Below are positions 1 through 64,000 of a DNA stretch of 64,000 nt, in pieces. Every line of letters starts with the position of its first letter. Positions within the stretch are counted from its first letter, which is position 1. The stretch lies in NCBI GenBank assembly GCA_018969425.1, contig JAGWYJ010000005.1, positions 1 to 64,000 on the forward strand. The letters are read 5' to 3'. Origin of the DNA: Alphaproteobacteria bacterium (GTDB taxonomy: Bacteria; Pseudomonadota; Alphaproteobacteria; Caulobacterales; Hyphomonadaceae). Position numbers and translations under genes: made by a program. The notes beneath the pieces were generated by a model. The model was given only the letters and a program-made list of their open reading frames with translations. It had not been told where the DNA came from and did not search any database.

Positions 1-57
1 CTCGACCTGCTTCAGAGCCGATACGATCTGTTCCGTCGAAAACCGCTTCCGCTTCAC
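1..57 (-). CDS. IS3-type transposase OrfA, N-terminal 19 codons (runs off window)
   Basis: Read on the minus strand, a GTG start at 57 opens a frame encoding VKRKRFSTEQIVSALKQVE. This matches the start of OrfA (helix-turn-helix, end-binding subunit) of IS3-family elements, which typically begin MKRKRF-[ST]-EQI. The gene continues beyond position 1, so completeness cannot be judged. It lies just inside a terminal sequence ending near 129, as expected for the 5' end of such an element. Family assignment rests on 19 residues and the element end. Confidence 0.6.
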   Translation of the reverse strand, partial: MKRKRFSTEQIVSALKQVE

Positions 58-129
58 CGCAAACTTCCTCCCTCGGAAATCCGCCGAAAACTAACATCAG
101 ATGTGGACCAGTTTCACGGGGGCGCCTCA
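1..129 (-). mobile_element. End of an IS3-family insertion sequence (partial)
   Basis: The minus strand from 129 begins TGAGGCGCCCCCGTGAAACT, continues with a GGTCCAC block, and reaches the transposase start codon at 57. IS3-family elements start with 5'-TG and have GC-rich terminal repeats about 50-80 bp before OrfA, so the outer boundary is placed at 129. The other end is outside the window, so neither the target duplication nor the full length can be checked. Confidence 0.5.
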
Positions 130-270
130 ACGGGGCAGTCATGGAAAGCTTCGGGCGGGGCGCGCGAGTCGCTTTAGAGAGTTGCCCGGCTGCCTCGGAC
201 GATATTGCCTCCCGTTTTTCTGGTAGGGGCCAAGCCCGGCGATTTTTCCGTTTCGGGACAAGGCGCGAGC

Positions 271-339
271 CTTTAATTGCCCGGGAGACTATTAAAGTTT
301 AGCGAGTTATACTTTAATAACGATTAGGCGCTATTAAAG
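271..339. promoter_or_regulatory. Four alternating ATTAAAG half-sites before fic (candidate operator array)
   Basis: Four copies of the same heptamer, in alternating orientation, lie at 271-277 (CTTTAAT), 291-297 (ATTAAAG), 312-318 (CTTTAAT) and 333-339 (ATTAAAG). Their centres are 20, 21 and 21 bp apart, close to two helical turns each. The last copy ends 8 bp before the fic start at 348. The surrounding DNA is GC-rich, so the AT-rich repeats stand out. This geometry suggests cooperative binding of a dimeric repressor. The winged-helix tail of the downstream Fic protein is a possible ligand, which is inference. Confidence 0.6.
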
Positions 340-347
340 GATGGACT

Positions 348-1520
348 ATGACAGCTCCGCAGGATTCCGGAAGGAAAGGCAAATGGGTGACGAGCACCGT
401 CACCGGCGAGACCGTGCGCGCTTTCCTGCCGCCGGACCTGCCACCCCGGCCACCGATCGACATGGCTGGGCTGTCGGTCCTCGCCAGCGAGGCCATGCTT
501 GCCCTCGGCAGGCTGGACGGCGTTCGCAGCGTTGCGCCCGACACCTCGCTCTTCCTCTACATGTATGTGCGCAAGGAAGCGCTGCTCTCGTCCCAGATCG
601 AGGGGACGCAGTCCTCGCTGTCGGACCTGCTTCTCTACGAAGATGAGGCCGCGCCCGGCGTCCCGCTCGACGATGTCGAGGAGGTTTCGACCTATGTCGC
701 CGCCCTCATCCATGGCCTGGACCGGATCCGGGGCGGGTTCCCTCTATCGCTCCGCCTGCTGAAAGAGATGCATGGCATTCTCTTGTCGTCGGGCAGGGGA
801 AGCGCCAAGCAGCCAGGCGAGTTCCGGCGGTCTCAGAACTGGATTGGCGGAACGCGGCCGGGCAATGCGCTGTTCGTGCCGCCGCCGCCCCAGCACGTGC
901 TGGATCTCATGAGCAATCTCGAAGCCTTCCTTCACGAGACAGACTCTGGCCTGCCGCCGCTCATCAAGGCGGGTCTGGCGCATGTGCAGTTCGAGACAAT
1001 CCATCCGTTTCTCGACGGCAATGGCCGGCTTGGGCGGCTGCTGATCACGCTGTATCTCTGCGAGCAGGGGATCCTCGACGAGCCGCTCATCTATCTGAGC
1101 CTTTATCTCAAATCCCACCGGGCGACCTACTACGCGCTCTTGCAGGAAGTGCGCGAGCATGGACGATGGGAGACCTGGCTTGAATTCTTCCTGACCGGCG
1201 TGCGGGATGTTGCGCGTCAGGCGCATGAGGCGGCGCGGTCGATTTCTGCGATCTTTGCCGAAGATGCTTCGAAGATCGCGGGGCTCGGACGCGGGGCGCC
1301 GGCGGCGCAGGCGTTGCATGCGATCCTTCAGAAGCGTCCGCTCCTGACGATCGGCACAGCGGCTGAATTCTCAGGCGTAACGTTCCCGACAGCAACGGCA
1401 GCGCTGGAGCGCCTGCAGGCCCTGGGCGTTGTCGCGGAGATCACCGGTAAGGCGCGTGGGCGGGTGTTTGTGTACCAACGATATTTGTCATTGCTGGATG
1501 TCGGGACTGACCCGCTATAG
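348..1520 (+). CDS. Fic/DOC family protein with N-terminal inhibitory helix and C-terminal winged helix
   Basis: A 390-residue protein. The catalytic Fic motif HPFLDGNGRLGR (residues 219-230) is complete; proteins with it transfer AMP or another nucleotide from NTPs to target hydroxyls. An N-terminal Fic_N region contains SSQIEG (81-86), matching the class II inhibitory signature [S/T]xxxE[G/N], in which the Glu (E85) blocks the NTP gamma-phosphate position. The last ~80 residues look like a winged helix (TIGTAAEFSGVTFPTATAAL), as in the SoFic-type family. The start at 348 is used; an ATG at 341 is in another frame. The gene follows the heptamer array and stands between an IS end and a defence-gene remnant, so it may belong to an accessory island. 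The target is unknown. Confidence 0.9.
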   Translation: MTAPQDSGRKGKWVTSTVTGETVRAFLPPDLPPRPPIDMAGLSVLASEAMLALGRLDGVRSVAPDTSLFLYMYVRKEALLSSQIEGTQSSLSDLLLYEDEAAPGVPLDDVEEVSTYVAALIHGLDRIRGGFPLSLRLLKEMHGILLSSGRGSAKQPGEFRRSQNWIGGTRPGNALFVPPPPQHVLDLMSNLEAFLHETDSGLPPLIKAGLAHVQFETIHPFLDGNGRLGRLLITLYLCEQGILDEPLIYLSLYLKSHRATYYALLQEVREHGRWETWLEFFLTGVRDVARQAHEAARSISAIFAEDASKIAGLGRGAPAAQALHAILQKRPLLTIGTAAEFSGVTFPTATAALERLQALGVVAEITGKARGRVFVYQRYLSLLDVGTDPL

Positions 1521-1570
1521 CGAGCTCATTCTGTCATCTCGATTGCATGCATCCGTTCCAGCTCAGCAGT

Positions 1571-1924
1571 CTATTCAACTTTCTTGTCGATGAAATTGAG
1601 CGTCGTTGCATTCTCGATCAGAGTACGAACTTTTGATCTGACTGGGCCCGATGGGACTTCAGCGTCAATTTCCAGCTTCAAGGAAACTTTCGATCCAGGC
1701 AGGGTCGTAAGCTGCTCGACAATGGATTCCACGATCTGATGGATTTCCTGAGCGGGACGATCAGTAGAAATCATGACTGTGCCGAGGAACTGTGTTGGAA
1801 GTTTTTCTTCCGCAGGCTTCGTGCTGCCGCCACCAGCACTAGGTGGGGCGATTGCTTCTCCATCCTGTCCGAAGACATACCTAAGGGCGGACCACTTCAA
1901 AGGGGGCGGATCAGGCGACCTCAA
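1571..1924 (-). pseudogene. C-terminal remnant of a DUF499-type (phage-defence-associated) ATPase
   Basis: The 117-codon frame has only a TTG start and continues open upstream into the 3' end of the metalloprotease gene, so it looks 5'-truncated. Its tail (FLGTVMISTDRPAQEI... LEIDAEVPSGP..VRTLIENATTLNF) resembles my recollection of the extreme C-terminus of large DUF499 ATP-binding proteins, which end in a (V/I)E-x-ADIPDG...VRTVTENxRTLKF-like segment. Those proteins are about 1,000 residues and occur in multi-gene loci with DUF1156 methylases and helicases. Nothing of the ATPase core remains here. The remnant could be non-functional or a leftover of gene replacement. Assignment is from remembered family features. 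Confidence 0.5.
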
Positions 1925-1929
1925 GGCGC

Positions 1930-3042
1930 TTACTGCACCCTGATGGGAATGTAGGCGGCATTGTTGCCGCCGGTCACCTCTGAAACAGTGTTGTTGTCGT
2001 CAATGATCATGCCCAGCCAGTAATTTGTGCTCGCCGATGCATCCGCAGGTATTGTCACCTGCAGCAGCTGGGTCGACGGATCAGACGGATTAATGGTGCC
2101 GATTGTGCCTCCGCCGAGACGACGGTCAGCCGTACTGATCGTGTCATTGGTCGACAGATAGAGGCCATACCTGACATTGTTGACGTCAGACTTTCCGTTG
2201 TTCTCGATCGTGAATTCCGCCTGAACCGTTTGACCGCGGGTCACCTGGTAGCCTGTTTCGCCATTGACGCTGACAGTTGGCAGATCAGCCGTGTTAGCCT
2301 GATTGCGGATGCGGGTCCGCCCATGGCTTGAATACTCTCCGGACGAACCTGTTCGCCGCCAGTGAGTGACGCCGACATCGTCAAAGGCCGAAGATTGCGT
2401 GCCGTAGAGAATCCGCGCCCCGCGCGATGCGTCTTCGCCAAAGTAGGTGGCGGCCAGCGTCCCGTTGGTCGCATGATGACGCCATGAGTCGCCCATGATG
2501 TTGTATTCCGTGCTCACATGCATGAGGCCAAGATAGTGGCCCGCCTCATGGGTGATGACGGAATCAATCGGAGCAAGAGATCCGGTGTAGGCAAGGCTGT
2601 CAGACTTGTTCTGTGACGTAGTCCAGCTTGGACCCGTCGAGTCCAGAACAATGTCGACCTCATCGAGGCCAAAATGCCAGCCGAAGAACCAGTAGCACGT
2701 ATAGCGCATTCGTGCGACGCCGGGCGGATCAATGCTGCTTCCATAGATTTCATTCTGGCCGTTTCCGCTTCCTACGCCCCCTGTCTCCGTGGTGGCGCTG
2801 ATCGAAAATGGAGAAGGGTTCTGGTTCACCGCGTCGATGCCGCGAACCACCGCATCTTTGGCGGCGCCGGAAAAACTGCCGGTGTTTATCCGAGCTGTGG
2901 TTGAGTTGCCGCTCCAGGTAATCTTCTTTCCGCTGTCGCCGTCACACTCCAGCCATGAGGATGCGTAAGACTGTCCTGTTCCAAGGAGGGCAACCGAAAG
3001 GCCGACCACGGCCAGCTTGGTTTTCAACATCTTGAGGATCAC
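1930..3042 (-). CDS. Secreted matrixin-like zinc metalloprotease with CARDB-type C-terminus
   Basis: A 370-residue protein with a Sec signal peptide (hydrophobic residues 8-22, likely cut near ASS at 27-29). The zinc site HEAGHYLGLMH (165-175) fits HExxHxxGxxH of metzincins. A Met-turn candidate lies at YNIM (180-183), which favours the matrixin/astacin-like fold. Residues ~255-370 form an Ig-like CARDB module (FTIENNGKSDVNNVRYGLYL, repeated Asn-rich turns), usually an adhesion or stabilising domain. The protein probably acts outside the cytoplasm on unknown substrates. It lies 35 bp downstream of a second secreted protein gene and is probably co-transcribed with it. Confidence 0.82.
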   Translation of the reverse strand: MILKMLKTKLAVVGLSVALLGTGQSYASSWLECDGDSGKKITWSGNSTTARINTGSFSGAAKDAVVRGIDAVNQNPSPFSISATTETGGVGSGNGQNEIYGSSIDPPGVARMRYTCYWFFGWHFGLDEVDIVLDSTGPSWTTSQNKSDSLAYTGSLAPIDSVITHEAGHYLGLMHVSTEYNIMGDSWRHHATNGTLAATYFGEDASRGARILYGTQSSAFDDVGVTHWRRTGSSGEYSSHGRTRIRNQANTADLPTVSVNGETGYQVTRGQTVQAEFTIENNGKSDVNNVRYGLYLSTNDTISTADRRLGGGTIGTINPSDPSTQLLQVTIPADASASTNYWLGMIIDDNNTVSEVTGGNNAAYIPIRVQ

Positions 3043-3077
3043 TTCTTCTGACTGAGCGAGGTAATTGGAGCCGCGGT

Positions 3078-4106
3078 CTATCGAGGTAATGTTGGGATCA
3101 CGCGCCCGGGTGTGATTGGCGTCGTAGGCGCGATCGGAGCGGGCGTCGTGGGTCCTGATTTCTGCAGGTCGTCTCCCTCGCGAAGCGACAGGGCTTCTTC
3201 AGGCATGCTGGCCGGCTTTCCAGGGTTTGCCCGAATATCAGCGACCGTTGGGGATTTGACGGTGAAGGCCCGCGTCGGATCCGCACTTGTCACCTGCCCG
3301 CCTTGAGGCAGGGGTATCTCCGCGCTGACCTTCCGCACCGCCGTAGCGAACGCTTCCGGGGTCATGGCTGGAGGAAAGGTCTCGATGGCGGAGGCGGCGG
3401 GCCCCATGACGTCCGCCCCTCTCTGAGCCTGCGGCGCCAGCCCGTAGGTGACCATGGTACTCTTTGGCGCTTCGCTTTCGTATCGTTTCCTCATCTCCTC
3501 CACGGACATATTCGGCATCGTTCGATCGACCTGCGCCTTGATCTCCGGGCGCCGGATCAGCTGATCGAATGAGGGACGGGGAACCTCCATGACATTGAGA
3601 TCAAATCTGGGCTTGCCGCCAACGCGCAGGCGGGGCGAGGCCTCAACGACGGGCACTCCCCAGGCGTTGAAAACCGCCTTGTCGGAAATCCTGAAACGGC
3701 CATCTACGCAACCGACGAGGGGGCAATCCTCGCTCCCACCCGGGCGGATGAAGAGGATGTCAGTCTGACCCGTCGCAAAGGCGGGGCTCGAGGTGTCCAT
3801 GTACACCCCGCCGCGGCCATCGGCTCCTCCGGGAAATCGCAGAGTGAGGAGCTTGGAGTCGAGCTTGCCGCGAATGACCTCTGAAATCTCATAGGTGACG
3901 AAGGTATGCGGAACGCCTTGCGGCTCCTCATTTGTCGGCTGGGACGTCTGGTAGACAACCCGCGCTACGCGTCCGGAAATGACCAGAGCGGAGGATGCGA
4001 CAAGGCCTTTCAGCCCATCCTTCGAATTATCTCCTGGCGAATGCCCATAGGCCGTTCCTGAGACTGTCAGAAGAGCAATAAGCGCTGCTAAGGATCTTGC
4101 TTTCAA
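3078..4106 (-). CDS. Secreted protein of unknown function, partner of the metalloprotease
   Basis: I place the start at TTG 4106, because it is preceded by GGGGAGGACAG at ideal spacing and immediately gives a signal peptide (LKARSLAALIALLTVSGTAYG). A longer frame to 4163 has no ribosome site. The mature part begins HSPGDN and contains a beta-rich domain (LVISGRVARVVY..., EVIRGKLDSKLLTLRFPGG) with two Cys in EDCPLVGCVDG. A Pro/Thr-rich tail follows (TTPAPIAPTTPITPG). No enzymatic motif is recognised. The gene is 35 bp upstream of the metalloprotease, so a substrate, chaperone or inhibitor role is possible but unproven. Confidence 0.7.
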   Translation of the reverse strand: MKARSLAALIALLTVSGTAYGHSPGDNSKDGLKGLVASSALVISGRVARVVYQTSQPTNEEPQGVPHTFVTYEISEVIRGKLDSKLLTLRFPGGADGRGGVYMDTSSPAFATGQTDILFIRPGGSEDCPLVGCVDGRFRISDKAVFNAWGVPVVEASPRLRVGGKPRFDLNVMEVPRPSFDQLIRRPEIKAQVDRTMPNMSVEEMRKRYESEAPKSTMVTYGLAPQAQRGADVMGPAASAIETFPPAMTPEAFATAVRKVSAEIPLPQGGQVTSADPTRAFTVKSPTVADIRANPGKPASMPEEALSLREGDDLQKSGPTTPAPIAPTTPITPGRVIPTLPR

Positions 4107-4280
4107 CGTCTGTCCTCCCCGGATCACATGCGGATCCCAGCATGTCTTGCCACCCCGGCGCAAGTCCGCGCCCTGCCAGCGTCTCGGATTTTCTTTCGGT
4201 AACCAGACTGATCGCGCCAGATGTTTGCGCTGCCGACAACTTGTCTCTAGATTTGCACAGGGAAGAAAAGAGAGGTTGTC

Positions 4281-4511
4281 ATGCCGAGTTGCATCAGCGC
4301 CGCCCTGCTCGCCTGCGCACTCGCCGTGGGGGGGTGCTCCGCCGGGAAGACTGCAGAGACGTCTGCCCCCTCTCCGTCGAATGAGGCGACGCCTTCTGCC
4401 GCAACTGACTTAGAGTTGGTCCAAACAGGTAGCGCGCGCGTGACGACAGGGAGCGATCAGGCAGAAGGAGCCGACACCCTGGCGATACCTGAGGCTACCC
4501 CAGAGCATTGA
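4281..4511 (+). CDS. Small predicted lipoprotein
   Basis: A 76-residue protein with a short hydrophobic leader and lipobox AVGGC (Cys at ~19), followed by a low-complexity Ser/Ala/Thr/Glu-rich tail (TSAPSPSNEATPSAATD). An AGAGAGG ribosome site precedes the ATG. It is probably an outer-membrane-anchored small lipoprotein of the kind often lost or gained between relatives. It is transcribed away from the metalloprotease pair. No function can be inferred. Confidence 0.6.
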   Translation: MPSCISAALLACALAVGGCSAGKTAETSAPSPSNEATPSAATDLELVQTGSARVTTGSDQAEGADTLAIPEATPEH

Positions 4512-5078
4512 CCGTTGCCCCGGTCACTGCCCGGGGCAGAAGGGGTGTGCTCGTCGCCCGGGCCTCTGGTCGGCTTGGCGCTCTGCTCAGGGATGCGGAA
4601 AACCTGAAACTGTCATCAGATGCATCAGGCCTCCGACGATGTCGGGAGGCATTCAGGTCTGGGGCTAGGGGCGTCTTTGTTAAGCGGAACGGGAGACGCC
4701 AGGGTGAGGGATGGCTGTGTTTCGCCGTCTCAGTCGCGCCCGGGGCTGGCCCCGCCATCGAGACTTCGCCACAGGAGGCCATCAGCGCCAGAAGGAAACG
4801 ATCCGGAGGTCGTGCCCCAGGGTAGTCGTGCATTGTCTCGCCTGTGATGCGGAAGCCCGCTCTCGTCAGTCCTGACGTCAGAGCGAGTCGACTGAGGAAG
4901 CGATTGGCTCTCCCCGTCGCAGGTCCTGAGGATGGTTCCAAGGTCCGGATCCGCCTTAAACGCCTCTGGCGCTGGCCTTTCGACGACCGACGTGCGGCGA
5001 CGACCTCGCATTGACTTGTCGAAGCCTGCTGTCATTTTGGCGGTAGGAGAGGGGCTATAACAAAGGAGGGAGAGAGCG
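4512..5078. other. 567 bp without a convincing gene
   Basis: Several overlapping frames exist on both strands (for example minus 4495-4941 and minus 4730-5185), but none has a good start, a domain or a hydrophobic pattern that I recognise. The last 20 bases hold the AGGAGGGAGAGAG ribosome site of the next gene. A decayed gene on the minus strand is possible. Confidence 0.4.
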
Positions 5079-5438
5079 ATGTTACGACGACTGATGGTCC
5101 TGGGCCTGCTGGTTGGCGTCGGGAACCCTTCCTCCGCGGAGGACATGACAACACTCCAGTATCTGGTGAAGAACGGAGCCGTCATAAAAGCGACGTCTCG
5201 TCAGGGACGGCCGATCGAGATGCATGTCACATACAAGGAAGACGGCACCTCGGTCATGACTGGGCTGGGACCGCAGGAGCTCTCGGGTAGGTGGCGAGCG
5301 GTCGACGACAGGTTCTGCACGTCCAACGAGATGAGCCCCGCAGAGACCTGTTTCGAGATCCCCGCAGGGATGAAGCCAGGAGATTCATTCAATGTGACAA
5401 CAGCGCTTGGCGAGGCGGTGCTGACAGTCAATGAGTAG
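5079..5438 (+). CDS. Small periplasmic protein of unknown function
   Basis: A 119-residue protein behind a strong AGGAGG ribosome site. Signal peptide MLRRLMVLGLLVGVGNPSSA, with predicted cleavage before EDM. The mature domain (~98 residues) has two Cys (RFCTSNEMSPAETCFEI) that could form a disulfide, and a beta-rich layout with GRWRAVDDRFC. This resembles many short uncharacterised exported proteins of alphaproteobacteria. It precedes a Tat-type hydrolase on the same strand with a 131-bp gap. The function is unknown. Confidence 0.65.
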   Translation: MLRRLMVLGLLVGVGNPSSAEDMTTLQYLVKNGAVIKATSRQGRPIEMHVTYKEDGTSVMTGLGPQELSGRWRAVDDRFCTSNEMSPAETCFEIPAGMKPGDSFNVTTALGEAVLTVNE

Positions 5439-5569
5439 GTGCGCGACCCGTGGCGCGCATAGGCGCCTCGGGTCGTCGACAGGCAGACGAGGGATCCGGT
5501 GTCGACCTCACCGGACTTTTATTCCGGCCTCTTTGGCAGGTAGTCGAAACGGTTCATCGGAGGACGAAG

Positions 5570-6373
5570 ATGGGCATGAGGCGCCGGACGCTGCTTGGCG
5601 CGGGGCTGGGAGGCTTGGCCTGGGTCTCAGGCCGCGCTCCCGCTCATGCGCTCAGCCCTCCGACCCGGTTTATCATCCATGTGTCAGGACGGCCGGGAGG
5701 CCCAGTGGATGACAGCTTTGCTCCCCTGATCGGTGAACTGCAGAACCGGGGGTTTCCCGCAACTTTCGTGCATAGCCCTGTCGCAGGATCGCCGACCCCG
5801 AACCGGGATCGTGCAGAATCCATTCTGAAGGCGCTCGACCAGGTCTCAGACCCAGTTGCAATCATCGGGGTATCGAATGAGGGCTGCTTTTTGCCTCTTG
5901 TCGCAGCCGCTCGGCCCGTGAGGCGGCTGGTTTATGTCAACGCTCTGGTTCCGCGTCCGGGCCAGGCTTTCATAGAGGTGTGTCAGACAGAACAGGTAGC
6001 TGTCCCGGACAGCCTGCTTGATCGCCTTCTGAAGGCGTCTCAGGAGGTCACTGACGAGTTTATGAGGATCCGGCATGATCCCGAGGCCTCTGTCGAAGAT
6101 CTGGCGCGCATGCGTGAGCGGATCGACGCCTCGCCCGCATCGCGGACCATAGTGGGGTTCTACGAAATCTGTCCTTTGAACTCCCTGCCGAAGGTCGAGA
6201 CTGTCTATGTGTCCGGATCCGCTGATGATCAGATCCGACCGGCTTGGGAGCAGTCGGTTGCTCGGCGAGTTCTGGGCGTTGAGCCGACAGTCATTCCAGG
6301 CGCTGGTCACGCCTCCATCGTAAGTCTTTATGCTGCTCAACTCGCCGATGCCTGCGTTGCAGGTCTGGGATGA
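5570..6373 (+). CDS. Exported alpha/beta hydrolase-fold protein with atypical nucleophile elbow
   Basis: The start is ATG 5570, preceded by CGGAGGACG; the frame is open from 5450 without a better site. The leader MGMRRRTLLGAGLGGLAWVSG is twin-arginine-like and ends near AHA, suggesting Tat export. The fold pattern includes FIIHVSGRPGGP (oxyanion region), the nucleophile elbow GVSNEG (100-105) and the terminal His in PGAGHASIV. The usual GxSxG has Glu instead of the second Gly. VYVSGSADDQIRP supplies a candidate acidic residue. It is probably an esterase-like or non-haem-peroxidase-like hydrolase; the substrate is unknown. Confidence 0.75.
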   Translation: MGMRRRTLLGAGLGGLAWVSGRAPAHALSPPTRFIIHVSGRPGGPVDDSFAPLIGELQNRGFPATFVHSPVAGSPTPNRDRAESILKALDQVSDPVAIIGVSNEGCFLPLVAAARPVRRLVYVNALVPRPGQAFIEVCQTEQVAVPDSLLDRLLKASQEVTDEFMRIRHDPEASVEDLARMRERIDASPASRTIVGFYEICPLNSLPKVETVYVSGSADDQIRPAWEQSVARRVLGVEPTVIPGAGHASIVSLYAAQLADACVAGLG

Positions 6374-6382
6374 AAGCCTGTG

Positions 6383-6451
6383 ATGAGATTGTTTGTTTTC
6401 ACGACCTTGGCCATTGCAGCCACGATCTGGTGGTTCAGACGGCGCAATTGA
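6383..6451 (+). CDS. Possible 22-residue single-span membrane peptide
   Basis: The frame encodes MRLFVFTTLAIAATIWWFRR followed by RN and a stop. It is a hydrophobic span with a double Trp and then a positive patch, as in real small membrane proteins. The ATG lies 10 bp after the hydrolase stop, in a GCCTGTG context with no clear ribosome site. It could equally be chance. Confidence 0.25.
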   Translation: MRLFVFTTLAIAATIWWFRRRN

Positions 6452-6620
6452 TCGCCGCCTTATTAAGGCTCTTATCCCGCCCCGAAGCCTATCTTCCCTT
6501 CCATAAGGCGGCGGGTGAACTTTAGCTTATTCGAGGCCAACGGACATTGGAGGGAGCGGTTCAGGATAAGACGCGCGTCTCCAGCCTTCACGCGCTTCCC
6601 AGTTCAGACAAGTTACACTT

Positions 6621-6636
6621 TGACACGTTTGTGTCA
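6621..6636. promoter_or_regulatory. Perfect palindrome TGACACGTTTGTGTCA (candidate operator)
   Basis: Two perfect 6-bp arms, TGACAC and GTGTCA, are separated by GTTT. The site lies 68 bp before the likely DUF1800 start. A TTGACA hexamer (6620-6625) overlaps its left arm and could be a -35 element, with no good -10 seen. The size and symmetry suit a TetR- or GntR-type dimer. The regulator is not identifiable in the window. Confidence 0.45.
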
Positions 6637-6703
6637 TTGCTGATTCCGGCCTTTTGGGATTTTCCTCCAGTGGGGAGGCGGTTTTTTGAAGAGGTCTTTT
6701 CGG

Positions 6704-8179
6704 ATGACCCGGCTTATGGGGGCGATCGCCGCGACGAGGTTTGGGCTGGGGGCGCGTCCCGGAGAGATCAATGACGCAGCGTCGGATCCGCGCGCCTGGT
6801 TGAAGGCCCAGATCCGACCAGATGCTGCACTTATCCCGCCCGGAGAGCTAATGTCTTCGAAGCAGGTTCTTGAGGCGCGCGTCGATGGCTTATTAGGTCA
6901 GCGCAGATCTGGAGAAGAAGACAAGGTCAGACCTTCCGCCAATCCGGCTGAAGAGGTTCAAAAAGCGGTCCTTCAGCAGGTCCAGCGCGAAGCGCGCGAA
7001 GGACTTCAGAAGGAAATCGAGGCACGATCCCGCCATGCCGCGATCACCCCCGATCCTTTCGCTGAGCGTTGGGTTCGGTTTTGGTCTAACCACTTTACGG
7101 TGGCGGCGCGTAACGCTCAGATGATCGGACTCGTCGGTCCCTTCGAGAGGGAGGCGATTCGTCCGCATGTTTTTGGGAGGTTTGAAACCCTCCTCGCCGC
7201 CTCGAGCTTTCACCCCGCGATGCTGACCTATCTCGACGCCGCTCGATCGGTCGGTCCCTCGACGGTCGCGGCAAGACAACGAGACGTCGGTCTCAACGAA
7301 AATCTGGCTCGCGAGATCCTTGAGCTTCACACCATGGGCGTGGGGTCAGGATATGATCAGGCCGACATCATCGAATTCGCGAAAGCGCTCACGGGCTGGA
7401 CGGTGGGCAGTCCCCTCACGGCGCGTCTGGCCAGTCTGGGGATGGAGGCGGCGGGCGCGCGTGCGGCGAGGGGAGCGCGGGCGCGTCAGGCCGCCAGACG
7501 GCGAATTTTAGAGCAGATCGGAGAAGCTGTTTTCGTTGAGGAGCTCCACGAACCGGGGCCTCGGAAGGTGCTGGGAATTGTGTATTCGGGATCGGCCGAG
7601 CAGCAGGCTGAAAGGATCCTGAGGGATTTATCCAGCAACCCTGCAACTGCTCGCCATATCGCATTCAAGCTGGCCCGCCATTTTGTCAGCGATACGCCTC
7701 CGGCGTCAGCCACGAAGAAGCTCGAGGATGCGTATCTGCGCTCGGAGGGAGATCTCTCTGTCCTCGCCGGCGCAGTCATTGATCTCGATGAGGCATGGGG
7801 CGCTCAGCCGCAGAAGTTTAAGTGCCCCGAAGAGCTGCTCATTTCAGCCTCAAGGGCGACGGGCTCGCAGACGACCTTTGGCGGAGCCCCGCGTCAGATC
7901 TATGTCTCTCTTGCCCAACAGCCCTTCACCGCGCCATCGCCAGCCGGATGGCCGGACGATACGGCCTCATGGTCAGGTGCGGACGCCATGAAGAAACGTC
8001 TCGAATGGGCCAACGCTGTGTCCCGTAGAATGGTTCGGGGCGAGGCGCCTACGAGTTTTCTTGATCAGGCCCTTGCCGACCTCGCGAGCAAACGAACACG
8101 CGACGCTGTCGCCCGCGCAGAAAGCGCCGAGCAGGGGATGACCATCGCTCTGATGTCTCCCGAATTCCAGAGGAGGTGA
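6704..8179 (+). CDS. DUF1800 family protein
   Basis: About 491 residues. The opening TRLMGAIAATRFGLGARPGEI is the usual DUF1800 N-terminus (A-x-RFGLGA-x-PGE). WVRFWSNHFTV and NENLAREILELHTMGVGSGYDQADIIEFAKALTGWTV are the family's hallmark blocks, as is ARHIAFKLARHFVSDTPP. ATG 6704 is chosen because homologues start there; TTG 6686, with GGGGAGG upstream, is an alternative adding six residues. DUF1800 genes are almost always followed by a DUF1501 gene, as here (3-bp gap), implying joint work. The biochemical role is not established, and the DUF1501 partner has a Tat leader. Confidence 0.88.
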   Translation: MTRLMGAIAATRFGLGARPGEINDAASDPRAWLKAQIRPDAALIPPGELMSSKQVLEARVDGLLGQRRSGEEDKVRPSANPAEEVQKAVLQQVQREAREGLQKEIEARSRHAAITPDPFAERWVRFWSNHFTVAARNAQMIGLVGPFEREAIRPHVFGRFETLLAASSFHPAMLTYLDAARSVGPSTVAARQRDVGLNENLAREILELHTMGVGSGYDQADIIEFAKALTGWTVGSPLTARLASLGMEAAGARAARGARARQAARRRILEQIGEAVFVEELHEPGPRKVLGIVYSGSAEQQAERILRDLSSNPATARHIAFKLARHFVSDTPPASATKKLEDAYLRSEGDLSVLAGAVIDLDEAWGAQPQKFKCPEELLISASRATGSQTTFGGAPRQIYVSLAQQPFTAPSPAGWPDDTASWSGADAMKKRLEWANAVSRRMVRGEAPTSFLDQALADLASKRTRDAVARAESAEQGMTIALMSPEFQRR

Positions 8180-8182
8180 GCC

Positions 8183-9343
8183 ATGCTGCAGCGTCTCAGT
8201 CGTCGCGCGGTGCTTCTTGCTGGATGCGCAGGTGTCCTAGTTGCGCCGAAGGGCCGGGCCGCGACCCCGGACAGCAGGGGAAGAAAGCTGATTGTTGTCA
8301 TCCTGAGGGGAGCGGCGGACGGACTGGCGATCCTGCCGAAGATTGATGATCCGGATATCGAGGCGTATCGAGGCCTTCTGGTCGACCGGAACGCCGCGCC
8401 GCTGTCGGACGGATTTGCTCTTCACTCTGCGATGCCGACGCTGGCAGCCATGTACCGGTCTGGCGAGGCGGCGTTTGTTCCGGCGTTCGGGGGGCCCTAT
8501 CGCGAACGCTCGCACTTTGAAGCGCAGGATCTGCTGGAATGTGGTGAAGTCCGGAATGTGGTCGCAGACGGTTGGCTCAATCGCGCGTTACAGAGAGCGC
8601 CGGGGGGGTATTCCGCCGTTTCAATTGGTCCGGCCCAGCCATTGATCCTGCGTGGCGATGCGCAGAACGTATCGTCCTGGTCTCCTGCAGTTCTTCCGGA
8701 GGCGAGTGACGATACGATCGTCCGGCTGATGGATCTCTACGAGACCGATCCCGTTTTAAAGCAGGCTCTGTCTGCAGCCCTTGGCGCCGACATGGTCGCC
8801 GGAGGTATGGCGATGGATAGCATGGGAGGGCGTGGGGGGCCGGCCCAGTACGTGCAGCAGTTCGAAGCGGCTGGTCGGTTTCTCGCACAGCCTGACGGAC
8901 CGGAAATCGCTGTCGTGAGTCTTGAGGGCTGGGATACGCACACTCAGCAAAATCAGATGCTCCGACAACGTCTCGCCGCGCTCGACAACGCCATCAGGAG
9001 ACTGAGAGAGACTTTGGGTGAGATCTGGAAGACCTCCGCCCTGATCGCCGTCTCGGAGTTCGGTCGTACCGTTCGGGTCAATGGCGGCCAGGGGACGGAT
9101 CATGGGACAGGCGGTCTGGCTATCCTCGCGGGCGGCGCTGTGAAGGGCGGTCGAATGCTGGGCGACTGGCCGACGTTGAAGGCGGCCGCTCTGTTCGAAG
9201 GCCGTGACCTGATGCCGACCGTCGAGTCTCGGTCCATTTTCAAGGGCCTTCTTCGCGACCACCTGGGGTGGACCACACGAGACCTGAATGGGTTCATTTT
9301 CCCGGATAGCGCCGCCGTTCCCCCGGCGGGCGGGCTGGTCTAG
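8183..9343 (+). CDS. DUF1501 family protein, Tat-exported
   Basis: 386 residues, with the start directly behind AGAGGAGGTGAGCC. The leader MLQRLSRRAVLLAGCAGVLV is a twin-arginine signal. The mature protein shows the DUF1501/sulfatase-like pattern: KLIVVILRGAADGL near the start, HFEAQDLLE, GWDTHTQQ, and SEFGRTVRVNGGQGTDHGTG near the end, positioned like metal-site residues of the alkaline-phosphatase superfamily. It is translationally close to the DUF1800 gene. The pair is widespread in bacteria, with unknown activity. Confidence 0.88.
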   Translation: MLQRLSRRAVLLAGCAGVLVAPKGRAATPDSRGRKLIVVILRGAADGLAILPKIDDPDIEAYRGLLVDRNAAPLSDGFALHSAMPTLAAMYRSGEAAFVPAFGGPYRERSHFEAQDLLECGEVRNVVADGWLNRALQRAPGGYSAVSIGPAQPLILRGDAQNVSSWSPAVLPEASDDTIVRLMDLYETDPVLKQALSAALGADMVAGGMAMDSMGGRGGPAQYVQQFEAAGRFLAQPDGPEIAVVSLEGWDTHTQQNQMLRQRLAALDNAIRRLRETLGEIWKTSALIAVSEFGRTVRVNGGQGTDHGTGGLAILAGGAVKGGRMLGDWPTLKAAALFEGRDLMPTVESRSIFKGLLRDHLGWTTRDLNGFIFPDSAAVPPAGGLV

Positions 9344-9517
9344 GACCCCGACAGACTGTCGATTCAATCGGCTTGCATCCTCGCCCAGGCGTCTATCGGT
9401 CGTTTGCCGGCATTAACCTCCCGGAGGGGTGCTCGTTGAAAGGGGCGTTCAGCAGACGAGGTCTGTTGCAGCGTATGTTAGAGACTGCTAATTATCTTGC
9501 CGCAAGGAGATTCCCGC

Positions 9518-9871
9518 GTGGCCTCAAAGACCTCCATTCGCGGCGCGAAAGGTCAGTCGCGCCTGGCTCTTTCGGCGCCTGTTGAACAGCTTGAGCCGCG
9601 AGCGGAGGAGGCGGCGCGCCTGCTGAAGTTGCTTGCTAATGAACAACGTCTGACTGTTCTTTGCCGTTTGAGCGATTCCGAGATGTCTGTGACTGAGTTG
9701 GGTCAGCACGTTAAACTCACGCAATCGGCGCTCTCCCAGCATCTTGCGAAACTGAGGGCGGATGGATTGGTATCCACCCGAAGAGAAGCCCAGACGATTT
9801 ACTACCGCCTCTCCGATCCGATTGCCGCACGGCTCATCGGTGTTCTATGCGAGGTCTACGGAGGGCATTGA
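9518..9871 (+). CDS. ArsR/SmtB family winged-helix regulator
   Basis: The start is GTG 9518, 8 bp after AAGGAGA; an upstream TTG at 9497 has no site. The 117-residue protein has the ArsR core ARLLKLLANEQRLTVLCRL, the recognition helix TQSALSQHLAKLRADGLV and the wing RREAQTIYYRL. Cys in VLCRL and in the tail GVLCEVYGG are spaced like the redox Cys pair of BigR/YgaV-type sulfide and persulfide sensors, which suggests sulfur- or redox-responsive repression. A rhodanese gene (11310) and a thioredoxin 2 gene nearby fit that idea. A dyad at 11006 is a candidate target. Confidence 0.85.
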   Translation: MASKTSIRGAKGQSRLALSAPVEQLEPRAEEAARLLKLLANEQRLTVLCRLSDSEMSVTELGQHVKLTQSALSQHLAKLRADGLVSTRREAQTIYYRLSDPIAARLIGVLCEVYGGH

Positions 9872-10055
9872 GCCAAACCATTGGGCTGCTGCAGGCCAGA
9901 ACCGGTGAAGCGCGCGTGGAGCATTTTGGCGCCTGCAAACGTCGGCAGCGAGGCGATGCAGGGTGGACAGGATCGGTGAAAACAAGGGCGGTCAGGAAAC
10001 CGGTTCCGGCAAGAGCAACGAAGGCGCGGTTAAGCGCGATCGGATGAGCCTCTGT

Positions 10056-10508
10056 TCAGCTATGAGCGGATCGGGTCTTGCAGCGATCCATGACCCATGA
10101 AACGAGATCGCCGGCCTGGATCGCTCCCGCATGGCGTCCGATTTCTCGTCCCTGGTCGAACAGGATGAGCGCAGGAATTCCGGCAACATTGAGCTTGTTG
10201 GGTGAGGCGGCGGTATCCGAATTCATACGCACGAGACGGACCTTGCCCGCCAACCTGTGGGCCGCTGAGACGAACTGGGGCCCCATCGCTCGGCAGGGAC
10301 CGCACCATGGAGCCCAGACATCGAGCAGGACAGGCCCACGGGTGAGTCTCAGGTGACGGGCCAGCGCATCGTCGTCGACATCAATCGGCTCTGTGAGGGA
10401 CAGATCGTGGCGGCATTTGCCGCATTTCGCGAGAGAGGGGTTGCGCCCGGACGCGATGCGGTTGGCGGCGCCGCATGCCGGACAGACGGCCTGAGTGAGC
10501 AGTCCCAT
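10056..10508 (-). CDS. trxC: Thioredoxin 2 with N-terminal zinc ribbon
   Basis: 150 residues. An N-terminal CxxC pair (CPAC 9-12; CGKC 29-32) would bind zinc as in E. coli TrxC, followed by a thioredoxin fold with active site WCGPC (68-72) and cis-Pro region AGIPALILF. It reduces protein disulfides in the cytoplasm, and TrxC proteins are usually linked to oxidative stress. It is convergent with the ArsR regulator gene. GGGGAC lies upstream of the ATG as a moderate ribosome site. Confidence 0.9.
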   Translation of the reverse strand: MGLLTQAVCPACGAANRIASGRNPSLAKCGKCRHDLSLTEPIDVDDDALARHLRLTRGPVLLDVWAPWCGPCRAMGPQFVSAAHRLAGKVRLVRMNSDTAASPNKLNVAGIPALILFDQGREIGRHAGAIQAGDLVSWVMDRCKTRSAHS

Positions 10509-11309
10509 GACTTTCAGTCCCCATGTCTACGGATACCAATAGTTTCGGGAAGCGTCAGTTCGCAGAAGGATTCGCTGAGGCCCCCGCGTATCCTGTCAGG
10601 GAAGTAGGCATTGAACCCGATCCTCGCCATATGGACTTACCTATTCTGAACCGAGCTGATCATGCCTGTCGGCGGAATCTGGAATTGAACGATAAAGTAG
10701 ATGCGTCCGTCGCCAAAGTCGCAAAGGCGGACAGCGTTCCGAGCGGCCGCATGATCAGCCGGTCCTCCATGAAGAAGCGTGTCAGGAGGCCTGGCTGCGG
10801 AGGTTACGACAGATTTGCCCATGAACCCCATCGTGAGAGCGCCTATAGGCATCGCAGCGGGCGCCATGTTTGGACTGTCGATAGCCGCCTCCATCCTCAG
10901 CACGCCCGGTAGGGCGGCAGCTGGGTTACTCATGATGGCTTCGTTGAGAACAAGTTTGCATCGTCCCAGCCTCTGTTTCGAAAAGTGTCATTGACTCAAA
11001 TATCTGTATAGTCGAATATACGCATATAATGGAGATTGTATCTGCCTTGAAGGTTGACCCCGGTTAGGAACGCTCAAAAGACCAGACTGAAGTCGACTGA
11101 CAATTTCACAGGCCGTGCCCCTCTTATTGATCGGTCTCAAGGATGTTCCGAGACTTCGCCGGCTTGGGGGTGTCTGAGGCAGGGCGTCCGATAGCCATTT
11201 CGCTCAGAATTTCCGTTGATGATCCGAGACGGGAAGTGGGGGCGAACGGAAACAGGACGCAGGCAGTGACCTCTTACAGTGATCTGAATATTGAAAAAGA
11301 GAGACAAAA
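10509..11309. other. 800-bp region of weak coding potential with a regulatory dyad
   Basis: Overlapping frames (plus 10523-10912, minus 10637-10933, plus 10779-10994) shadow one another. None shows a recognisable domain, though a fragment starting MNPIVRAPIGIAAGAMFGLS is hydrophobic and could be the relic of a membrane protein. An AT-rich promoter-like patch lies at 10991-11030. The 280 bp before the rhodanese gene contain no other gene that I can support. Confidence 0.4.
11006..11021. promoter_or_regulatory. Dyad GTATAGTCGAATATAC in an AT-rich promoter patch
   Basis: Arms GTATA and TATAC flank a 6-bp spacer. TTGACT at 10991-10996 could be a -35, with GAATAT at 11014-11019 as a weak -10 at 17 bp, so the dyad would cover the -10. 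AT-rich short dyads overlapping promoters are typical ArsR-family operators. The ArsR gene at 9518 is the nearest candidate regulator. Confidence 0.4.
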
Positions 11310-11672
11310 ATGTTTGGAACGAAGGCTGCTCCGACTGAGACTCCCAAAGCCATTTCCGATGCGCTTGAGAGAGACGAAATTGTTCTGATCGATGTGCGAG
11401 AGCCTGGCGAGTACGCCTCGGAACGAATTCATGGAGCGATGTTGTTTCCGCTCTCGACCTTCGATCCTGCCGCTCTTCCGGATCCAGCCGGTAAGGATTT
11501 GGTTTTCCACTGCGGATCAGGCAAGCGGTCCCAGACCGCCTATGAGCGCGCTGTGAAGGCGGGAGTTGCGGTCCGCTCTCATATGCAGGGGGGGATTGGG
11601 GCGTGGAAGGCCCAGGGGCTGTCGACGATCACTGTGGATCCGGCCTCTGGCGTTATCCGAGATCCGCACTAG
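11310..11672 (+). CDS. Single-domain rhodanese (sulfurtransferase)
   Basis: 120 residues; one rhodanese domain fills the protein. LIDVREPGEYASERIHGA is the CH2A-like motif, and CGSGKRS (68-74) is the six-residue active loop, with Cys68 as persulfide carrier and Arg73 in the C-x4-R position. GIGAWKAQGL closes the domain. There is no signal peptide, so it is cytoplasmic. GAGAGAC precedes the ATG. Standing near a BigR-like ArsR gene and trxC, it may act in persulfide detoxification or sulfur trafficking (inference). Confidence 0.9.
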   Translation: MFGTKAAPTETPKAISDALERDEIVLIDVREPGEYASERIHGAMLFPLSTFDPAALPDPAGKDLVFHCGSGKRSQTAYERAVKAGVAVRSHMQGGIGAWKAQGLSTITVDPASGVIRDPH

Positions 11673-12186
11673 CGGGCGCGCCAGGAATGGGTCGGACGAT
11701 CTCGTCGGCGTCGGGCCACTGGAGGTTTTGCGCTGACACCTGAGGCCCCATGGGATGAGCCGCGAGGCTATCGAAGAGACATGAACGTCCCGGCGTTTGA
11801 GGACGAGCCTCTCGGGAATGCCGACGCGACGGCGGATCATTGTCTTGTTTTAGAGGGCTCTGTTGCTCGTTAATTGAGGATGGACGTGGGCGTCGGGCCG
11901 GGTCTGCCACTGAGTTTGGTCCGGCAGGCCGAATATTGGGTTCGTTCAGACGCTCGGGCTGCTTGCCGATCGTAGGACGTCAGCCAGGCGACAGACCCTG
12001 CGTTCGGAAGCTCTGACCGTGGAGGGATGGCGCGCAGGACAATCGCGCAGGACAATTGAGTGCCGGCGGCAGGTCGGGTGGTTCCGCCTCCCGGCGCAGC
12101 CGGCGCTCTGGCCCTCTGGTCGCGGGCGCCTTGCAGTTCGCCCGACCTCAGTGCAGAGCAGGGAAGACAGCGGTGGGAGCTTGAAC
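11673..12186. other. 514 bp with no supported gene
   Basis: Only short overlapping frames without domains are present. The last ~10 bp hold GGTGGGAG, the ribosome site of the RNase D-like gene. I see no hairpin with a T-run behind the rhodanese gene. Confidence 0.4.
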
Positions 12187-12801
12187 GTGACGATCCATTA
12201 CCATGAAGGTGACCTGCCGGCGCAGGTGAGTTTCGGCTCTTCGGTGGCGATCGATACCGAGGCCATGGGCCTCAATCCCTTCCGGGACGCGCTTTGCGTC
12301 GTGCAGCTTTCCGACGGTCGGGGGGATGTGCACGTCGTTCGATTGCGGCGGCCGGACTATGACTGTCCTCACTTGAAGGGGTTGCTAGCAAATCCGCGGG
12401 TTCTCAAGATCTTTCATTACGCCCGGTTTGATATCGGAATGCTTCAGCATTGGCTCGGGGTGCCTACCTTCCCGGTCTATTGCACCAAAGTGGCCTCTCG
12501 GCTGGCGAGAACCTATACGGATCGCCATGGGCTCAAGGACCTAGCCCGCGAACTTGTGGGTGTTGACATGTCCAAGGCCCAACAAAGCTCGGACTGGGGC
12601 GCTGAGAAACTCTCGGACGCCCAACTCTCCTATGCGGCGTCCGATGTCCTTCATCTCCATGACATCAAGACCCGCCTGGATGCGATGCTCGAGAGGGAAG
12701 GGCGCACAGATCTCGCGCAGGCCTGTTTCGATTTCCTGCCGGTTCGCGCGGCCCTCGATCTAAGCGGTTGGGCGGAGGAAGACATTTTTTCGCATTCCTG
12801 A
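12187..12801 (+). CDS. RNase D-like 3'-5' exonuclease (DEDDy)
   Basis: GTG 12187, 7 bp after GGTGGGAG, gives a 204-residue protein, the usual size of the short alphaproteobacterial RNase D group lacking HRDC domains. DEDDy catalytic residues are visible: DTE in VAIDTEAMGL, Asp in HYARFDIGML, and the Y-x3-D motif in YAASDVLHLHD. It probably trims RNA 3' ends in the cytoplasm. The longer frame to 12019 adds an Arg-rich stretch without homology and is rejected. It stands directly upstream of the lpt genes. Confidence 0.85.
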   Translation: MTIHYHEGDLPAQVSFGSSVAIDTEAMGLNPFRDALCVVQLSDGRGDVHVVRLRRPDYDCPHLKGLLANPRVLKIFHYARFDIGMLQHWLGVPTFPVYCTKVASRLARTYTDRHGLKDLARELVGVDMSKAQQSSDWGAEKLSDAQLSYAASDVLHLHDIKTRLDAMLEREGRTDLAQACFDFLPVRAALDLSGWAEEDIFSHS

Positions 12802-12970
12802 TCCCGCAGTTCGGACCGGAATGACGTGTCCCGACTGATCCCGCCCCTTCAATTCAGATCTTATCAGTTCTAGGATAGGGGCCCAGGAAGGCGCTTTTCC
12901 CCCTTGCCCCCTGGTCGGTCGAAGGGGGGGCGCGGGCAAACTGTCAATGGCGACCGTAGGACATCATTCC

Positions 12971-13603
12971 ATGGACTTGTGGGGGCCCCGTCGGGCGACC
13001 TCCCTCAAGGACGCCCGACGGCGGACAGGCATTGTCCACGTAATCCGCTTCATGTTTACGACCGGCGCTCTGGTTTCCGCAGGGTTTCTCCTTGGGCCAG
13101 TGGTGAAAGGCGCTTTCACCTCCGTGAAGCCCGCGAGGATGCTGTCGTCGATGACCGTCACGATTCTCAATCCGCGATTCGAAGGACGCGACGCCAATGA
13201 CAAACCTTACGTTCTGACAGCCGAATCGGCCCGTCGGCGCAGGGAGAGCCCGTCTATTGTCGATCTTGTGAACCCTCGTCTTGAGGACGAAACCTCAACA
13301 AGCGTCCAGGCCCGGGAGGGGGTCTTTGATCGATCGGCCCAGATTCTGGACCTCGTGGGCGATGTAGTCATGACGGATGCCGCCGGTTACACCTTCTCCA
13401 CCGAGCGGTCCCGCATGTTCATGAAAGAAAATCGTGTCGTTTCTGATACGGGGCTGACCGGTTTTGGCCCCATTGGCGAGGTCAGGGCTGACGCGTATGA
13501 GGTGCTTGACGGGGGGGAGAGGATTATCCTCACCGGTAATGTATGGTCGAAATTCGTGAACACCGCCGATCGGGCTGATCGCCCGGCGCGGCGTGAGCAA
13601 TAG
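12971..13603 (+). CDS. lptC: LPS export protein LptC
   Basis: About 210 residues: a short cytoplasmic N-terminus, one membrane span (VIRFMFTTGALVSAGFLLGPVV) and a periplasmic beta-jellyroll (MTVTILNPRFEGRDANDKPYVLTAESA, LVGDVVMTDAAGYTFSTE). LptC is the bitopic subunit that hands LPS from LptB2FG to LptA. ATG 12971 with TAGGAC upstream is preferred; ATG 12947 in frame is the alternative. lptA follows after 15 bp, lptB after that, so this is one operon. Confidence 0.85.
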   Translation: MDLWGPRRATSLKDARRRTGIVHVIRFMFTTGALVSAGFLLGPVVKGAFTSVKPARMLSSMTVTILNPRFEGRDANDKPYVLTAESARRRRESPSIVDLVNPRLEDETSTSVQAREGVFDRSAQILDLVGDVVMTDAAGYTFSTERSRMFMKENRVVSDTGLTGFGPIGEVRADAYEVLDGGERIILTGNVWSKFVNTADRADRPARREQ

Positions 13604-13618
13604 AGAGGCGGTCCTCCC

Positions 13619-14170
13619 ATGACCTCATTGACGTCGAAGACCGTGAGGGCGCTGGCCCCGGTGGCTCTGGCCGCGGTTATCGTCGGAGCGTCCATGGCGC
13701 AGATCTCCAACTCCGATGTGCCGGTGGAGGTCACCGCTGAGCGCGTGGAGGCGCTTCGCAGCGATGGTCGGGTCGTTTATTCCGGAAATGTAGTCGTCAC
13801 CCAGGGCGACAGCAGGATCACGTCCGATCTCCTGACCGTCGTATGCGCTCGGGCGCCGGCGCAGGCGGGCCAGCCGCAGGATCAGTCCTGTGCCGAAATC
13901 GAGCAGATGATTGCCGAGGGCAATGTGTACTATACGACAGCGGCGGAGAAGATCCGCGGCGATCGGGCTGAGTATGACTATCGAAATGACACCATCACGA
14001 TGACCGGCGATGTGATCATGTCCCGGGGGGAGGAAGGCGTCATTCGCGGCACCCGGCTCGTTTATAACGTCGCTGAGGGGCGCGCGACGGTGACCGCCGG
14101 GACCTCGTCAGTCCTGAGTATCTTTACGCCGGTCGAACGAAACGAGCCGGCCTCTCCCCAGAAACCCTAG
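13619..14170 (+). CDS. lptA: LPS transport periplasmic protein LptA (OstA-like)
   Basis: 183 residues with a signal peptide (VALAAVIVGASMA). The OstA/LptA fold is indicated by PVEVTAERVEALRSDGRVVYSGNVVVTQGDSRITSD and the repeating ITMTGDVIMSRGEEGVIRGTRLVYN beta strands. LptA forms the periplasmic bridge carrying LPS to LptDE. Two Cys (VCARA, QSCAE) might pair. It lies between lptC and lptB, and its stop overlaps the region where lptB could start (TAGTG). Confidence 0.9.
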   Translation: MTSLTSKTVRALAPVALAAVIVGASMAQISNSDVPVEVTAERVEALRSDGRVVYSGNVVVTQGDSRITSDLLTVVCARAPAQAGQPQDQSCAEIEQMIAEGNVYYTTAAEKIRGDRAEYDYRNDTITMTGDVIMSRGEEGVIRGTRLVYNVAEGRATVTAGTSSVLSIFTPVERNEPASPQKP

Positions 14171-14235
14171 TGCCGGGCCCCGCCTGTCGCGGTCGAGCGA
14201 TGGGGGGGAAGCGGTCAGCGTACGGACGTGTTCGG

Positions 14236-15003
14236 ATGCAGACGGAAGACAGGGCCGGTGATGCGGATGGCCTGAGAGCCAACCATCTGGCGAAGGCCTT
14301 CAAGGGGCGTCAGGTCGTCAAGGATGTGAGCCTTCACCTCCGGCGGGGCGAGATTGCCGGTCTTCTTGGTCCTAACGGAGCAGGAAAGACGACCTGTTTC
14401 TATATCATGATGGGCCTTATTCACGCCGATGAAGGCAGCGTCACGATCGACGGAGAAGATGTCACCGGCCTTCCTATGTACCAGCGGGCGCGCCTGGGCG
14501 TCGGATACCTGCCTCAGGAGAACTCCATTTTTCGGGGCATGACTGTCTATGAGAACGTTATGAGCGTCGCCGAACTCACGGAAAAGACCCCAGCCAAGCG
14601 CCGCGAGCTCACAGAGACCCTGCTGGAGGAGCTTCAGATCTCCCATCTGGGGGCTCAAAACGCGAATTCCCTGTCGGGCGGCGAACGCCGGCGCGTTGAG
14701 ATCGCACGCGCTCTGGCCTCCCGCCCCAGCTTCATGTTGCTGGATGAGCCCTTCACGGGCATCGACCCTCTTGCAGTTTCCGATATCTCCGAGCTGGTCC
14801 GCTATCTTAAGGACCGGGGGCTGGGAGTTCTCATCACCGATCACCAGGTTCGGGAAACGCTGGAGATCGTTGACCGGGCTTCCATTATTTACGACGGAAA
14901 GGTTCTGTTCGAGGGGACCCCGGCGGAGGTCCTGTCCAATGAGGACGTACGGCGCGTTTATCTTGGCGCCCGGTTTTCCGCGCCTTCTCCCATCGGCGTG
15001 TGA
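14236..15003 (+). CDS. lptB: LPS export ABC transporter ATPase LptB
   Basis: ABC ATPase of about 255 residues. Walker A GPNGAGKTT, Q-loop LPQENSIF, signature LSGGERRRVEIARAL, Walker B FMLLDEPFTGIDP and switch His in LITDHQVRET are all present. It powers LPS extraction from the inner membrane with LptFG. The Met at 14236 is 12 residues before the conserved LRANHLAKAF; in-frame starts at 14170 (GTG overlapping the lptA stop) and 14200 are possible. The call is firm; the start is not. Confidence 0.9.
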   Translation: MQTEDRAGDADGLRANHLAKAFKGRQVVKDVSLHLRRGEIAGLLGPNGAGKTTCFYIMMGLIHADEGSVTIDGEDVTGLPMYQRARLGVGYLPQENSIFRGMTVYENVMSVAELTEKTPAKRRELTETLLEELQISHLGAQNANSLSGGERRRVEIARALASRPSFMLLDEPFTGIDPLAVSDISELVRYLKDRGLGVLITDHQVRETLEIVDRASIIYDGKVLFEGTPAEVLSNEDVRRVYLGARFSAPSPIGV

Positions 15004-15139
15004 CCGTCCTGCCCTTCGGCGATCACGGACTGTTAAGATCGTTCCGTTAATCTCCTAAAAGGATTTCCCGGTCGTCTGTGGGCCTCCGGGGATCAGGCGG
15101 GGCCTGTCCCCAGTTCGTCGGTGCCGGGAGGAGATTTCC

Positions 15140-16636
15140 GTGTCGATCGCCCCACGTCTTCAGCTGCGCCAGGGTCAATCCCTGGTCATGACGCCGCAGC
15201 TGCAGCAGGCGATCAAGCTGCTTCAGCTCTCCAACATTGAACTGGCGGAGTATGTCGAGGCCGAGATCGAGAAAAATCCGCTTTTGGAGAGAATCGAACG
15301 CGCAGAGCCCGCTGAGGCCCCGGAGCCTGAGATCCGGACGGATCGGCGAGAGGAGATGGATCTGGGCGACAGCGCGGCCTCCGAGGCTGCCGCCTCCGAT
15401 CTCGACGCGCGCCATGAGGATGTTTACGAAGCTGATTCGGCTTCCGAGATAGCTGGCGCAGCGGGGCCCTCCGCCCAACTGGACTGGTCTCGGGCAGGGT
15501 CGGGCAAGCAGTCTTCCGACGATTTCGACCTTGAAACCATCACTGCAGAAGCTCGGACGCTTCGCGATCATCTTGATGATCAGCTGATGTTGGCGGGGTT
15601 GACCGAAGCGGATCGCCTGATCGCCTCACGCCTCATCGAGGAGACGGATGAGGCGGGCTTCATGCGCGGGGACGTCCACGAAATCGCCGCCCTTCTCGGC
15701 ACGGAGGTGGAGGACGTGGAGGCGGTGCTCGGACTCTGCCAGGGTTTTGAGCCGACCGGTGTGATGGCGCGGGATATTCGGGAGTGCCTGGCGCTGCAGC
15801 TTCGGGAGCGTGACCGACTCGATCCCGCCATGAGCGCCCTTCTCGACAATCTTGAGCTTGTGGCGAAGCGAGATGTGCGGCGGCTTGCCGATATCTGCGG
15901 TGTCGATCACGAAGACGTTGTCGATATGATCGCCGAGCTGCGGACCCTGACTCCAAGGCCTGGCGCGGCGTTTGCCGGCGAGGAAGCCCCGAGCGTGATC
16001 CCGGATGTCTTTGTCCGGGAGCTGCCGAGCGGGGCCTTTTCCGTTGAACTCAATGCGGACACGCTGCCCAGAGTACTCATCGACAGGACCTACTATGCCC
16101 AGGTGGCGGGTCTCTCCCGGAGTGAGGAAGACAAAGCCTTTCTGAATGACTGCCACGCGAGCGCCAGCTGGCTGATCAAGAGCCTGGATCAGCGCGCGAG
16201 GACGATTCTCAAGGTCGCCAGCGAGATAGTCCGGCAACAGGACGGCTTCTTCGTGTCAGGAGTGAAGGCTCTCCGGCCTCTGAACCTCAAGACGGTGGCT
16301 GACGCGGTCGAGATGCACGAATCGACCGTCTCGCGAGTGACGTCCAACAAGTACATGGCCACTCCCAGGGGCGTCTTCGAACTCAAATACTTCTTTTCCG
16401 CCTCCATTCCCTCTGTTCAGGGCGGTGAAGCTCATTCCGCCGAGGCCGTCCGGCATCGGATCAAGGACATGATCGATCAGGAGCACCCCGAGGCGATCCT
16501 TTCAGATGATCAGATCGTTGAACGTCTTCGCGCCTTTGGGGTCGACATTGCGCGCCGAACGGTCGCCAAGTATCGGGAATCATTGAAGATACCGTCGTCT
16601 GTCGATCGTCGACGTCATCTCGCCGCCGGCGGTTAA
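15140..16636 (+). CDS. rpoN: RNA polymerase sigma-54 factor
   Basis: 498 residues, GTG start 9 bp behind GGGAGGAG. Region I is Gln/Leu-rich (LRQGQSLVMTPQLQQAIKLL), region II acidic (EAPEPEIRTD..), and the C-terminus carries the RpoN box ARRTVAKYRE with the preceding helix-turn-helix (HESTVSRVTSNKYMATPRG). Sigma-54 directs polymerase to GG/GC (-24/-12) promoters and needs AAA+ activators. It follows lptB, with hpf and ptsN behind it, the conserved proteobacterial order. Confidence 0.97.
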   Translation: MSIAPRLQLRQGQSLVMTPQLQQAIKLLQLSNIELAEYVEAEIEKNPLLERIERAEPAEAPEPEIRTDRREEMDLGDSAASEAAASDLDARHEDVYEADSASEIAGAAGPSAQLDWSRAGSGKQSSDDFDLETITAEARTLRDHLDDQLMLAGLTEADRLIASRLIEETDEAGFMRGDVHEIAALLGTEVEDVEAVLGLCQGFEPTGVMARDIRECLALQLRERDRLDPAMSALLDNLELVAKRDVRRLADICGVDHEDVVDMIAELRTLTPRPGAAFAGEEAPSVIPDVFVRELPSGAFSVELNADTLPRVLIDRTYYAQVAGLSRSEEDKAFLNDCHASASWLIKSLDQRARTILKVASEIVRQQDGFFVSGVKALRPLNLKTVADAVEMHESTVSRVTSNKYMATPRGVFELKYFFSASIPSVQGGEAHSAEAVRHRIKDMIDQEHPEAILSDDQIVERLRAFGVDIARRTVAKYRESLKIPSSVDRRRHLAAGG

Positions 16637-16730
16637 TGTCAGGAATGCTGAGGCTGGCGCGTTGACGTTGCGCGCCCGGGCGCCCACTCTTTGATAAGGG
16701 ACGGGCGGCCGTCCCGCTTGGGAGGCTCTC

Positions 16731-17300
16731 GTGCTGGTTCAGATCGCTGGAAAGAAGATTGAAGTCGGCGCCGCTCTTCAGGAGAGGATTGCAGCCGGCC
16801 TCGAGGAACGCATCTCGAAGTACTTTGACCGCGCCGGAGAAGCCTTCGTCACGGTCTCAAAGCCTGGTTGGGCGTTCCATGTGGATTGTTCCGTCCACTT
16901 ACCCTCAGGGGTCACGCTCCAGGCCCACGGAGAGGGGGATGACCCCTATCAGTCCTTCGAACAGCTCCTCGACCGGATCGAGGCCCGGGTGCGTCGATAC
17001 AAAAGTCGTCTTCGGAACCACAGAACCAAAGAGCCCTTGCCGGTCCAGATGGCTCCTGAACGGGTGATTCGCCCGGACGATGAAGGCGATAGCGAGGTCG
17101 AACTCGGGGATGCGCCGGCGATCATCGCCGAATCGGATACCCGAATTCGCACGATGACGGTTTCCATGGCGGTCATGCAGCTGGAACTGGTTGATTCTCA
17201 GGCATTGATGTTCCGCAATGCTGTACACGGCGGTCTCAACATGGTCTTCAGGCGCGCCGACGGTAACGTCGGATGGGTGGATCCTGGTCGCGACGCGTGA
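16731..17300 (+). CDS. hpf: Long-form ribosome hibernation promoting factor
   Basis: 189 residues from GTG 16731, preceded by GGGAGG. The N-terminal HPF/RaiA domain (QIAGKKIEVGAALQERIAAGLEERISKYFDRA) binds the 30S decoding site. A linker leads to a C-terminal dimerisation domain (residues ~135-185, MSVMQLELVDSQALMFRNAVHGG.NMVFRRADGNVGWVDP), so this is the long form that pairs 70S ribosomes into 100S dimers. It lies in the usual place between rpoN and ptsN. Confidence 0.95.
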   Translation: MLVQIAGKKIEVGAALQERIAAGLEERISKYFDRAGEAFVTVSKPGWAFHVDCSVHLPSGVTLQAHGEGDDPYQSFEQLLDRIEARVRRYKSRLRNHRTKEPLPVQMAPERVIRPDDEGDSEVELGDAPAIIAESDTRIRTMTVSMAVMQLELVDSQALMFRNAVHGGLNMVFRRADGNVGWVDPGRDA

Positions 17301-17394
17301 CTCCGGGCTTGTCTTAGGACTGTTTCGCGGCGTTCGGCTCTCTCCATCCGGCGTAGAATGCCGGAAGTAGCCTGTCTGTGTCTCATGTGAGCGT

Positions 17395-17871
17395 GTGTCT
17401 GTGATGTCCTCTTTGAATGATTTGCTTCATCCCGGCGCAGTCTATCCGCGTGCCCGGTGGCAGGGGCGTCGGCAGGTGCTCGCCGAGTTCTCGGAAGCTA
17501 TGGCGCGGGCACTGTCTCTTGACCCTAGGCGCGTGCACGAGGCTTTGCTCGAACGCGAGCGCCTGGGATCGACGGGCGTCGGTGAGGGCGTGGCGATCCC
17601 CCACGCCAGGCTTGACGGCCTGGACCGGCCGGTTGGAGGGTTCGCCCGGCTGATTGAGCCGGCGGATTTCGACGCCATCGATCAGCGCCGGTGCGATCTG
17701 GTCTTCATGCTGCTGACCCCGAGCGAGGCCGGCGCCGATCACCTTCGCGCTCTGGCCAGAGTCTCCAGACTCTTTCGCCAGGAGGCTGTCCGGAGCGCCT
17801 TGCGCAAGTCCCAGACAGCCGAGGACGTGCTGAATGTTCTCGCGGTCAGACAGGCCGATGATGCGGCCTGA
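17395..17871 (+). CDS. ptsN: PTS(Ntr) EIIA component
   Basis: 158 residues. The phosphorylatable His70 lies in VGEGVAIPHARLDG, the EIIA(Ntr) signature. PtsN accepts phosphate from the nitrogen PTS and regulates potassium, nitrogen or stringent-response targets. The annotated start is GTG 17395; ATG 17404 is equally plausible. It lies downstream of rpoN and hpf. An HPr and an EIIA(Man) are encoded at 49.2-49.9 kb; no EI (ptsP) gene is in the window. Confidence 0.94.
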   Translation: MSVMSSLNDLLHPGAVYPRARWQGRRQVLAEFSEAMARALSLDPRRVHEALLERERLGSTGVGEGVAIPHARLDGLDRPVGGFARLIEPADFDAIDQRRCDLVFMLLTPSEAGADHLRALARVSRLFRQEAVRSALRKSQTAEDVLNVLAVRQADDAA

Positions 17872-17939
17872 GGCCGTCCCCTGACTTGCTGGAAGGCTCT
17901 GGGAGAGCGCGCCTTATCGCGCCTGATCAGGTTCGGGAA

Positions 17940-17971
17940 CGAAAAAGCCCCAACCCGTCGGGTTGGGGCTT
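17940..17971 (-). terminator. Intrinsic terminator of the tRNA-Ala gene
   Basis: On the minus strand a 12-bp stem (AAGCCCCAACCC / GGGTTGGGGCTT, loop GAC) is followed by TTTTTTC. It starts 6 bp after the tRNA CCA end. The plus strand lacks a T-run on the other side, so it is directional. Confidence 0.85.
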
Positions 17972-17976
17972 GAAAC

Positions 17977-18052
17977 TGGTGGAGCCAGGCGGAATCGAAC
18001 CGCCGACCTTGTGAATGCCATTCACACGCTCTCCCAACTGAGCTATGGCCCC
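17977..18052 (-). tRNA. tRNA-Ala (anticodon GGC)
   Basis: A 76-nt cloverleaf on the minus strand. Acceptor GGGGCCA pairs with TGGCTCC, the D-arm contains AGTTGGGAGAGC, and the anticodon stem TGTGA/TCACA encloses loop ATGGCAT with anticodon GGC. The T-arm is GGCGGTTCGATTCCGCC. The CCA tail is encoded. An intrinsic terminator follows directly. Confidence 0.97.
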
Positions 18053-18170
18053 GTTCCGCTGGATCGACGCAGGTCTCTCAACGCGCGCATCTGATCTGGC
18101 TGGTTCAGATCTGGGACCCGTGCTTATAACGGGCGCCACCTGGGATCAAGGGTGAACCTTCAATCGAAGG

Positions 18171-18647
18171 TCAGAGTTCCTCCTCGTCGGCTTCATCCTC
18201 GATTTCAATGTCCTCGTCGTCGAACTCTTCGTCCTCGTCGATGACTGTGAGCCCGTCATCCTCGTCTTCGATCTCGTCCTCGATTTCCTCATCTTCGACG
18301 CCTGGAGCGGCGTACTTCTTACTGACCGGAACGCGAGGGGCGGGCTCGCCCTCTTCTTCCTCGGTCTCCACGACATCGTCATCGACCAGGTCGACCTCCT
18401 CGGTCTCCTCAATCTCGACTTCCTCGTCCTCGTCCGTACCGGCCGCGGTCTCGAGATCTTCATCCTCCTCGTCATCCGCAGGCGCGGGGTTGACCTTTTC
18501 CCTGGAGCGCTTTGGCTTCAGGAGGTCGGAGGACGGATCAAACGTCGCCTTGCACTTCGGGCACACGGCCGGACGTTTTCCAAGGTCGTAGAATTTCGCC
18601 CCGCATTCGGGACAGGTGCGCTTTTCGCCGAGATCGATATTCGCCAC
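18171..18647 (-). CDS. FYDLN acid family protein (TIGR02300)
   Basis: GTG 18647 is preferred, as GGGGATTG lies upstream and the protein then starts VANIDLGEKRTCPECG as in the family. The N-terminal 45 residues form a zinc ribbon (CPEC...CPKC) with the name motif FYDLG (usually FYDLN). The remaining two thirds are extremely acidic, dominated by Glu/Asp runs, and probably disordered. The family occurs next to aroA in alphaproteobacteria, as here (divergent). The role is unknown; a nucleic-acid- or ribosome-linked function is only guessed. Confidence 0.88.
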   Translation of the reverse strand: MANIDLGEKRTCPECGAKFYDLGKRPAVCPKCKATFDPSSDLLKPKRSREKVNPAPADDEEDEDLETAAGTDEDEEVEIEETEEVDLVDDDVVETEEEEGEPAPRVPVSKKYAAPGVEDEEIEDEIEDEDDGLTVIDEDEEFDDEDIEIEDEADEEEL

Positions 18648-18767
18648 GGTCAATCCCCATAACTTGGGTCGGGCGCTTGCCATGATCGCGGCGGTCTGTA
18701 AAGCGCTGTATTCCGGTCCGGGCCCAACCAGGGCGCGGCGTTCTGTTCAGAGGCTCGGCTCCCTCCC

Positions 18768-20093
18768 ATGCGCGCCACGTCCCGCCCAGTCAAGTTCGTC
18801 TCGGGTGCGGTCCGCGCGCCCGGCGACAAGTCGTGCTCCCATCGTGCGCTGATGATGGCTGCGGTTGCGGAGGGGAGCACGACCGTTTCGGGACTTCTCG
18901 AAGGTGAAGACGTCATCAATACGGCTCGGGCGGTCGCAGCTCTGGGCGCGGGGGTCGAGCGTCTTGGCGCGGGGGTGTGGCGCGTGGAGGGGGTAGGCCG
19001 TCGGGGATTGACCGCTCCCAACTCGGACATCGATTTCGGAAATTCCGGTACGGGCGCCCGTCTGATGATGGGGCTGGCGGCCGGTCATGACCTGACCGCG
19101 CGGTTTGTCGGCGACGAATCGCTGTCGTCTCGGCCAATGGAACGCGTGCTGCGGCCCTTGCGGGAGATGGGGCTGGTCGCTGAGACGGCGCCGGGCGGGC
19201 GCCTCCCGGTTCGCCTGACCGGAGGCCGATTGAAGGCTGTTCGCTATGCGCCGCCTGAAGCCTCAGCGCAGGTCAAGTCCGCCATCCTCCTTGCAGGGCT
19301 CAGGGCCTCGGGCGTGACGATTGTTGAGGAAAAGGAAGCCACTCGCGATCACACCGAGCGAATGTTGCGGGCCTTCGGGGTCGAGGTGGGGGTGGAGCTC
19401 CGAGACGGTGCGGGGCCGATTGTCAGTATCCGGGGCGGGCAGGATCTTCGGGCGGGTGAGGCGACTGTCGCGGGCGATCCCTCGTCCGCCGCCTTCGCCC
19501 TGACCGCAGGTCTGATCGCCGGCGGTGAGGCGGCTGTCTCAGGGATGCTCGATAACGTGACCCGGACCGGTTTCATGACCGCTGCGCGCGAGATGGGGGC
19601 GGATGTGACGATCCTCCCGGACGGTCTGGCGACCGGCGAGGCCACGGTTCGCGCAATCGCCCGCGGATCCGCTCTTCGGGGCGTGCGGCTCGATCCCGCC
19701 CTCGTGCCGTCGATGATCGATGAGTTGCCGATTTTCGCCGTTCTGGCGTCCTTCGCCGAGGGCGAGACTTTGGTGACCGGGGCGGCGGAGCTGCGCGTGA
19801 AGGAAAGCGACCGGATCCGGGCCATCTGCGCGATGCTGTCTGCGAATGGGGTGGAGGTTGAGGAGCTGGCGGACGGTTTTCGGATTCGGGGCTGCGGTTC
19901 TCGAGGCGTTCCCGGAGGCGGCCTGGTTGAGGCCCGTCATGATCATCGAATCGCCATGTCCGCTCTGGTGATGGGCGCAGCCGCTCAGGCGTCCGTCTCG
20001 GTCGATGACGTCGACATGATCGCCACGAGCTATCCCGAGTTCTTCGAACATATGGCGTTCCTCGGGACGGACCTGACCCGGGCGGACCGATGA
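18768..20093 (+). CDS. aroA: 3-phosphoshikimate 1-carboxyvinyltransferase (EPSP synthase)
   Basis: 441 residues. It catalyses the sixth step of the shikimate pathway (shikimate-3-P + PEP to EPSP). Conserved blocks: APGDKSCSHRALMMAA near the start (Lys-Ser S3P site; most enzymes have KSISHRA), FGNSGTGARLMMGL (PEP loop), AQVKSAILLAGL and EARHDHRIAMSALVMG. FGNSGTGARLMM, with Ala after Gly, resembles class II enzymes such as Agrobacterium CP4. The stop overlaps the cmk start (ATGATCA region), indicating coupling. Confidence 0.96.
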   Translation: MRATSRPVKFVSGAVRAPGDKSCSHRALMMAAVAEGSTTVSGLLEGEDVINTARAVAALGAGVERLGAGVWRVEGVGRRGLTAPNSDIDFGNSGTGARLMMGLAAGHDLTARFVGDESLSSRPMERVLRPLREMGLVAETAPGGRLPVRLTGGRLKAVRYAPPEASAQVKSAILLAGLRASGVTIVEEKEATRDHTERMLRAFGVEVGVELRDGAGPIVSIRGGQDLRAGEATVAGDPSSAAFALTAGLIAGGEAAVSGMLDNVTRTGFMTAAREMGADVTILPDGLATGEATVRAIARGSALRGVRLDPALVPSMIDELPIFAVLASFAEGETLVTGAAELRVKESDRIRAICAMLSANGVEVEELADGFRIRGCGSRGVPGGGLVEARHDHRIAMSALVMGAAAQASVSVDDVDMIATSYPEFFEHMAFLGTDLTRADR

Positions 20094-20728
20094 TCATCGC
20101 GATTGACGGCACCACAAGCAGCGGTAAGGGCACGCTGGCTCGCAGGTTAGCGGACCTTTACGGGCTTCCCCATCTGGATACGGGCCTTCTCTATCGCGGA
20201 CTTGCGGCGCTGGCGTTGCGGGAGGGGTGCGATCTCGCGGCCGCGGAAGGTTGTGCAGCCCTTGCGGGCCGTCTTGATCTTAAAGAGTTTGCTGAGAGGG
20301 ATCTGCGAGGGGCCAGGATTGGCGCGGCCGCCTCGATTGTCGCCTCCCACGGGCCTGTGCGCGCCGCTCTCTTCGCCCTGCAGAGAGATTTTGCGCGACG
20401 TCCAGGCGGTGCGGTGCTCGACGGCAGGGACATTGGGACGGTCATAGCCCCGGAGGCGGAAGCGAAATTCTGGGTCGATGCGGATGTGACTGTGCGGGCG
20501 GGACGGCGCTTCCGGGAGCTGCGAGTGCTGGGCGAGCCGGTGACAGAGGAGGGCGTGCTGGCGCAGCTGCGCGAGCGCGATGCGCGTGATGCCGGCCGAA
20601 AGGACGCGCCTATGAAGCCGGCCGAGGATGCGTTCCGCATCGATACCACCCGAATGGATCCTGATCAGGTCATGACTGTCGCCCTGTCCCGCCTGGCGAC
20701 GCTCGGACTGTCGGCTTCCGTCCGCTAG
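20090..20728 (+). CDS. cmk: Cytidylate kinase
   Basis: 212 residues, starting within the last codons of aroA (ATGA overlap). The P-loop GTTSSGKGTLARRLA, the acceptor region LDTGLLYRGLA and LDGRDIGTVIAPEAEAKFWVDA match CMP/dCMP kinase. It converts CMP to CDP in pyrimidine salvage. The order aroA-cmk-rpsA is the conserved alphaproteobacterial one. Confidence 0.95.
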   Translation: MIIAIDGTTSSGKGTLARRLADLYGLPHLDTGLLYRGLAALALREGCDLAAAEGCAALAGRLDLKEFAERDLRGARIGAAASIVASHGPVRAALFALQRDFARRPGGAVLDGRDIGTVIAPEAEAKFWVDADVTVRAGRRFRELRVLGEPVTEEGVLAQLRERDARDAGRKDAPMKPAEDAFRIDTTRMDPDQVMTVALSRLATLGLSASVR

Positions 20729-20950
20729 CGCCGGTCCGCACCGCTTCCGGTTGACTTTTCAGGGACTCACGATCAAAACACCGCCTCCCGCGATGCGACG
20801 CCTCCAGGCCTCAGGGTTCTGGGGCGATTATCGTGTTGGGGACGTGGTGCCGTATTTCCCCGGACCTGAACCTTATTCTGACGCCGCATGGTGCGGCCAG
20901 ACCGCCGGATCAACCGGCCGGCCCGTAACGACGAACGATTTGGAGCCTTG

Positions 20951-22645
20951 ATGACCGCCGCTGATCTCAACCCGTCTGCAGATGATTTCGCCGCCCTCTT
21001 CGAAGAGAGCTTTTCCGATAATCGGATGATCGAAGGACGGGTCGTCGCTGCGACCGTCACAGGCGTTTCAGGGGATTTCGTGACGGTCGACGTCGGTCTC
21101 AAGACAGAGGGCCGCATTTCGGCGCGGGAGTTCGCTGCCGATGAGACCCAGCCGAAAATCGGCGATGTGGTCGAAGTTTACCTTGAGCGTATCGAGAACG
21201 CTCTGGGCGACGCGGTTCTGTCCCGCGACAAGGCCCGGCGCGAAGAGGCCTGGACCCGCCTGGAGCGCGTGGCTGAGCGCAAGGAGACCGTCAAGGGAGA
21301 GATCGTCGGTCGGGTTAAGGGCGGGTTCACCGTCGACCTCGGCGGGGTCAACGCCTTCCTTCCCGGTTCGCAGGTCGATATCCGGCCGATCCGGGATGTC
21401 GGGCCGCTGATGGGTCATTCCCAGCCGTTCGCAATCCTCAAGATGGATCGCCCCCGCGGCAACATCGTTGTTTCCCGTCGCGCCGTGCTGGAAGAGAGCC
21501 GCGCCGAGCAGCGTGCGGAGATCGTGGGCAACATGGCTGAGGGCGAACGTCGCCGCGGCGTGGTGAAGAATATCACGGATTACGGCGCATTCGTGGATCT
21601 GGGAGGCATAGACGGCCTTCTGCACGTCACCGACATGAGCTGGAAGCGCGTGTCGCATCCGAGCCAGGTTGTGGAAGTCGGTCAGGAGGTCGAGGTTCAG
21701 ATCATCAAGATCAATCCCGACACCCAGCGTATTTCTCTCGGCATGAAGCAATTGATGTCCGATCCGTGGGATGGCGTCATCGCCAAGTACCCGATCGGCG
21801 CCAAACTGTCGGGTCGCGTGACCAACATCACCGATTACGGCGCCTTCGTTGAGCTGGAGGATGGCGTCGAAGGTCTCATCCATGTCTCTGAGATGAGCTG
21901 GACCAAGAAAAACCTGCATCCTGGCAAGATCATTTCCTCCTCGCAGGAGGTCGATGTGATGGTTCTCGACGTCGACAGCGATAAGCGCCGGATCTCGCTT
22001 GGCCTGAAGCAGGTGATGAACAATCCCTGGGAGGCGTTCGTCTCTGAGCATCCGGTCGGCACCGATGTCACGGGAGAGATCCGTGGGATCACCGAGTTTG
22101 GCATGTTCGTCGGACTGGGCGCCGACCTGGACGGCATGGTGCACATCAACGACATCGATTGGAACATTCCGGGCGAAGAGGCGATCAAGGCCTACAACAA
22201 GGGCGACATGGTCAGGGCTCGCGTTCTCGACGTCGATGTCGAGAAGGAACGTATTTCTCTGGGCGTGAAGCAGCTGTCGAGCGACCCGGCTGAGAGCGTC
22301 GATCTTCGGAAAAACTCGGTCGTCACGACGGTCGTCACCGAAGTGACGTCGGGCGGCATCGAAGTCTCGATCGGAGATGGGGCGATGAAATCCTTCATCC
22401 GCAAGGCCGATCTCTCTCGGGATCGCTCTGAGCAGCGGCCGGAGCGCTTTGCCGTAGGAGACAAGGTGGACGCCCTCGTCACCGCCTTCGACAAGGCGGC
22501 TCGCAAGGTCTCGCTCTCCATTAAGGCTCTCGAAGTGCGAGAAGAGAAGGAAGCGGTCGAACAGTACGGCTCAGCCGACTCGGGCGCGTCTCTTGGCGAT
22601 ATTCTGGGCGCCGCACTCGCGGAAGGCGGGAAGAAGAAAGACTGA
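20951..22645 (+). CDS. rpsA: 30S ribosomal protein S1
   Basis: 564 residues from ATG 20951 (GGAG 7 bp upstream). At least five S1 RNA-binding repeats are visible, for example [41 protein letters not shown] and [22 protein letters not shown]1 brings mRNAs to the 30S subunit. The open frame to 20888 has no ribosome site. The 222-bp upstream gap contains TTGACT at 20752 as a weak -35 only. ihfB follows, separated by a hairpin-rich spacer. Confidence 0.96.
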
Positions 22646-22699
22646 TCAAAAAGGCCTCCCTCCGGTGAAATGGAGAGAGGCGGAGCCTGACTCCCCGGC

Positions 22700-22798
22700 G
22701 TCCGCCCGCCCTGATCGGGCGGACGTCCAGGACGGGGTCGACCCCCGAGCGGGGGGCGTGAAATTCCGCCGCAGGGTGGCTGAAAACACTTGTGTTTT
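22700..22798. repeat. Cluster of four inverted repeats between rpsA and ihfB
   Basis: Within 100 bp lie GTCCGCCCG/CGGGCGGAC (22700-22724), GGGGTCGACCCC (22734-22745), CCCCC-GAGC-GGGGG (22742-22755) and AAAACAC-TT-GTGTTTT (22783-22798). The second and third share bases and are mutually exclusive. None is a classical terminator for the plus strand. The last ends 26 bp before the ihfB ATG. Confidence 0.6.
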
Positions 22799-22824
22799 GG
22801 CGGGCTTAGCCGGTAACTGTCTCT

Positions 22825-23124
22825 ATGCTGAGATCTGAACTTATTGAACGTTTGGCTATCGAGAACCCGTCCCTGAAGCTCAGGGAGGTCGAAAGGATCG
22901 TGGACGCGATCTTTGACGAGATCGCCTCCGCCCTTGAAAGCGGCCATCGCGTCGAACTTCGGGGCTTCGGAGCGTTCTCAGTGCGACGTCGGGATGCCCG
23001 GACGGGGCGCAACCCGCGGACCGGCGACCCGGTCGCCGTCGAGCGGAAGTCGGTGCCGTTCTTCAAGGCAGGCAAGGAGCTGCGCTCCCGCCTGAATAAT
23101 GGTCAGGATCCTGAAGATCGCTGA
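22825..23124 (+). CDS. ihfB: Integration host factor beta subunit
   Basis: 99 residues of the HU/IHF fold. [16 protein letters not shown] opens the protein; [28 protein letters not shown] is the DNA-wrapping arm with the intercalating Pro. It works as a heterodimer with IHF-alpha (not in this window) and bends DNA, for example at sigma-54 promoters. Its position downstream of rpsA is conserved in proteobacteria. Confidence 0.94.
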
Positions 23125-23229
23125 TCGGATCTTTTTCTGAACTTCGGCCCCTTGTCGCTCCTCGGGCGCTCAGCGCATGATGCTGTCTCAGGGTCGGTTT
23201 TCATCCGGCAACAGAGAGGGGAGAGCTGA

Positions 23230-23643
23230 GTGTTCAAGGAATTCCGGGACTTCGCCATGCGCGGCAATGTCGTTGATCTCGCGATCGGCGTCATCATCGG
23301 CGCGGCCTTCGGCGCGATTGTGTCGTCTCTGGTCAACGACATCATCATGCCCATCATTGGTTTTGCGACCGGCGGCATGGACTTTTCTCGCTTTGTCTAC
23401 ACGCTGGCCCCGGCTCGTCCGGGCCCGGACGGGGCTGAGCTTGCGGCAGTCACCATTAATTACGGGAAGTTCGTCAACTACGTTCTGACCTTCGTGATCA
23501 TTGCGTTTGCCCTATTTGTGGTCGTTAAGGGCATGAATCAGCTGAGAAAAGCCGAAGCGCCGGCGCCGGACGCCCCGCCCGAGCCGTCTGGGGAAGAAAA
23601 GCTTCTAACCGAAATCAGGGACTTGATCCGCGCTAAAATGTGA
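23230..23643 (+). CDS. mscL: Large-conductance mechanosensitive channel
   Basis: 137 residues from GTG 23230 behind GAGAGGGGAG. The N-terminal amphipathic helix [27 protein letters not shown] and first span, the periplasmic loop, the second span [15 protein letters not shown] and a C-terminal helix ([14 protein letters not shown]) match MscL. It releases solutes on hypo-osmotic shock. It occupies the gap between ihfB and trpF where many alphaproteobacteria have lapA. Confidence 0.95.
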
Positions 23644-23727
23644 CGTAACAGAAGTCTTAGTAGAGTATAGTAGCGTGCAGAAGGGGTGGCCTCAGTGCCG
23701 CCCTTTCTTGTTTTCAGGGTCGACGCG

Positions 23728-24453
23728 ATGCCCTCGCCCCCCAGTCTTCATCCCATTGACGAACGCGCAACCTCCGGTTCCGGACGAGTTTGCATCAAGG
23801 TTTGCGGCTTGCGATCCTTGGACATGGTGGATGTCGCGCTGGAGGCGGGAGCCGATCGCATCGGACTGGTCCTGGTGAGTTCGAGCCCTCGCGCGGTCGA
23901 TTTCGCGACCGCCGGAAAGCTTGCCGCCCATATAGCATCGGCCGGTCGGGAAGCATGGGCTGTCGCGGCGTGGAGCGTGTTCGACGGTCCGAAAGTGGAG
24001 GGTCTGGACGCTTTCATCAATGCAACCCCGCAGATCGCTGCGGTGCAGCTTCACGGTCGAGAGACCCCAGAGGACATTCAGGACTTTGCGACGCGATGCC
24101 CGGCGCCCCGGCTCGTCAAGGGGATAGGGATCGCCTCCCGGGCCGACCTCGAGGGTTTGGCCGGATATAAAGGCGTAGATGCCTTTCTTCTCGATGCGCG
24201 CCCGCCGGCTGGCGCGGATCGGGAAGGCGGCTTTGGGCGTCCGTTCGACTGGTCGATCCTGAGAGGTTTTCGTTCCGAACGGCCCCTTGTGCTGTCTGGA
24301 GGGCTGACGCCCCTGAACGTCGCTGAAGCTATTGCCGCCACTGGCCTAACGCAGGTGGATGTCTCCTCTGGCGTTGAGCAGTCGCCGGGCGTAAAAGACG
24401 CACGCAGAATTAGGGATTTCATCTCGGCCGCTCATGCAGCGTCTCCGCGATAG
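23728..24453 (+). CDS. trpF: Phosphoribosylanthranilate isomerase
   Basis: About 241 residues from ATG 23728; GTG 23695 with AAGGGG upstream is an in-frame alternative. TIM barrel with catalytic Cys in [19 protein letters not shown], and the phosphate site [12 protein letters not shown] with DVSSGVE. It catalyses the third step of tryptophan synthesis after anthranilate. An unusual ~20-residue N-terminal tail precedes the barrel. trpB follows and trpA comes next. Confidence 0.93.
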
Positions 24454-24487
24454 CGAGAAAGCCCTTCAGAACAGGTTGATCTCCTTC

Positions 24488-25699
24488 ATGTCTCGAGCGA
24501 ATGCCTGGTCCCAGTGGCCCGATGCGAACGGCAGGTTCGGAGAGTTCGGGGGACGGTATGTGGCCGAGACCCTCATGCCGCTCGTTCTCGAGCTTGAGCA
24601 GGAGTACGCCCGCGCGAAGGAGGACCCGGCCTTTCAGGCGGAGTTTGACGACCTGCTGACCCATTATGTCGGTCGCCCCTCGCCGATGTACTTCGCCGAA
24701 CGTTTGACTGAGCACTTCGGCGGCGCTCGCATCTATTTCAAGCGCGATGAGCTCAACCACACCGGCGCGCACAAGATTAATAACTGCATCGGTCAGGTCC
24801 TTTTGGCCCGGCGGATGGGAAAGACACGGATCATTGCTGAAACCGGCGCTGGCCAGCACGGGGTTGCGACCGCCACGATATGCGCGCGTTTCGGTCTTCC
24901 CTGCGTGGTCTTCATGGGGGAGACGGATGTCGAACGTCAGAAGCCCAATGTCTTTCGCATGCGGCTTCTCGGCGCCGAGATCGTGCCGGTATCTTCGGGA
25001 ACCGGAACACTGAAGGATGCGATGAACGAGGCTCTGCGCGACTGGGTGACCAACGTGTCGACCACCTTCTATGTGATCGGAACAGCTGCAGGTCCCCACC
25101 CCTACCCGATGCTCGTGCGAGATTTCCAGTCGGTGATCGGACGTGAGGCGCGTGAACAGATTCTAGCCGCCGAGGGACGTCTGCCGGACGCCCTGGTGGC
25201 GTGCATCGGAGGGGGCTCGAATGCGATCGGTCTTTTCCACCCGTTCCTCGAGGACGAAGGCGTCCGCATGATCGGGGTCGAGGCGGGCGGGCACGGCGTC
25301 ACGACCGGCCTGCACGCAGCTTCGCTGACCGGCGGACGGCCCGGCGTGCTTCATGGAAACCGGACCTATCTTCTGCAGGATCAAAATGGGCAGATCATAG
25401 ACGCTCATTCGATTTCGGCGGGGCTCGACTATCCCGGCATCGGACCGGAACACGCCTTCCTGCATGAAACGGGTCGAGCCGAATACAGGACCTGCACGGA
25501 TGCGGAGGCGCTCGAGGCCTTTCAACTGTGCGCCCGCTTAGAGGGCATCCTGCCGGCGCTGGAGCCCGCGCACGCTCTTGCGCGCGTCGGAGAAATCGCA
25601 CGCGAGCTCGGTCCGGACGGGCTGATCGTGATGAATATGTGCGGCCGGGGAGACAAGGACGTTTTCTCGATTGCGGCTCATCTCGGCGTGAACATTTGA
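24488..25699 (+). CDS. trpB: Tryptophan synthase beta chain
   Basis: About 403 residues from ATG 24488; ATG 24434 (overlapping trpF) is an alternative. [18 protein letters not shown] is the family start, the PLP-binding Lys is in HTGAHKINN, and the phosphate loop is GGGSNAIG. It condenses indole with L-serine, receiving indole through the tunnel from TrpA. The order trpF-trpB-trpA is the usual alphaproteobacterial one. Confidence 0.96.
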
Positions 25700-25784
25700 C
25701 GATCAATGCGTTTTGTCGCCAGCGCGCTCGGGGCGGCGACGGACCGCGTGCGGATCGACTGGAAGAAGGCGGATCGGAGCAGCC

Positions 25785-26624
25785 ATGACGGCGGAACGGA
25801 TATCAGCGAAGTTCGAAGCGTGTCGGTCCGAGGGACGCGCCGCGTTCGTGGCCTATCTCATGGCGGGAGACCCGGACCTCGACACCTCATTCGAGTGCCT
25901 GAAAGCTCTTGCTGCGTCGGGCGCTGACATCATTGAGCTGGGGGCTCCCTTCACCGATCCGATGGCGGATGGGCCGGCCATTCAGAGGGCCGCTCAGAGA
26001 TCTCTGGCCGCAGGCGGATCCCTTGCAGCCACCCTTGATATCGCCGCGCGATTTCGTCTCGAGGACAAGGTCACGCCGCTGATCGTGATGGGATACGCCA
26101 ATCCTGTTTTTTCCATGGGGCTGACGGACTTCGCCGAGCGTGCTGCGGCGGCGGGAGTGGATGGGGTTATCACTGTCGACCTGCCTCCGGAGGAAGATGC
26201 ATCTCTCAGGCAAGCGTTGGCGGCCCATGGTCTCGCCGTTATTCGTCTCGCCACGCCGACAACCACTGAAGCGCGGATGAAGCGCGTGTCTGATGGGGCC
26301 GCGGGGTTTGTTTACTATGTGTCTGTTGCAGGCGTGACAGGCGCCGCGGTGGGAGCGGAAGAGGATATCCGACAGGGCGTCGAGCGCGCCCGAAGGCTGT
26401 CAGGCTTACCCGTCGCGGTGGGTTTCGGCGTAAGGACTGGCGAGCAGGCGGCTCGTTTCGCCTGCCTGGCTGATGGTGTGGTTGTCGGGTCGGCTTTGGT
26501 TGAAGAAGTCCGGGCGGCCGTTGAGGACGGGGCGCCGAAGTCCGCTGTCAAGCGAATAACTGTGGTTGCCCAGTCACTGTCAAACGCCATATCATCAGCC
26601 CGTGTAGTGCGGAGCGTGACTTGA
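25785..26624 (+). CDS. trpA: Tryptophan synthase alpha chain
   Basis: 279 residues, ATG 25785 with GGAGCAG upstream. TIM barrel with catalytic Glu in DIIELGAPFTDPMADGP, Asp in GVITVDLPPEE, and phosphate loops FGVRT and GSALVE. It cleaves indole-3-glycerol phosphate to indole. Most homologues have LGVPFSDP where this has LGAPFTDP, a conservative change. The stop TGA overlaps the TTG start of accD. Confidence 0.95.
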   Translation: MTAERISAKFEACRSEGRAAFVAYLMAGDPDLDTSFECLKALAASGADIIELGAPFTDPMADGPAIQRAAQRSLAAGGSLAATLDIAARFRLEDKVTPLIVMGYANPVFSMGLTDFAERAAAAGVDGVITVDLPPEEDASLRQALAAHGLAVIRLATPTTTEARMKRVSDGAAGFVYYVSVAGVTGAAVGAEEDIRQGVERARRLSGLPVAVGFGVRTGEQAARFACLADGVVVGSALVEEVRAAVEDGAPKSAVKRITVVAQSLSNAISSARVVRSVT

Positions 26625-27523
26625 ACTGGCTTACAAACCTTCCTCCGGGTCTCAAGTCCATCTTTTCGAAGAAGGCGGACACAGACAAGGAATCCCTCTG
26701 GGTGAAATGCCCCAAGACGGGCGAGCTGCTCTACCGGGAGGATTTGGAAGCGGCGATGTGGGTGACGCCTGCCGGCGCCCATATGCGCGTCTCTCCTGAG
26801 CAGCGTTTCAAGTACATGTTCGACGGCGGCTTGTGGACGGAGATCCCCATGCCACCGGTGGAGAAGGATCCGCTGAAGTTCAAAGATGACAAGCGCTATA
26901 TCGATCGACTGAAGTCCGCCAAAGCCAAGACAGGCCGTGAAGATTGTATGGTGGCGGCGTTTGGAGAGATCGGAGGGCGTCGCGCGGTCATTCTGGTCCA
27001 GGACTTCGCCTTTATGGGCGGAAGCCTGGGGATGGCCGCCGGAGAGGCTTTCATAAAGGCTGCGGAGACAGCTGTCAGTCGCCGCGCAGCCCTGATCGTC
27101 GTCACTGCATCGGGCGGGGCCCGAATGCAGGAGTCCTCCTTCGCCCTGATGCAGATGCCGCGAACGGTGCTCGCCATTCAGGACGTCAAGGAGGCCAAGC
27201 TTCCGTACATAGTCATTCTCGCTGACCCGACCAGCGGAGGCGTCCTCGCCTCCTATGCGATGCTCGGCGACGTCCACATTGCTGAGCCGGGCGCTCAGTT
27301 GGCATTCACCGGACCGCGGGTGATCGAACAGACCATACGTGAAAAGCTGCCTGAAGGGTTTCAGAGGTCTGAGTTTCTCCGTGAGCGGGGAATGGTCGAC
27401 ATCGTGGCGCCGCGTCGCGAACTGGCGGGGACCCTCGCCGACATACTCGGTATTCTTATGCCCGCCGCGCGCGGTCGGAAATCTCGCGGCGGGGCGGGCG
27501 ATTACGCCCTCGCATCAGACTAG
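26621..27523 (+). CDS. accD: Acetyl-CoA carboxylase carboxyltransferase subunit beta
   Basis: 300 residues from TTG 26621, coupled to trpA by TTGA and preceded by GGAG. The crotonase fold is complete (LVQDFAFMGGSLGMAAGEAF, ASGGARMQE, GGVLASYAMLGD). The N-terminal zinc ribbon has lost its ligands: where E. coli-type AccD has CxxC...CxxC this has KCPKTGELLYREDLEAAMW then VTPAGAHMR, so one Cys remains. Ribbon loss is common in alphaproteobacterial AccD. It works with AccA (59.6 kb) to make malonyl-CoA. Confidence 0.95.
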   Translation: MNWLTNLPPGLKSIFSKKADTDKESLWVKCPKTGELLYREDLEAAMWVTPAGAHMRVSPEQRFKYMFDGGLWTEIPMPPVEKDPLKFKDDKRYIDRLKSAKAKTGREDCMVAAFGEIGGRRAVILVQDFAFMGGSLGMAAGEAFIKAAETAVSRRAALIVVTASGGARMQESSFALMQMPRTVLAIQDVKEAKLPYIVILADPTSGGVLASYAMLGDVHIAEPGAQLAFTGPRVIEQTIREKLPEGFQRSEFLRERGMVDIVAPRRELAGTLADILGILMPAARGRKSRGGAGDYALASD

Positions 27524-27564
27524 GGTCGAGCGCGCTCAGGCCGCGAAGGTGAGGGTGACGCCCC

Positions 27565-28896
27565 GTGGATGGGTTAGACGCGCTTGAAGCAGAGCTGGCG
27601 GTGTTTCGGGACGCCGCACGGCGGGGGGCGCCGGTCTTCAGTCTCGATCTGATCCGCGCGACGCTCCGCACCTTGGGCGATCCTCAGGATCAGCTTGGAC
27701 CGACAGTCCACGTCACCGGGACCAACGGCAAAGGGTCGACGACGGCCTTTCTCCGTTCACTCGCCGAAGCTTCCGGCCGGTCGGTCAGCGTCTTCACTTC
27801 TCCCCATCTGATAAGCGTATGCGAGCGCGTTCGTATTTGCGGCCGCCTGGTTCAGCCGGAGGCGCTCGCCGCCGCCTTGCGCGAGATCCGGACAATCACC
27901 GAAGGCCTGAGCTATTTTGAAGCTCTGACCGCCGCGGCCTTCCTTCTCTTTGCTCGTCGCCGGGCGGATCTCACCCTGATCGAGGTTGGCGCCGGGGGCG
28001 CGGGAGATGCGACCAATGTCATGCGCGAGCCCGCAGCCTGTATCGTCACGCCGGTCAGTCGGGACCATGAAGCGATGTTCGGCGTTGAGGGAGTCGCGGC
28101 TATTGCCCGTATTAAGTCAGGTATTTTCCGGCGTGGGGTTCCTGCGATCATCGCCCCTCAGCCTCCTCTCGCGCTCGCCGTCCTGCGCGAGCAGGCGCGT
28201 GCGGTCGGCGCGCCGCTGACTTTGGCCGCCAGAGACTGGCGTTGCGGCTGGGACGGCGAAGCCTTTGTCTATGACGGCCCCCTGCTCCAGGTTCGAAGTC
28301 CCTGGCTCAGCCTTCCGGGACGACATCAGGCCGTCAACGCGGGCGCGGCGTGTGCTGCGTTCGAGGCGGTTTTTGGAGCTGCATGCGATCCCGATACGAT
28401 TGCCGAGGGACTGCGCTCGGCCTATTGGCCAGCTCGCCTGCAGCGCCTGGGGGCCGGGCCTTTGACAGAGAATTATAGGGGCGCGATTTGGGTGGACGGG
28501 GCGCATAACCCTGCAGGCGCCGAGGCGCTGGCGGCCGCCATTCGCGACCGTCGGCCCACCCTCGGCGGCGACCGTGTGAGCGTAATTCTCGCCCTTCAGG
28601 CGGCAAAGGACCTTTCAGGGGTTCTCGGACCCCTGTGCGAGACCGCTGAGGAGGTTATCGCCTGTCCGCTTCCCGACAGCGGAGGGCAGGAAGGAGGCGA
28701 GGGCGCTGATCCTTCAGCGATTGTCGCTCACGCCCGATCCCTCGGCGTCGAGGCCAGACAGGCGGCGGATCTTGACGAGGCGATCAGACTATCCAAAGGG
28801 GGCGGGGCGCACCGTATCTATGTATGCGGCTCGCTCTACCTCTGCGGGGCCGCTCTCCGATTGAATGGCGAGCAGGCCGATCACGCTCGCGCATGA
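27565..28896 (+). CDS. folC: Folylpolyglutamate synthase / dihydrofolate synthase
   Basis: 443 residues from GTG 27565. A Mur-ligase-type P-loop (VTGTNGKGSTTAFLRSL), FTSPHLISVCERVRI, and IWVDGAHNPAGAEALA identify FolC. It adds glutamates to folates and joins dihydropteroate with glutamate. It follows accD by 41 bp, as in many proteobacteria, and is convergent with the thioredoxin gene, 17 bp apart. Confidence 0.95.
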   Translation: MDGLDALEAELAVFRDAARRGAPVFSLDLIRATLRTLGDPQDQLGPTVHVTGTNGKGSTTAFLRSLAEASGRSVSVFTSPHLISVCERVRICGRLVQPEALAAALREIRTITEGLSYFEALTAAAFLLFARRRADLTLIEVGAGGAGDATNVMREPAACIVTPVSRDHEAMFGVEGVAAIARIKSGIFRRGVPAIIAPQPPLALAVLREQARAVGAPLTLAARDWRCGWDGEAFVYDGPLLQVRSPWLSLPGRHQAVNAGAACAAFEAVFGAACDPDTIAEGLRSAYWPARLQRLGAGPLTENYRGAIWVDGAHNPAGAEALAAAIRDRRPTLGGDRVSVILALQAAKDLSGVLGPLCETAEEVIACPLPDSGGQEGGEGADPSAIVAHARSLGVEARQAADLDEAIRLSKGGGAHRIYVCGSLYLCGAALRLNGEQADHARA

Positions 28897-28913
28897 TCGG
28901 ATCGCTTGGGCTG

Positions 28914-29249
28914 TCAGGCGATGGATCCGGGGGCCGATTCCTTCAGCCATTCCACCATGCGCGTCTTGCTCATGGCCCCCAGATGAGTCGCGGTCACCTT
29001 GCCCTTATCGAACACCATGAGGGTCGGCAGGCCCCGTACGCCGAACTTCCCGGCCGTCAGCGGATTGTCGTCGATATTCAGTTTCACAACTTCGACGGCC
29101 TGCCCGTATTCCTCCGCCAGGGCGTCCAGGTGGACAGACACCTGTTTGCATGGACCGCACCATTCGGCCCAGAAGTCGACCAGGACGGGTTTAGCGGCTC
29201 CGAGGACTTCTGCATCGAAGCTGTCGTCGGTCACGGATTTGACGCCCAT
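28914..29249 (-). CDS. trxA: Thioredoxin
   Basis: 111 residues from ATG 29249, with AAGGAGA upstream; a longer frame to 29315 lacks a site. Active site WCGPC (30-34) and cis-Pro RGLPTLMVF. It reduces cytoplasmic protein disulfides. It is the last gene of the tsaE-amgK-murU-addB-addA-trxA run on the minus strand. Unlike the TrxC at 10.1 kb it has no zinc ribbon. Confidence 0.94.
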   Translation of the reverse strand: MGVKSVTDDSFDAEVLGAAKPVLVDFWAEWCGPCKQVSVHLDALAEEYGQAVEVVKLNIDDNPLTAGKFGVRGLPTLMVFDKGKVTATHLGAMSKTRMVEWLKESAPGSIA

Positions 29250-29338
29250 GGATCGGGTCTCCTTCAGGTGGGAACAGCCAGCTTCCGCCGAAGATAGGGG
29301 CGCAGGCCGTTGCAAGAAACGGTCGTTTCGGAAAGAAT

Positions 29339-32300
29339 CTACATCAACGCGTTTGGCAAGGCCGACTCAAGGTCCGCTACGGGAATTTCCATCAGGCGCG
29401 GTCCATCTGTCCACACCAGCAGGCACCGGATTTTCAGCCCCGGCCACATGGCGCTGAGAACCGCTCTGTAGGCCGCCATCTGAGCCTTATAGCCTGCCCC
29501 GATGTCCTCCACGCGCAACGGGGCGGGTCGATCGGTCTTGAAATCGACAATCAGCGCCTCGTCCCCGGTTCGAACCAGACGATCGACCCTTCCGTTGACG
29601 ATATGCCCCTGAAATGGCCCGATGATCGGAGCTTCGGCTCGCCCGCCCGGGGCGAAGACGGCGGCGAAGGCCGGGTCGGTGAGGACGCGCATGACTGATC
29701 CCACGATCTCGGCGCGTTCGTCCTCCGATAGGAGCGACTGGCGGGAGAGGAAGCCCATGGCGGCCGCCTCGCGTTCGTCCGGTTCAAGATCCGGCAGGGC
29801 TTCAAATAGGGTGTGGATAAGTCGGCCTCGCAGGAGCCGTCGGTCTCGTTCGGGGCCAAGGGCTGCGAGTGCGGGCGGCGTATCGCCTCCGAGGGACGAA
29901 GGCGTGAAGATCCTCGGGGCGGAGGCGCTCGCGGGCGCGGGACGACGAAGCCAATCCGGAGCCCCAGATGAAACGGTCGCTGAGAGACGTCCGCCCAGCC
30001 TTTGGGCGGGTGAACCGAATCTCAGGATATCGCCGTCTGCAGAGGCGATACGCGCCACTCCGGCCCCCCTCTCCTCGAGGCGCGCCATGGCCTGCGCGCA
30101 CAGAGCGTACCAGGATGCGTCATGTCGCCCCGAGGGCCCTGCGTTTCCCATGGCCGCGCCGCAGATCACCAGGCGGTCGCGCGCGCGTGTCAGGGCTACG
30201 TAGAGGAGCCGACGGTGTTCTCGAAGCGCGCGGTCATCAGCCTCTTTACGAAGTGTCGCCGTCATCGGGCAGTCTTTCACCTTCGCAAGCGCCCAGATCG
30301 GCGCGCCGGAGGGCCCCTTGAATACGCCCTCGCCAGAGGCGCGGGGGGCTGAGACTGTATCGGGCGCTATCACAACCGGCGCCTCAAGGCCTTTGGCTCC
30401 ATGCACGGTCATGACACGGATCTCGTCCTGCGCGTCTGAGAGCTCGCGCTTGAGCTCACCTCCGTCGGACTCGATGGCGGATAGGAAAAGCTCGAGGTGA
30501 CACGGGCCCTCAGAGTCAAAGGCAGCCGCCCGATCGAGAAGCGCGCTGAGAGGTTCGCGGGCCTGTCCGCCGAAGCGCGACAGCATAAGTTCCCAGCCCG
30601 TCGGGAGATCGGCGTCGGAAGCCGTCTCAAGCAGTGCGCTCAGGAACTCGAACGGAGGCGAGCTCCTGCGCTCCAGGGCCCCTTCCAGAAATCTGCGAAC
30701 CTGCGCGTGGGGGGGTTCACCCGAGGCCCGCAGCTGGCGCCACAGGCTCTGGCCCGGCGCTCGCTGACTCGCGAGGGGAACAAGATCCGCATCGTCGTCG
30801 AGGCCGCCGAACGGTCCCTTGAGTATTTCTGCAAGCGTGAGGTCGTCTTCAGGACAAAGCGCAAAGCGGATGAGATTGAGGAGATCCTGCACCGGCAAAG
30901 TCTCAAGGAGCTCCAGCCGGTCAGCTCCGGCGACGGGCAGCCCAGCTCTTTTCAGCGCCTGGAGTATGGCGTCGAACAGACCTCCCTTTCGCCCTCTGAC
31001 GAGAATAAGAAAATCACCTGGCTGCGCAGGGCGCAGCGTCTCGCCCTCCCAGATCCCCGCCCCCTCATCGAGTTCTCTCTTTATGTATTCGGCTATCGAG
31101 CGCGCGAGCTTTTGTTTCGGGGAGGCGGCGCTCTCCTGTCCAAGCGGCGCATCCCATGGCTCCCGTTCAGCAACGTCGTCCCGTTGGGTCAGCGGCCAGA
31201 TCTCGACAGACCCCTCATGGTCCTTTCGATAGGCGGTGTGGCGCCATGGGTCGGACATCTGGGCGGTTGAGATCGAAAATGGCGCCGCTCCATTGAACGC
31301 CGCAGGATCAAAGGTTTCGTCGACGAAACCGAGAACGGATCGGGCGGAACGGAAAGACATGTCGAGGCGGGGGTCCTCGAACCGGGTGCGCGATGCGGAC
31401 GCGCGCATCTGGAAGTCCTGTCTCTCAGCGATGAATCGCTCAGGATCGGCGCCCTGAAAGGAATAGATGGACTGCTTCTGATCGCCGACGACGAACAAGG
31501 TGGAAGGATGAGCCCGCTCAACTCCTGAGCCGACGAAAAAATTGGCTGTCAGTGCGCGAATGATGGCCCATTGGGAAGGGCTGGTATCCTGCGCCTCATC
31601 GAGAAGAATATGTCTCAGGCCGCCGTCCAGTTTCCAGAGCACCCATTCGGAGGCGCCCCGCTCGGTGAGAAGATGACGGACCGTGCGAATGAGATCTTCA
31701 AAATCGAGGCCTGCGCCAGCTCGCTTGCGATGGGCGAAATCTTCGAAGACTGCATGAGCTAGTCGAACAAGCGCTGCAGATCGCTCGAACGTCGTTCGGA
31801 CATCAAGGGCGCTCTTCGCATCCCGCATGCGAAGACATTCTCGCCCTGAGAATGTCGGAACAACTTGAAACAGAGAATTCAGGGATGGCGCTTTCGCGAG
31901 CAGATCCTTGGTGTAGAGATTGCGCTTACGTTCATCTCCAAGGCGCGTCTGGAAGATGCCGCAATAGTCGGCGAAGCGGTCCTCGTCGGACCTGCCGGAG
32001 AGCACGCCCTCGATCAGGGTGAACGCATCGCTGCCCGTTGCTCCTGCCTGACGCAGGGCCTCGAGCGTCTGTCTGAGCGTCTCTTTAGGCAGATCTGCGT
32101 TCACGGCTCGGGAGCGTATGGCCTCAGACGTCTCTTCAGGGGCTCCGAGATCCACGCGGAGTCGTTCAATCGCATTTTCAGGATCGCCTGCGCTCCGGAT
32201 GAACTCCTCAAACTCGCTTCGACGGGCGTTGAGGTCCTTTAGGACGATCGAGATCCCCCGTCCTCCGGCCGCCTGGCCTGCGATCCGCGCCGCGTTGCGA

Positions 32301-32851
32301 AGGCGGTCATCTCCGCTGGAGATTATGGCGCCAAGGCTTTCAAATGATCGGTTCCAGAGCTCCATCGCCTGCGGTTCGTCGAGTTCTCGAAATCCGGGAG
32401 CGATGCCCGCCTCCAGAGGAAAGCGTTTCAGGATCCGTCCGCAGAAGGCGTGGAGGGTCTCGATGCGGAGCCCCCCGGGTGTTTCGAGGGCTTGCGCGAA
32501 GAGTTCCCGCGCTCGCCCGATATCCTCGAGAGTGTAGGAGGTCTCCGGCCTGTCTTCGAGGCGCGACAGGTCCGTTCTCAAACGATCTGCGTCCATCACG
32601 CACCACTCGCCCAGGCGCTGAAAGAGACGCGCCTGCATCTCGCTGGCGGCAGCCTTGGTGTAGGTGACGCAGAGAATTTCGTCAGGCCGGACATTTTCCA
32701 GGAGGAGAAGTCTGGCGACGCGGTCGATAAGAACTTTAGTCTTTCCCGACCCGGCGTTTGCGGCAACCCAGGCCGACGCATCGGGAAGGGCGGCGCGTCG
32801 CTGACCGCGAAGCGCCTCCTCGAACTCTGTCCAGGGGAGGATATCGGTCAT
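29339..32851 (-). CDS. addA: Double-strand break repair helicase-nuclease AddA
   Basis: About 1,170 residues; ATG 32851 overlaps the addB stop (ATGA). UvrD-type helicase motifs: ASAWVAANAGSGKTKVLIDR (I), CVTYTKAAASEMQARL (Ia), LLDEAQDTSPSQW (II), VMTVHGAKGLEAPVV (V) and LYVALTRARDRL (VI). The C-terminal PD-(D/E)XK nuclease shows ALIVDFKTDRPAP. With AddB it resects DNA ends for RecA loading, replacing RecBCD. Confidence 0.95.
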   Translation of the reverse strand: MTDILPWTEFEEALRGQRRAALPDASAWVAANAGSGKTKVLIDRVARLLLLENVRPDEILCVTYTKAAASEMQARLFQRLGEWCVMDADRLRTDLSRLEDRPETSYTLEDIGRARELFAQALETPGGLRIETLHAFCGRILKRFPLEAGIAPGFRELDEPQAMELWNRSFESLGAIISSGDDRLRNAARIAGQAAGGRGISIVLKDLNARRSEFEEFIRSAGDPENAIERLRVDLGAPEETSEAIRSRAVNADLPKETLRQTLEALRQAGATGSDAFTLIEGVLSGRSDEDRFADYCGIFQTRLGDERKRNLYTKDLLAKAPSLNSLFQVVPTFSGRECLRMRDAKSALDVRTTFERSAALVRLAHAVFEDFAHRKRAGAGLDFEDLIRTVRHLLTERGASEWVLWKLDGGLRHILLDEAQDTSPSQWAIIRALTANFFVGSGVERAHPSTLFVVGDQKQSIYSFQGADPERFIAERQDFQMRASASRTRFEDPRLDMSFRSARSVLGFVDETFDPAAFNGAAPFSISTAQMSDPWRHTAYRKDHEGSVEIWPLTQRDDVAEREPWDAPLGQESAASPKQKLARSIAEYIKRELDEGAGIWEGETLRPAQPGDFLILVRGRKGGLFDAILQALKRAGLPVAGADRLELLETLPVQDLLNLIRFALCPEDDLTLAEILKGPFGGLDDDADLVPLASQRAPGQSLWRQLRASGEPPHAQVRRFLEGALERRSSPPFEFLSALLETASDADLPTGWELMLSRFGGQAREPLSALLDRAAAFDSEGPCHLELFLSAIESDGGELKRELSDAQDEIRVMTVHGAKGLEAPVVIAPDTVSAPRASGEGVFKGPSGAPIWALAKVKDCPMTATLRKEADDRALREHRRLLYVALTRARDRLVICGAAMGNAGPSGRHDASWYALCAQAMARLEERGAGVARIASADGDILRFGSPAQRLGGRLSATVSSGAPDWLRRPAPASASAPRIFTPSSLGGDTPPALAALGPERDRRLLRGRLIHTLFEALPDLEPDEREAAAMGFLSRQSLLSEDERAEIVGSVMRVLTDPAFAAVFAPGGRAEAPIIGPFQGHIVNGRVDRLVRTGDEALIVDFKTDRPAPLRVEDIGAGYKAQMAAYRAVLSAMWPGLKIRCLLVWTDGPRLMEIPVADLESALPNALM

Positions 32852-35800
32852 TCCTCGCCCTCGTCTGTGGTCCATTCGGCTCTTCGCGCCAGCCGGTCAT
32901 AGTCAGATGGAGACCAGGCGAACTCCGCCCGGGGCTTGGACAGATATGGGGTCGATTCTTCAGCGTATTGATTGATGAGGCGGATAAGCCCCGTGAGGAT
33001 GTCTTCCGCGACATCCGACGGAGGCGCCTTCAGCTTAAGAGGCTGGCCGTTTTCGCGAGCCGTAGATGCTGTGCTGGCGGACATCCGATAGTAGATCAGC
33101 TCCCTGACCGGACCCGGCGCGATAGCGCCGAATCCTACCCGGGTCGCAATCGCCGCCTCCAGCGGAAGCTGGGGCTCAAGTCCGGTTTCGACCTGTTTGG
33201 GCCCCTTCGGCTGGCCGGTCTTGAAATCGATGATGGCGATTGCGCCATCCCTGAGCCCTTCGACGCGGTCTGCCTTGGCGCCGAGCGTGACCTGTCCGGC
33301 CAGGGTGTCGAATACGATTTTCGCCTCGACTTCCGTTTCGATCCGCATCACCTCGGGAGCTCGGGTCTCAAGCCATTTCAGATAACCCTGAGCTGCGCGT
33401 ATCCATAAAGGGCGTTCGAACTCGATCAGGTTCGCCGATGCTCCAGCCGCCACAAGACGTTCGGTGATGAGATAGTCCAGCGAGAGGGTGCGTCCTGAGG
33501 CTTCGTGGGCTTCAACGGCGTCATGAACTGCGGTCCCGCGTTGTGCGGCGTCGATATCAGCGCCAGCGCGCAGGAGTCTTTTCAACCCAAGGACTCTTCG
33601 CGCGAAGTCTCCATATGGATCGCGTATGAGCTGACCGGCCCGGCTCGGGGAGAAGGAGAGAAGCCGGCGGCGATCGAGTGGAGGTCTGGGAGCAGGCGGC
33701 CGGGCGGGTTGGACGCTGTCGACCCGCCTCAGGGCTCTGAGCCAGGCGATTGGGTCTCGGTCCCCGGTTGGGGCAAGAGCGAGATCAGCGCGCTTGGTAT
33801 CTCCAAGCCCTCCCGCGCTCAGTGTTCGAAGACGCCAGATCCAGCGGGACGCCACAGAAGGTTTGTCATCGACTCGACGGGCTCTGAGAAGGATTACTTC
33901 CGGCGCATTGGCGAGTTGGGCGAAATCATGCGCCGACAGGCCGATCCGCTCATCAGGATCGGGAAGGCGTGACAGTTTACGAAGACGTCGATTGAGAAAT
34001 GCGTCGATCGGCGCGGGCTTTGGCCAGGATCCTTCATTGAGGCCTGCGAGGATAATCCGGTCGCGGCTTTGGAGACGGGCCTCAAGCGGACCCCAGATCG
34101 CCAGTCGGTCGTGTTCCGGGAGCTCCGGCGGAAGGGTCATTCGAGACGCGACGGCGTCGGCGAACTCGCACCATTGTCCGGCTTCAACGCCCCCCAGCTC
34201 TCCGCAAAGATCGCGCAGCTGCTCGATGAATGCGGCTCCCATTGCTCCGGAGCGGCCCGACCAGAGACGCTCGCCAAGCGGATCATCAGGATGAGCGGCA
34301 ACTCCCTGGGCAAGCTGCGCGCACGCTTCCGCTGCAACGACACCGTCGATGACCTTTTGGGAAAAGACATCGTGGTAGGGACGAAGAAGGGCGGATAGCC
34401 GGGAGAGCCTTTCGAGGGCTTCAGGCATACCCCCTCGCTGCGCTGCGTCGGAGGAGGCGCAGCGTGCGATCAGATCGTCCAGCGTCTTTGAGAGCCTCGG
34501 ACCCCTCAGGAATCCGCGCTCAAGGACGCTGACGGCGAGGTCTGACCTGCCAGCGGGAAGACCAAGTTGAGTCAGGTCATGTTTCAACAGGGCGAGCAGG
34601 AGCACCGGATCTGCCGGGTCGCGGGCCCACCGCATGACCAGAAGCAGGAAGCCCCCGCAGCGTGATCGATTGAATGCGGTGCCCGCTGAGGGTTCAAGAT
34701 GAATATCCCATCTCTTGAGGATGGCGCTCACCCGTCGCCCGAGTGAAGCTTCGGGTGTCACCAGAGCAGCCGTTTGACCTGGACGCTCGAGCGTCTCCCG
34801 CAACAGCAATGCGGCGGCCATCGCCTCCTCATTCTCGTCTTCCGCCTCGATAAGGGTCACCCCTTCAAGGCCCGCCTCCACCAGAGCCCCCGCCGGTTCG
34901 GGGCGGGCCATTTCGCGCAGCCGGTCATTCCAGCCGCGTGTCGTCTCGGCGGGCGCAAGCGCCTCATTGATGAGGCGACGGCGCGCGGCCTGGGCAGGCG
35001 TCTCGCTTGCCGCGGGCCACTTGCGCACGAGAGAGGGGGCTATCCTCAGGCTCTCGAGGGTCGCGCGAAGAGCGAACTGAGGATGACTGGGCGAGCGCCC
35101 GATGGCGTCCCATCCCGCGTCATCGAGATCCGGATCGAGTCCTGGAAGAATGACGGCGCCTTGCGGAAGCGTCATGACCGCGGCCATCAGACGACGTGTC
35201 GCTGCGGCCGCTCCTGTCGAGCCTGCGATGATAACTGGATGAACCGGCGGTCGCTTCCTCCATCTGGCGGCGAGCGCCTCAGCTGCGAGGCGTCGTCGGG
35301 TCAGTCCGTCGCAGCGGCCGATCTCCTGCAAATGTCTCGGCCAGGCTCTGACGACGATGTCCAGAAAGCGAGAGGATCTGCGCCAGTGTTCAGCGAGGTC
35401 GGCCTCGAGAGACAGAGTCTCAAGGCGCTCCCAGTCTCCGCCGTCATTCATCTCCGCCTGGTCCAGAAGGCTCGCCAGCTCATCCGCCGCAGCGAGAGCT
35501 GATCCCGGCGGCAAGGCCGGGTCTCCTTCCGCCTGGCGCCACGCCTGGATGAGGCGGGCCAGTGCGCCGCGCCGTCGTCCGGCGGAGAGAGCGGGGGGCG
35601 CCTCAAGGGCTTCCGGCCCGATGGAGTCGGCCTCGTCTCCTTCCTCAATATCTCCCAGAGCGCGGATACGAGGCATGATCATGGCGCCGCCCATCTCGCG
35701 ATAAAGGCTCAGGGCAAGTTCGCGGGCCGATCGGCGATTGGGCGTGAAGATGAGCGCATCGGCCAGAGCCTCCGGACGCTGTCGAGCTCCCGTCTCGTCG

Positions 35801-35925
35801 ATCAGCCCCGCCGCCACCGCCTGAAGGAAAGCGGCCGCCGGGGGCAGGCTGAACACTCGGACAGTGTCAGATAGGAACAGACCCTGGTCGCGTGTCAGCG
35901 CGCGGCTCCTCTTGACCTGAGCCAT
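32848..35925 (-). CDS. addB: Double-strand break repair protein AddB
   Basis: 1,025 residues of the alphaproteobacterial AddB type (inactivated helicase plus nuclease). VRVFSLPPAAAFLQA is the family start region, ILAGLNEGSWPKPAPIDAFLNR the helicase-like core, and AIAIIDFKTGQPKGPKQVETGLEPQL the C-terminal nuclease motif. ATG 35925 (GAGGAC upstream) overlaps the 3' end of the murU-type gene by 31 bp. It forms the AddAB complex with the next gene. The iron-sulfur Cys set of Bacillus AddB is not evident. Confidence 0.93.
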   Translation of the reverse strand: MAQVKRSRALTRDQGLFLSDTVRVFSLPPAAAFLQAVAAGLIDETGARQRPEALADALIFTPNRRSARELALSLYREMGGAMIMPRIRALGDIEEGDEADSIGPEALEAPPALSAGRRRGALARLIQAWRQAEGDPALPPGSALAAADELASLLDQAEMNDGGDWERLETLSLEADLAEHWRRSSRFLDIVVRAWPRHLQEIGRCDGLTRRRLAAEALAARWRKRPPVHPVIIAGSTGAAAATRRLMAAVMTLPQGAVILPGLDPDLDDAGWDAIGRSPSHPQFALRATLESLRIAPSLVRKWPAASETPAQAARRRLINEALAPAETTRGWNDRLREMARPEPAGALVEAGLEGVTLIEAEDENEEAMAAALLLRETLERPGQTAALVTPEASLGRRVSAILKRWDIHLEPSAGTAFNRSRCGGFLLLVMRWARDPADPVLLLALLKHDLTQLGLPAGRSDLAVSVLERGFLRGPRLSKTLDDLIARCASSDAAQRGGMPEALERLSRLSALLRPYHDVFSQKVIDGVVAAEACAQLAQGVAAHPDDPLGERLWSGRSGAMGAAFIEQLRDLCGELGGVEAGQWCEFADAVASRMTLPPELPEHDRLAIWGPLEARLQSRDRIILAGLNEGSWPKPAPIDAFLNRRLRKLSRLPDPDERIGLSAHDFAQLANAPEVILLRARRVDDKPSVASRWIWRLRTLSAGGLGDTKRADLALAPTGDRDPIAWLRALRRVDSVQPARPPAPRPPLDRRRLLSFSPSRAGQLIRDPYGDFARRVLGLKRLLRAGADIDAAQRGTAVHDAVEAHEASGRTLSLDYLITERLVAAGASANLIEFERPLWIRAAQGYLKWLETRAPEVMRIETEVEAKIVFDTLAGQVTLGAKADRVEGLRDGAIAIIDFKTGQPKGPKQVETGLEPQLPLEAAIATRVGFGAIAPGPVRELIYYRMSASTASTARENGQPLKLKAPPSDVAEDILTGLIRLINQYAEESTPYLSKPRAEFAWSPSDYDRLARRAEWTTDEGEE

Positions 35926-36620
35926 CGTTCGGCGTCCTCGCGGGCTTCGGGATCTCCGACATGCAGCCAGAAGGCGGACATCACTTCGCCGAAGAGTCGG
36001 TCTCGTGAGAGAAAGGCGTCGAACCAGACATTCGCGGAGAAGGGTTCCGCCGAATAGGCTTGCAGGCGGTCGGCGGAGGTCACATAGGCGCCGGCGAACA
36101 CGTAGGGCGCGCGCGCACGGCCGCCTCGTCGTTCCAGACGTCCGTCTTCAAGCCGGTAAAAGTCGCCCGCGCCTCCGAAGCCGAGGGTGGACGTCATGTC
36201 CGCCAGCAGCAGGATGGCATCCATCCGGTGCGGATCGTAACTTTCTGCAAGGCGCAGAAACGAATCGTCCCCCGGCGTGTCCCAGGTGACGTCCGTGTTG
36301 ATTACAAAAAACGGCTCTTCGCCTAGAAGTGGCAGGGCTTTCACCACCCCGCCTCCGGTTTCGAGGAGTTGCGTCCGCTCGTCGGAAATGAGGATGGCGA
36401 GGTCGTCGCGGCGAGAGAGATGATCGACGATCTGGTCGGCGAAGTGGTGAACGTTGACAATCGCCCTTTCAACTCCCTGCAAGACCAGCTTGTCGAGCGC
36501 CCGGTCAAGCAGGGTTCGTCCGTCAACCTCGATCAGGGCCTTCGGGCGTGTCAGGGTCAGGGGGCGCATGCGTGTCCCGAGGCCGGCGGCCAGCAGCATG
36601 GCGGTGCGGATTACAGTCAT
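35895..36620 (-). CDS. murU: N-acetylmuramate alpha-1-phosphate uridylyltransferase (MurU-type)
   Basis: 241 residues. Nucleotidyltransferase signature LLAAGLGTRMRPLTLTRPKALIEV, followed by FVINTDVTWD (metal site) and ETGGGVVKALP. Partnered with an AmgK-type kinase whose stop overlaps its start by 4 bp, it fits the AmgK-MurU shortcut that turns recovered MurNAc into UDP-MurNAc without de novo MurA/MurB, giving fosfomycin tolerance in species that use it. A general sugar-1-P nucleotidyltransferase is the alternative. Confidence 0.85.
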   Translation of the reverse strand: MTVIRTAMLLAAGLGTRMRPLTLTRPKALIEVDGRTLLDRALDKLVLQGVERAIVNVHHFADQIVDHLSRRDDLAILISDERTQLLETGGGVVKALPLLGEEPFFVINTDVTWDTPGDDSFLRLAESYDPHRMDAILLLADMTSTLGFGGAGDFYRLEDGRLERRGGRARAPYVFAGAYVTSADRLQAYSAEPFSANVWFDAFLSRDRLFGEVMSAFWLHVGDPEAREDAERWLRSRGAAR

Positions 36621-37711
36621 GGCGAGCCCAACAGATGGGGGGCGGTTGAACCAACGAAGTCCTTCAGCTCCCCAAGGGAGGGATGGTCCAGAACGGACGC
36701 CAGCAGATGTCTGAGGCGGGGCTGGAACTGATCATACCGCGGCTTTGAATCTCGGATCACCAGGCGGGAGAATATCCCCATGATCCTCAGGATGTTGATG
36801 GCCCCAAGCACGCAGAGACGCTCATCGAACGCCTCGGCCTGTCCTCCGGTCCGGTTGAGATAGGCTGCTCGAGCGGCGTCCGCGGCTTCCGGAGAGACCG
36901 TTCTGCGCGCATCATGCAGCAGCATGGACATATCCCACTCGCCCCATCCGCGCACCGCATCCTGATAATCGAGCAGTCCGACCCGCCTGTCGCCTTCGCG
37001 GGCGGGCAGCCACAGCAGATTCTCTGCGTGAGTGTCGCGAAGGCAAAGGGTGCGGGGCCATTCCAGCGCGCGTTCGATCAGGGCTTCGCTGACGCGTTCC
37101 CATCTCAGGCGGTTCGCATCGTTGATCCTGATATCGATGTCGCGTCGGGGCGACCAGTCGATGAAAAGATCGATGTTCGCCCGAAGCGCCAGATGATCAT
37201 ATTCGAGGATCGGCCATTCTCCCCCGGGATAGGCGAGCGCCGATGGCGTGGGCTGACGATGAGCGGTCCCCAGGACTTCCCCGGCGGCCGCGTAGAGCGT
37301 GCGCTCATCCTCACCTTTTTCGATCGCCCGGGCGAACAGGTCGTCGCCCAGATCTTCGAGGACGGCGAGGCCTCGCGGAATGTCGTGAGCGAGGATCTCC
37401 GGAGCGGACAGACCGATAGCTCTGAGATGGTCGCCGACCGCCATGAACGCCTCCAGCCTGGAGGCGGCGAGACGGGAAACCGCATTCCAGCCCAGACTGA
37501 GCCGCGTCTCTTCGTCCGCATTCACGGGGCAGGGGGCGCTTTCAAGCGGCGGGGCGTCCATCAGCATGGCAGACCGGGATCTGAGGCGAAGGCGCTCATA
37601 GCGCCTTGTGGAGGCGTCCGCCGAGAGCGGCGTTCGGAAGGCCTCGCCCCATCCGGAAGCGGACAGGAACTCGAGGATCTCGCTCTCACGAAAATTAGCG
37701 CCAGTCGCCAT
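36617..37711 (-). CDS. amgK: Anomeric MurNAc/GlcNAc kinase (AmgK-type aminoglycoside phosphotransferase fold)
   Basis: About 364 residues from ATG 37711, overlapping the tsaE 3' end by 17 bp. The kinase core has LCLRDTHAENLLWLP (catalytic loop, with RDxHxxN replacing the APH HGDxxxxN pattern) and VGLLDYQDAVRGWGEWDMSMLL (metal DxQDA). These match the AmgK family. It phosphorylates MurNAc at C1 for MurU. The context (tsaE, murU, addAB) is conserved in alphaproteobacteria. Confidence 0.85.
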   Translation of the reverse strand: MATGANFRESEILEFLSASGWGEAFRTPLSADASTRRYERLRLRSRSAMLMDAPPLESAPCPVNADEETRLSLGWNAVSRLAASRLEAFMAVGDHLRAIGLSAPEILAHDIPRGLAVLEDLGDDLFARAIEKGEDERTLYAAAGEVLGTAHRQPTPSALAYPGGEWPILEYDHLALRANIDLFIDWSPRRDIDIRINDANRLRWERVSEALIERALEWPRTLCLRDTHAENLLWLPAREGDRRVGLLDYQDAVRGWGEWDMSMLLHDARRTVSPEAADAARAAYLNRTGGQAEAFDERLCVLGAINILRIMGIFSRLVIRDSKPRYDQFQPRLRHLLASVLDHPSLGELKDFVGSTAPHLLGSP

Positions 37712-38165
37712 CGATCCGCCTGCTCCAGTCGTCGTGGTCGCTGAGACGAGCGATTCGTCCAGCATCAGCGAACTCTAGCGTAACTTCCAGTCGCCTTGCA
37801 GGGAGGCTCGCCCCCATCCTGTCGGGCCATTCGATGAGAAGCAGTCCCTCCTGAGCCTCTTCAAGGCCGAGCTCCCGCACCTCGTCTTCACTTTTGAGAC
37901 GATAGAGATCGGTATGCCAGACGGACAGATGGGGGGTCTCATAGGTCTGCACCAGCGTAAAGGTCGGACTGGGCGTCTCGACGTCTTCTCCGGCCAGAGC
38001 TCTGATGAGGCTCCTCGCCAGGGCTGTCTTGCCGGCGCCTAGGGTCCCGGCAAGCGCGATGACATCGCCAGGTCGGCAGGCTTTCGCCAGCCTGATCCCA
38101 AGCAAGGCTGTCGCTTCGTCGTCGGGCAGAAAGAGCTGGAGGCGTACATGCGTCATCTTAGTCAC
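37695..38165 (-). CDS. tsaE: tRNA threonylcarbamoyladenosine biosynthesis ATPase TsaE
   Basis: 156 residues. Start GTG 38165, 6 bp behind GGAGG (ATG 38156 is too far from it). The P-loop ALAGTLGAGKTALARSL, TPSPTFTLVQTYE and the WHTDLYRL and LLLIEWPDRM blocks are TsaE hallmarks. It works with TsaB and TsaD in t6A37 synthesis on ANN-decoding tRNAs. First gene of the minus-strand run reaching trxA. Confidence 0.95.
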   Translation of the reverse strand: MTKMTHVRLQLFLPDDEATALLGIRLAKACRPGDVIALAGTLGAGKTALARSLIRALAGEDVETPSPTFTLVQTYETPHLSVWHTDLYRLKSEDEVRELGLEEAQEGLLLIEWPDRMGASLPARRLEVTLEFADAGRIARLSDHDDWSRRIDGDWR

Positions 38166-38305
38166 TATGTTCCTCCTCGGCGCCTCTGGCGAGAGCCGTC
38201 CAGGTATCAGACACTGGACAGGCGTCGGGGCGGTGATCGCGGACCGGGCAATGAGCCATTCGGCGAGAGCACCCCTGGCGGGCCGACATAGAGGAGCGGG
38301 CGATC

Positions 38306-39544
38306 ATGGCGCAAGGGATGGATCGTGTGGTCGTCATCGGGGCCGGTCAGGCGGGTGCGCAGACCGCTTACTCCTTGCGACAGTCAGGTTTTGAGGGCGC
38401 CGTCACGCTTTTGGGGGATGAACCCTACCCGCCCTATCAGAGACCGCCCTTGTCGAAGGGATATCTGAAGGGTGAGCTCGACGCCGACCGGCTGTTTCTC
38501 AAGCCCGCGTCATTTTATTCGGACAACAGGATCGACCTGGTGACGAACGCAACTCCCGTTCGCGTCGATCTTGCCGCTCGCCGTGTCGAGTTGCCGTTGG
38601 GACCGGCCCTTGAATGGGATCGGCTGGTGATCGCTACGGGAGCTCGTCCCAGAGCGCTGTCTATCCCTGGCGCTGGTCTTGAGGGCGTTCTTGCGTTGAG
38701 AACTCTCGCCGATGTCGATCGGCTCCGTCCATATCTGAAAAAGGGGGCCCGTCTGGCGGTGATCGGCGGGGGGTATATCGGTCTGGAAGCGGCCGCAGCG
38801 GCCTCTCGCTTAGGGGTCTCGGTCACGTTGCTTGAGGCGGCGCCCCAGCTTCTGGGCCGGGTGACCGGACCTGAGATCGCAGGCTTCTTTTTGCGGACCC
38901 ACAGGGCGGCAGGGGTCGATATTCGTTTGAACGCGGTGATCGAGGGCTTCGAGGGCGGCGGACGCGTGTCGGCAGTCCGCCTGGCGGATGGCGTACGTCT
39001 GGAATGCGACGTTGTCCTCGTAGGAATCGGCGTTATTCCAAACGTGGAACTTGCGCAGCAGGCCGGTCTGGCTTGCGGGGCCGGCCTGATCGTCGATCGA
39101 GCCGGCCGAACATCCCATCCGGATGTTTTCGCCGCGGGCGACCTCGTTCAGAGGCCGTTGGTTCACTATGGTCGCGTCGGCCGGCTCGAGTCCGTGCACA
39201 ACGCGATCGAGGGCGGAAAGATCGTGGCGGCTTCAATTCTGGGTCTGTCCCCCCCGATCGAGGAGGCTCCCTGGTTCTGGTCGGATCAGTTCGACGTGAA
39301 GCTTCAGACAGCGGGATTATGGACCGGGGCGGACCAGAGGGTAGTGAGGGGGGATCCGGAAAGCGGCCGTTTCGCCGTCTTCTATCTCAAAGAGGGTCGC
39401 ATTCTCGCTGTTGATGCTGTAAACGCCGGCCCGGAGTTTCTTGTCGGCAAGCGGCTTGCGGCTCTCTCGGCTCGCCTCGCGCCTTCCGAATTGGCCGATG
39501 TGAACCTATCTATGAAGGATATCGGCGCTCGCGCCTTGGGTTGA
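38306..39544 (+). CDS. NAD(P)H-dependent ferredoxin reductase (FAD, putidaredoxin-reductase type)
   Basis: 412 residues. FAD site [17 protein letters not shown] at the N-terminus, NAD(P) site [22 protein letters not shown], and the second FAD motif [16 protein letters not shown], then the C-terminal interface domain ([20 protein letters not shown]). It passes electrons to a [2Fe-2S] ferredoxin, whose gene follows after 31 bp. Such pairs usually feed cytochrome P450 or Rieske oxygenases; no such oxygenase is in this window. Confidence 0.92.
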
Positions 39545-39575
39545 AGTGGCTGAGTTTCTGGGAGATCGCTCGTTC

Positions 39576-39896
39576 ATGCCGAAGATCACGTTCATCGACG
39601 CCGCTGGCACGCAAAGAACCGTTGAGGCCAAAAACGGCATGACGGTCATGGAAACGGCGGTGAAGAACAACATTCCCGGGATTGACGCTGACTGCGGCGG
39701 GGCATGCGCTTGCGCGACCTGCCACGTTTACGTGAATTCTGAGTATCTCGACCGTGTCGGCAAACCTTCAGCAATGGAGCAGTCCATGCTCGATTTTGCA
39801 GAAAACGTAAAAGAAAACAGTAGACTGTCGTGCCAGATCAAGGTTGCCGACGACCTCGAAGGCCTGTCGGTTACAACCCCTGAAAGCCAGCACTGA
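39576..39896 (+). CDS. [2Fe-2S] ferredoxin, adrenodoxin type
   Basis: 106 residues from ATG 39576 (GGGAGA upstream). Cluster ligands Cys40, Cys46, Cys49 and Cys86 fit C-x5-C-x2-C...C. An extra Cys44 lies inside the loop ([12 protein letters not shown]). The tail has the adrenodoxin-like acidic interaction face ([22 protein letters not shown]). It receives electrons from the reductase encoded just upstream. The terminal partner is not encoded nearby. Confidence 0.94.
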
Positions 39897-40100
39897 ACGG
39901 ACTGTCTCCGGATGGGAAGAGGAGAGGGACTGACACGCCCTCTCGCCTCGCTCGCCAGGACGGCGTGAAGCCGCTGCTCTGATCAGCGAGCGGACGCCTC
40001 CCGGAAGGCGACGCCTTCAAGACGCAGTCATGACGACAGGCGGCTGCAGCCTTACGCGCCTGCTGCGAACAGGCGCTGACATGTTGGGTTGAAAATCCTC

Positions 40101-40130
40101 TCGGCATGCCCTGACAGCAGGGCATGCCGA
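40101..40130. repeat. Long hairpin with 13-bp arms
   Basis: TCGGCATGCCCTG and CAGGGCATGCCGA flank loop ACAG with no mismatch; each arm contains the self-palindrome GGCATGCC. There is no T-run on either side. It sits between converging genes, so it may block read-through without being a classical terminator. Confidence 0.65.
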
Positions 40131-40173
40131 TTGGAATTCCATGCCGTTCCGATGCGACCCCGAGCCGGCGTCA

Positions 40174-40194
40174 GGCGCCCGGAGGGCGCCCTTT
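40174..40194 (+). terminator. Hairpin with short T-tract
   Basis: GGCGCCC-GGA-GGGCGCC followed by CTTTAT. Only three T in a row, so it would be a weak plus-strand terminator for the ferredoxin operon. It lies just beyond the stop of the converging gene. Confidence 0.45.
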
Positions 40195-40201
40195 ATCGTG
40201 A

Positions 40202-41386
40202 TCAGTCGGCGGCCGCTTTACGGATGGCCGAGAAAAGGGCGGCTTTAGCCTCGCTCTGCCGGCGATCGCTGGCCTTAGGCATCGCGGAATTGATGGCGAT
40301 CACGAGGTTATCTTCCGGGAACACGGCGATACCCTGGCCGAAGACGCCGATGGCTTCGTAGTTGGGCGCCTCGCGAGGCCACCAGAAATACCCGTACTTC
40401 GCTCCGGCGGGACCCTTGACCTGATTGGTTGTGGCTTCTTCGATCCACCCCGTGGGCAGGACTGACTTGTCCCCGATCTTCCCGCCTTCGAGCATGAAGA
40501 GTCCGATCCGCCCATAGTCGCGAAGCGTCATGCTCATGCAGCAACCGCCACGCTCGTGCCCGGCGCGGTCAACCATCCAGATGGCGTCCTGCTCCATGCC
40601 GAACGGACCCCAGATTTTTTCGGAGGCGTACTGCGAAACGGTTTTGCCCGCCAGCGCGCGGGAAAGCACGATGCCGGCCATATCTGTCTCGCCCGTCTTA
40701 TAGACGAACTTTGAGCCGGGCTCGGCCTCGCGGGGAAGCTTTGACATGTAGTCGACGAGCGGATTGAGGCCGTCCTTGGGGTCGGCCGCCCCGGCCCGTG
40801 AAACGTCAGAGTTCGGATCCGTATAATCCTCATTCCACTTGACCCCTGAGCTCATGGAGATGAGCTCACGAAGGTTCACCCCATCATAGGCGCTGCCCTT
40901 CAGCTCCGGGATGTAGCGGGTCACCGGATCGTTCAGGCTCGTGATCCAGCGGTCTTTGATAGCGGCGCCGATCAGAATGGAAGTCATCGACTTCGCGACG
41001 GAGAATGAGGTCCATCGGTCCTCGGGTTTGCGGCCAAATGCGTATTTTTCGAGAACGATCTCGCCGTCCTTGATCGCAATAAGTCCCGTGATGCGATTGG
41101 CGTTCATGAACGCGTCGACGGACTGGGTCTTGCCGCCAAATGTCACCCTGGGGTCGACGGTGGTTTCTGCCGCCGGCAGGGCGCGGACCTTGTCGCCCTT
41201 TTTGATGGTGCGCACGTCGTAGACGGTTTCGATCGCCTTATAACGGTCAAGCTGCTGCTTAGGCGTCCAGGTCAGGATGGAGCTCACCGGCGGGTTCGTG
41301 ATGGGCTTTTGAGCCCAGGTTGGGGAAGCGGTGAGAGTAAGGGAGAGGAGGCCGATCGCGGTGGCCGTCAACGGTCGTCTGATCAC
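40202..41386 (-). CDS. Exported serine hydrolase of the beta-lactamase/class C superfamily
   Basis: About 394 residues from GTG 41386 (AGGA upstream); a longer frame to 41455 adds Pro-rich residues without a site. Signal peptide RRPLTATAIGLLSLTLTASPTWA. The SxxK motif lies in TSFSVAKSMTS and a YxT/YxN-like site in FVYKTGETD, with FGQGIAVFPE replacing the KTG block. It may be an esterase, a peptidase of cell-wall fragments or a beta-lactamase relative. Start and substrate are uncertain. A hairpin separates it from divL upstream. Confidence 0.82.
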   Translation of the reverse strand: MIRRPLTATAIGLLSLTLTASPTWAQKPITNPPVSSILTWTPKQQLDRYKAIETVYDVRTIKKGDKVRALPAAETTVDPRVTFGGKTQSVDAFMNANRITGLIAIKDGEIVLEKYAFGRKPEDRWTSFSVAKSMTSILIGAAIKDRWITSLNDPVTRYIPELKGSAYDGVNLRELISMSSGVKWNEDYTDPNSDVSRAGAADPKDGLNPLVDYMSKLPREAEPGSKFVYKTGETDMAGIVLSRALAGKTVSQYASEKIWGPFGMEQDAIWMVDRAGHERGGCCMSMTLRDYGRIGLFMLEGGKIGDKSVLPTGWIEEATTNQVKGPAGAKYGYFWWPREAPNYEAIGVFGQGIAVFPEDNLVIAINSAMPKASDRRQSEAKAALFSAIRKAAAD

Positions 41387-41456
41387 GGTGTTCCTGCCTT
41401 TCTGCTGCGGGGTTGAACCCCGCAAGATCTGGGGATGGGGGGGGCGGTCCGTCAAG

Positions 41457-41488
41457 AACGGCGCCCGCTCGATCAGAGGGGCGCCGTT
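41457..41488 (-). terminator. Probable terminator behind divL
   Basis: AACGGCGCCC and GGGCGCCGTT (10-bp arms) flank a 12-nt loop; on the minus strand the hairpin is followed by CTTGACGG, so the T-tract is weak. It lies 55 bp after the divL stop and before the serine hydrolase start. Confidence 0.5.
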
Positions 41489-41542
41489 AGGTAAAGACGA
41501 TCGAAAACGTAAGATGAAAGCCTGTCGTCGCCGCCGGAGACG

Positions 41543-44017
41543 TCAGAATGCGGCGAGGGAGGCTGGCCCCAGCTCCAGCTCGGGTCGTGCGCTCTTCGGC
41601 GCCGCTGTCTCCGGCAGGAAGCACATCACGCTCGCCCCGGCCCCCGGGGCTGATTTCATGGCCACCCATCCTCCGTGCAGTTCCACGAAGGAGCGCACAA
41701 GAGCCAGACCCAGCCCGGCCCCTCGATTGTCGCTGGAGGTGAAGCTGTCGAAGGCGCTCGCCTGACGGCTCTGCGGTATGCCCTTGCCGGTATCCGAGAC
41801 GGACAACTGGATGACGCCGTCGGCCTTCTTCGCCTCGACACGGACATGTCCGCCTGGTCCGGTGAAGCGTAGGGCGTTGGTCAGAAGATTGAACAGAATC
41901 TGCTTGATCCGGCGTTCATCGGCGTGAATGGAGCCGATCGTATCGTCGCAGAGGATCTCCACGCGCACCTTGGTGCTTTCAGCTGTGGAGATGACGAGGT
42001 CCACCGAGTCTTCGATGGCCCTGCGCAGCGGAACGTCCGCGAGATCGAGCTCCATTCGTCCTGCTTCGATCATCGCCAGATCGAGGATGTTGCTGATCAG
42101 CTTGGAGAGATGATCCGAGGCGCTGAGGATGGCGAGAACCTGCTCCCTCTGCTTCTCGCTCAGGGCCCCAGGGCGACCGCTTTCGAGCAGTTCCGCATAC
42201 CCGAGGATCGTCGTCAGCGGCGATCTGAGCTGATAGGAGACATTCTGGACGAATTCCGTCTTGAGCCTATCAGCCGCCTGGAAGGCTTCAGCCTTTTCCT
42301 TCAGAGCGGCCTCGACTTTCCTGTCCGCCGTCACATCCATGAACGCAATGAGCGTCGCTCCGTTCGGCAGGGGTTGAGTGATCCAGGTGAGGGTTCTGTC
42401 GGTGGACGTCCTCATCACGCCCTGATCCTGCTGCCGGTACTCGGGCGAAGGATTGGTCACGCGGCTCTTGATGTTCGCCCAGACGTTCCGATCATGAAAC
42501 AGCCGAGAGCATTCGTCGACGACCACGTCAAAATCCGGACTGTCGGCAAGCTTTCCTTCGAGGCCCCAGAGTTTCGCAAAGGCCTCGTTGTGAAGGCGCA
42601 GCCTCCCGTCCGCCCCGAACACCGCGACGGCTTCACGGAGATGGTCGAGCGTCGCCTTCTGAACGTTGATCAGGGCGTTATACTCGGTGCGAAGCGCTAA
42701 TTCGTCCGTAATGTCCTTAAAGATCACAAGCAGGCCGCCAAGGGGATGGCGCTGACGCGTCACGCGCAGTATACGGCCGTCGGGCAGGTTCCAGAGATCT
42801 TCGAGAACGTCGTTCTTTTCGCCCTGATAATAGGCCAGCTCCCCGGATCTCCAGCGTGCGTAGTCGGCTCGTGACTGAAGCTTGCGCCGTTCTCGGAGGC
42901 GGTCGAGCAAGGAGCCGTGATCAGGGCGTTCCAGAAGATAGGCAGGGTCGAGACCCCAGAGTTCGGCGAACGCCCGATTGTTGAAGATGAGCTTCCGGTC
43001 CGGACCGAAGATCGCCACCCCGTCCGCCACGTGGTTCAACGTCTCGTCATGGGCCTTCACATGCTTGTCGAGACTTTCGCGAGCGGTCTCCTGTTCGGTG
43101 ATGTCGAAGGCCATGCCTCCGAGGCCGCCTGACAGAGGAAACATTTTGACACGCATCGCTCGGCGTTCGCCGGCGATGACCATGTGACGGGTGTCATCTG
43201 TCTCCGCATTGCCATGGACTGTTTTCTGAGCCTGAGCGGTCACATGCTGATCAAGCATGATCTGGCGGTCCAGAACCTGATCCATTTTTCCTGCGCCGAC
43301 GGCGTCCAGATAAGCTTTGTTCACCCACTGAAGCTTGCCTGCGCCGGACATTCTCCAGGCTGGGAACGGAGCCTTTCCCAGCATCTCCAGAAAGGCGATC
43401 GGATCCCGCGCGACCGCTGCGCGCGCTTCCTCGAACCGTGCGCGCGCTCCTGACTCCTCGAGGCCCTTGATTGTCGTGTCGGTGATCCACAGCACCGCCC
43501 GGGCGCCAGCGGTGCGGCCGTCCGCTTCCAGGAAACGGCCTGAGGGCCCGATGATGGTGAGAGAGAAGGGGGCGCCCTCCTCACGAAGCTGTTTAAGTCG
43601 CTCGCGCAAGGTCGTGTCCTGGCCGGCGCCGTCGCGCGCCTCGAGATCGGCGAGACCTTCGAGGATACGCGCTGAAGGGTTCTCCGAGAGGGAGTCGTCG
43701 GTGAACCGCAGCAATCCCATAAGCGCAACTGGGGAGCCGTATAGATTAGGCGATGACCATTCGCTCTCAGGACCGGAGGATTTCCCCCCCGCCCGCCCGG
43801 CGGCCGGGGCGGGATCATCCTCCCACACCATGATCACGCCGGGATGGGCGCCAAAGACGCTCTCTGCGCGGGCGAGTTTCTCACGAGTGAGTTGGGCCTC
43901 CTCGCGGTACTTGCGGGCCGCGCCTCGGGCGCCGTCTGAGATTCGGATGGCCCAGAGCAGGGCGGCGAGGCCGAAAGCCACCGCGCCGGTTATCAGGATC
44001 ATCAGCGGCTGGGTCAT
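41543..44017 (-). CDS. divL: DivL-type pseudo-histidine kinase (Tyr at the phospho-acceptor site)
   Basis: About 824 residues from ATG 44017 (GGACGGGA upstream; ATG 44029 is an alternative). One N-terminal membrane span (MILITGAVAFGLAALLWAI), several PAS-like segments (for example ADGVAIFGPDRKLIFNNRAFAELWGL and REAVAVFGADGRLRLHNEAF), a DHp domain and a HATPase (NLLTNALRF, DTGKGIPQSR, GAGLGLALV). In the H-box NVSYQLRSPL the residue normally His is Tyr595 (TAT, 42233-42235), the defining feature of Caulobacter DivL, which regulates CckA-CtrA signalling at the pole. A perfect CtrA box lies upstream. DivL in general has little autokinase activity. Confidence 0.88.
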   Translation of the reverse strand: MTQPLMILITGAVAFGLAALLWAIRISDGARGAARKYREEAQLTREKLARAESVFGAHPGVIMVWEDDPAPAAGRAGGKSSGPESEWSSPNLYGSPVALMGLLRFTDDSLSENPSARILEGLADLEARDGAGQDTTLRERLKQLREEGAPFSLTIIGPSGRFLEADGRTAGARAVLWITDTTIKGLEESGARARFEEARAAVARDPIAFLEMLGKAPFPAWRMSGAGKLQWVNKAYLDAVGAGKMDQVLDRQIMLDQHVTAQAQKTVHGNAETDDTRHMVIAGERRAMRVKMFPLSGGLGGMAFDITEQETARESLDKHVKAHDETLNHVADGVAIFGPDRKLIFNNRAFAELWGLDPAYLLERPDHGSLLDRLRERRKLQSRADYARWRSGELAYYQGEKNDVLEDLWNLPDGRILRVTRQRHPLGGLLVIFKDITDELALRTEYNALINVQKATLDHLREAVAVFGADGRLRLHNEAFAKLWGLEGKLADSPDFDVVVDECSRLFHDRNVWANIKSRVTNPSPEYRQQDQGVMRTSTDRTLTWITQPLPNGATLIAFMDVTADRKVEAALKEKAEAFQAADRLKTEFVQNVSYQLRSPLTTILGYAELLESGRPGALSEKQREQVLAILSASDHLSKLISNILDLAMIEAGRMELDLADVPLRRAIEDSVDLVISTAESTKVRVEILCDDTIGSIHADERRIKQILFNLLTNALRFTGPGGHVRVEAKKADGVIQLSVSDTGKGIPQSRQASAFDSFTSSDNRGAGLGLALVRSFVELHGGWVAMKSAPGAGASVMCFLPETAAPKSARPELELGPASLAAF

Positions 44018-44119
44018 GTTCCCGTCCATTCCGTGCGTATCGTCAGACGAATCGCAAAGCCCGCAAGGGCAGCCCGACCGATTTGGGGCCTTTCCGTTAA
44101 CGAATTGGAAGGAAGACCG

Positions 44120-44134
44120 TTAATGGGTCGTTAA
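44120..44134. promoter_or_regulatory. Perfect CtrA box TTAA-N7-TTAA upstream of divL
   Basis: TTAATGGGTCGTTAA matches the CtrA consensus exactly, about 103 bp before the divL start. A further TTAA at 44097-44100 lies nearby but not at N7 spacing. In Caulobacter and its relatives such sites bind the phosphorylated cell-cycle regulator CtrA. Confidence 0.65.
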
Positions 44135-44220
44135 ACTCGCTGCATTCACCCGGCAGATTTTGCCGAGCGTCGGGCTCAGAGGCAATCAGAGGGATGCGGA
44201 AGGCGACCGTGCGGCCGCCA

Positions 44221-45741
44221 TCAGACTTCCTGGTTGTAGGCCCCGACCTTGTCGAAGGCCGCCAGACGCGGCTTAACCTCGTTCCGGAACAAGGCTCGCA
44301 TGTCGTCCTCACTGGCCATGCTTTCGACGACCACAACGAGTTCCGGCTTGTTTGAAGAGGCCCGGACGAGGACCCAGGATCCGTCTTCAAGAGTGACCCT
44401 CGCGCCGTTGACGGTGTTCACCTCGACGATTCTGCGGCCCAGAATGGCGCCGCCTTCCTGAGCCTGTTGTTGGTAGGCGCGCGTGACCTCCTCGACGATT
44501 CCGTATTTGATCTCGTCGTCCGCATGGGGGGACATGGTCATTGAGGTCCAGGCGGACCCCAGTTCGGACTTCAGCTGAGAGAGTGTCCGGCCTGGATTGC
44601 GATCAAGCATCTGGAGAACGGCCGCCGCCGCGACGAGGCCGTCGTCATATCCGAGGCCGTAGGGCTGTCTGAAGAAGAAGTGCCCCGACTTTTCGAAGCC
44701 CGCGAGGGCGTTGAGTTCGGTTGTGCGGCGCTTGATGTAGGAATGGCCCGTCTTGAAGTAATCGACCCGAGCTCCGTTGGCTTTCAGAACCGGGTCGGTT
44801 TTGTATAGGCCGGTCGACTTCACATCGACGACGAAGGTTGCGTTGGGATGAAGGCGCGATAGATCCCGGGCCAGGAGAAGGCCGATTTTGTCCGCGAAGA
44901 TCTCCTCGCCCAGGTCGTCGACCACTCCGCACCTGTCCCCGTCTCCGTCGAAGCCGACGCACAGGTCTGCCTTGTGCTCCCTGACCGCCGCAGACATCGA
45001 ATGCAGCATCTCGATATCCTCGGGATTGGGATTATATTTCGGGAAGGTGTAGTCGAGCGAGCAGTCCATCTCGATCACCTCGGCGCCCATGCGCCTCAGG
45101 GCTTCTGGGGCGAACGCCCCGGCCGCCCCATTGCCGCAGGCGGCGATAACCCGTATCGGACGGGAAAGTTTCACACTCTCCGAGACGGACTGAATATATC
45201 GCTCACGCATGTCTTCCACGCGTAGCAGTCGGCCGCCGGGTTGCGCGTTGAAGCGCCCCTGAAGAACGATGTCTCGGAGTGCGCCCATTTCATCCGGGCC
45301 GAATGTCAGCGGACGGTTGGCCCCCATTTTGACCCCGGTCCACCCATTCTCATTGTGGCTGGCGGTGACCATAGCCACACATGGGGCGTCCAGGGCGAAC
45401 TGGGCGTAGTAAGCCACAGGAGAGAGAGCGAGGCCGATATCGAGAACCTCCATGCCTGCCTCCAGCAGTCCCAGCATCAGCGCCTGCTTGATCGACATGG
45501 AGTAGGCCCGGTAATCGTGTCCGGTCACGATCCGCATGGGCGCGCCCATCTCCCGGATCAGCGTTCCAAGGCCGAGCCCGAGGGCCTGCACCCCGAGGAG
45601 GTTCAGCTCGGGAGCCTTCGGATACTGCGGTCCGCCGAACCACCAGCGGGCGTCGTACTCGCGAAATCCCGTCGGACGAACAAGGGGTGACGTCTCGAAC
45701 GCATAGCTGTTTGCAGACAGGTCCGATTGTGGGGTCTTCAT
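44221..45741 (-). CDS. Phosphomannomutase/phosphoglucomutase
   Basis: 506 residues of the alpha-D-phosphohexomutase family. Phospho-Ser loop MVTASHNENGWTGVK, metal loop GFDGDGDRCGVVDD, sugar loop GFEKSGHFFF and phosphate-binding RASSNKPELVVVVE. It interconverts hexose-1-P and hexose-6-P for envelope polysaccharide precursors. The ~40-residue N-terminal extension (FETSPLVRPTGFREYDARWWFGG) fits the AlgC-like subgroup. GGAG lies ~10 bp before the ATG. Confidence 0.92.
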   Translation of the reverse strand: MKTPQSDLSANSYAFETSPLVRPTGFREYDARWWFGGPQYPKAPELNLLGVQALGLGLGTLIREMGAPMRIVTGHDYRAYSMSIKQALMLGLLEAGMEVLDIGLALSPVAYYAQFALDAPCVAMVTASHNENGWTGVKMGANRPLTFGPDEMGALRDIVLQGRFNAQPGGRLLRVEDMRERYIQSVSESVKLSRPIRVIAACGNGAAGAFAPEALRRMGAEVIEMDCSLDYTFPKYNPNPEDIEMLHSMSAAVREHKADLCVGFDGDGDRCGVVDDLGEEIFADKIGLLLARDLSRLHPNATFVVDVKSTGLYKTDPVLKANGARVDYFKTGHSYIKRRTTELNALAGFEKSGHFFFRQPYGLGYDDGLVAAAAVLQMLDRNPGRTLSQLKSELGSAWTSMTMSPHADDEIKYGIVEEVTRAYQQQAQEGGAILGRRIVEVNTVNGARVTLEDGSWVLVRASSNKPELVVVVESMASEDDMRALFRNEVKPRLAAFDKVGAYNQEV

Positions 45742-45934
45742 AGGACGTCAGCTCCGCGTTCAGGGAGCGTCCCCCTTAAACCTGAAGCGCCTTACGGGCA
45801 ATCTGGCGCAACCTGAAGGAGGGCTTTTCCGGGCAGGTCACGCCTCAGGGGATTAGATGGCAGGCATCCGTTGGCGGTGGGTTTCATGGGCTTGGAGATA
45901 GGTTAAGGTGGTCTGACAGCAAAAGGAGACCGTT

Positions 45935-46918
45935 ATGTTTCGCGCCGTCGCCATGCTCTTTCTTATCCTGTGCCTGCATCCGGCAGCAGCGGCCCTTGAA
46001 GGGCAGATCCGGAAGATGACTGTGGAGACAAAGGCTATTCCCCATCCGGTGGAGATCGCCGTCTACACGCCGCCAGGGTTCGATCCCAAGCGGGCCGATC
46101 GCTATCCTCTCATCATTCAGCTGCATGGCGGAAACGGCTCGAGCGACAACCTGACCCAGATGGCGGCGATTCTGGAGGCGGCGGTCTCCGAAGGTCTTCT
46201 TCCGCCGTCGATATCGGTGATGCCGTCGGCCGGTCGTTCATTTTACATGGACTATCGGGACGGATCGCAGAAATGGGAGAGCTTCATCATTGGCGATTTG
46301 CTTGCGTTCATGCGTGAGCGCTATCCGGTCTCGCCGGGCCGCGCGGGAACTTTTATCACGGGAGTGTCCATGGGCGGGATGGGGGCTCTGAGAATAGCCT
46401 TCAAGCATCCCGAACTCTTCGCCGGGGTTGCCGGTATGGAACCTGGGATTGAGCCCGCTCTGGCTTACGCCGACATCAAACTTCGCGACCGCTTCTGGCG
46501 GGATCAGTCTCTCTTCGAGGAAAAGTACGGAAAGCCTGTTGATGAAGCCTATTGGGCTGACAACAACCCGGCGACGATTGCGAAGCGCGACCCGGATCGT
46601 TTGAAGGGCCTGGGAATCTACATTGAGGCGGGTGATCAGGACATGTTCTTCCTGCATCACGGCAGCGAGTTTCTGCACCGCATCCTGTTCGATTCCGGCG
46701 TAAGCCACGAATATCGTCTTGTCCGCGGCGGCGAGCATGTCGGCCCCTCCGTGGGGCCTCGCGCGCGCGATGCGTTCTCCTTTTTCGGTCGGATTCTGAA
46801 CCCCCCGGGTTGGATCAATGGTCAGGTGATCGCCGCTCGTCGAAGTATCGACGCGATGAAGCAGGCCGCAGGATATCCGGTTCTGCCAGTTGATCCTGAG
46901 AGACTTCGTACGCAGTAG
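45935..46918 (+). CDS. Exported esterase of the alpha/beta hydrolase fold
   Basis: 327 residues behind CAAAAGGAGACC. Signal peptide MFRAVAMLFLILCLHPAAA. LIIQLHGGNGSSDNL forms the oxyanion region, the nucleophile elbow is TGVSMGGMGALRIA (GxSxG), and GGEHVG supplies the His; IEAGDQDMFFL supplies a possible Asp. It resembles esterase D / Fes-type esterases that act on ester or siderophore bonds. The substrate is unknown. It is convergent with ahcY, with a double terminator in between. Confidence 0.85.
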   Translation: MFRAVAMLFLILCLHPAAAALEGQIRKMTVETKAIPHPVEIAVYTPPGFDPKRADRYPLIIQLHGGNGSSDNLTQMAAILEAAVSEGLLPPSISVMPSAGRSFYMDYRDGSQKWESFIIGDLLAFMRERYPVSPGRAGTFITGVSMGGMGALRIAFKHPELFAGVAGMEPGIEPALAYADIKLRDRFWRDQSLFEEKYGKPVDEAYWADNNPATIAKRDPDRLKGLGIYIEAGDQDMFFLHHGSEFLHRILFDSGVSHEYRLVRGGEHVGPSVGPRARDAFSFFGRILNPPGWINGQVIAARRSIDAMKQAAGYPVLPVDPERLRTQ

Positions 46919-46961
46919 CCGAACTATTGTCCGGGGCGCGGCCGAGACATTGAGGCCGGAA

Positions 46962-47026
46962 AAAAAGGTACGAACCTCTCCGCAGGGGTGGTTCGGAAAA
47001 AGGAGGGCGCAGGCGGACCTGCGCCC
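46962..47026 (-). terminator. Tandem terminators behind ahcY
   Basis: On the minus strand, first a 9-bp stem (GGGCGCAGG/CCTGCGCCC, 47005-47026) followed by TCCTTTTTCC, then a second hairpin (CGAACC/GGTTCG arms at 46971-46995) followed by TACCTTTTTTT. Both are directional toward the esterase gene. Confidence 0.75.
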
Positions 47027-47034
47027 CTCTTTCA

Positions 47035-48432
47035 TCAGTAGCGATAGCGCTCCGGCTTGAACGGCCCGGAGGGGGCGACCCCGATATAGGCGGCCTGATC
47101 GGGTGTCAGTTCCGTCAGGCGCGCCCCCAGCTTGTTGAGGTGGAGACGCGCGACCTTTTCATCGAGATGCTTAGGGAGGGTGTAGACAGAGTTTTCGTAC
47201 GCCTTCCCGTTCGTCCAAAGTTCGATCTGGGCGAGGGTCTGATTGGTGAACGAGGCCGACATGACGAAGGAGGGGTGTCCCGTCGCGTTCCCCAGATTCA
47301 GAAGGCGGCCCTCAGACAGGAGGATGATCCGCTTCTGGTTTGGAAACTCGATCATGTCCACCTGGGGCTTGATGTTGTCCCACTTGTAGTTCCGAAGTGA
47401 GGAGACCTGGATCTCGTTGTCGAAGTGGCCGATGTTTCCGACGATCGCCATGTCCTTCATCTCGCGCATGTGCTCGATGCGGATGACATCCTTGTTGCCG
47501 GTGGTGGTGACAAAGATGTCTGCGGTCGATGCGACGTCTTCGAGGGTGACGACCTCAAACCCGTCCATGCACGCCTGGAGGGCGCAGATTGGATCCACTT
47601 CCGTAACCTTGACGCGTGCTCCGGCGCCCTGAAGGGATGCGGCCGAACCTTTGCCGACATCGCCATAGCCGCACACGACCGCGACCTTGCCAGCCAGCAT
47701 GGTGTCGGTCGCTCGCCGGATGCCGTCCACGAGCGATTCCTTGCAGCCGTACTTGTTGTCGAACTTGGATTTGGTGACGCTGTCATTGACGTTGATCGCC
47801 GGGAAGGGAAGGTGTCCGGCCTTCTGCAGCTGATAGAGGCGGTTCACGCCGGTGGTCGTTTCCTCGGTCACGCCTCTGATGGCTGCTCGCGTGGCGGTGA
47901 AGAAGCCCGGGGTTTGCTTCATGCGTTTGCGGATCTGGGCGAAGAGGATGGTCTCTTCTTCCGAGCCCGGATTGGAGAGAACATCCTCTCCCGCCTCAGC
48001 GCGCGCGCCGATCAGGATATACATGGTCGCATCCCCGCCATCGTCGAGGATCATGTTCGTCGGCTGTCCGTCGGGCCACTGGAAGATCCGGTCCGTATAC
48101 TCCCAGTATTCCTCAAGGCTCTCGCCCTTGACCGCGAAGACAGGCACTCCAGCAGCCGCAATGGCCGCCGCCGCGTGATCCTGCGTTGAGAAGATGTTGC
48201 ACGAGGCCCAGCGCACCTGAGCGCCGAGGTGCGTCAGCGTTTCGATCAGCACCCCGGTTTGAATGGTCATATGGAGCGAGCCGGTGATGCGGGCTCCCTT
48301 GAGAGGCTGCGCCGGACCATACTCGGCGCGGGTCGCCATCAGGCCTGGCATCTCGGTTTCCGCGATGGTCAGCTCTTTCCGGCCCCATCCGGCCAATGAG
48401 AGATCCGCAACCTTGAAATCGTCGAAAGCCAT
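47035..48432 (-). CDS. ahcY: Adenosylhomocysteinase
   Basis: 465 residues. NAD-binding [20 protein letters not shown], substrate regions [12 protein letters not shown] and LDDGGDATM, and [13 protein letters not shown] identify S-adenosylhomocysteine hydrolase, which splits SAH to adenosine and homocysteine and so relieves methyltransferase inhibition. The family-typical C-terminal PFKPERYRY is present. An operator and promoter (48467-48525) precede it and tandem terminators follow, so it looks monocistronic. Confidence 0.97.
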
Positions 48433-48466
48433 GAGAGTTTACTTTCCTGTGCGTGCCTGACGCCGC

Positions 48467-48495
48467 CCTATAGCAACGCCTCCAGGGTTGCGCAA
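48467..48495 (-). promoter_or_regulatory. ahcY promoter (-35 TTGCGC, 17 bp, -10 TATAGG)
   Basis: On the minus strand TTGCGC at 48495-48490 and TATAGG at 48472-48467 are separated by exactly 17 bp. The -10 ends 34 bp before the start codon. The -35 overlaps the right end of the palindromic operator. Confidence 0.65.
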
Positions 48496-48525
48496 ATCAT
48501 ATAAAGATTTCTTTATATGATTTGC
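48492..48525. promoter_or_regulatory. 30-bp perfect palindromic operator before ahcY (SahR-like)
   Basis: 15-bp arms GCAAATCATATAAAG and CTTTATATGATTTGC, separated by ATTT, match without error. The core CATATAAAG-attt-CTTTATATG resembles, as I recall it, the site of the ArsR-family SAH sensor SahR described upstream of ahcY and methionine genes in alphaproteobacteria. It overlaps the -35, as expected for a repressor site. Confidence 0.7.
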
Positions 48526-48635
48526 CTTCAGATTGCAGCGCTGAGGCGCCCAAGCCTCTTGCGAAGCGCATCGAGGGCGGGCGAGAGTGATCGGGTCCGG
48601 CGGGGTTCCTCCGGCCGTCCTGAGGGAAGTCGTCC

Positions 48636-49223
48636 ATGAACCTGACCCGCAGTCGTCTCATGAGTGTCTGGGCGGCGTTGGCTTGCGCGGCGCTTGCCGC
48701 TCCCGGGGGTGTTGCGCAGACGGTGGAGACGGCACGGCAAGAGCCCGTTGAGACCAGCGATCGGATAGATCGCATTCCGGGTGTCGCCGGCGTTAGGACC
48801 GCTGATCTGGGTCGAAGCGAGGGGGTTCGTTTGGTGCGTCCTGGGGCGTTGCTCTTCGCCAGCTTTGATAGAAATGCTGATGCGCGCGTCACCCGCCAGG
48901 AGGTGGCGGATGGGGCTGCGGCGAGTTTCGCACTGGCTGACAAGAACGGCGACGGGGTCGTCAGCGGTTTCGAACAGAGCGATTGGTCGTTGCGGGTGGG
49001 CGCTCAGAACGACGTTCTGTCCAACCCCATGCTTTTCGATGTGGATCTCGACCGCAGCGTGACGCCAGCGGAGTTCGCCGCCGGGTTGCAGCGACTGGCC
49101 GACGCTTTGGCTGACCCCGAGACTAAGGCCATTCCCTTCGACAGGCTCGTTCAGGCATTGAGCCCCCCAGGCCAGGAGCCGGATGAAAAAAGCTCCCGCG
49201 GTCCGCTCGCGTCTCAGCGCTGA
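48636..49223 (+). CDS. Exported EF-hand protein
   Basis: 195 residues with a signal peptide (VWAALACAALAAPGGVAQ). Three calcium-loop-like segments: FDRNADARVTRQEV, ADKNGDGVVSGFEQ and VDLDRSVTPAEF; the second is a canonical DxNxDGxxxxxE loop. It probably binds calcium in the periplasm. The substrate or partner is unknown. GAGGGAAG precedes the ATG. It is divergent from ahcY, with the operator between them. Confidence 0.8.
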   Translation: MNLTRSRLMSVWAALACAALAAPGGVAQTVETARQEPVETSDRIDRIPGVAGVRTADLGRSEGVRLVRPGALLFASFDRNADARVTRQEVADGAAASFALADKNGDGVVSGFEQSDWSLRVGAQNDVLSNPMLFDVDLDRSVTPAEFAAGLQRLADALADPETKAIPFDRLVQALSPPGQEPDEKSSRGPLASQR

Positions 49224-49238
49224 TTGGCGCAGAAGGGT

Positions 49239-49520
49239 TTAGTCGCGCTCGTCGAACTTCCGGGCGATCAACTGGCAGAGGGCCTCCAGCGCCTCCGCCG
49301 CCTGAGGTCCCTCAGTCTCGATCTCGATCGTGTGGCCGATCCGAGCGCCTAGCATCAGCAGATCCATGATCGAGGCGGCGCTCGCCGTCATGCCGTCGAA
49401 ACGCACAGTGACGCGAGCGTCATAGTTCATCGCTTCACGCGCGAAAGCTGCCGAGGCGCGGGCGTGAAGACCGCGTTGATTGACGATGTCCGCCATCCTG
49501 ACTGAGCGCTGGGTCATCAC
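49239..49520 (-). CDS. HPr-type phosphocarrier protein
   Basis: 93 residues. The catalytic His19 lies in RGLHARASAAF and the regulatory Ser50 in ASAASIMDLLMLGA, 31 residues later as in all HPr (His15/Ser46). It takes phosphate from EI and passes it to EIIA. The start overlaps the upstream EIIA stop by 4 bp. The usual neighbours hprK and rapZ are absent between it and chvG. It is probably part of the PTS(Ntr)-like signalling branch. Confidence 0.93.
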   Translation of the reverse strand: MMTQRSVRMADIVNQRGLHARASAAFAREAMNYDARVTVRFDGMTASAASIMDLLMLGARIGHTIEIETEGPQAAEALEALCQLIARKFDERD

Positions 49521-49918
49521 GCCCGCTGCAATAGCGCTGAAGCCACAGAAATGTATTTTCTGCCTGCCTCCTGCGCAGCGATGACCGCCTCCGTCAATGG
49601 CAGGCGGTTACGCACTTCCGCGAGCTTGATGAGCATAGGAAGGTTGACCCCGGCGATGACGTCGATCCTGCCCGCGCCCATCACGGAGATGGCGAGGTTC
49701 GAGGGCGTTCCGCCGAACATGTCGGTCAGGATCACAACGCCGTCTCCCGTATCGCAGGCCGCGGCCGCGGCGATGATCTCGCTTCGTCGAACTTCCATGT
49801 CGTCTTCCGGCCCGATGCAGATGGCCTGAAGGGCCTCCTGAGGGCCCACGACATGCTCGGCTGCAGCGATGAACTCCTCGGCCAATCGGCCGTGAGTCAC
49901 CACGACCAGTCCAATCAT
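49517..49918 (-). CDS. PTS EIIA(Man)-type protein
   Basis: 133 residues. His9 in VVTHGRLAEEF is the phosphorylation site; VVILTDMFGGTPSNLAI is the EIIA(Man) signature. AGGAG precedes the ATG. In alphaproteobacteria this protein, without membrane EIIC/D partners, is regulatory. It overlaps HPr by 4 bp and follows chvG by 107 bp. Confidence 0.92.
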   Translation of the reverse strand: MIGLVVVTHGRLAEEFIAAAEHVVGPQEALQAICIGPEDDMEVRRSEIIAAAAACDTGDGVVILTDMFGGTPSNLAISVMGAGRIDVIAGVNLPMLIKLAEVRNRLPLTEAVIAAQEAGRKYISVASALLQRA

Positions 49919-50025
49919 GAAGGAAACTCCTGCTGGGTCGGCCTAACGATAATCATCGTGGCCCCGACCCTGTCGAAGGGTCAAGTGGCCACAAGTGTCG
50001 CATGTCGGTTGTCATCGCTGTGGGA

Positions 50026-51666
50026 TTATCCGTCTCGGGCGGCTGGTAGATCGACAACAAAGCGCGCGCCTTTCCCCTCGGGCCTGTTTTCGGCCCACAC
50101 CCGACCCCGATGGGTTTCAACGATCTGGCGAACGATCGATAGGCCGAGACCGGAATTGTTCCCGAATTTCGCTCCCCGAGGTCGGTCCGAATAAAACCGC
50201 TCGAATATCTTCTCAAGCTTGTCTGGGGGCACGCCCGGTCCTTCGTCTTCGACTGTAAGCCTGAGCATCGGCCCGTTCGGTCCCCCGGCTTGTCTCAAGG
50301 CGACCTTCACCTCCCCGGAGGGGGGAGAAAAGGAACGGGCGTTCTCGACAAGATTTCTCACGACCTGGCTCAGCGGTCCCTCGCGACCCATGACGTTTGT
50401 CTGCCCCTCGGCCCCTGACAGGTCGAGCAGGATGCGCGCATCTCCCGGCCGGGCCGTGTCGCGATAGATAGAAACGATGTCATCGAGAAGTCGGCCCAAA
50501 TCCACCCGCACTCTTTTCTCGCGGACGATTTCCGCTTCGAGGCGAGACAGGTTGGAGATGTCTGTAATAAGGCGATCAAGCCGCACCACATCACGGGCGA
50601 TCACTTCATGCATCCGCTCCCTCACTGCGGGGTCCGAGACGGCCTGAGAGGTTTCAACAGCCGAGCGGATGGATGTCAGAGGGTTCTTGAGCTCGTGAGC
50701 CACATCTGCAGCGAACCGCTCATTGGCCTGAATGCGGTCGTGCAGGGTCTCTGTCATCGCCTCCATGGCCTTGGCGAGATCTCCGATTTCGTCACGTCGC
50801 CCCGACAGGGAGCCGAGGTTAAGCCGTTCGGCTGCACCTGTCCTGACGCGGTCCGAAGCGAGAGACAGCTTGCGAAGAGGACGCGCGATGACCGCCGTCA
50901 GCAGAGTGGATGTGATGACCGCGACCATCACGGCGACGATGATGAACGGGAGGAGGGCTGCGCGCTCGGCGGCGATGATGCCTGCGATGTCGCTGGTCTC
51001 CAGAGTGAGTGCGCCCACCACGGCGCCGACAAGGCGTATAGGAGCCGACACCGAAATAATCCGTTCGCCTCGGTCATTAAAGCGCTCAGACGCAACGACT
51101 TCGCCCTGGAGGGCAAGCATGGCTTCCTCTTCGAGGGTCCTGGCTTCGGCGATGGTCGGCTGTCCCCGGGGGCTAACGCCTTCGAGGGTGGCGTTGAGGG
51201 TTCGGATGATGTTGAGCCAGCTTACGGCGAGAGCGCCTGGCTTCCGGATCGGCGGCAGCTCGCGCCCTTCGATTTCGTCATTTAGCAGGTAGGTGTCCGC
51301 GACGACGCTCTTATCCGCATCTAGGATCCGAATGCGTGTGCTCGGGGAAAATTCAATTCTTTTGAGAAAGGCCCGCGCCGCTGGATTGATGAGGCGCGGC
51401 TCCGGTTCCCCGCGCGTCGCCACTTCCGTGAGAACCGAGGAGATTAGAGCGCCGGTCTCCTGGAGGCTTTCCTTGCGGGCCTGAACAAGGTTCGAGCGGA
51501 CCTCGTTCAGAACGAGCGCTCCCACGATGAGGATCACCAGGCCCGCAAGATTAGATGCGAGGATGAGGCGCGCGATCGGCGACCACAGAAGCGAACGTGG
51601 TCGCGATGTCGTCACTCTTCTTCTGCGCGAGGCGTCAGACTTCTTTATAACGATACCCCACGCCAT
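50026..51666 (-). CDS. chvG: Sensor histidine kinase ChvG
   Basis: 546 residues. Two membrane spans ([39 protein letters not shown]) enclose a periplasmic domain of ~180 residues; then a HAMP, DHp with His324 in [11 protein letters not shown], and HATPase ([29 protein letters not shown]). It senses envelope stress or acidity and phosphorylates ChvI. The start overlaps the chvI 3' end, so the exact Met is uncertain. Confidence 0.93.
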
Positions 51667-52330
51667 AGAGCGTCTCGATGGAATCGAACGTGTCGTCGAT
51701 ATCTCTGAATTTCTTCCTCAGCCGCTTGATGTGACTGTCGATCGTCCGGTCGTCGACATAGATCTGGTCATCGTACGCTGCGTCCATCAGCTGGTCCCGG
51801 CTCTTCACATAGCCTGGTCTCTGGGCCAGGGCCTGAAGGATCAGGAACTCGGTGACGGTAAGCCTCACCACTTCATTGTCCCAGGTACAGGCGTGACGGT
51901 TGGGATCCAGCGTCAGTCTGCCTCTGACGATCGACTTGCGATCAGCGTCATCCGGACCGGCAGGCGCATTGCGGGAACGCCGGAGTATCGCTTTGACGCG
52001 TTCGGCAAGGAGCCGCGTGGAGCAGGGCTTCCGGATAAAGTCATCAGCCCCGATATTGAACCCCACCACCTCGTCAATCTCGTCATCCTTCGAGGTGAGG
52101 AAGATCGCGGGCAGGTTCGACGTCTGTCTGAGTTTTCTCAGCAGCTCCATGCCGTCCATTTTCGGCATCTTGACGTCAAGAATAGCGATATCCGGAGGGT
52201 TGTCCGACAGGGCGGTTAGGGCCGAGGCGCCGTCATGGTAGGCGCGAACGTGATAGCCCTCCGCTTCAAAGAAGGCGCGCAGCGCTTCGACAATGTTCTC
52301 ATCGTCATCGACGAGGGCGATTGTGGCCAT
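51635..52330 (-). CDS. chvI: Response regulator ChvI
   Basis: 231 residues of the OmpR class: receiver with acidic pocket (VDDDEN), phospho-acceptor Asp52 in [12 protein letters not shown] and Lys in RKPCS; a winged helix with [14 protein letters not shown] and [16 protein letters not shown]. It regulates envelope, motility and acid responses with ChvG, whose gene overlaps it. An IS1202-like element ends 93 bp upstream of its start codon. Confidence 0.96.
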
Positions 52331-52375
52331 GGCGGCTCTCCCATTGCGTCCGATTCAGGCGAACCGACCTTTCTC

Positions 52376-52404
52376 ATATTCCCGCGCCGTCTCCGGAAGG
52401 GCAA
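52376..52404 (-). promoter_or_regulatory. Candidate chvI promoter next to the IS
   Basis: On the minus strand TTGCCC (52404-52399), 17 bp, GAATAT (52381-52376). The -35 abuts the left copy of the 20-bp direct repeat, so the IS inserted just upstream. Confidence 0.4.
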
Positions 52405-52423
52405 GGGGGACCTCGACGGCCGT
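52404..52423. repeat. Left copy of the 20-bp direct repeat (AGGGGGACCTCGACGGCCGT)
   Basis: Identical to 53972-53991. The two copies flank the IS exactly, so they are read as its target-site duplication. IS1202-type elements are known for duplications of more than 20 bp. Confidence 0.7.
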
Positions 52424-53971
52424 GTCGCTAGCTCATCATCTGTCGTGTGTTTGTAGCTCATGAAGTGTCGTGTTTCGAAGCGCCCTGGAACAAAGAGGGC
52501 ACGATGGGCACGGCATCCATTCATGTGGGTATCAGGAAGATGAGGTTTATTGATGTTTATGACCGTTGGAACCGGGGCCGTCTCGGTCAGGATGAGGCTG
52601 CAGAACTGCTTGGCGTCAGCGTGCGGTCATTTCAGCGATGGAAGACCCGTTTTGAAGCGGATGGAGAAGGTGGTCTTGCGGACCGACGGATGGGCCGGCG
52701 CTCACCAAGGAGGGCTCCTGAGGAAGAGCTCGAACGAATGCTGGGGCTTTTCAGGGATAAGTATGCCGATTTCACGGTGAAGCATTTTCATGAGCAGCTG
52801 GCGAAGCGTCACGGCTATACTTTGGGTTACACGATCACCAAGCGAACGCTTCACACGGCGGGCTTGGTGCGGCCTGCCAGGCGACGGTCTGCGCATCGCA
52901 AGAAGCGCCAGCGACGTCCTTTGCCCGGCATGATGCTGCACCAGGACGGCTCTCGCCATGTCTGGATTGAAGGCCTTCCGCCGATGGATCTGATTGTAAC
53001 TCTGGACGATGCCACGAGCGCCATTTTGTCGATGTTCCTTGTCGAGGAGGAAGGCACGCTGTCAACCTTCCGTGCTCTCAAGGAGGTCATTGAAGAGCAC
53101 GGTCTGTTCTGCTCCCTCTATACGGATCGCGGCAGCCACTATTTTCATACCCCAAAGGCAGGGGAAAAAGTCTCAAGAGACCATAAAACACAGGTCGGCC
53201 GCGCCCTGGCGCGGCTGGGGATCGAGCATATCGCCGCCTACAGCCCCGAGGCGCGAGGGCGGTCTGAACGCCCCTTTGGCACGCTTCAGGACCGCTTACC
53301 GAAAGAGCTGCGTCTGGCTGGCATCACGACCGTCGAGGCCGCTAATGACTGGCTGCGTCTGCATTACATTGCTGAATACAATCGGCAATTTGCGATCCCG
53401 GCGGAGCAGGAAGGTACGGCCTTCGTTATCGATCGCGATGGGGTCTCAAAGGACATTCTCTGCATCATTGAAGAACGCACGGTCGGTAATGACAATACCA
53501 TCGCCTGGAACGGACGACGCCTGCAGATTCCTGCAAGTCCCCTCCGGCCCCACTTTGTGAAAGCGCAGGTCAGGGTTCATTGCTATCCAGATGGATCTTT
53601 GGGCGTCTGGCTGGGCCCACACCGGCTGGCGAGCTTCCCTTCCGAGGACCACCTTCCTACCGACGTCAGGCCCGGCCAGGCCCAGTCTGGCAGCGGGCTC
53701 TCTGCGGTCAAGGACAAGCCCTTACGGGCGCGCCAAAGCGCGTCCTTGACCGCAGCTCCGCCCGCCGCCAAGCGCAAACCAAGGGTCAGGACAACAAAAC
53801 CCGATCTGACAAAAACTCAGGAAGGCCGCAGGAAACAACCGGCACACTCCCGAGCCGCGTCGTAGGAACAACCCCAGGCGAGTGTCCACGCCTTTCGCTC
53901 ACCTGGTAAAACTGCAAAAAAGGCGACAGATCATGGGCTACAAACATACGACAAGTTCACGAGCTACTGAC
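52424..53971 (+). mobile_element. IS1202/ISNCY-like insertion sequence, 1,548 bp
   Basis: The element lies between the two 20-bp direct repeats. It has one transposase gene (52504-53865) and imperfect inverted ends. Each end carries two tandem copies of a ~25-bp motif that starts TAGCTC or TAGCCC and contains TGTCGT (left 52429-52453 and 52454-52475; right, on the minus strand, 53966-53941 and 53940-53923). The tandem ends suggest several transposase-binding sites. It seems intact and recent, because the direct repeats are still identical. Confidence 0.75.
52504..53865 (+). CDS. DDE transposase, ISNCY/IS1202-like
   Basis: About 453 residues from ATG 52504 (AGAGGG upstream); an in-frame start at 52447 is possible. 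Helix-turn-helix at LGVSVRSFQRWKTRF. The catalytic triad, numbered from ATG 52504, is Asp148 in LHQDGSRHVWI, Asp208 in LYTDRGSHYF and Glu255 in GRSERPF. The triad layout and the block DLIVTLDDATSAILSMFLVEE match the ISNCY group now placed near IS1202. A basic C-terminal tail follows (KRKPRVRTTKPDLTKTQEGR). Confidence 0.85.
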   Translation: MGTASIHVGIRKMRFIDVYDRWNRGRLGQDEAAELLGVSVRSFQRWKTRFEADGEGGLADRRMGRRSPRRAPEEELERMLGLFRDKYADFTVKHFHEQLAKRHGYTLGYTITKRTLHTAGLVRPARRRSAHRKKRQRRPLPGMMLHQDGSRHVWIEGLPPMDLIVTLDDATSAILSMFLVEEEGTLSTFRALKEVIEEHGLFCSLYTDRGSHYFHTPKAGEKVSRDHKTQVGRALARLGIEHIAAYSPEARGRSERPFGTLQDRLPKELRLAGITTVEAANDWLRLHYIAEYNRQFAIPAEQEGTAFVIDRDGVSKDILCIIEERTVGNDNTIAWNGRRLQIPASPLRPHFVKAQVRVHCYPDGSLGVWLGPHRLASFPSEDHLPTDVRPGQAQSGSGLSAVKDKPLRARQSASLTAAPPAAKRKPRVRTTKPDLTKTQEGRRKQPAHSRAAS

Positions 53972-53991
53972 AGGGGGACCTCGACGGCCGT
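53972..53991. repeat. Right copy of the 20-bp direct repeat
   Basis: Exact copy of 52404-52423, bordering the right end of the IS. Beyond it the sequence continues CGGCCTGACGG, the presumed original flank. Confidence 0.7.
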
Positions 53992-54123
53992 CGGCCTGAC
54001 GGACCTCCCTGGGGAGGGGCGCGGCTCCAACTGAAACGGGCCGCCCGGTCTGAACTTACGTCTGGGAAGTCCCGTCCGGCTGGAGTAAGCAGAACGCGCA
54101 ATTCAGAGCTGGGGAGATCGATC

Positions 54124-55653
54124 ATGATCCGCATCTGCGTCTCTATGGCCTGCCTTCTCTCCCTGTCCGCCTGTGCGAGTTCGGGCGGGCCGACCGAGGC
54201 GCCGCCGCCTGCTGTTCGTCAGCAGCAGGACAGTTACTACCAGTCGGCCGCAAAGGCTGTTTCCGGGCGAGAGGCCGAGCGCGGCGCACCGAGAGCCAAA
54301 AACGTTATACTTTTCATCGGCGACGGCATGGGGGTCTCGACGATTACCGCCGGGCGAATTTGGGCGGGACAGAACCGTGGAGTGGATGGCGAGAGCTATC
54401 GGCTTGCTATGGAGACCCTTCCCTATTCCGCCTTTGCAAAGACCTACACGCACGACAGCCAGGTTGCCGACAGCGCCCCAACAGCCACAGCGATGACCAC
54501 GGGCGTCAAGTCGTACAATGGGACTATCGGCGTCACCCAATCAGCGGACATACGTAAGTGCGTGACGGCAGAGACGGCGAGCGCCGACTCTCTCTGGGAG
54601 ATCGCCGAGGATGCCGGGTTGGCCACAGGGGTGATATCGACAGCTCGTCTGACCCACGCCACCCCTGCGGCCACCTACGCCAAGACGACGGAGCGGGACT
54701 GGGAGAACGACGCCCAGGTCTCTCCGAGCGGCAAGGAGGCTGGATGCCGGGACATCGCCCGTCAGTTTGTCGACTGGCGTCACGGAGACGGATTTGAGGT
54801 GTTCATGGGAGGAGGGAGAGCGAACTTCCTTCCTTCAACCTTGGTCGATCCCGAGTATCCGAACCTGAAGGGGGCGCGAGCCGATGGTCGGGACCTGACG
54901 CGCGAATGGGCGGAAGCCGGGTCCTCCCGCCGTGTTGTGACGGACCTTGCCGGCTTCAGGGGGGTGAACTTCGACAGCGATGTTCAGGTGCTCGGCCTCT
55001 TTGAGCCCTCTCACATGCAGTATGAGGCCGACCGCGCCAGGGATAGGGCGGGGGAGCCCTCTCTCGCCGACCTCACGCGAGCGGCAATAACCCGTCTCTC
55101 CCGCAATCCTAAGGGATATGTTCTGATGGTGGAGGCCGGGCGGATCGATCACGCTCATCACGCTGGAAATGCGGCCCGTGCGTTGGCCGACACCGCCGCG
55201 CTTGACGAAGCCGTGGCGGCCGCCATGGCGGCGAGCGATCCTCGCGACACGCTGATCATCGTGACCGCGGATCACAGCCATACCTTTGTCATTCAGGGCT
55301 ATCCCGGGCGCAACAATCCCATCCTGGGACTCGTAACCTATCCTGATGGAAAGGGCGCGGTCCGAGGACTGGACAGTCGCCCCTTTACGACCCTGGCCTA
55401 CATGAACGGCCCGGGCTCGATCTGCCGGATCTCCCCGCAGGGGAATGTCTGCAATCGGGAGGACCTTTCAAAGGTCGACACCCAGGCCCTTGATTACGTG
55501 CAGCAGGCGCTGATTCCGTTGCCCTCTGAGACCCATGGAGGCGAGGATGTCGCTGTGTTCGCCCGAGGACCGGGTGCGCAGCTGGTCAGCGGCACGATCG
55601 AGCAGAACGAAATCTTCCATGTCATGGCGCGGTCTCTCGGGCTCGTGCGTTAG
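54124..55653 (+). CDS. Alkaline phosphatase (PhoA-type), predicted lipoprotein
   Basis: 509 residues. Leader MIRICVSMACLLSLSACAS has lipobox LSAC (Cys17), so the enzyme is probably membrane-anchored. Metal and catalytic residues: FIGDGMG, nucleophile Ser117 in VADSAPTATAM, VEAGRIDHAHHAGN, and VTADHSHTFVIQGYPG. Ser as nucleophile (DSAxT) is the PhoA rather than the PhoD/PhoX type. It releases phosphate from monoesters. GGGGAGA precedes the ATG. No Pho box is recognised upstream. Confidence 0.92.
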   Translation: MIRICVSMACLLSLSACASSGGPTEAPPPAVRQQQDSYYQSAAKAVSGREAERGAPRAKNVILFIGDGMGVSTITAGRIWAGQNRGVDGESYRLAMETLPYSAFAKTYTHDSQVADSAPTATAMTTGVKSYNGTIGVTQSADIRKCVTAETASADSLWEIAEDAGLATGVISTARLTHATPAATYAKTTERDWENDAQVSPSGKEAGCRDIARQFVDWRHGDGFEVFMGGGRANFLPSTLVDPEYPNLKGARADGRDLTREWAEAGSSRRVVTDLAGFRGVNFDSDVQVLGLFEPSHMQYEADRARDRAGEPSLADLTRAAITRLSRNPKGYVLMVEAGRIDHAHHAGNAARALADTAALDEAVAAAMAASDPRDTLIIVTADHSHTFVIQGYPGRNNPILGLVTYPDGKGAVRGLDSRPFTTLAYMNGPGSICRISPQGNVCNREDLSKVDTQALDYVQQALIPLPSETHGGEDVAVFARGPGAQLVSGTIEQNEIFHVMARSLGLVR

Positions 55654-55661
55654 GACCGGAT

Positions 55662-56309
55662 ATGACCCCAGCCTCAGCAATGATGGGTCATCGCTTTTCC
55701 TGGGTCATCGGAGCCTGTGGAATTGCGCTGGGCGCATGTCAGCCAGCGGAAGAGATCTCATCCCCCGCCGTCAGTCCCTCGCCTTTGGAAGAGACTGCTC
55801 CCCTTTCGCCCGACGCCGCTTCTCCCCCGGCGGCGGGCGAGATCCGGATGAAGCCGGTCGTGTTTCAGCCGGTAGGCGAGCCAGCCGCTTCTGCGACGGG
55901 AGCCTTGTCCTTGACGGCGATCCGTCCCGCACTCCCCGATGCGGCGCCGGCTATGAGCCTCGAGACCCAGACCGGCCTCAGATATCAGACGGAGCTGGCT
56001 CAGGGCGGGGTCGGTCTGACGGATGATTTCGACTGGACGGCCTTATTCGCTATCCCGCCGGCCCAGGCGAAGGCGTCCCCTTCGGCTCTGTCCGTTGATG
56101 TTCACAAGGTGACCGGAGAGATCTCTGGAGCGTCCGATGCGCCCGGTTTGTGCGGCGCGCGTCCAGTCCGGATGCTGGCGATCGTGACCCCTGTTGAGGG
56201 ACCTGACGGCGGACGACAGCTCAGAATGGCCGTTTTCAGCGCCGACGGCTGGCCGCCCGAAGATATCGGCGGCCTGTGCGGCGTGTTCGCCTACGCTCTG
56301 CCAGGCTAG
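55662..56309 (+). CDS. Lipoprotein of unknown function
   Basis: 215 residues, 8 bp after the phosphatase stop, so probably co-transcribed. Signal region WVIGACGIALGAC has a lipobox ending at Cys26, followed by a Pro/Ser/Ala-rich linker (SPAVSPSPLEETAPLSPDAASPP). The C-terminal domain has two Cys (APGLCGARP, GGLCGVFAY) that may pair. No family is recognised. Confidence 0.7.
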   Translation: MTPASAMMGHRFSWVIGACGIALGACQPAEEISSPAVSPSPLEETAPLSPDAASPPAAGEIRMKPVVFQPVGEPAASATGALSLTAIRPALPDAAPAMSLETQTGLRYQTELAQGGVGLTDDFDWTALFAIPPAQAKASPSALSVDVHKVTGEISGASDAPGLCGARPVRMLAIVTPVEGPDGGRQLRMAVFSADGWPPEDIGGLCGVFAYALPG

Positions 56310-56316
56310 AGTTCAG

Positions 56317-56350
56317 GAGATGGGCGGACATCAAATGCGCCGCCCATCTC
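56317..56350. terminator. Hairpin between convergent genes
   Basis: GAGATGGGCGG and CCGCCCATCTC (11-bp arms) flank a 12-nt loop. No clear T-run on either side. Its position between two converging stops suggests a bidirectional transcription barrier. Confidence 0.5.
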
Positions 56351-56372
56351 AAGGACTGCGGCAGGCGATATC

Positions 56373-57698
56373 TCAGTTGAGCGCCTGATAGATCAAAGCT
56401 CGCAGCTTTCCCACGTCATCGACTGTTCCCGCCGGAATAAGCTGGATCAGGTAGACCACGGTGAGGTCCTCTTTCGGGTCGACCCAGTACTGGCTGTGGT
56501 AGGCGCCGCCCCAGCTGAACTCTCCTTCGGAGCCGGGAAGACCGTTGTCTCCGAGGTCGGTTCTGATCCGGAAGCCGAGCCCGAAGCCTGTGCCGGGGGG
56601 ATACGGGATGCTTCCCAGATGGTTGACGGTCATAAGCTCCACGCTTTTACGGCTGAGATAACGGCGGCCGTCCATCTCCCCGTCCCGTCGGAGCATTTCG
56701 AGAAATCTGGAATAATCCGCTGCCGTCGACAGCAGGCCCGCGCCTCCCGAAAAGGCCGTCCTTGGGCCGTTGAGATAGTGACCCTGGCCGATATGGCCTG
56801 TGATGCGCCATTCTCCCGGATCCGCAGCCCGCGTGACGCCATTCGCCGCCGCAGAATAAACAACCGCAAGACGACTGGCCTTCTCGTTCGGAAGATAGAA
56901 GTGAGTGTCCTTCATACCGAGCGGGCGGATGAGCCGATCATTTAGAAACGCTTCCAGCGTCTGTCCGCTGAGTTTCTCGACCACGACGCCCAGTATGTCC
57001 GTGTTGTAGCCGTAGACGAATTGCTCCCCGGGTTGAGCGGTCATCGGGAGGGCCGCCATTCGGGCGACGACCGCCGACACAGGTTCGCTGCGATCTGCGA
57101 AGTACCACCCCTGAATGCCGGCCGCGGCCCACTCCTTCTGGGCCGGCCCCGTCCCGTATGAGATTCCTGCCGTATGGGTCAGAAGATCCCTGATCGTGAT
57201 CGCCCGCTTCGCCGGGACGACGTCATATCCGCCCTCCGCCTTAGGGACAGCGACGGTCGTTTTCGACCACTCGGGGAGGTGTTTGCCCAGCGGGTCGTCA
57301 AGAAGGAGCTTGCCCTCTTCCATCAGCATCATGATGGCAACGCTCGTCAGCGCCTTTGTCTGCGAGGCGATCCGGAAGATGTCGTCTTCCTTCATCACCG
57401 CGCCCGCCTCCTTGTCACGCCAGCCGAAGGCTTCCGAATAGACGTCCCGTCCGTTCTGGCGGATGTCGACGACCGCCCCGGCGATCAGGCCCTTGTCCAC
57501 ATAGTCCTGAAGCATGGCTCCCACCCGCTTGATCCTGTCAGGCGAGATGGAGGGGGCTGGCGCTTCAAGTTGGGCCTGCCCGGTGGCGCTGCTCCGATCC
57601 AGCCATGGTTGAGCCGTGCTCGCGCAGGCGCCAAGGCCAAGGAGGGCGAGGCTGATCAAGCTGAGCGGCATTGTTCCGGAACGGAGGCGGAGGACCAT
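56373..57698 (-). CDS. Beta-lactamase-like serine hydrolase, predicted lipoprotein
   Basis: About 441 residues from ATG 57698 (AAGGAAAGAGAC upstream). Lipobox LGAC follows a hydrophobic leader (LISLALLGLGACAS). SxxK in ASQTKALTS, YGYNTDILG in the YxN position, and WGGAYHSQYWVDP in the HxG/KTG position match class C beta-lactamase/esterase (EstB-like) enzymes. The DUF-style family is broad; it may hydrolyse esters or peptidoglycan fragments. The substrate is unknown. Confidence 0.85.
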   Translation of the reverse strand: MVLRLRSGTMPLSLISLALLGLGACASTAQPWLDRSSATGQAQLEAPAPSISPDRIKRVGAMLQDYVDKGLIAGAVVDIRQNGRDVYSEAFGWRDKEAGAVMKEDDIFRIASQTKALTSVAIMMLMEEGKLLLDDPLGKHLPEWSKTTVAVPKAEGGYDVVPAKRAITIRDLLTHTAGISYGTGPAQKEWAAAGIQGWYFADRSEPVSAVVARMAALPMTAQPGEQFVYGYNTDILGVVVEKLSGQTLEAFLNDRLIRPLGMKDTHFYLPNEKASRLAVVYSAAANGVTRAADPGEWRITGHIGQGHYLNGPRTAFSGGAGLLSTAADYSRFLEMLRRDGEMDGRRYLSRKSVELMTVNHLGSIPYPPGTGFGLGFRIRTDLGDNGLPGSEGEFSWGGAYHSQYWVDPKEDLTVVYLIQLIPAGTVDDVGKLRALIYQALN

Positions 57699-57886
57699 GT
57701 CTCTTTCCTTCATCTGAGCGCGTATCTCAGAGAACGATCGAAGGTGACGTCCCATCGGTCAAGCCCCTCACGACGGGAGATCGCAAGAAGCACCGCTTCG
57801 CCCCATGGCGCAGCTGGGAGGTTCGGGGATAATCTTGCTCCGAACCAGCGCGGGATCATGGCCTCGCCGTCGGTGGGAGACTGAAT

Positions 57887-59515
57887 ATGCGTGGTCGGGC
57901 GGCTGAGGTGTATGACTACGTGATCGTCGGGGCCGGCACGGCCGGTTGCCTCCTTGCCAACCGTCTGTCGGCTGATCCGTCGGTTCGGGTCCTGTTGCTT
58001 GAGGCCGGAGGAGAGGACGACTGGATCTGGTTCCACATTCCCGTCGGATATCTCTTCGCGATCGGCAATCCCAGAGCAGACTGGATGTTCGAAACTGATC
58101 CCATCTCTGGCCTCGGAGGCCGCACGCTTGGGTATCCGAGAGGCAAGGTTCTGGGCGGCTCTTCTGCAATCAACGCGATGATCTACATGCGGGGACAGAA
58201 GGAGGATTACGATAGATGGCGGGATATGGGCCTGTCCGGATGGGGATGGAGCGATGTGCGACCGCTTTTCCTGTCGCATGAGGATCATTTCTCGCCAGGG
58301 CCGCATCATGGATCTGGGGGGGAGTGGCGGGTTGAGACCCCTCGCATGAAATGGAAGGTCCTGGACGCCTTCGCCGACGCAGCAGAGGCCGCAGGCGTTC
58401 CGAAATGCGATGATTTCAACACGGGCGACAACTTTGGGACTGGATACTTCCAGGTCAATCAGAAGCGAGGGCGACGATGGAGCGCAGCCCGTGGATTTCT
58501 TCACCCTGTCAGGCGTCGCCGAAATCTTCGTATTGAGACAGGAGCCCATGCGGATCGGGTGATTATTCGCGACGGTCGCGCGGTGGGCGTCGCCTGGTCC
58601 AGAGGGACGGATCGTCATGTCTCTGAGTGTTCAGGCGAGGTCATTCTCGCGGCAGGCGCGGTTGCAAGCCCCAAGCTCCTCGAGCTTTCCGGAGTGGGCG
58701 GGGGAGAGCGTTTGCGATCGCTGGGTGTCGAGGTCGTTTGCGACCGGCCGGGCGTTGGAGAGAACCTTCAGGATCATCTGCAGCTGCGACCGATCTACCG
58801 GGTCCATGGCGTTGCGACGATGAATGAGCAGTATGCGCAGCAGTGGCGTCGACCCATAATGGCGCTCGATTACATTCTGCGACGTCGCGGCCCGATGACC
58901 ATGGCTCCTTCGCAGCTTGGGGCGTTTGCGCGCTCCTCGCCGGAGCGCGCAACCCCTGATCTGCAGTTCCATGTTCAGCCCCTCTCGCTCGATAAATTTG
59001 GAGAGGAGCTGCATAGGTTTCCTGCGATCACCATAAGCGTTTGCAATCTCCGACCGGAAAGTCGCGGCAGCGTCCACATCGTCTCGTCCGATGAGCGGGC
59101 GGCGCCCTCCATTCAGCCCAATTATCTGTCTACCGACGGCGATCTTGAGACAGCCGTGCGCGCATTGCGTCTTGTCAGGACGATTGTCGGCCAGCCTTCT
59201 TTGGCGTGTTTTTCTCCGGTGGAAGTTCGTCCTGGCGCTCACGCGGCGTCCGATCAGGAGCTGCGGAGAGCAGCGAGCGAGATCGGGGCGACGATTTTTC
59301 ATCCGGTAGGTACGGCCAGAATGGGTATGCGTGGGGATCCTGCGGCGGTCGTGGACGAACGATTGCGCGTGATCGGGGTGGCGGCGCTCCGTGTCATTGA
59401 TGCGTCGGTGATGCCGACGATTACGTCGGGCAACACGAACTCTCCGACCCTGATGATCGCTGAAAAGGGCGCGAGGATGGTGATGGAGGATGCTCGCACG
59501 GGCCGAGTTGGTTAA
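57887..59515 (+). CDS. GMC-family FAD-dependent oxidoreductase
   Basis: 542 residues. FAD dinucleotide motif YDYVIVGAGTAGCLLANRL, GMC signature 1 region YPRGKVLGGSSAINAMIYMRG, and the C-terminal ATIFHPVGTARMG with MPTITSGNTNSPTLMIAEKGA. It resembles choline/alcohol dehydrogenases and oxidises an alcohol with an unknown acceptor. No signal peptide is seen. No obvious partner gene is next to it; accA follows on the same strand after 79 bp. Confidence 0.9.
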   Translation: MRGRAAEVYDYVIVGAGTAGCLLANRLSADPSVRVLLLEAGGEDDWIWFHIPVGYLFAIGNPRADWMFETDPISGLGGRTLGYPRGKVLGGSSAINAMIYMRGQKEDYDRWRDMGLSGWGWSDVRPLFLSHEDHFSPGPHHGSGGEWRVETPRMKWKVLDAFADAAEAAGVPKCDDFNTGDNFGTGYFQVNQKRGRRWSAARGFLHPVRRRRNLRIETGAHADRVIIRDGRAVGVAWSRGTDRHVSECSGEVILAAGAVASPKLLELSGVGGGERLRSLGVEVVCDRPGVGENLQDHLQLRPIYRVHGVATMNEQYAQQWRRPIMALDYILRRRGPMTMAPSQLGAFARSSPERATPDLQFHVQPLSLDKFGEELHRFPAITISVCNLRPESRGSVHIVSSDERAAPSIQPNYLSTDGDLETAVRALRLVRTIVGQPSLACFSPVEVRPGAHAASDQELRRAASEIGATIFHPVGTARMGMRGDPAAVVDERLRVIGVAALRVIDASVMPTITSGNTNSPTLMIAEKGARMVMEDARTGRVG

Positions 59516-59594
59516 TGTCTGACGTCTTGCCCTGCGCTCTCGGGACCGCTACCCCTTCCGGCTGGACCTTGGCCCTAGACGTTTCGGGACGCTG

Positions 59595-60551
59595 ATGCGG
59601 ACGCCCTCCACTTATCTGGATTTTGAGAAGCCGGTAGCTGAACTCGAAACCAAGATCGCCGAGCTTCAGGCGGCTGGCGGTTCAGCGATTGACGAGGATG
59701 TTGCAAGACTTCGGGAGAAGGCTGCCAAGCAGCTGCGCGATATCTACTCCCATCTGACGCCCTGGCAGAAAACGCAGGTCGCCCGTCATCCGGACAGGCC
59801 TCATTTCATCGACTATCTTGATGGTCTCTTTGACGATTTCGTCGAACTCGCAGGTGATCGCAAGTTTATGAACGACGACGCCATCATGGGCGGCCTTGCG
59901 CGCTTTCGAGGGCGATCGGTTGTTGTCCTGGGACATGAGAAGGGCCGCGATACGCAAACCAGGCTGAAGCATAATTTCGGCATGGGAAAGCCTGAAGGAT
60001 ACCGCAAGGCGGTGCGTCTCATCGAGCTTGCAGGCCGCTTCTCCCTGCCGGTGATCACCCTCGTCGACACCTCTGGCGCATTCCCTGGCAAGGGCGGAGA
60101 GGAGCGGGGACAGGCCGAAGCTCTGGCGCGCTCCATAGAGGCATGTATGACGCTTGAGACGCCCCTGGTGTCGGTCATCGTGGGCGAGGGAGGGTCGGGC
60201 GGGGCGGTGGCTCTGGCGTCGGGCAATCGAGTGCTGATGATGGAGCACGCAGTTTATTCCGTCATATCGCCAGAGGGGGCGGCCTCAATCTTGTTCCGCG
60301 ACGCGAAGAGAGCCAAGGACACGGCCGAGGCGATGAAGATTACGGCGCAGGACCTCGAGAAGTTCCGGATCGTCGATGGCGTTGTTGCAGAGCCGATGGG
60401 GGGCGCTCACCGCGACCCGAAGGCCGCCATCCAGCGTGTCGGCGATGCGATTGAGGCAGCTCTTTCCTCCTTGTCGGGCCTGAGCCCGGCCGACCTCAAG
60501 CGGCAGCGCAAAGAGCGTTTCTATGCGATCGGTCGGCAAGTCCCTGCGTAG
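59595..60551 (+). CDS. accA: Acetyl-CoA carboxylase carboxyltransferase subunit alpha
   Basis: 318 residues. LDFEKPVAELETKIAEL is the family start, with IDYLDGLFDDFVELAGDR, FPGKGGEERGQAEALARSIEACM and GEGGSGGAVALASGNRVLMME in the crotonase core. With AccD (26.6 kb) it forms the alpha2beta2 carboxyltransferase that makes malonyl-CoA. Convergent with secA, separated by a hairpin. Confidence 0.97.
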   Translation: MRTPSTYLDFEKPVAELETKIAELQAAGGSAIDEDVARLREKAAKQLRDIYSHLTPWQKTQVARHPDRPHFIDYLDGLFDDFVELAGDRKFMNDDAIMGGLARFRGRSVVVLGHEKGRDTQTRLKHNFGMGKPEGYRKAVRLIELAGRFSLPVITLVDTSGAFPGKGGEERGQAEALARSIEACMTLETPLVSVIVGEGGSGGAVALASGNRVLMMEHAVYSVISPEGAASILFRDAKRAKDTAEAMKITAQDLEKFRIVDGVVAEPMGGAHRDPKAAIQRVGDAIEAALSSLSGLSPADLKRQRKERFYAIGRQVPA

Positions 60552-60595
60552 GGCGCGCTCTCGTCCCTGAGTCTGTCCGATTGATCAGGAGTTCC

Positions 60596-60620
60596 CGACT
60601 GCTTCAGGACGAAGCAGTCG
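60596..60620. terminator. Hairpin between accA and secA
   Basis: CGACTGCTTC and GAAGCAGTCG (10-bp arms) flank AGGAC. The plus-strand side has CCTCCCTTTCTC 8 bp on, without a clean T-run. It lies between converging stops. Confidence 0.45.
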
Positions 60621-60643
60621 CGAGACCTCCCTTTCTCGGGACT

Positions 60644-63328
60644 TCAGGCTCGGGCCGCCGCTGACGACACATCGCCGTGGCAATTCTTGTAACGCTTGCC
60701 TGAGCCGCACGGGCACGGAGCGTTACGGGGAGTCGACGCCCACGCCGGATCCGCTTGCGCCGGCGCAGCCGGAGCCGGCGCTTCCGGCCTCGGGAGCGCC
60801 TCGGCTGGGGCGTCTGAACCTTCTGTCTGAGGCGGCTCCACAACGAACTGTCCGCGCATCAGAACGCGGGTCACCGCTCGACGGAGGTCGCTCAGCAGCG
60901 TTTCGAAAAGGGAGAACGCTTCGGTCTTGAACTCATTGAGGGGGTCTCTCTGAGCATAGCCCCTGAGATGGATCACCGAACGCAGCTGATCGAGGTGAGA
61001 GAGGTGTTCGCGCCAGCGGACATCCACCTCCTGAAGGAGGATCTGCTTTTCCAGCCAGCGCATGCGCTCTTCGCCCACCAGGGCGGACTTTCGCACGAAC
61101 GCTTCATCTGCCGCCCCAAGGACCTTATCCGCCACTTCGCGCGTCGCAGAGCCTTCTGCGTCCGCCCAGGCTTTGACCGGAAGAATGAGCCCAAGCGTAT
61201 CGCCGATCTCTTCTTCGAGCTCGCGAATATTCCAGGTGTCGGAGTACGCTTTCTCAGGCATGTGCCGATAGCACATATCCTCAATCACCTGATGCCGCAT
61301 TTCACGAATGGCGTCCGCCACCTGGGAGGCGCGCATGAAGTCGATCCGCTGCTCGAAGATCGCCTTTCTCTGATCGTTGATCACATCATCGAACTTGAGC
61401 AGGTTTTTCCGGATTTCGAAGTTTCGTTGCTCGACGCGCTTCTGGGATGTTTCAAGCGCCTTGTTCATCCACTTGTGAGTGATCGCTTCGTCTTCCTTGA
61501 TGCCGAGTCCGCGCATGATGGCGTCGAGACGCTCTGCAGCGAAGATCCTCAGCAGATCATCCTCAAGGCAGATGTAGAATTTAGAGCGTCCAGGATCGCC
61601 CTGACGACCTGTTCGGCCTCTCAGCTGATTATCGATGCGCCGGCTTTCGTGACGCTCAGTTGCAAGAACATAAAGCCCGCCGGCCTCGAGAGCTTCTTGC
61701 CGCTTCGCCGCGACATCCGCCTCGATGGTCTGTTTGAGAGACTTGATCTCAGCATCGTTCAGTTCGCGCCCGAGGGCCTCCGCCTTTGCGGCCGTTTCAT
61801 TGGCAAGACGCATTTCGACATTGCCGCCCAGCTGAATGTCGGTCCCGCGTCCCGCCATGTTGGTTGCGACAGTGACCGCGCCCGGCACGCCCGCCTGGGC
61901 GATGATCGCAGCCTCCTGCTCGTGATGGCGAGCGTTCAGGACCTTATGATCGATTTTTTGCGCTGCGAGGAGTGAGGAGAGGATTTCAGATTTTTCGATC
62001 GATACGGTTCCCACGAGGACCGGCTGTCGACGCCGGACGCAGTCGCGTATGTCCGTGATGATGGCTTTGTACTTCTCGGCGCCCGTCCGATAAACGACGT
62101 CGTCTTCGTCAATCCGCTTAACCGGCTTGTTCGTCGGGATCTCGACGACCTCGAGCTTGTAGATATCCTGGAATTCAGCAGCCTCGGTCGAGGCCGTGCC
62201 CGTCATGCCGGCGAGCTTGTCATAGAGCCGGAAATAGTTCTGGAAAGTGATCGAGGCCAGCGTCTGATTTTCAGGCTGGATGCGGGTCTTTTCCTTCGCC
62301 TCGATGGCCTGATGCAGGCCTTCAGACAGACGACGCCCCTGCATCATCCTGCCGGTGAATTCGTCAATCAGAACGACTTCGTTATTCTTGACGATATAGT
62401 CCTTGTCACGCTGGAACAGCTTGTGGGCCCGAAGCGCCTGATTGGCGTGATGTACGAGGGTGATGTTCGCGGGCTCGTAGAGCGAGCCCTGAAGGACGCC
62501 CGCTTCCGTCAGCAGTTCTTCGATCTTTTCATTGCCTTCTTCGCTGAACACCACGGAGCGCTGCTTTTCGTCGTGGGTGTAGTCCCCGGCCGCGAGGCGA
62601 GGGATGAGGCTGTCGATGATCTGATAAAGTTCGGACCGATCGTCAGTTGGGCCGGAAATGATCAGCGGCGTCCGGCTTTCGTCGATGAGGATCGAATCCA
62701 CCTCGTCGACCATTGCGAAGCGGTGACCCCTCTGGACCATGTCCGCCAGCGAGTACTTCATGTTGTCGCGAAGATAGTCGAAACCGAACTCGTTATTGGT
62801 GCCGTATGTGATGTCGCAGGCGTAGGCCAGGCGCCGCTGGTTGTCGTCCAGTCCGTGGACGATCTTGCCGACCGACATTCCCAGGAAGCGATAAATGCGT
62901 CCCATCCAGTCGGCATCGCGATTGGCGAGATAGTCGTTCACGGTGATGACGTGCACGCCCTTGCCCTCAAGGGCGTTGAGATAGACCGGCGCTGTCGCGA
63001 CAAGGGTTTTTCCTTCGCCGGTTCTCATTTCGGCGATGGCCCCTGAATTGAGCACCATGCCCCCTATGAGCTGAACGTCGAAATGTCGCAGGCCCAAAGT
63101 ACGCTTTGAGGCCTCCCGAACGGTTGCGAAGGCTTCCGGCAGGATATCGGACAACTTCGCCCCATTGGCGATCTGCTGCCGAAAATCCCGTGTTCGCTGC
63201 TTGAGCGCCTCGTCGGAGAGGGCCTCGGTCACCGGCTCGAGGGCGTTGATCCGCTGGACTAGCGCCTTGTATGGACGGATTTTTCGGTCATTAACCGAAC
63301 CAAGAAGTTTCTGGGCGATCCCGAACAT
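60644..63328 (-). CDS. secA: Preprotein translocase ATPase SecA
   Basis: 894 residues. Walker [14 protein letters not shown], Walker [13 protein letters not shown], the arginine-finger region [23 protein letters not shown], and the C-terminal zinc-binding tail [15 protein letters not shown] for SecB and phospholipid contact. It drives export through SecYEG. It is divergent from a parvulin-type lipoprotein gene (63551), an order seen in other alphaproteobacteria. Confidence 0.97.
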
Positions 63329-63550
63329 TCACGCCTACCCGCTGTCAGCCCTCCGCGACGATCGCGGTGTGCGATGCTATAAACCGGACCTGACGTTAGA
63401 GCGCCAGTCAGGGTTTGATCGCGCCAGCGGGATAACTCCCTCGACTTGCGCATCCGCGAGACGTAAGGACCACCCTACCCGGTGTCAATCCGACCACTGG
63501 ATAGCCGAGACTGCTTGATGACAGTTTAAACAGCTTGAGGAGCAGGCGGA

Positions 63551-64000
63551 ATGGTTTTTGGCGCGCGAGTAGGGGCAGGTCTGTTCGCGCTGGCTCTGGT
63601 CCTGGCGGGGTGCGAGAGAGCGCCGCAGGCCGTGGTCGAGACCGCCGTAGAGGATGAGGCTGTCGCTGCGCGAGTGGACGACGAGACCATTTATGTGTCC
63701 GAAGTGCGCCTAGAGGCTGAAGCCCAGGGGCTCCTGGACGGAGGTAAGGACCTTGAGCCGGACAGCGCGGAGTTCAACCGGATCCTCGATCAGCTGATCG
63801 ACGTGAAGCTCCTAGCGATCGAGGCCAAGAAGCGTCGGCTGGACGAGGACCCGCAGTCTCGTCACCGCCTGCAGGCCGCGCGCGAGCATATTCTCGGAAA
63901 TATATTAATGGAAACGGTGGTTTCAGAGCGGGTTGACGAGGCCGCAATACGCAAGATGTACGAGGCCCAGATTGCGATCTGGGACTTGGGGGAGGAAGCC
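63551..64000 (+). CDS. Parvulin-type (PpiC/SurA-like) lipoprotein, 5' part
   Basis: 150 codons to the window end, starting at ATG 63551 just after TTGAGGAGCAGGCGG. Lipobox LVLAGC gives Cys20. The segment VDDETIYVSEVRLEAEAQG and FNRILDQLIDVKLLAIEAKKRRLDEDPQSRHRLQAAREHILGN resembles the SurA/PpiC N-terminal chaperone helices that precede a rotamase domain. The rotamase part would lie beyond the window. It faces secA across a 222-bp region and may help fold exported proteins. Confidence 0.8.
   Translation, partial: MVFGARVGAGLFALALVLAGCERAPQAVVETAVEDEAVAARVDDETIYVSEVRLEAEAQGLLDGGKDLEPDSAEFNRILDQLIDVKLLAIEAKKRRLDEDPQSRHRLQAAREHILGNILMETVVSERVDEAAIRKMYEAQIAIWDLGEEA

What the first reader, a model, noticed from the sequence alone, without database searches (positions are those of the whole stretch)
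271..348. Evenly spaced alternating heptamer array before the fic gene
Four ATTAAAG/CTTTAAT sites alternate in orientation with centres 20, 21 and 21 bp apart, ending 8 bp before the fic start. This is a regular two-turn lattice in otherwise GC-rich DNA. The Fic protein ends in a winged helix, so self-repression through this array is plausible. I know of no such operator layout for Fic proteins.
Basis: partly seen in the sequence, partly recalled or inferred. Interest (0 to 1): 0.6.

Follow-up and report, generated by a model that had tools for sequence, protein, structure and literature searches.

The report
Conserved self-repression operator of a Fic toxin
The four evenly spaced repeats in front of this Fic gene are real and belong to an arrangement kept across very different bacteria, most likely the docking strip through which a SoFic-type phage-defence protein turns down its own gene, with DNA letters that change in step with the protein's DNA-reading helix.

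Summary
The four ATTAAAG/CTTTAAT sites are exactly where reported, and they are not chance. The gene is a class II Fic protein of the SoFic anti-phage family with a C-terminal winged helix. Close copies (80-97% identical proteins) keep the heptamers while the DNA between them drifts. Upstream of 76 non-redundant relatives from many phyla the same alternating array recurs with a period of 40-42 bp, while its letters differ between subgroups (CTTTAATAG, CTTTCTTAG, CTTAAATAG, TGTTAGTTA). Control regions do not show this. The variable base at half-site position 5 tracks recognition-helix residues 346 and 350; R350 goes with C at position 5 in 10 of 10 loci. In the whole 3.2-Mb genome the paired motif occurs only at this promoter. 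A -10-like box lies in site 3 and the ribosome-binding site in site 4. Best reading: Fic dimers bind the array side by side and repress fic. Fic autorepression is known for CccR, which has two boxes 26 bp apart; a four-site lattice and its spread across SoFic genes I did not find reported. Binding, repression and the inducing signal are untested.

The parts
271..279 (-). operator half-site 1 (CTTTAATTG; heptamer 271-277)
289..297 (+). operator half-site 2 (CTATTAAAG; heptamer 291-297)
312..320 (-). operator half-site 3 (CTTTAATAA; heptamer 312-318), overlaps the -10-like box
331..339 (+). operator half-site 4 (CTATTAAAG; heptamer 333-339), overlaps the Shine-Dalgarno sequence
308..313 (+). -10-like hexamer TATACT (TATCCT in most close copies); no clear -35 box
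   Evidence: read; the consensus scan reports no sigma-70 promoter, so this is inferred from conservation of TATnCT before site 3
336..341 (+). Shine-Dalgarno-like AAAGGA, 6 nt before ATG
   Evidence: sequence
348..1520 (+). fic gene: class II Fic AMP-transferase of the SoFic defence family (390 aa)
   Evidence: Pfam Fic_N and Fic; PADLOC SoFic E 1e-117; inhibitory SSQIEG (81-86) and catalytic HPFLDGNGRLGR (219-230) in invariant or near-invariant columns
1287..1499 (+). codons of the C-terminal winged helix (residues 314-384)
   Evidence: AlphaFold model, helices 314-329, 335-342, 346-358 and wing
1383..1421 (+). codons of the recognition helix (residues 346-358); 346 and 350 covary with half-site position 5

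Best explanation
The array is the autoregulatory operator of the fic gene it precedes. Dimers of the SoFic-type Fic protein read the alternating half-sites through the C-terminal winged helix (recognition helix 346-358). Two dimers sit next to each other on about four half-sites with a repeat of 41-42 bp (four helical turns). They cover the -10 region (site 3) and the ribosome-binding site (site 4), so transcription of fic stops once a small pool of protein exists. This would keep a toxic AMP-transferase low in uninfected cells and make expression self-limiting. Shown here: array, conservation, conserved geometry with changing letters, covariation with the recognition helix, uniqueness in the genome, domain anatomy. 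Inferred: dimer binding (from solved relatives), repression rather than activation, cooperativity, and the defence role.
For: Close copies: 20 of 28 heptamer columns are invariant against 11 of 49 columns between sites, Fisher p 3.5e-5. Unconstrained three-site chains: 43 of 76 fic upstream regions score 22/27 or more, 29 of the 43 with period 40-42; controls 3 of 69 and 4 of 76. A second sample of 28 alphaproteobacterial loci gives 19 of 28, 13 at 40-42, against 2 of 27 in its control. Half-site letters differ by subgroup on the same lattice. Covariation: the two highest corrected MI pairs are residues 350 and 346 with half-site position 5; in 93 loci 4 of the top 10 pairs lie in the recognition helix, 0.4 expected, and R350 goes with C5 in 10 of 10. 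The model shows a winged helix matching SoFic and M. marinum Fic. The paired motif is unique to this promoter in the genome. Relatives: CccR binds inverted boxes and represses its own promoter, with recognition helices 70.2 angstrom apart, about 20-21 bp of B-DNA (PMC9755527); EcSofic is a toxic dimer (PMC12249575).
Against: No binding or expression data exist for this protein. CccR's two boxes are 36 bp apart centre to centre, not 20-21, so its dimer geometry does not transfer simply. CbFic2 binds random DNA with high affinity (PMC10628234), so the wHTH of such proteins need not be sequence-specific. The -35 box is not identifiable. On the tree the C5 state has only about 4-6 independent changes, too few for a significant sign test. 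In the larger set the two top-ranked pairs lie outside the helix. About a third of relatives give no strong lattice, and one clade (CTTAAATAG) uses a 31-bp direct repeat plus a 23-bp inverted pair.
Confidence: 0.83

Rival explanations
1. The array is the operator of another, unlinked regulator that controls fic.
For: Multi-site operators are common for global regulators (general knowledge), and nothing here shows binding by Fic itself.
Against: The letters change with the Fic recognition helix; the array accompanies the gene in many phyla and on plasmids; the paired motif occurs nowhere else in the genome.
Confidence: 0.07
2. Fic binds the array but activates, or switches between activation and repression depending on its AMPylation or ATP state.
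For: [quoted passage not shown]
Against: Sites 3 and 4 lie over the -10-like box and the ribosome-binding site, a position typical of repression.
Confidence: 0.12
3. The repeats act in RNA as hairpins in the leader (attenuation or translational control).
For: Converging pairs are inverted repeats that could pair.
Against: With a -10-like box at 308-313 only site 4 would be transcribed; single half-sites recur in alternating orientation over about 70 bp across the promoter; the letters follow a DNA-reading helix.
Confidence: 0.03
4. The repeats are iterons, an integration site or element ends unrelated to regulation.
For: The gene is mobile: homology to close copies stops at 119 and at the stop codon, and an IS end lies upstream.
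Against: The fixed place directly before the start codon, conservation against drifting spacers and helix covariation are not expected of element ends.
Confidence: 0.02

Closest known systems
CccR of Yersinia pseudotuberculosis (PMC9755527)
   Same: Fic domain plus C-terminal HTH; class II inhibitory helix; dimer; represses its own promoter through inverted boxes near -35 and -10
   Different: Two 10-bp boxes separated by 26 bp instead of four half-sites at 18-19/23 bp; grouped with DUF4172-type CbFic2 in PMC10628234, whereas this protein matches Fic_N; secreted by a T6SS
SoFic / EcSofic anti-phage Fic proteins (PMC12249575; PDB 3zcn, 3eqx, 9vjc)
   Same: Whole-length fold and domain order; PADLOC SoFic match 1e-117; toxic dimer with a C-terminal wHTH-like domain
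   Different: About 28% identical; published work assigns the C-terminal domain a role in toxicity, and PMC10628234 states that DNA binding of SoFic had not been shown; E. coli relatives carry a different repeat (ATATGTCGAT) with 30- and 40-bp direct spacings
CbFic2 of Coxiella burnetii (PMC10628234)
   Same: Fic enzyme whose C-terminal winged HTH binds DNA
   Different: Tested only with random DNA; no operator described

Membership tests
SoFic-type class II Fic protein | Catalytic HPFxxGNGRxGR motif | tested here: met
   HPFLDGNGRLGR, residues 219-230, invariant or near-invariant in 54 homologues
SoFic-type class II Fic protein | N-terminal inhibitory (S/T)xxxE(G/N) helix | tested here: met
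   SSQIEG 81-86, invariant
SoFic-type class II Fic protein | Fic_N plus Fic plus C-terminal winged helix, SoFic profile | tested here: met
SoFic proper (NCBIfam equivalog NF046030) | Score above the curated equivalog cut-off | tested here: not met
   158 bits against a cut-off of 550: a relative, not the equivalog
SoFic-type class II Fic protein | Anti-phage activity, toxicity, AMPylation | not testable with these tools
   needs bench work
Autorepressing Fic-HTH regulator (CccR kind) | Repeated boxes over the core promoter of its own gene | tested here: met
Autorepressing Fic-HTH regulator (CccR kind) | Protein specificity matches the boxes | tested here: inconclusive
   helix/half-site covariation, few independent changes
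CccR itself | Two boxes with a 26-bp spacer | tested here: not met
   spacers differ
Autorepressing Fic-HTH regulator (CccR kind) | Direct binding and repression | not testable with these tools
   needs EMSA, footprint and reporter assay

The most novel reading that the evidence does not exclude
SoFic-type Fic toxins are self-contained sensors: dimers lie along a four-turn DNA lattice at their own promoter, and the ATP/AMPylation state of the Fic active site changes the position of the winged helix, so that infection releases the lattice and switches on the toxin without a separate regulator.
Probability: 0.17. Interest if true: 0.85.

Novelty: new variant of a known kind. Interest (0 to 1): 0.6.

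Why it matters
How bacteria keep a toxic Fic protein silent until infection is open; EcSofic could not even be cloned behind a single lac operator (PMC12249575). A widely kept operator grammar gives SoFic-type proteins a predicted DNA target, a predicted specificity residue (350, near the start of the recognition helix) and a ready reporter assay, and turns the C-terminal domain, so far studied as a toxicity domain, into a testable sensor. The natural set of different half-sites on one lattice is also a ready-made specificity code.

Tried and rejected
The consensus promoter scan gave nothing. Co-regulation of a downstream operon was considered, but the next gene is on the same strand in only 33 of 77 loci, mostly with large gaps, and neighbouring families are not shared, so fic is usually a stand-alone gene. 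Distant relatives (35-45%: Synechocystis, Haloarcula, Eubacterium) show no clear lattice; Thermus, Enterobacter and E. coli show repeats with 30/31- or 40-bp direct spacing. Inverted-pair distances alone were fuzzy, because sub-windows of one palindrome slide, so direct-repeat and three-site periods were used. The phylogeny-corrected sign test lacked power. At least two of the 28 second-sample loci repeat first-sample sequences (L102=L013, L111=L035), so that set is not fully independent. The b = 22-24 limits were imposed, so the free scan is the test of period.

Full report
Observation. The four heptamers are at 271-277, 291-297, 312-318 and 333-339 in alternating orientation, with centres 20, 21 and 21 bp apart. 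Only one more copy lies in the 64-kb window. Local shuffles never gave more than two. The paired form CTTTAAT-N12..15-ATTAAAG is found in the 3.2-Mb genome only here.

The gene. The 390-aa protein carries Fic_N and Fic domains, the class II inhibitory motif SSQIEG and the catalytic HPFLDGNGRLGR, and matches the PADLOC SoFic profile at 1e-117, though not the NCBI SoFic equivalog cut-off. The AlphaFold model (pLDDT 83) ends in a winged helix: helices 314-329, 335-342 and 346-358, then a wing. The nearest solved folds are M. marinum Fic and S. oneidensis SoFic over the whole length.

Close relatives. In the same family 14 of 105 genomes carry such a gene, so it is patchy. Copies at 80-97% protein identity share DNA with the window from about 119 to the stop codon only, so gene and promoter behave as one mobile unit. 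In their alignment the heptamers are nearly invariant, while the spacers differ.

Distant relatives. Among 76 non-redundant loci from many phyla, direct-repeat distances in the upstream DNA peak at 31 bp (26 loci) and 41-42 bp (18 and 8 loci) against about one expected. A free search for three alternating sites finds strong arrays in 43 of 76 fic upstream regions, 29 with period 40-42, against 3 of 69 and 4 of 76 in control regions of the same loci; a second sample gives 19 of 28 against 2 of 27. Written as 9-mers the sites are 18-19 bp apart when converging and 23 bp when diverging (the limits there were set by me). The letters differ by subgroup: CTTTAATAG, CTTTCTTAG or CTTTCGTTA, CTTAAATAG, TGTTAGTTA. 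The lattice is kept while its letters change.

Who reads it. Across 66 loci the two protein-column and site-position pairs with the highest corrected mutual information, of about 1500, are residues 350 and 346 with half-site position 5. Both lie at the start of the recognition helix. With 93 loci, 4 of the top 10 pairs fall in that helix against 0.4 expected, although the first two do not; arginine 350 goes with C (G on the other strand) at position 5 in 10 of 10 loci. On a tree of residues 1-305 the C5 state changed about 4-6 times and the residue went the same way whenever it differed, but this is too few events for significance.

Mechanism. TATnCT directly before site 3 is conserved (TATACT at 308-313 here) and fits a -10 box; site 4 overlaps the ribosome-binding site. 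Binding should therefore block fic expression. In the related CccR the recognition helices of the dimer are 70.2 angstrom apart and the protein represses its own promoter through inverted boxes (PMC9755527); 20-21 bp of B-DNA is 68-71 angstrom, the spacing seen here, though CccR's boxes are 36 bp apart. SoFic-type proteins are toxic dimers (PMC12249575). I infer two dimers per array and a brake on a toxic defence enzyme.

Known and new. Fic autorepression exists (CccR), and DNA binding by a Fic wHTH exists (CbFic2, PMC10628234, whose authors state that SoFic DNA binding had not been shown). In the open library I found no report of a multi-site lattice or of its conservation in SoFic genes, but subscription papers and preprints are not held. 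E. coli SoFic genes (278 of 5426 genomes) also carry repeats (ATATGTCGAT) before the start codon, so the theme may reach the whole family.

Limits. No binding, start-site or expression data; no clear -35 box; one clade uses a 31/23-bp variant; about a third of relatives lack a strong array; the two samples overlap in at least two loci.

Noticed in passing
window 1-118: End of an IS3-type element: the complement of 1-60 reads AVKRKRFSTEQIVSALKQVE, like a transposase OrfA; the contig starts at base 1, and homology to close fic copies begins at about 119.
   Followed up: partly
window 1571-1924 (-): 117-aa ORF matching only the last 85 residues of the 941-aa HmaC defence ATPase profile (PADLOC, 1.2e-11): probable remnant of a Hma-type defence system beside fic.
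   Followed up: no
L136 5983-11384; L132 1-6871; L131: SoFic-type fic genes lie 11 bp before Hachiman hamA/helicase (Aminobacter), between a helicase and a DUF1156 gene (Thermus), and among type I restriction genes (Synechocystis).
   Followed up: partly
L138 1311-1440, L139 1293-1422, L140 1259-1388: E. coli SoFic promoters carry ATATGTCGAT/ATCGACATAT repeats with 30- and 40-bp direct spacing and a 19-bp inverted spacing; the L138 fic copy is annotated as frameshifted and is followed by a second Fic gene.
   Followed up: partly
L046, L048, L051, L061, L062, L077 and others: One proteobacterial clade (recognition helix SAPTVNAALADL) has a variant layout: CTATTTAAG repeated at 31 bp, a degenerate CTTACCTTA between, and the -35-like TTGCTT inside the last site, 17 bp from a CATAAT box.
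   Followed up: partly
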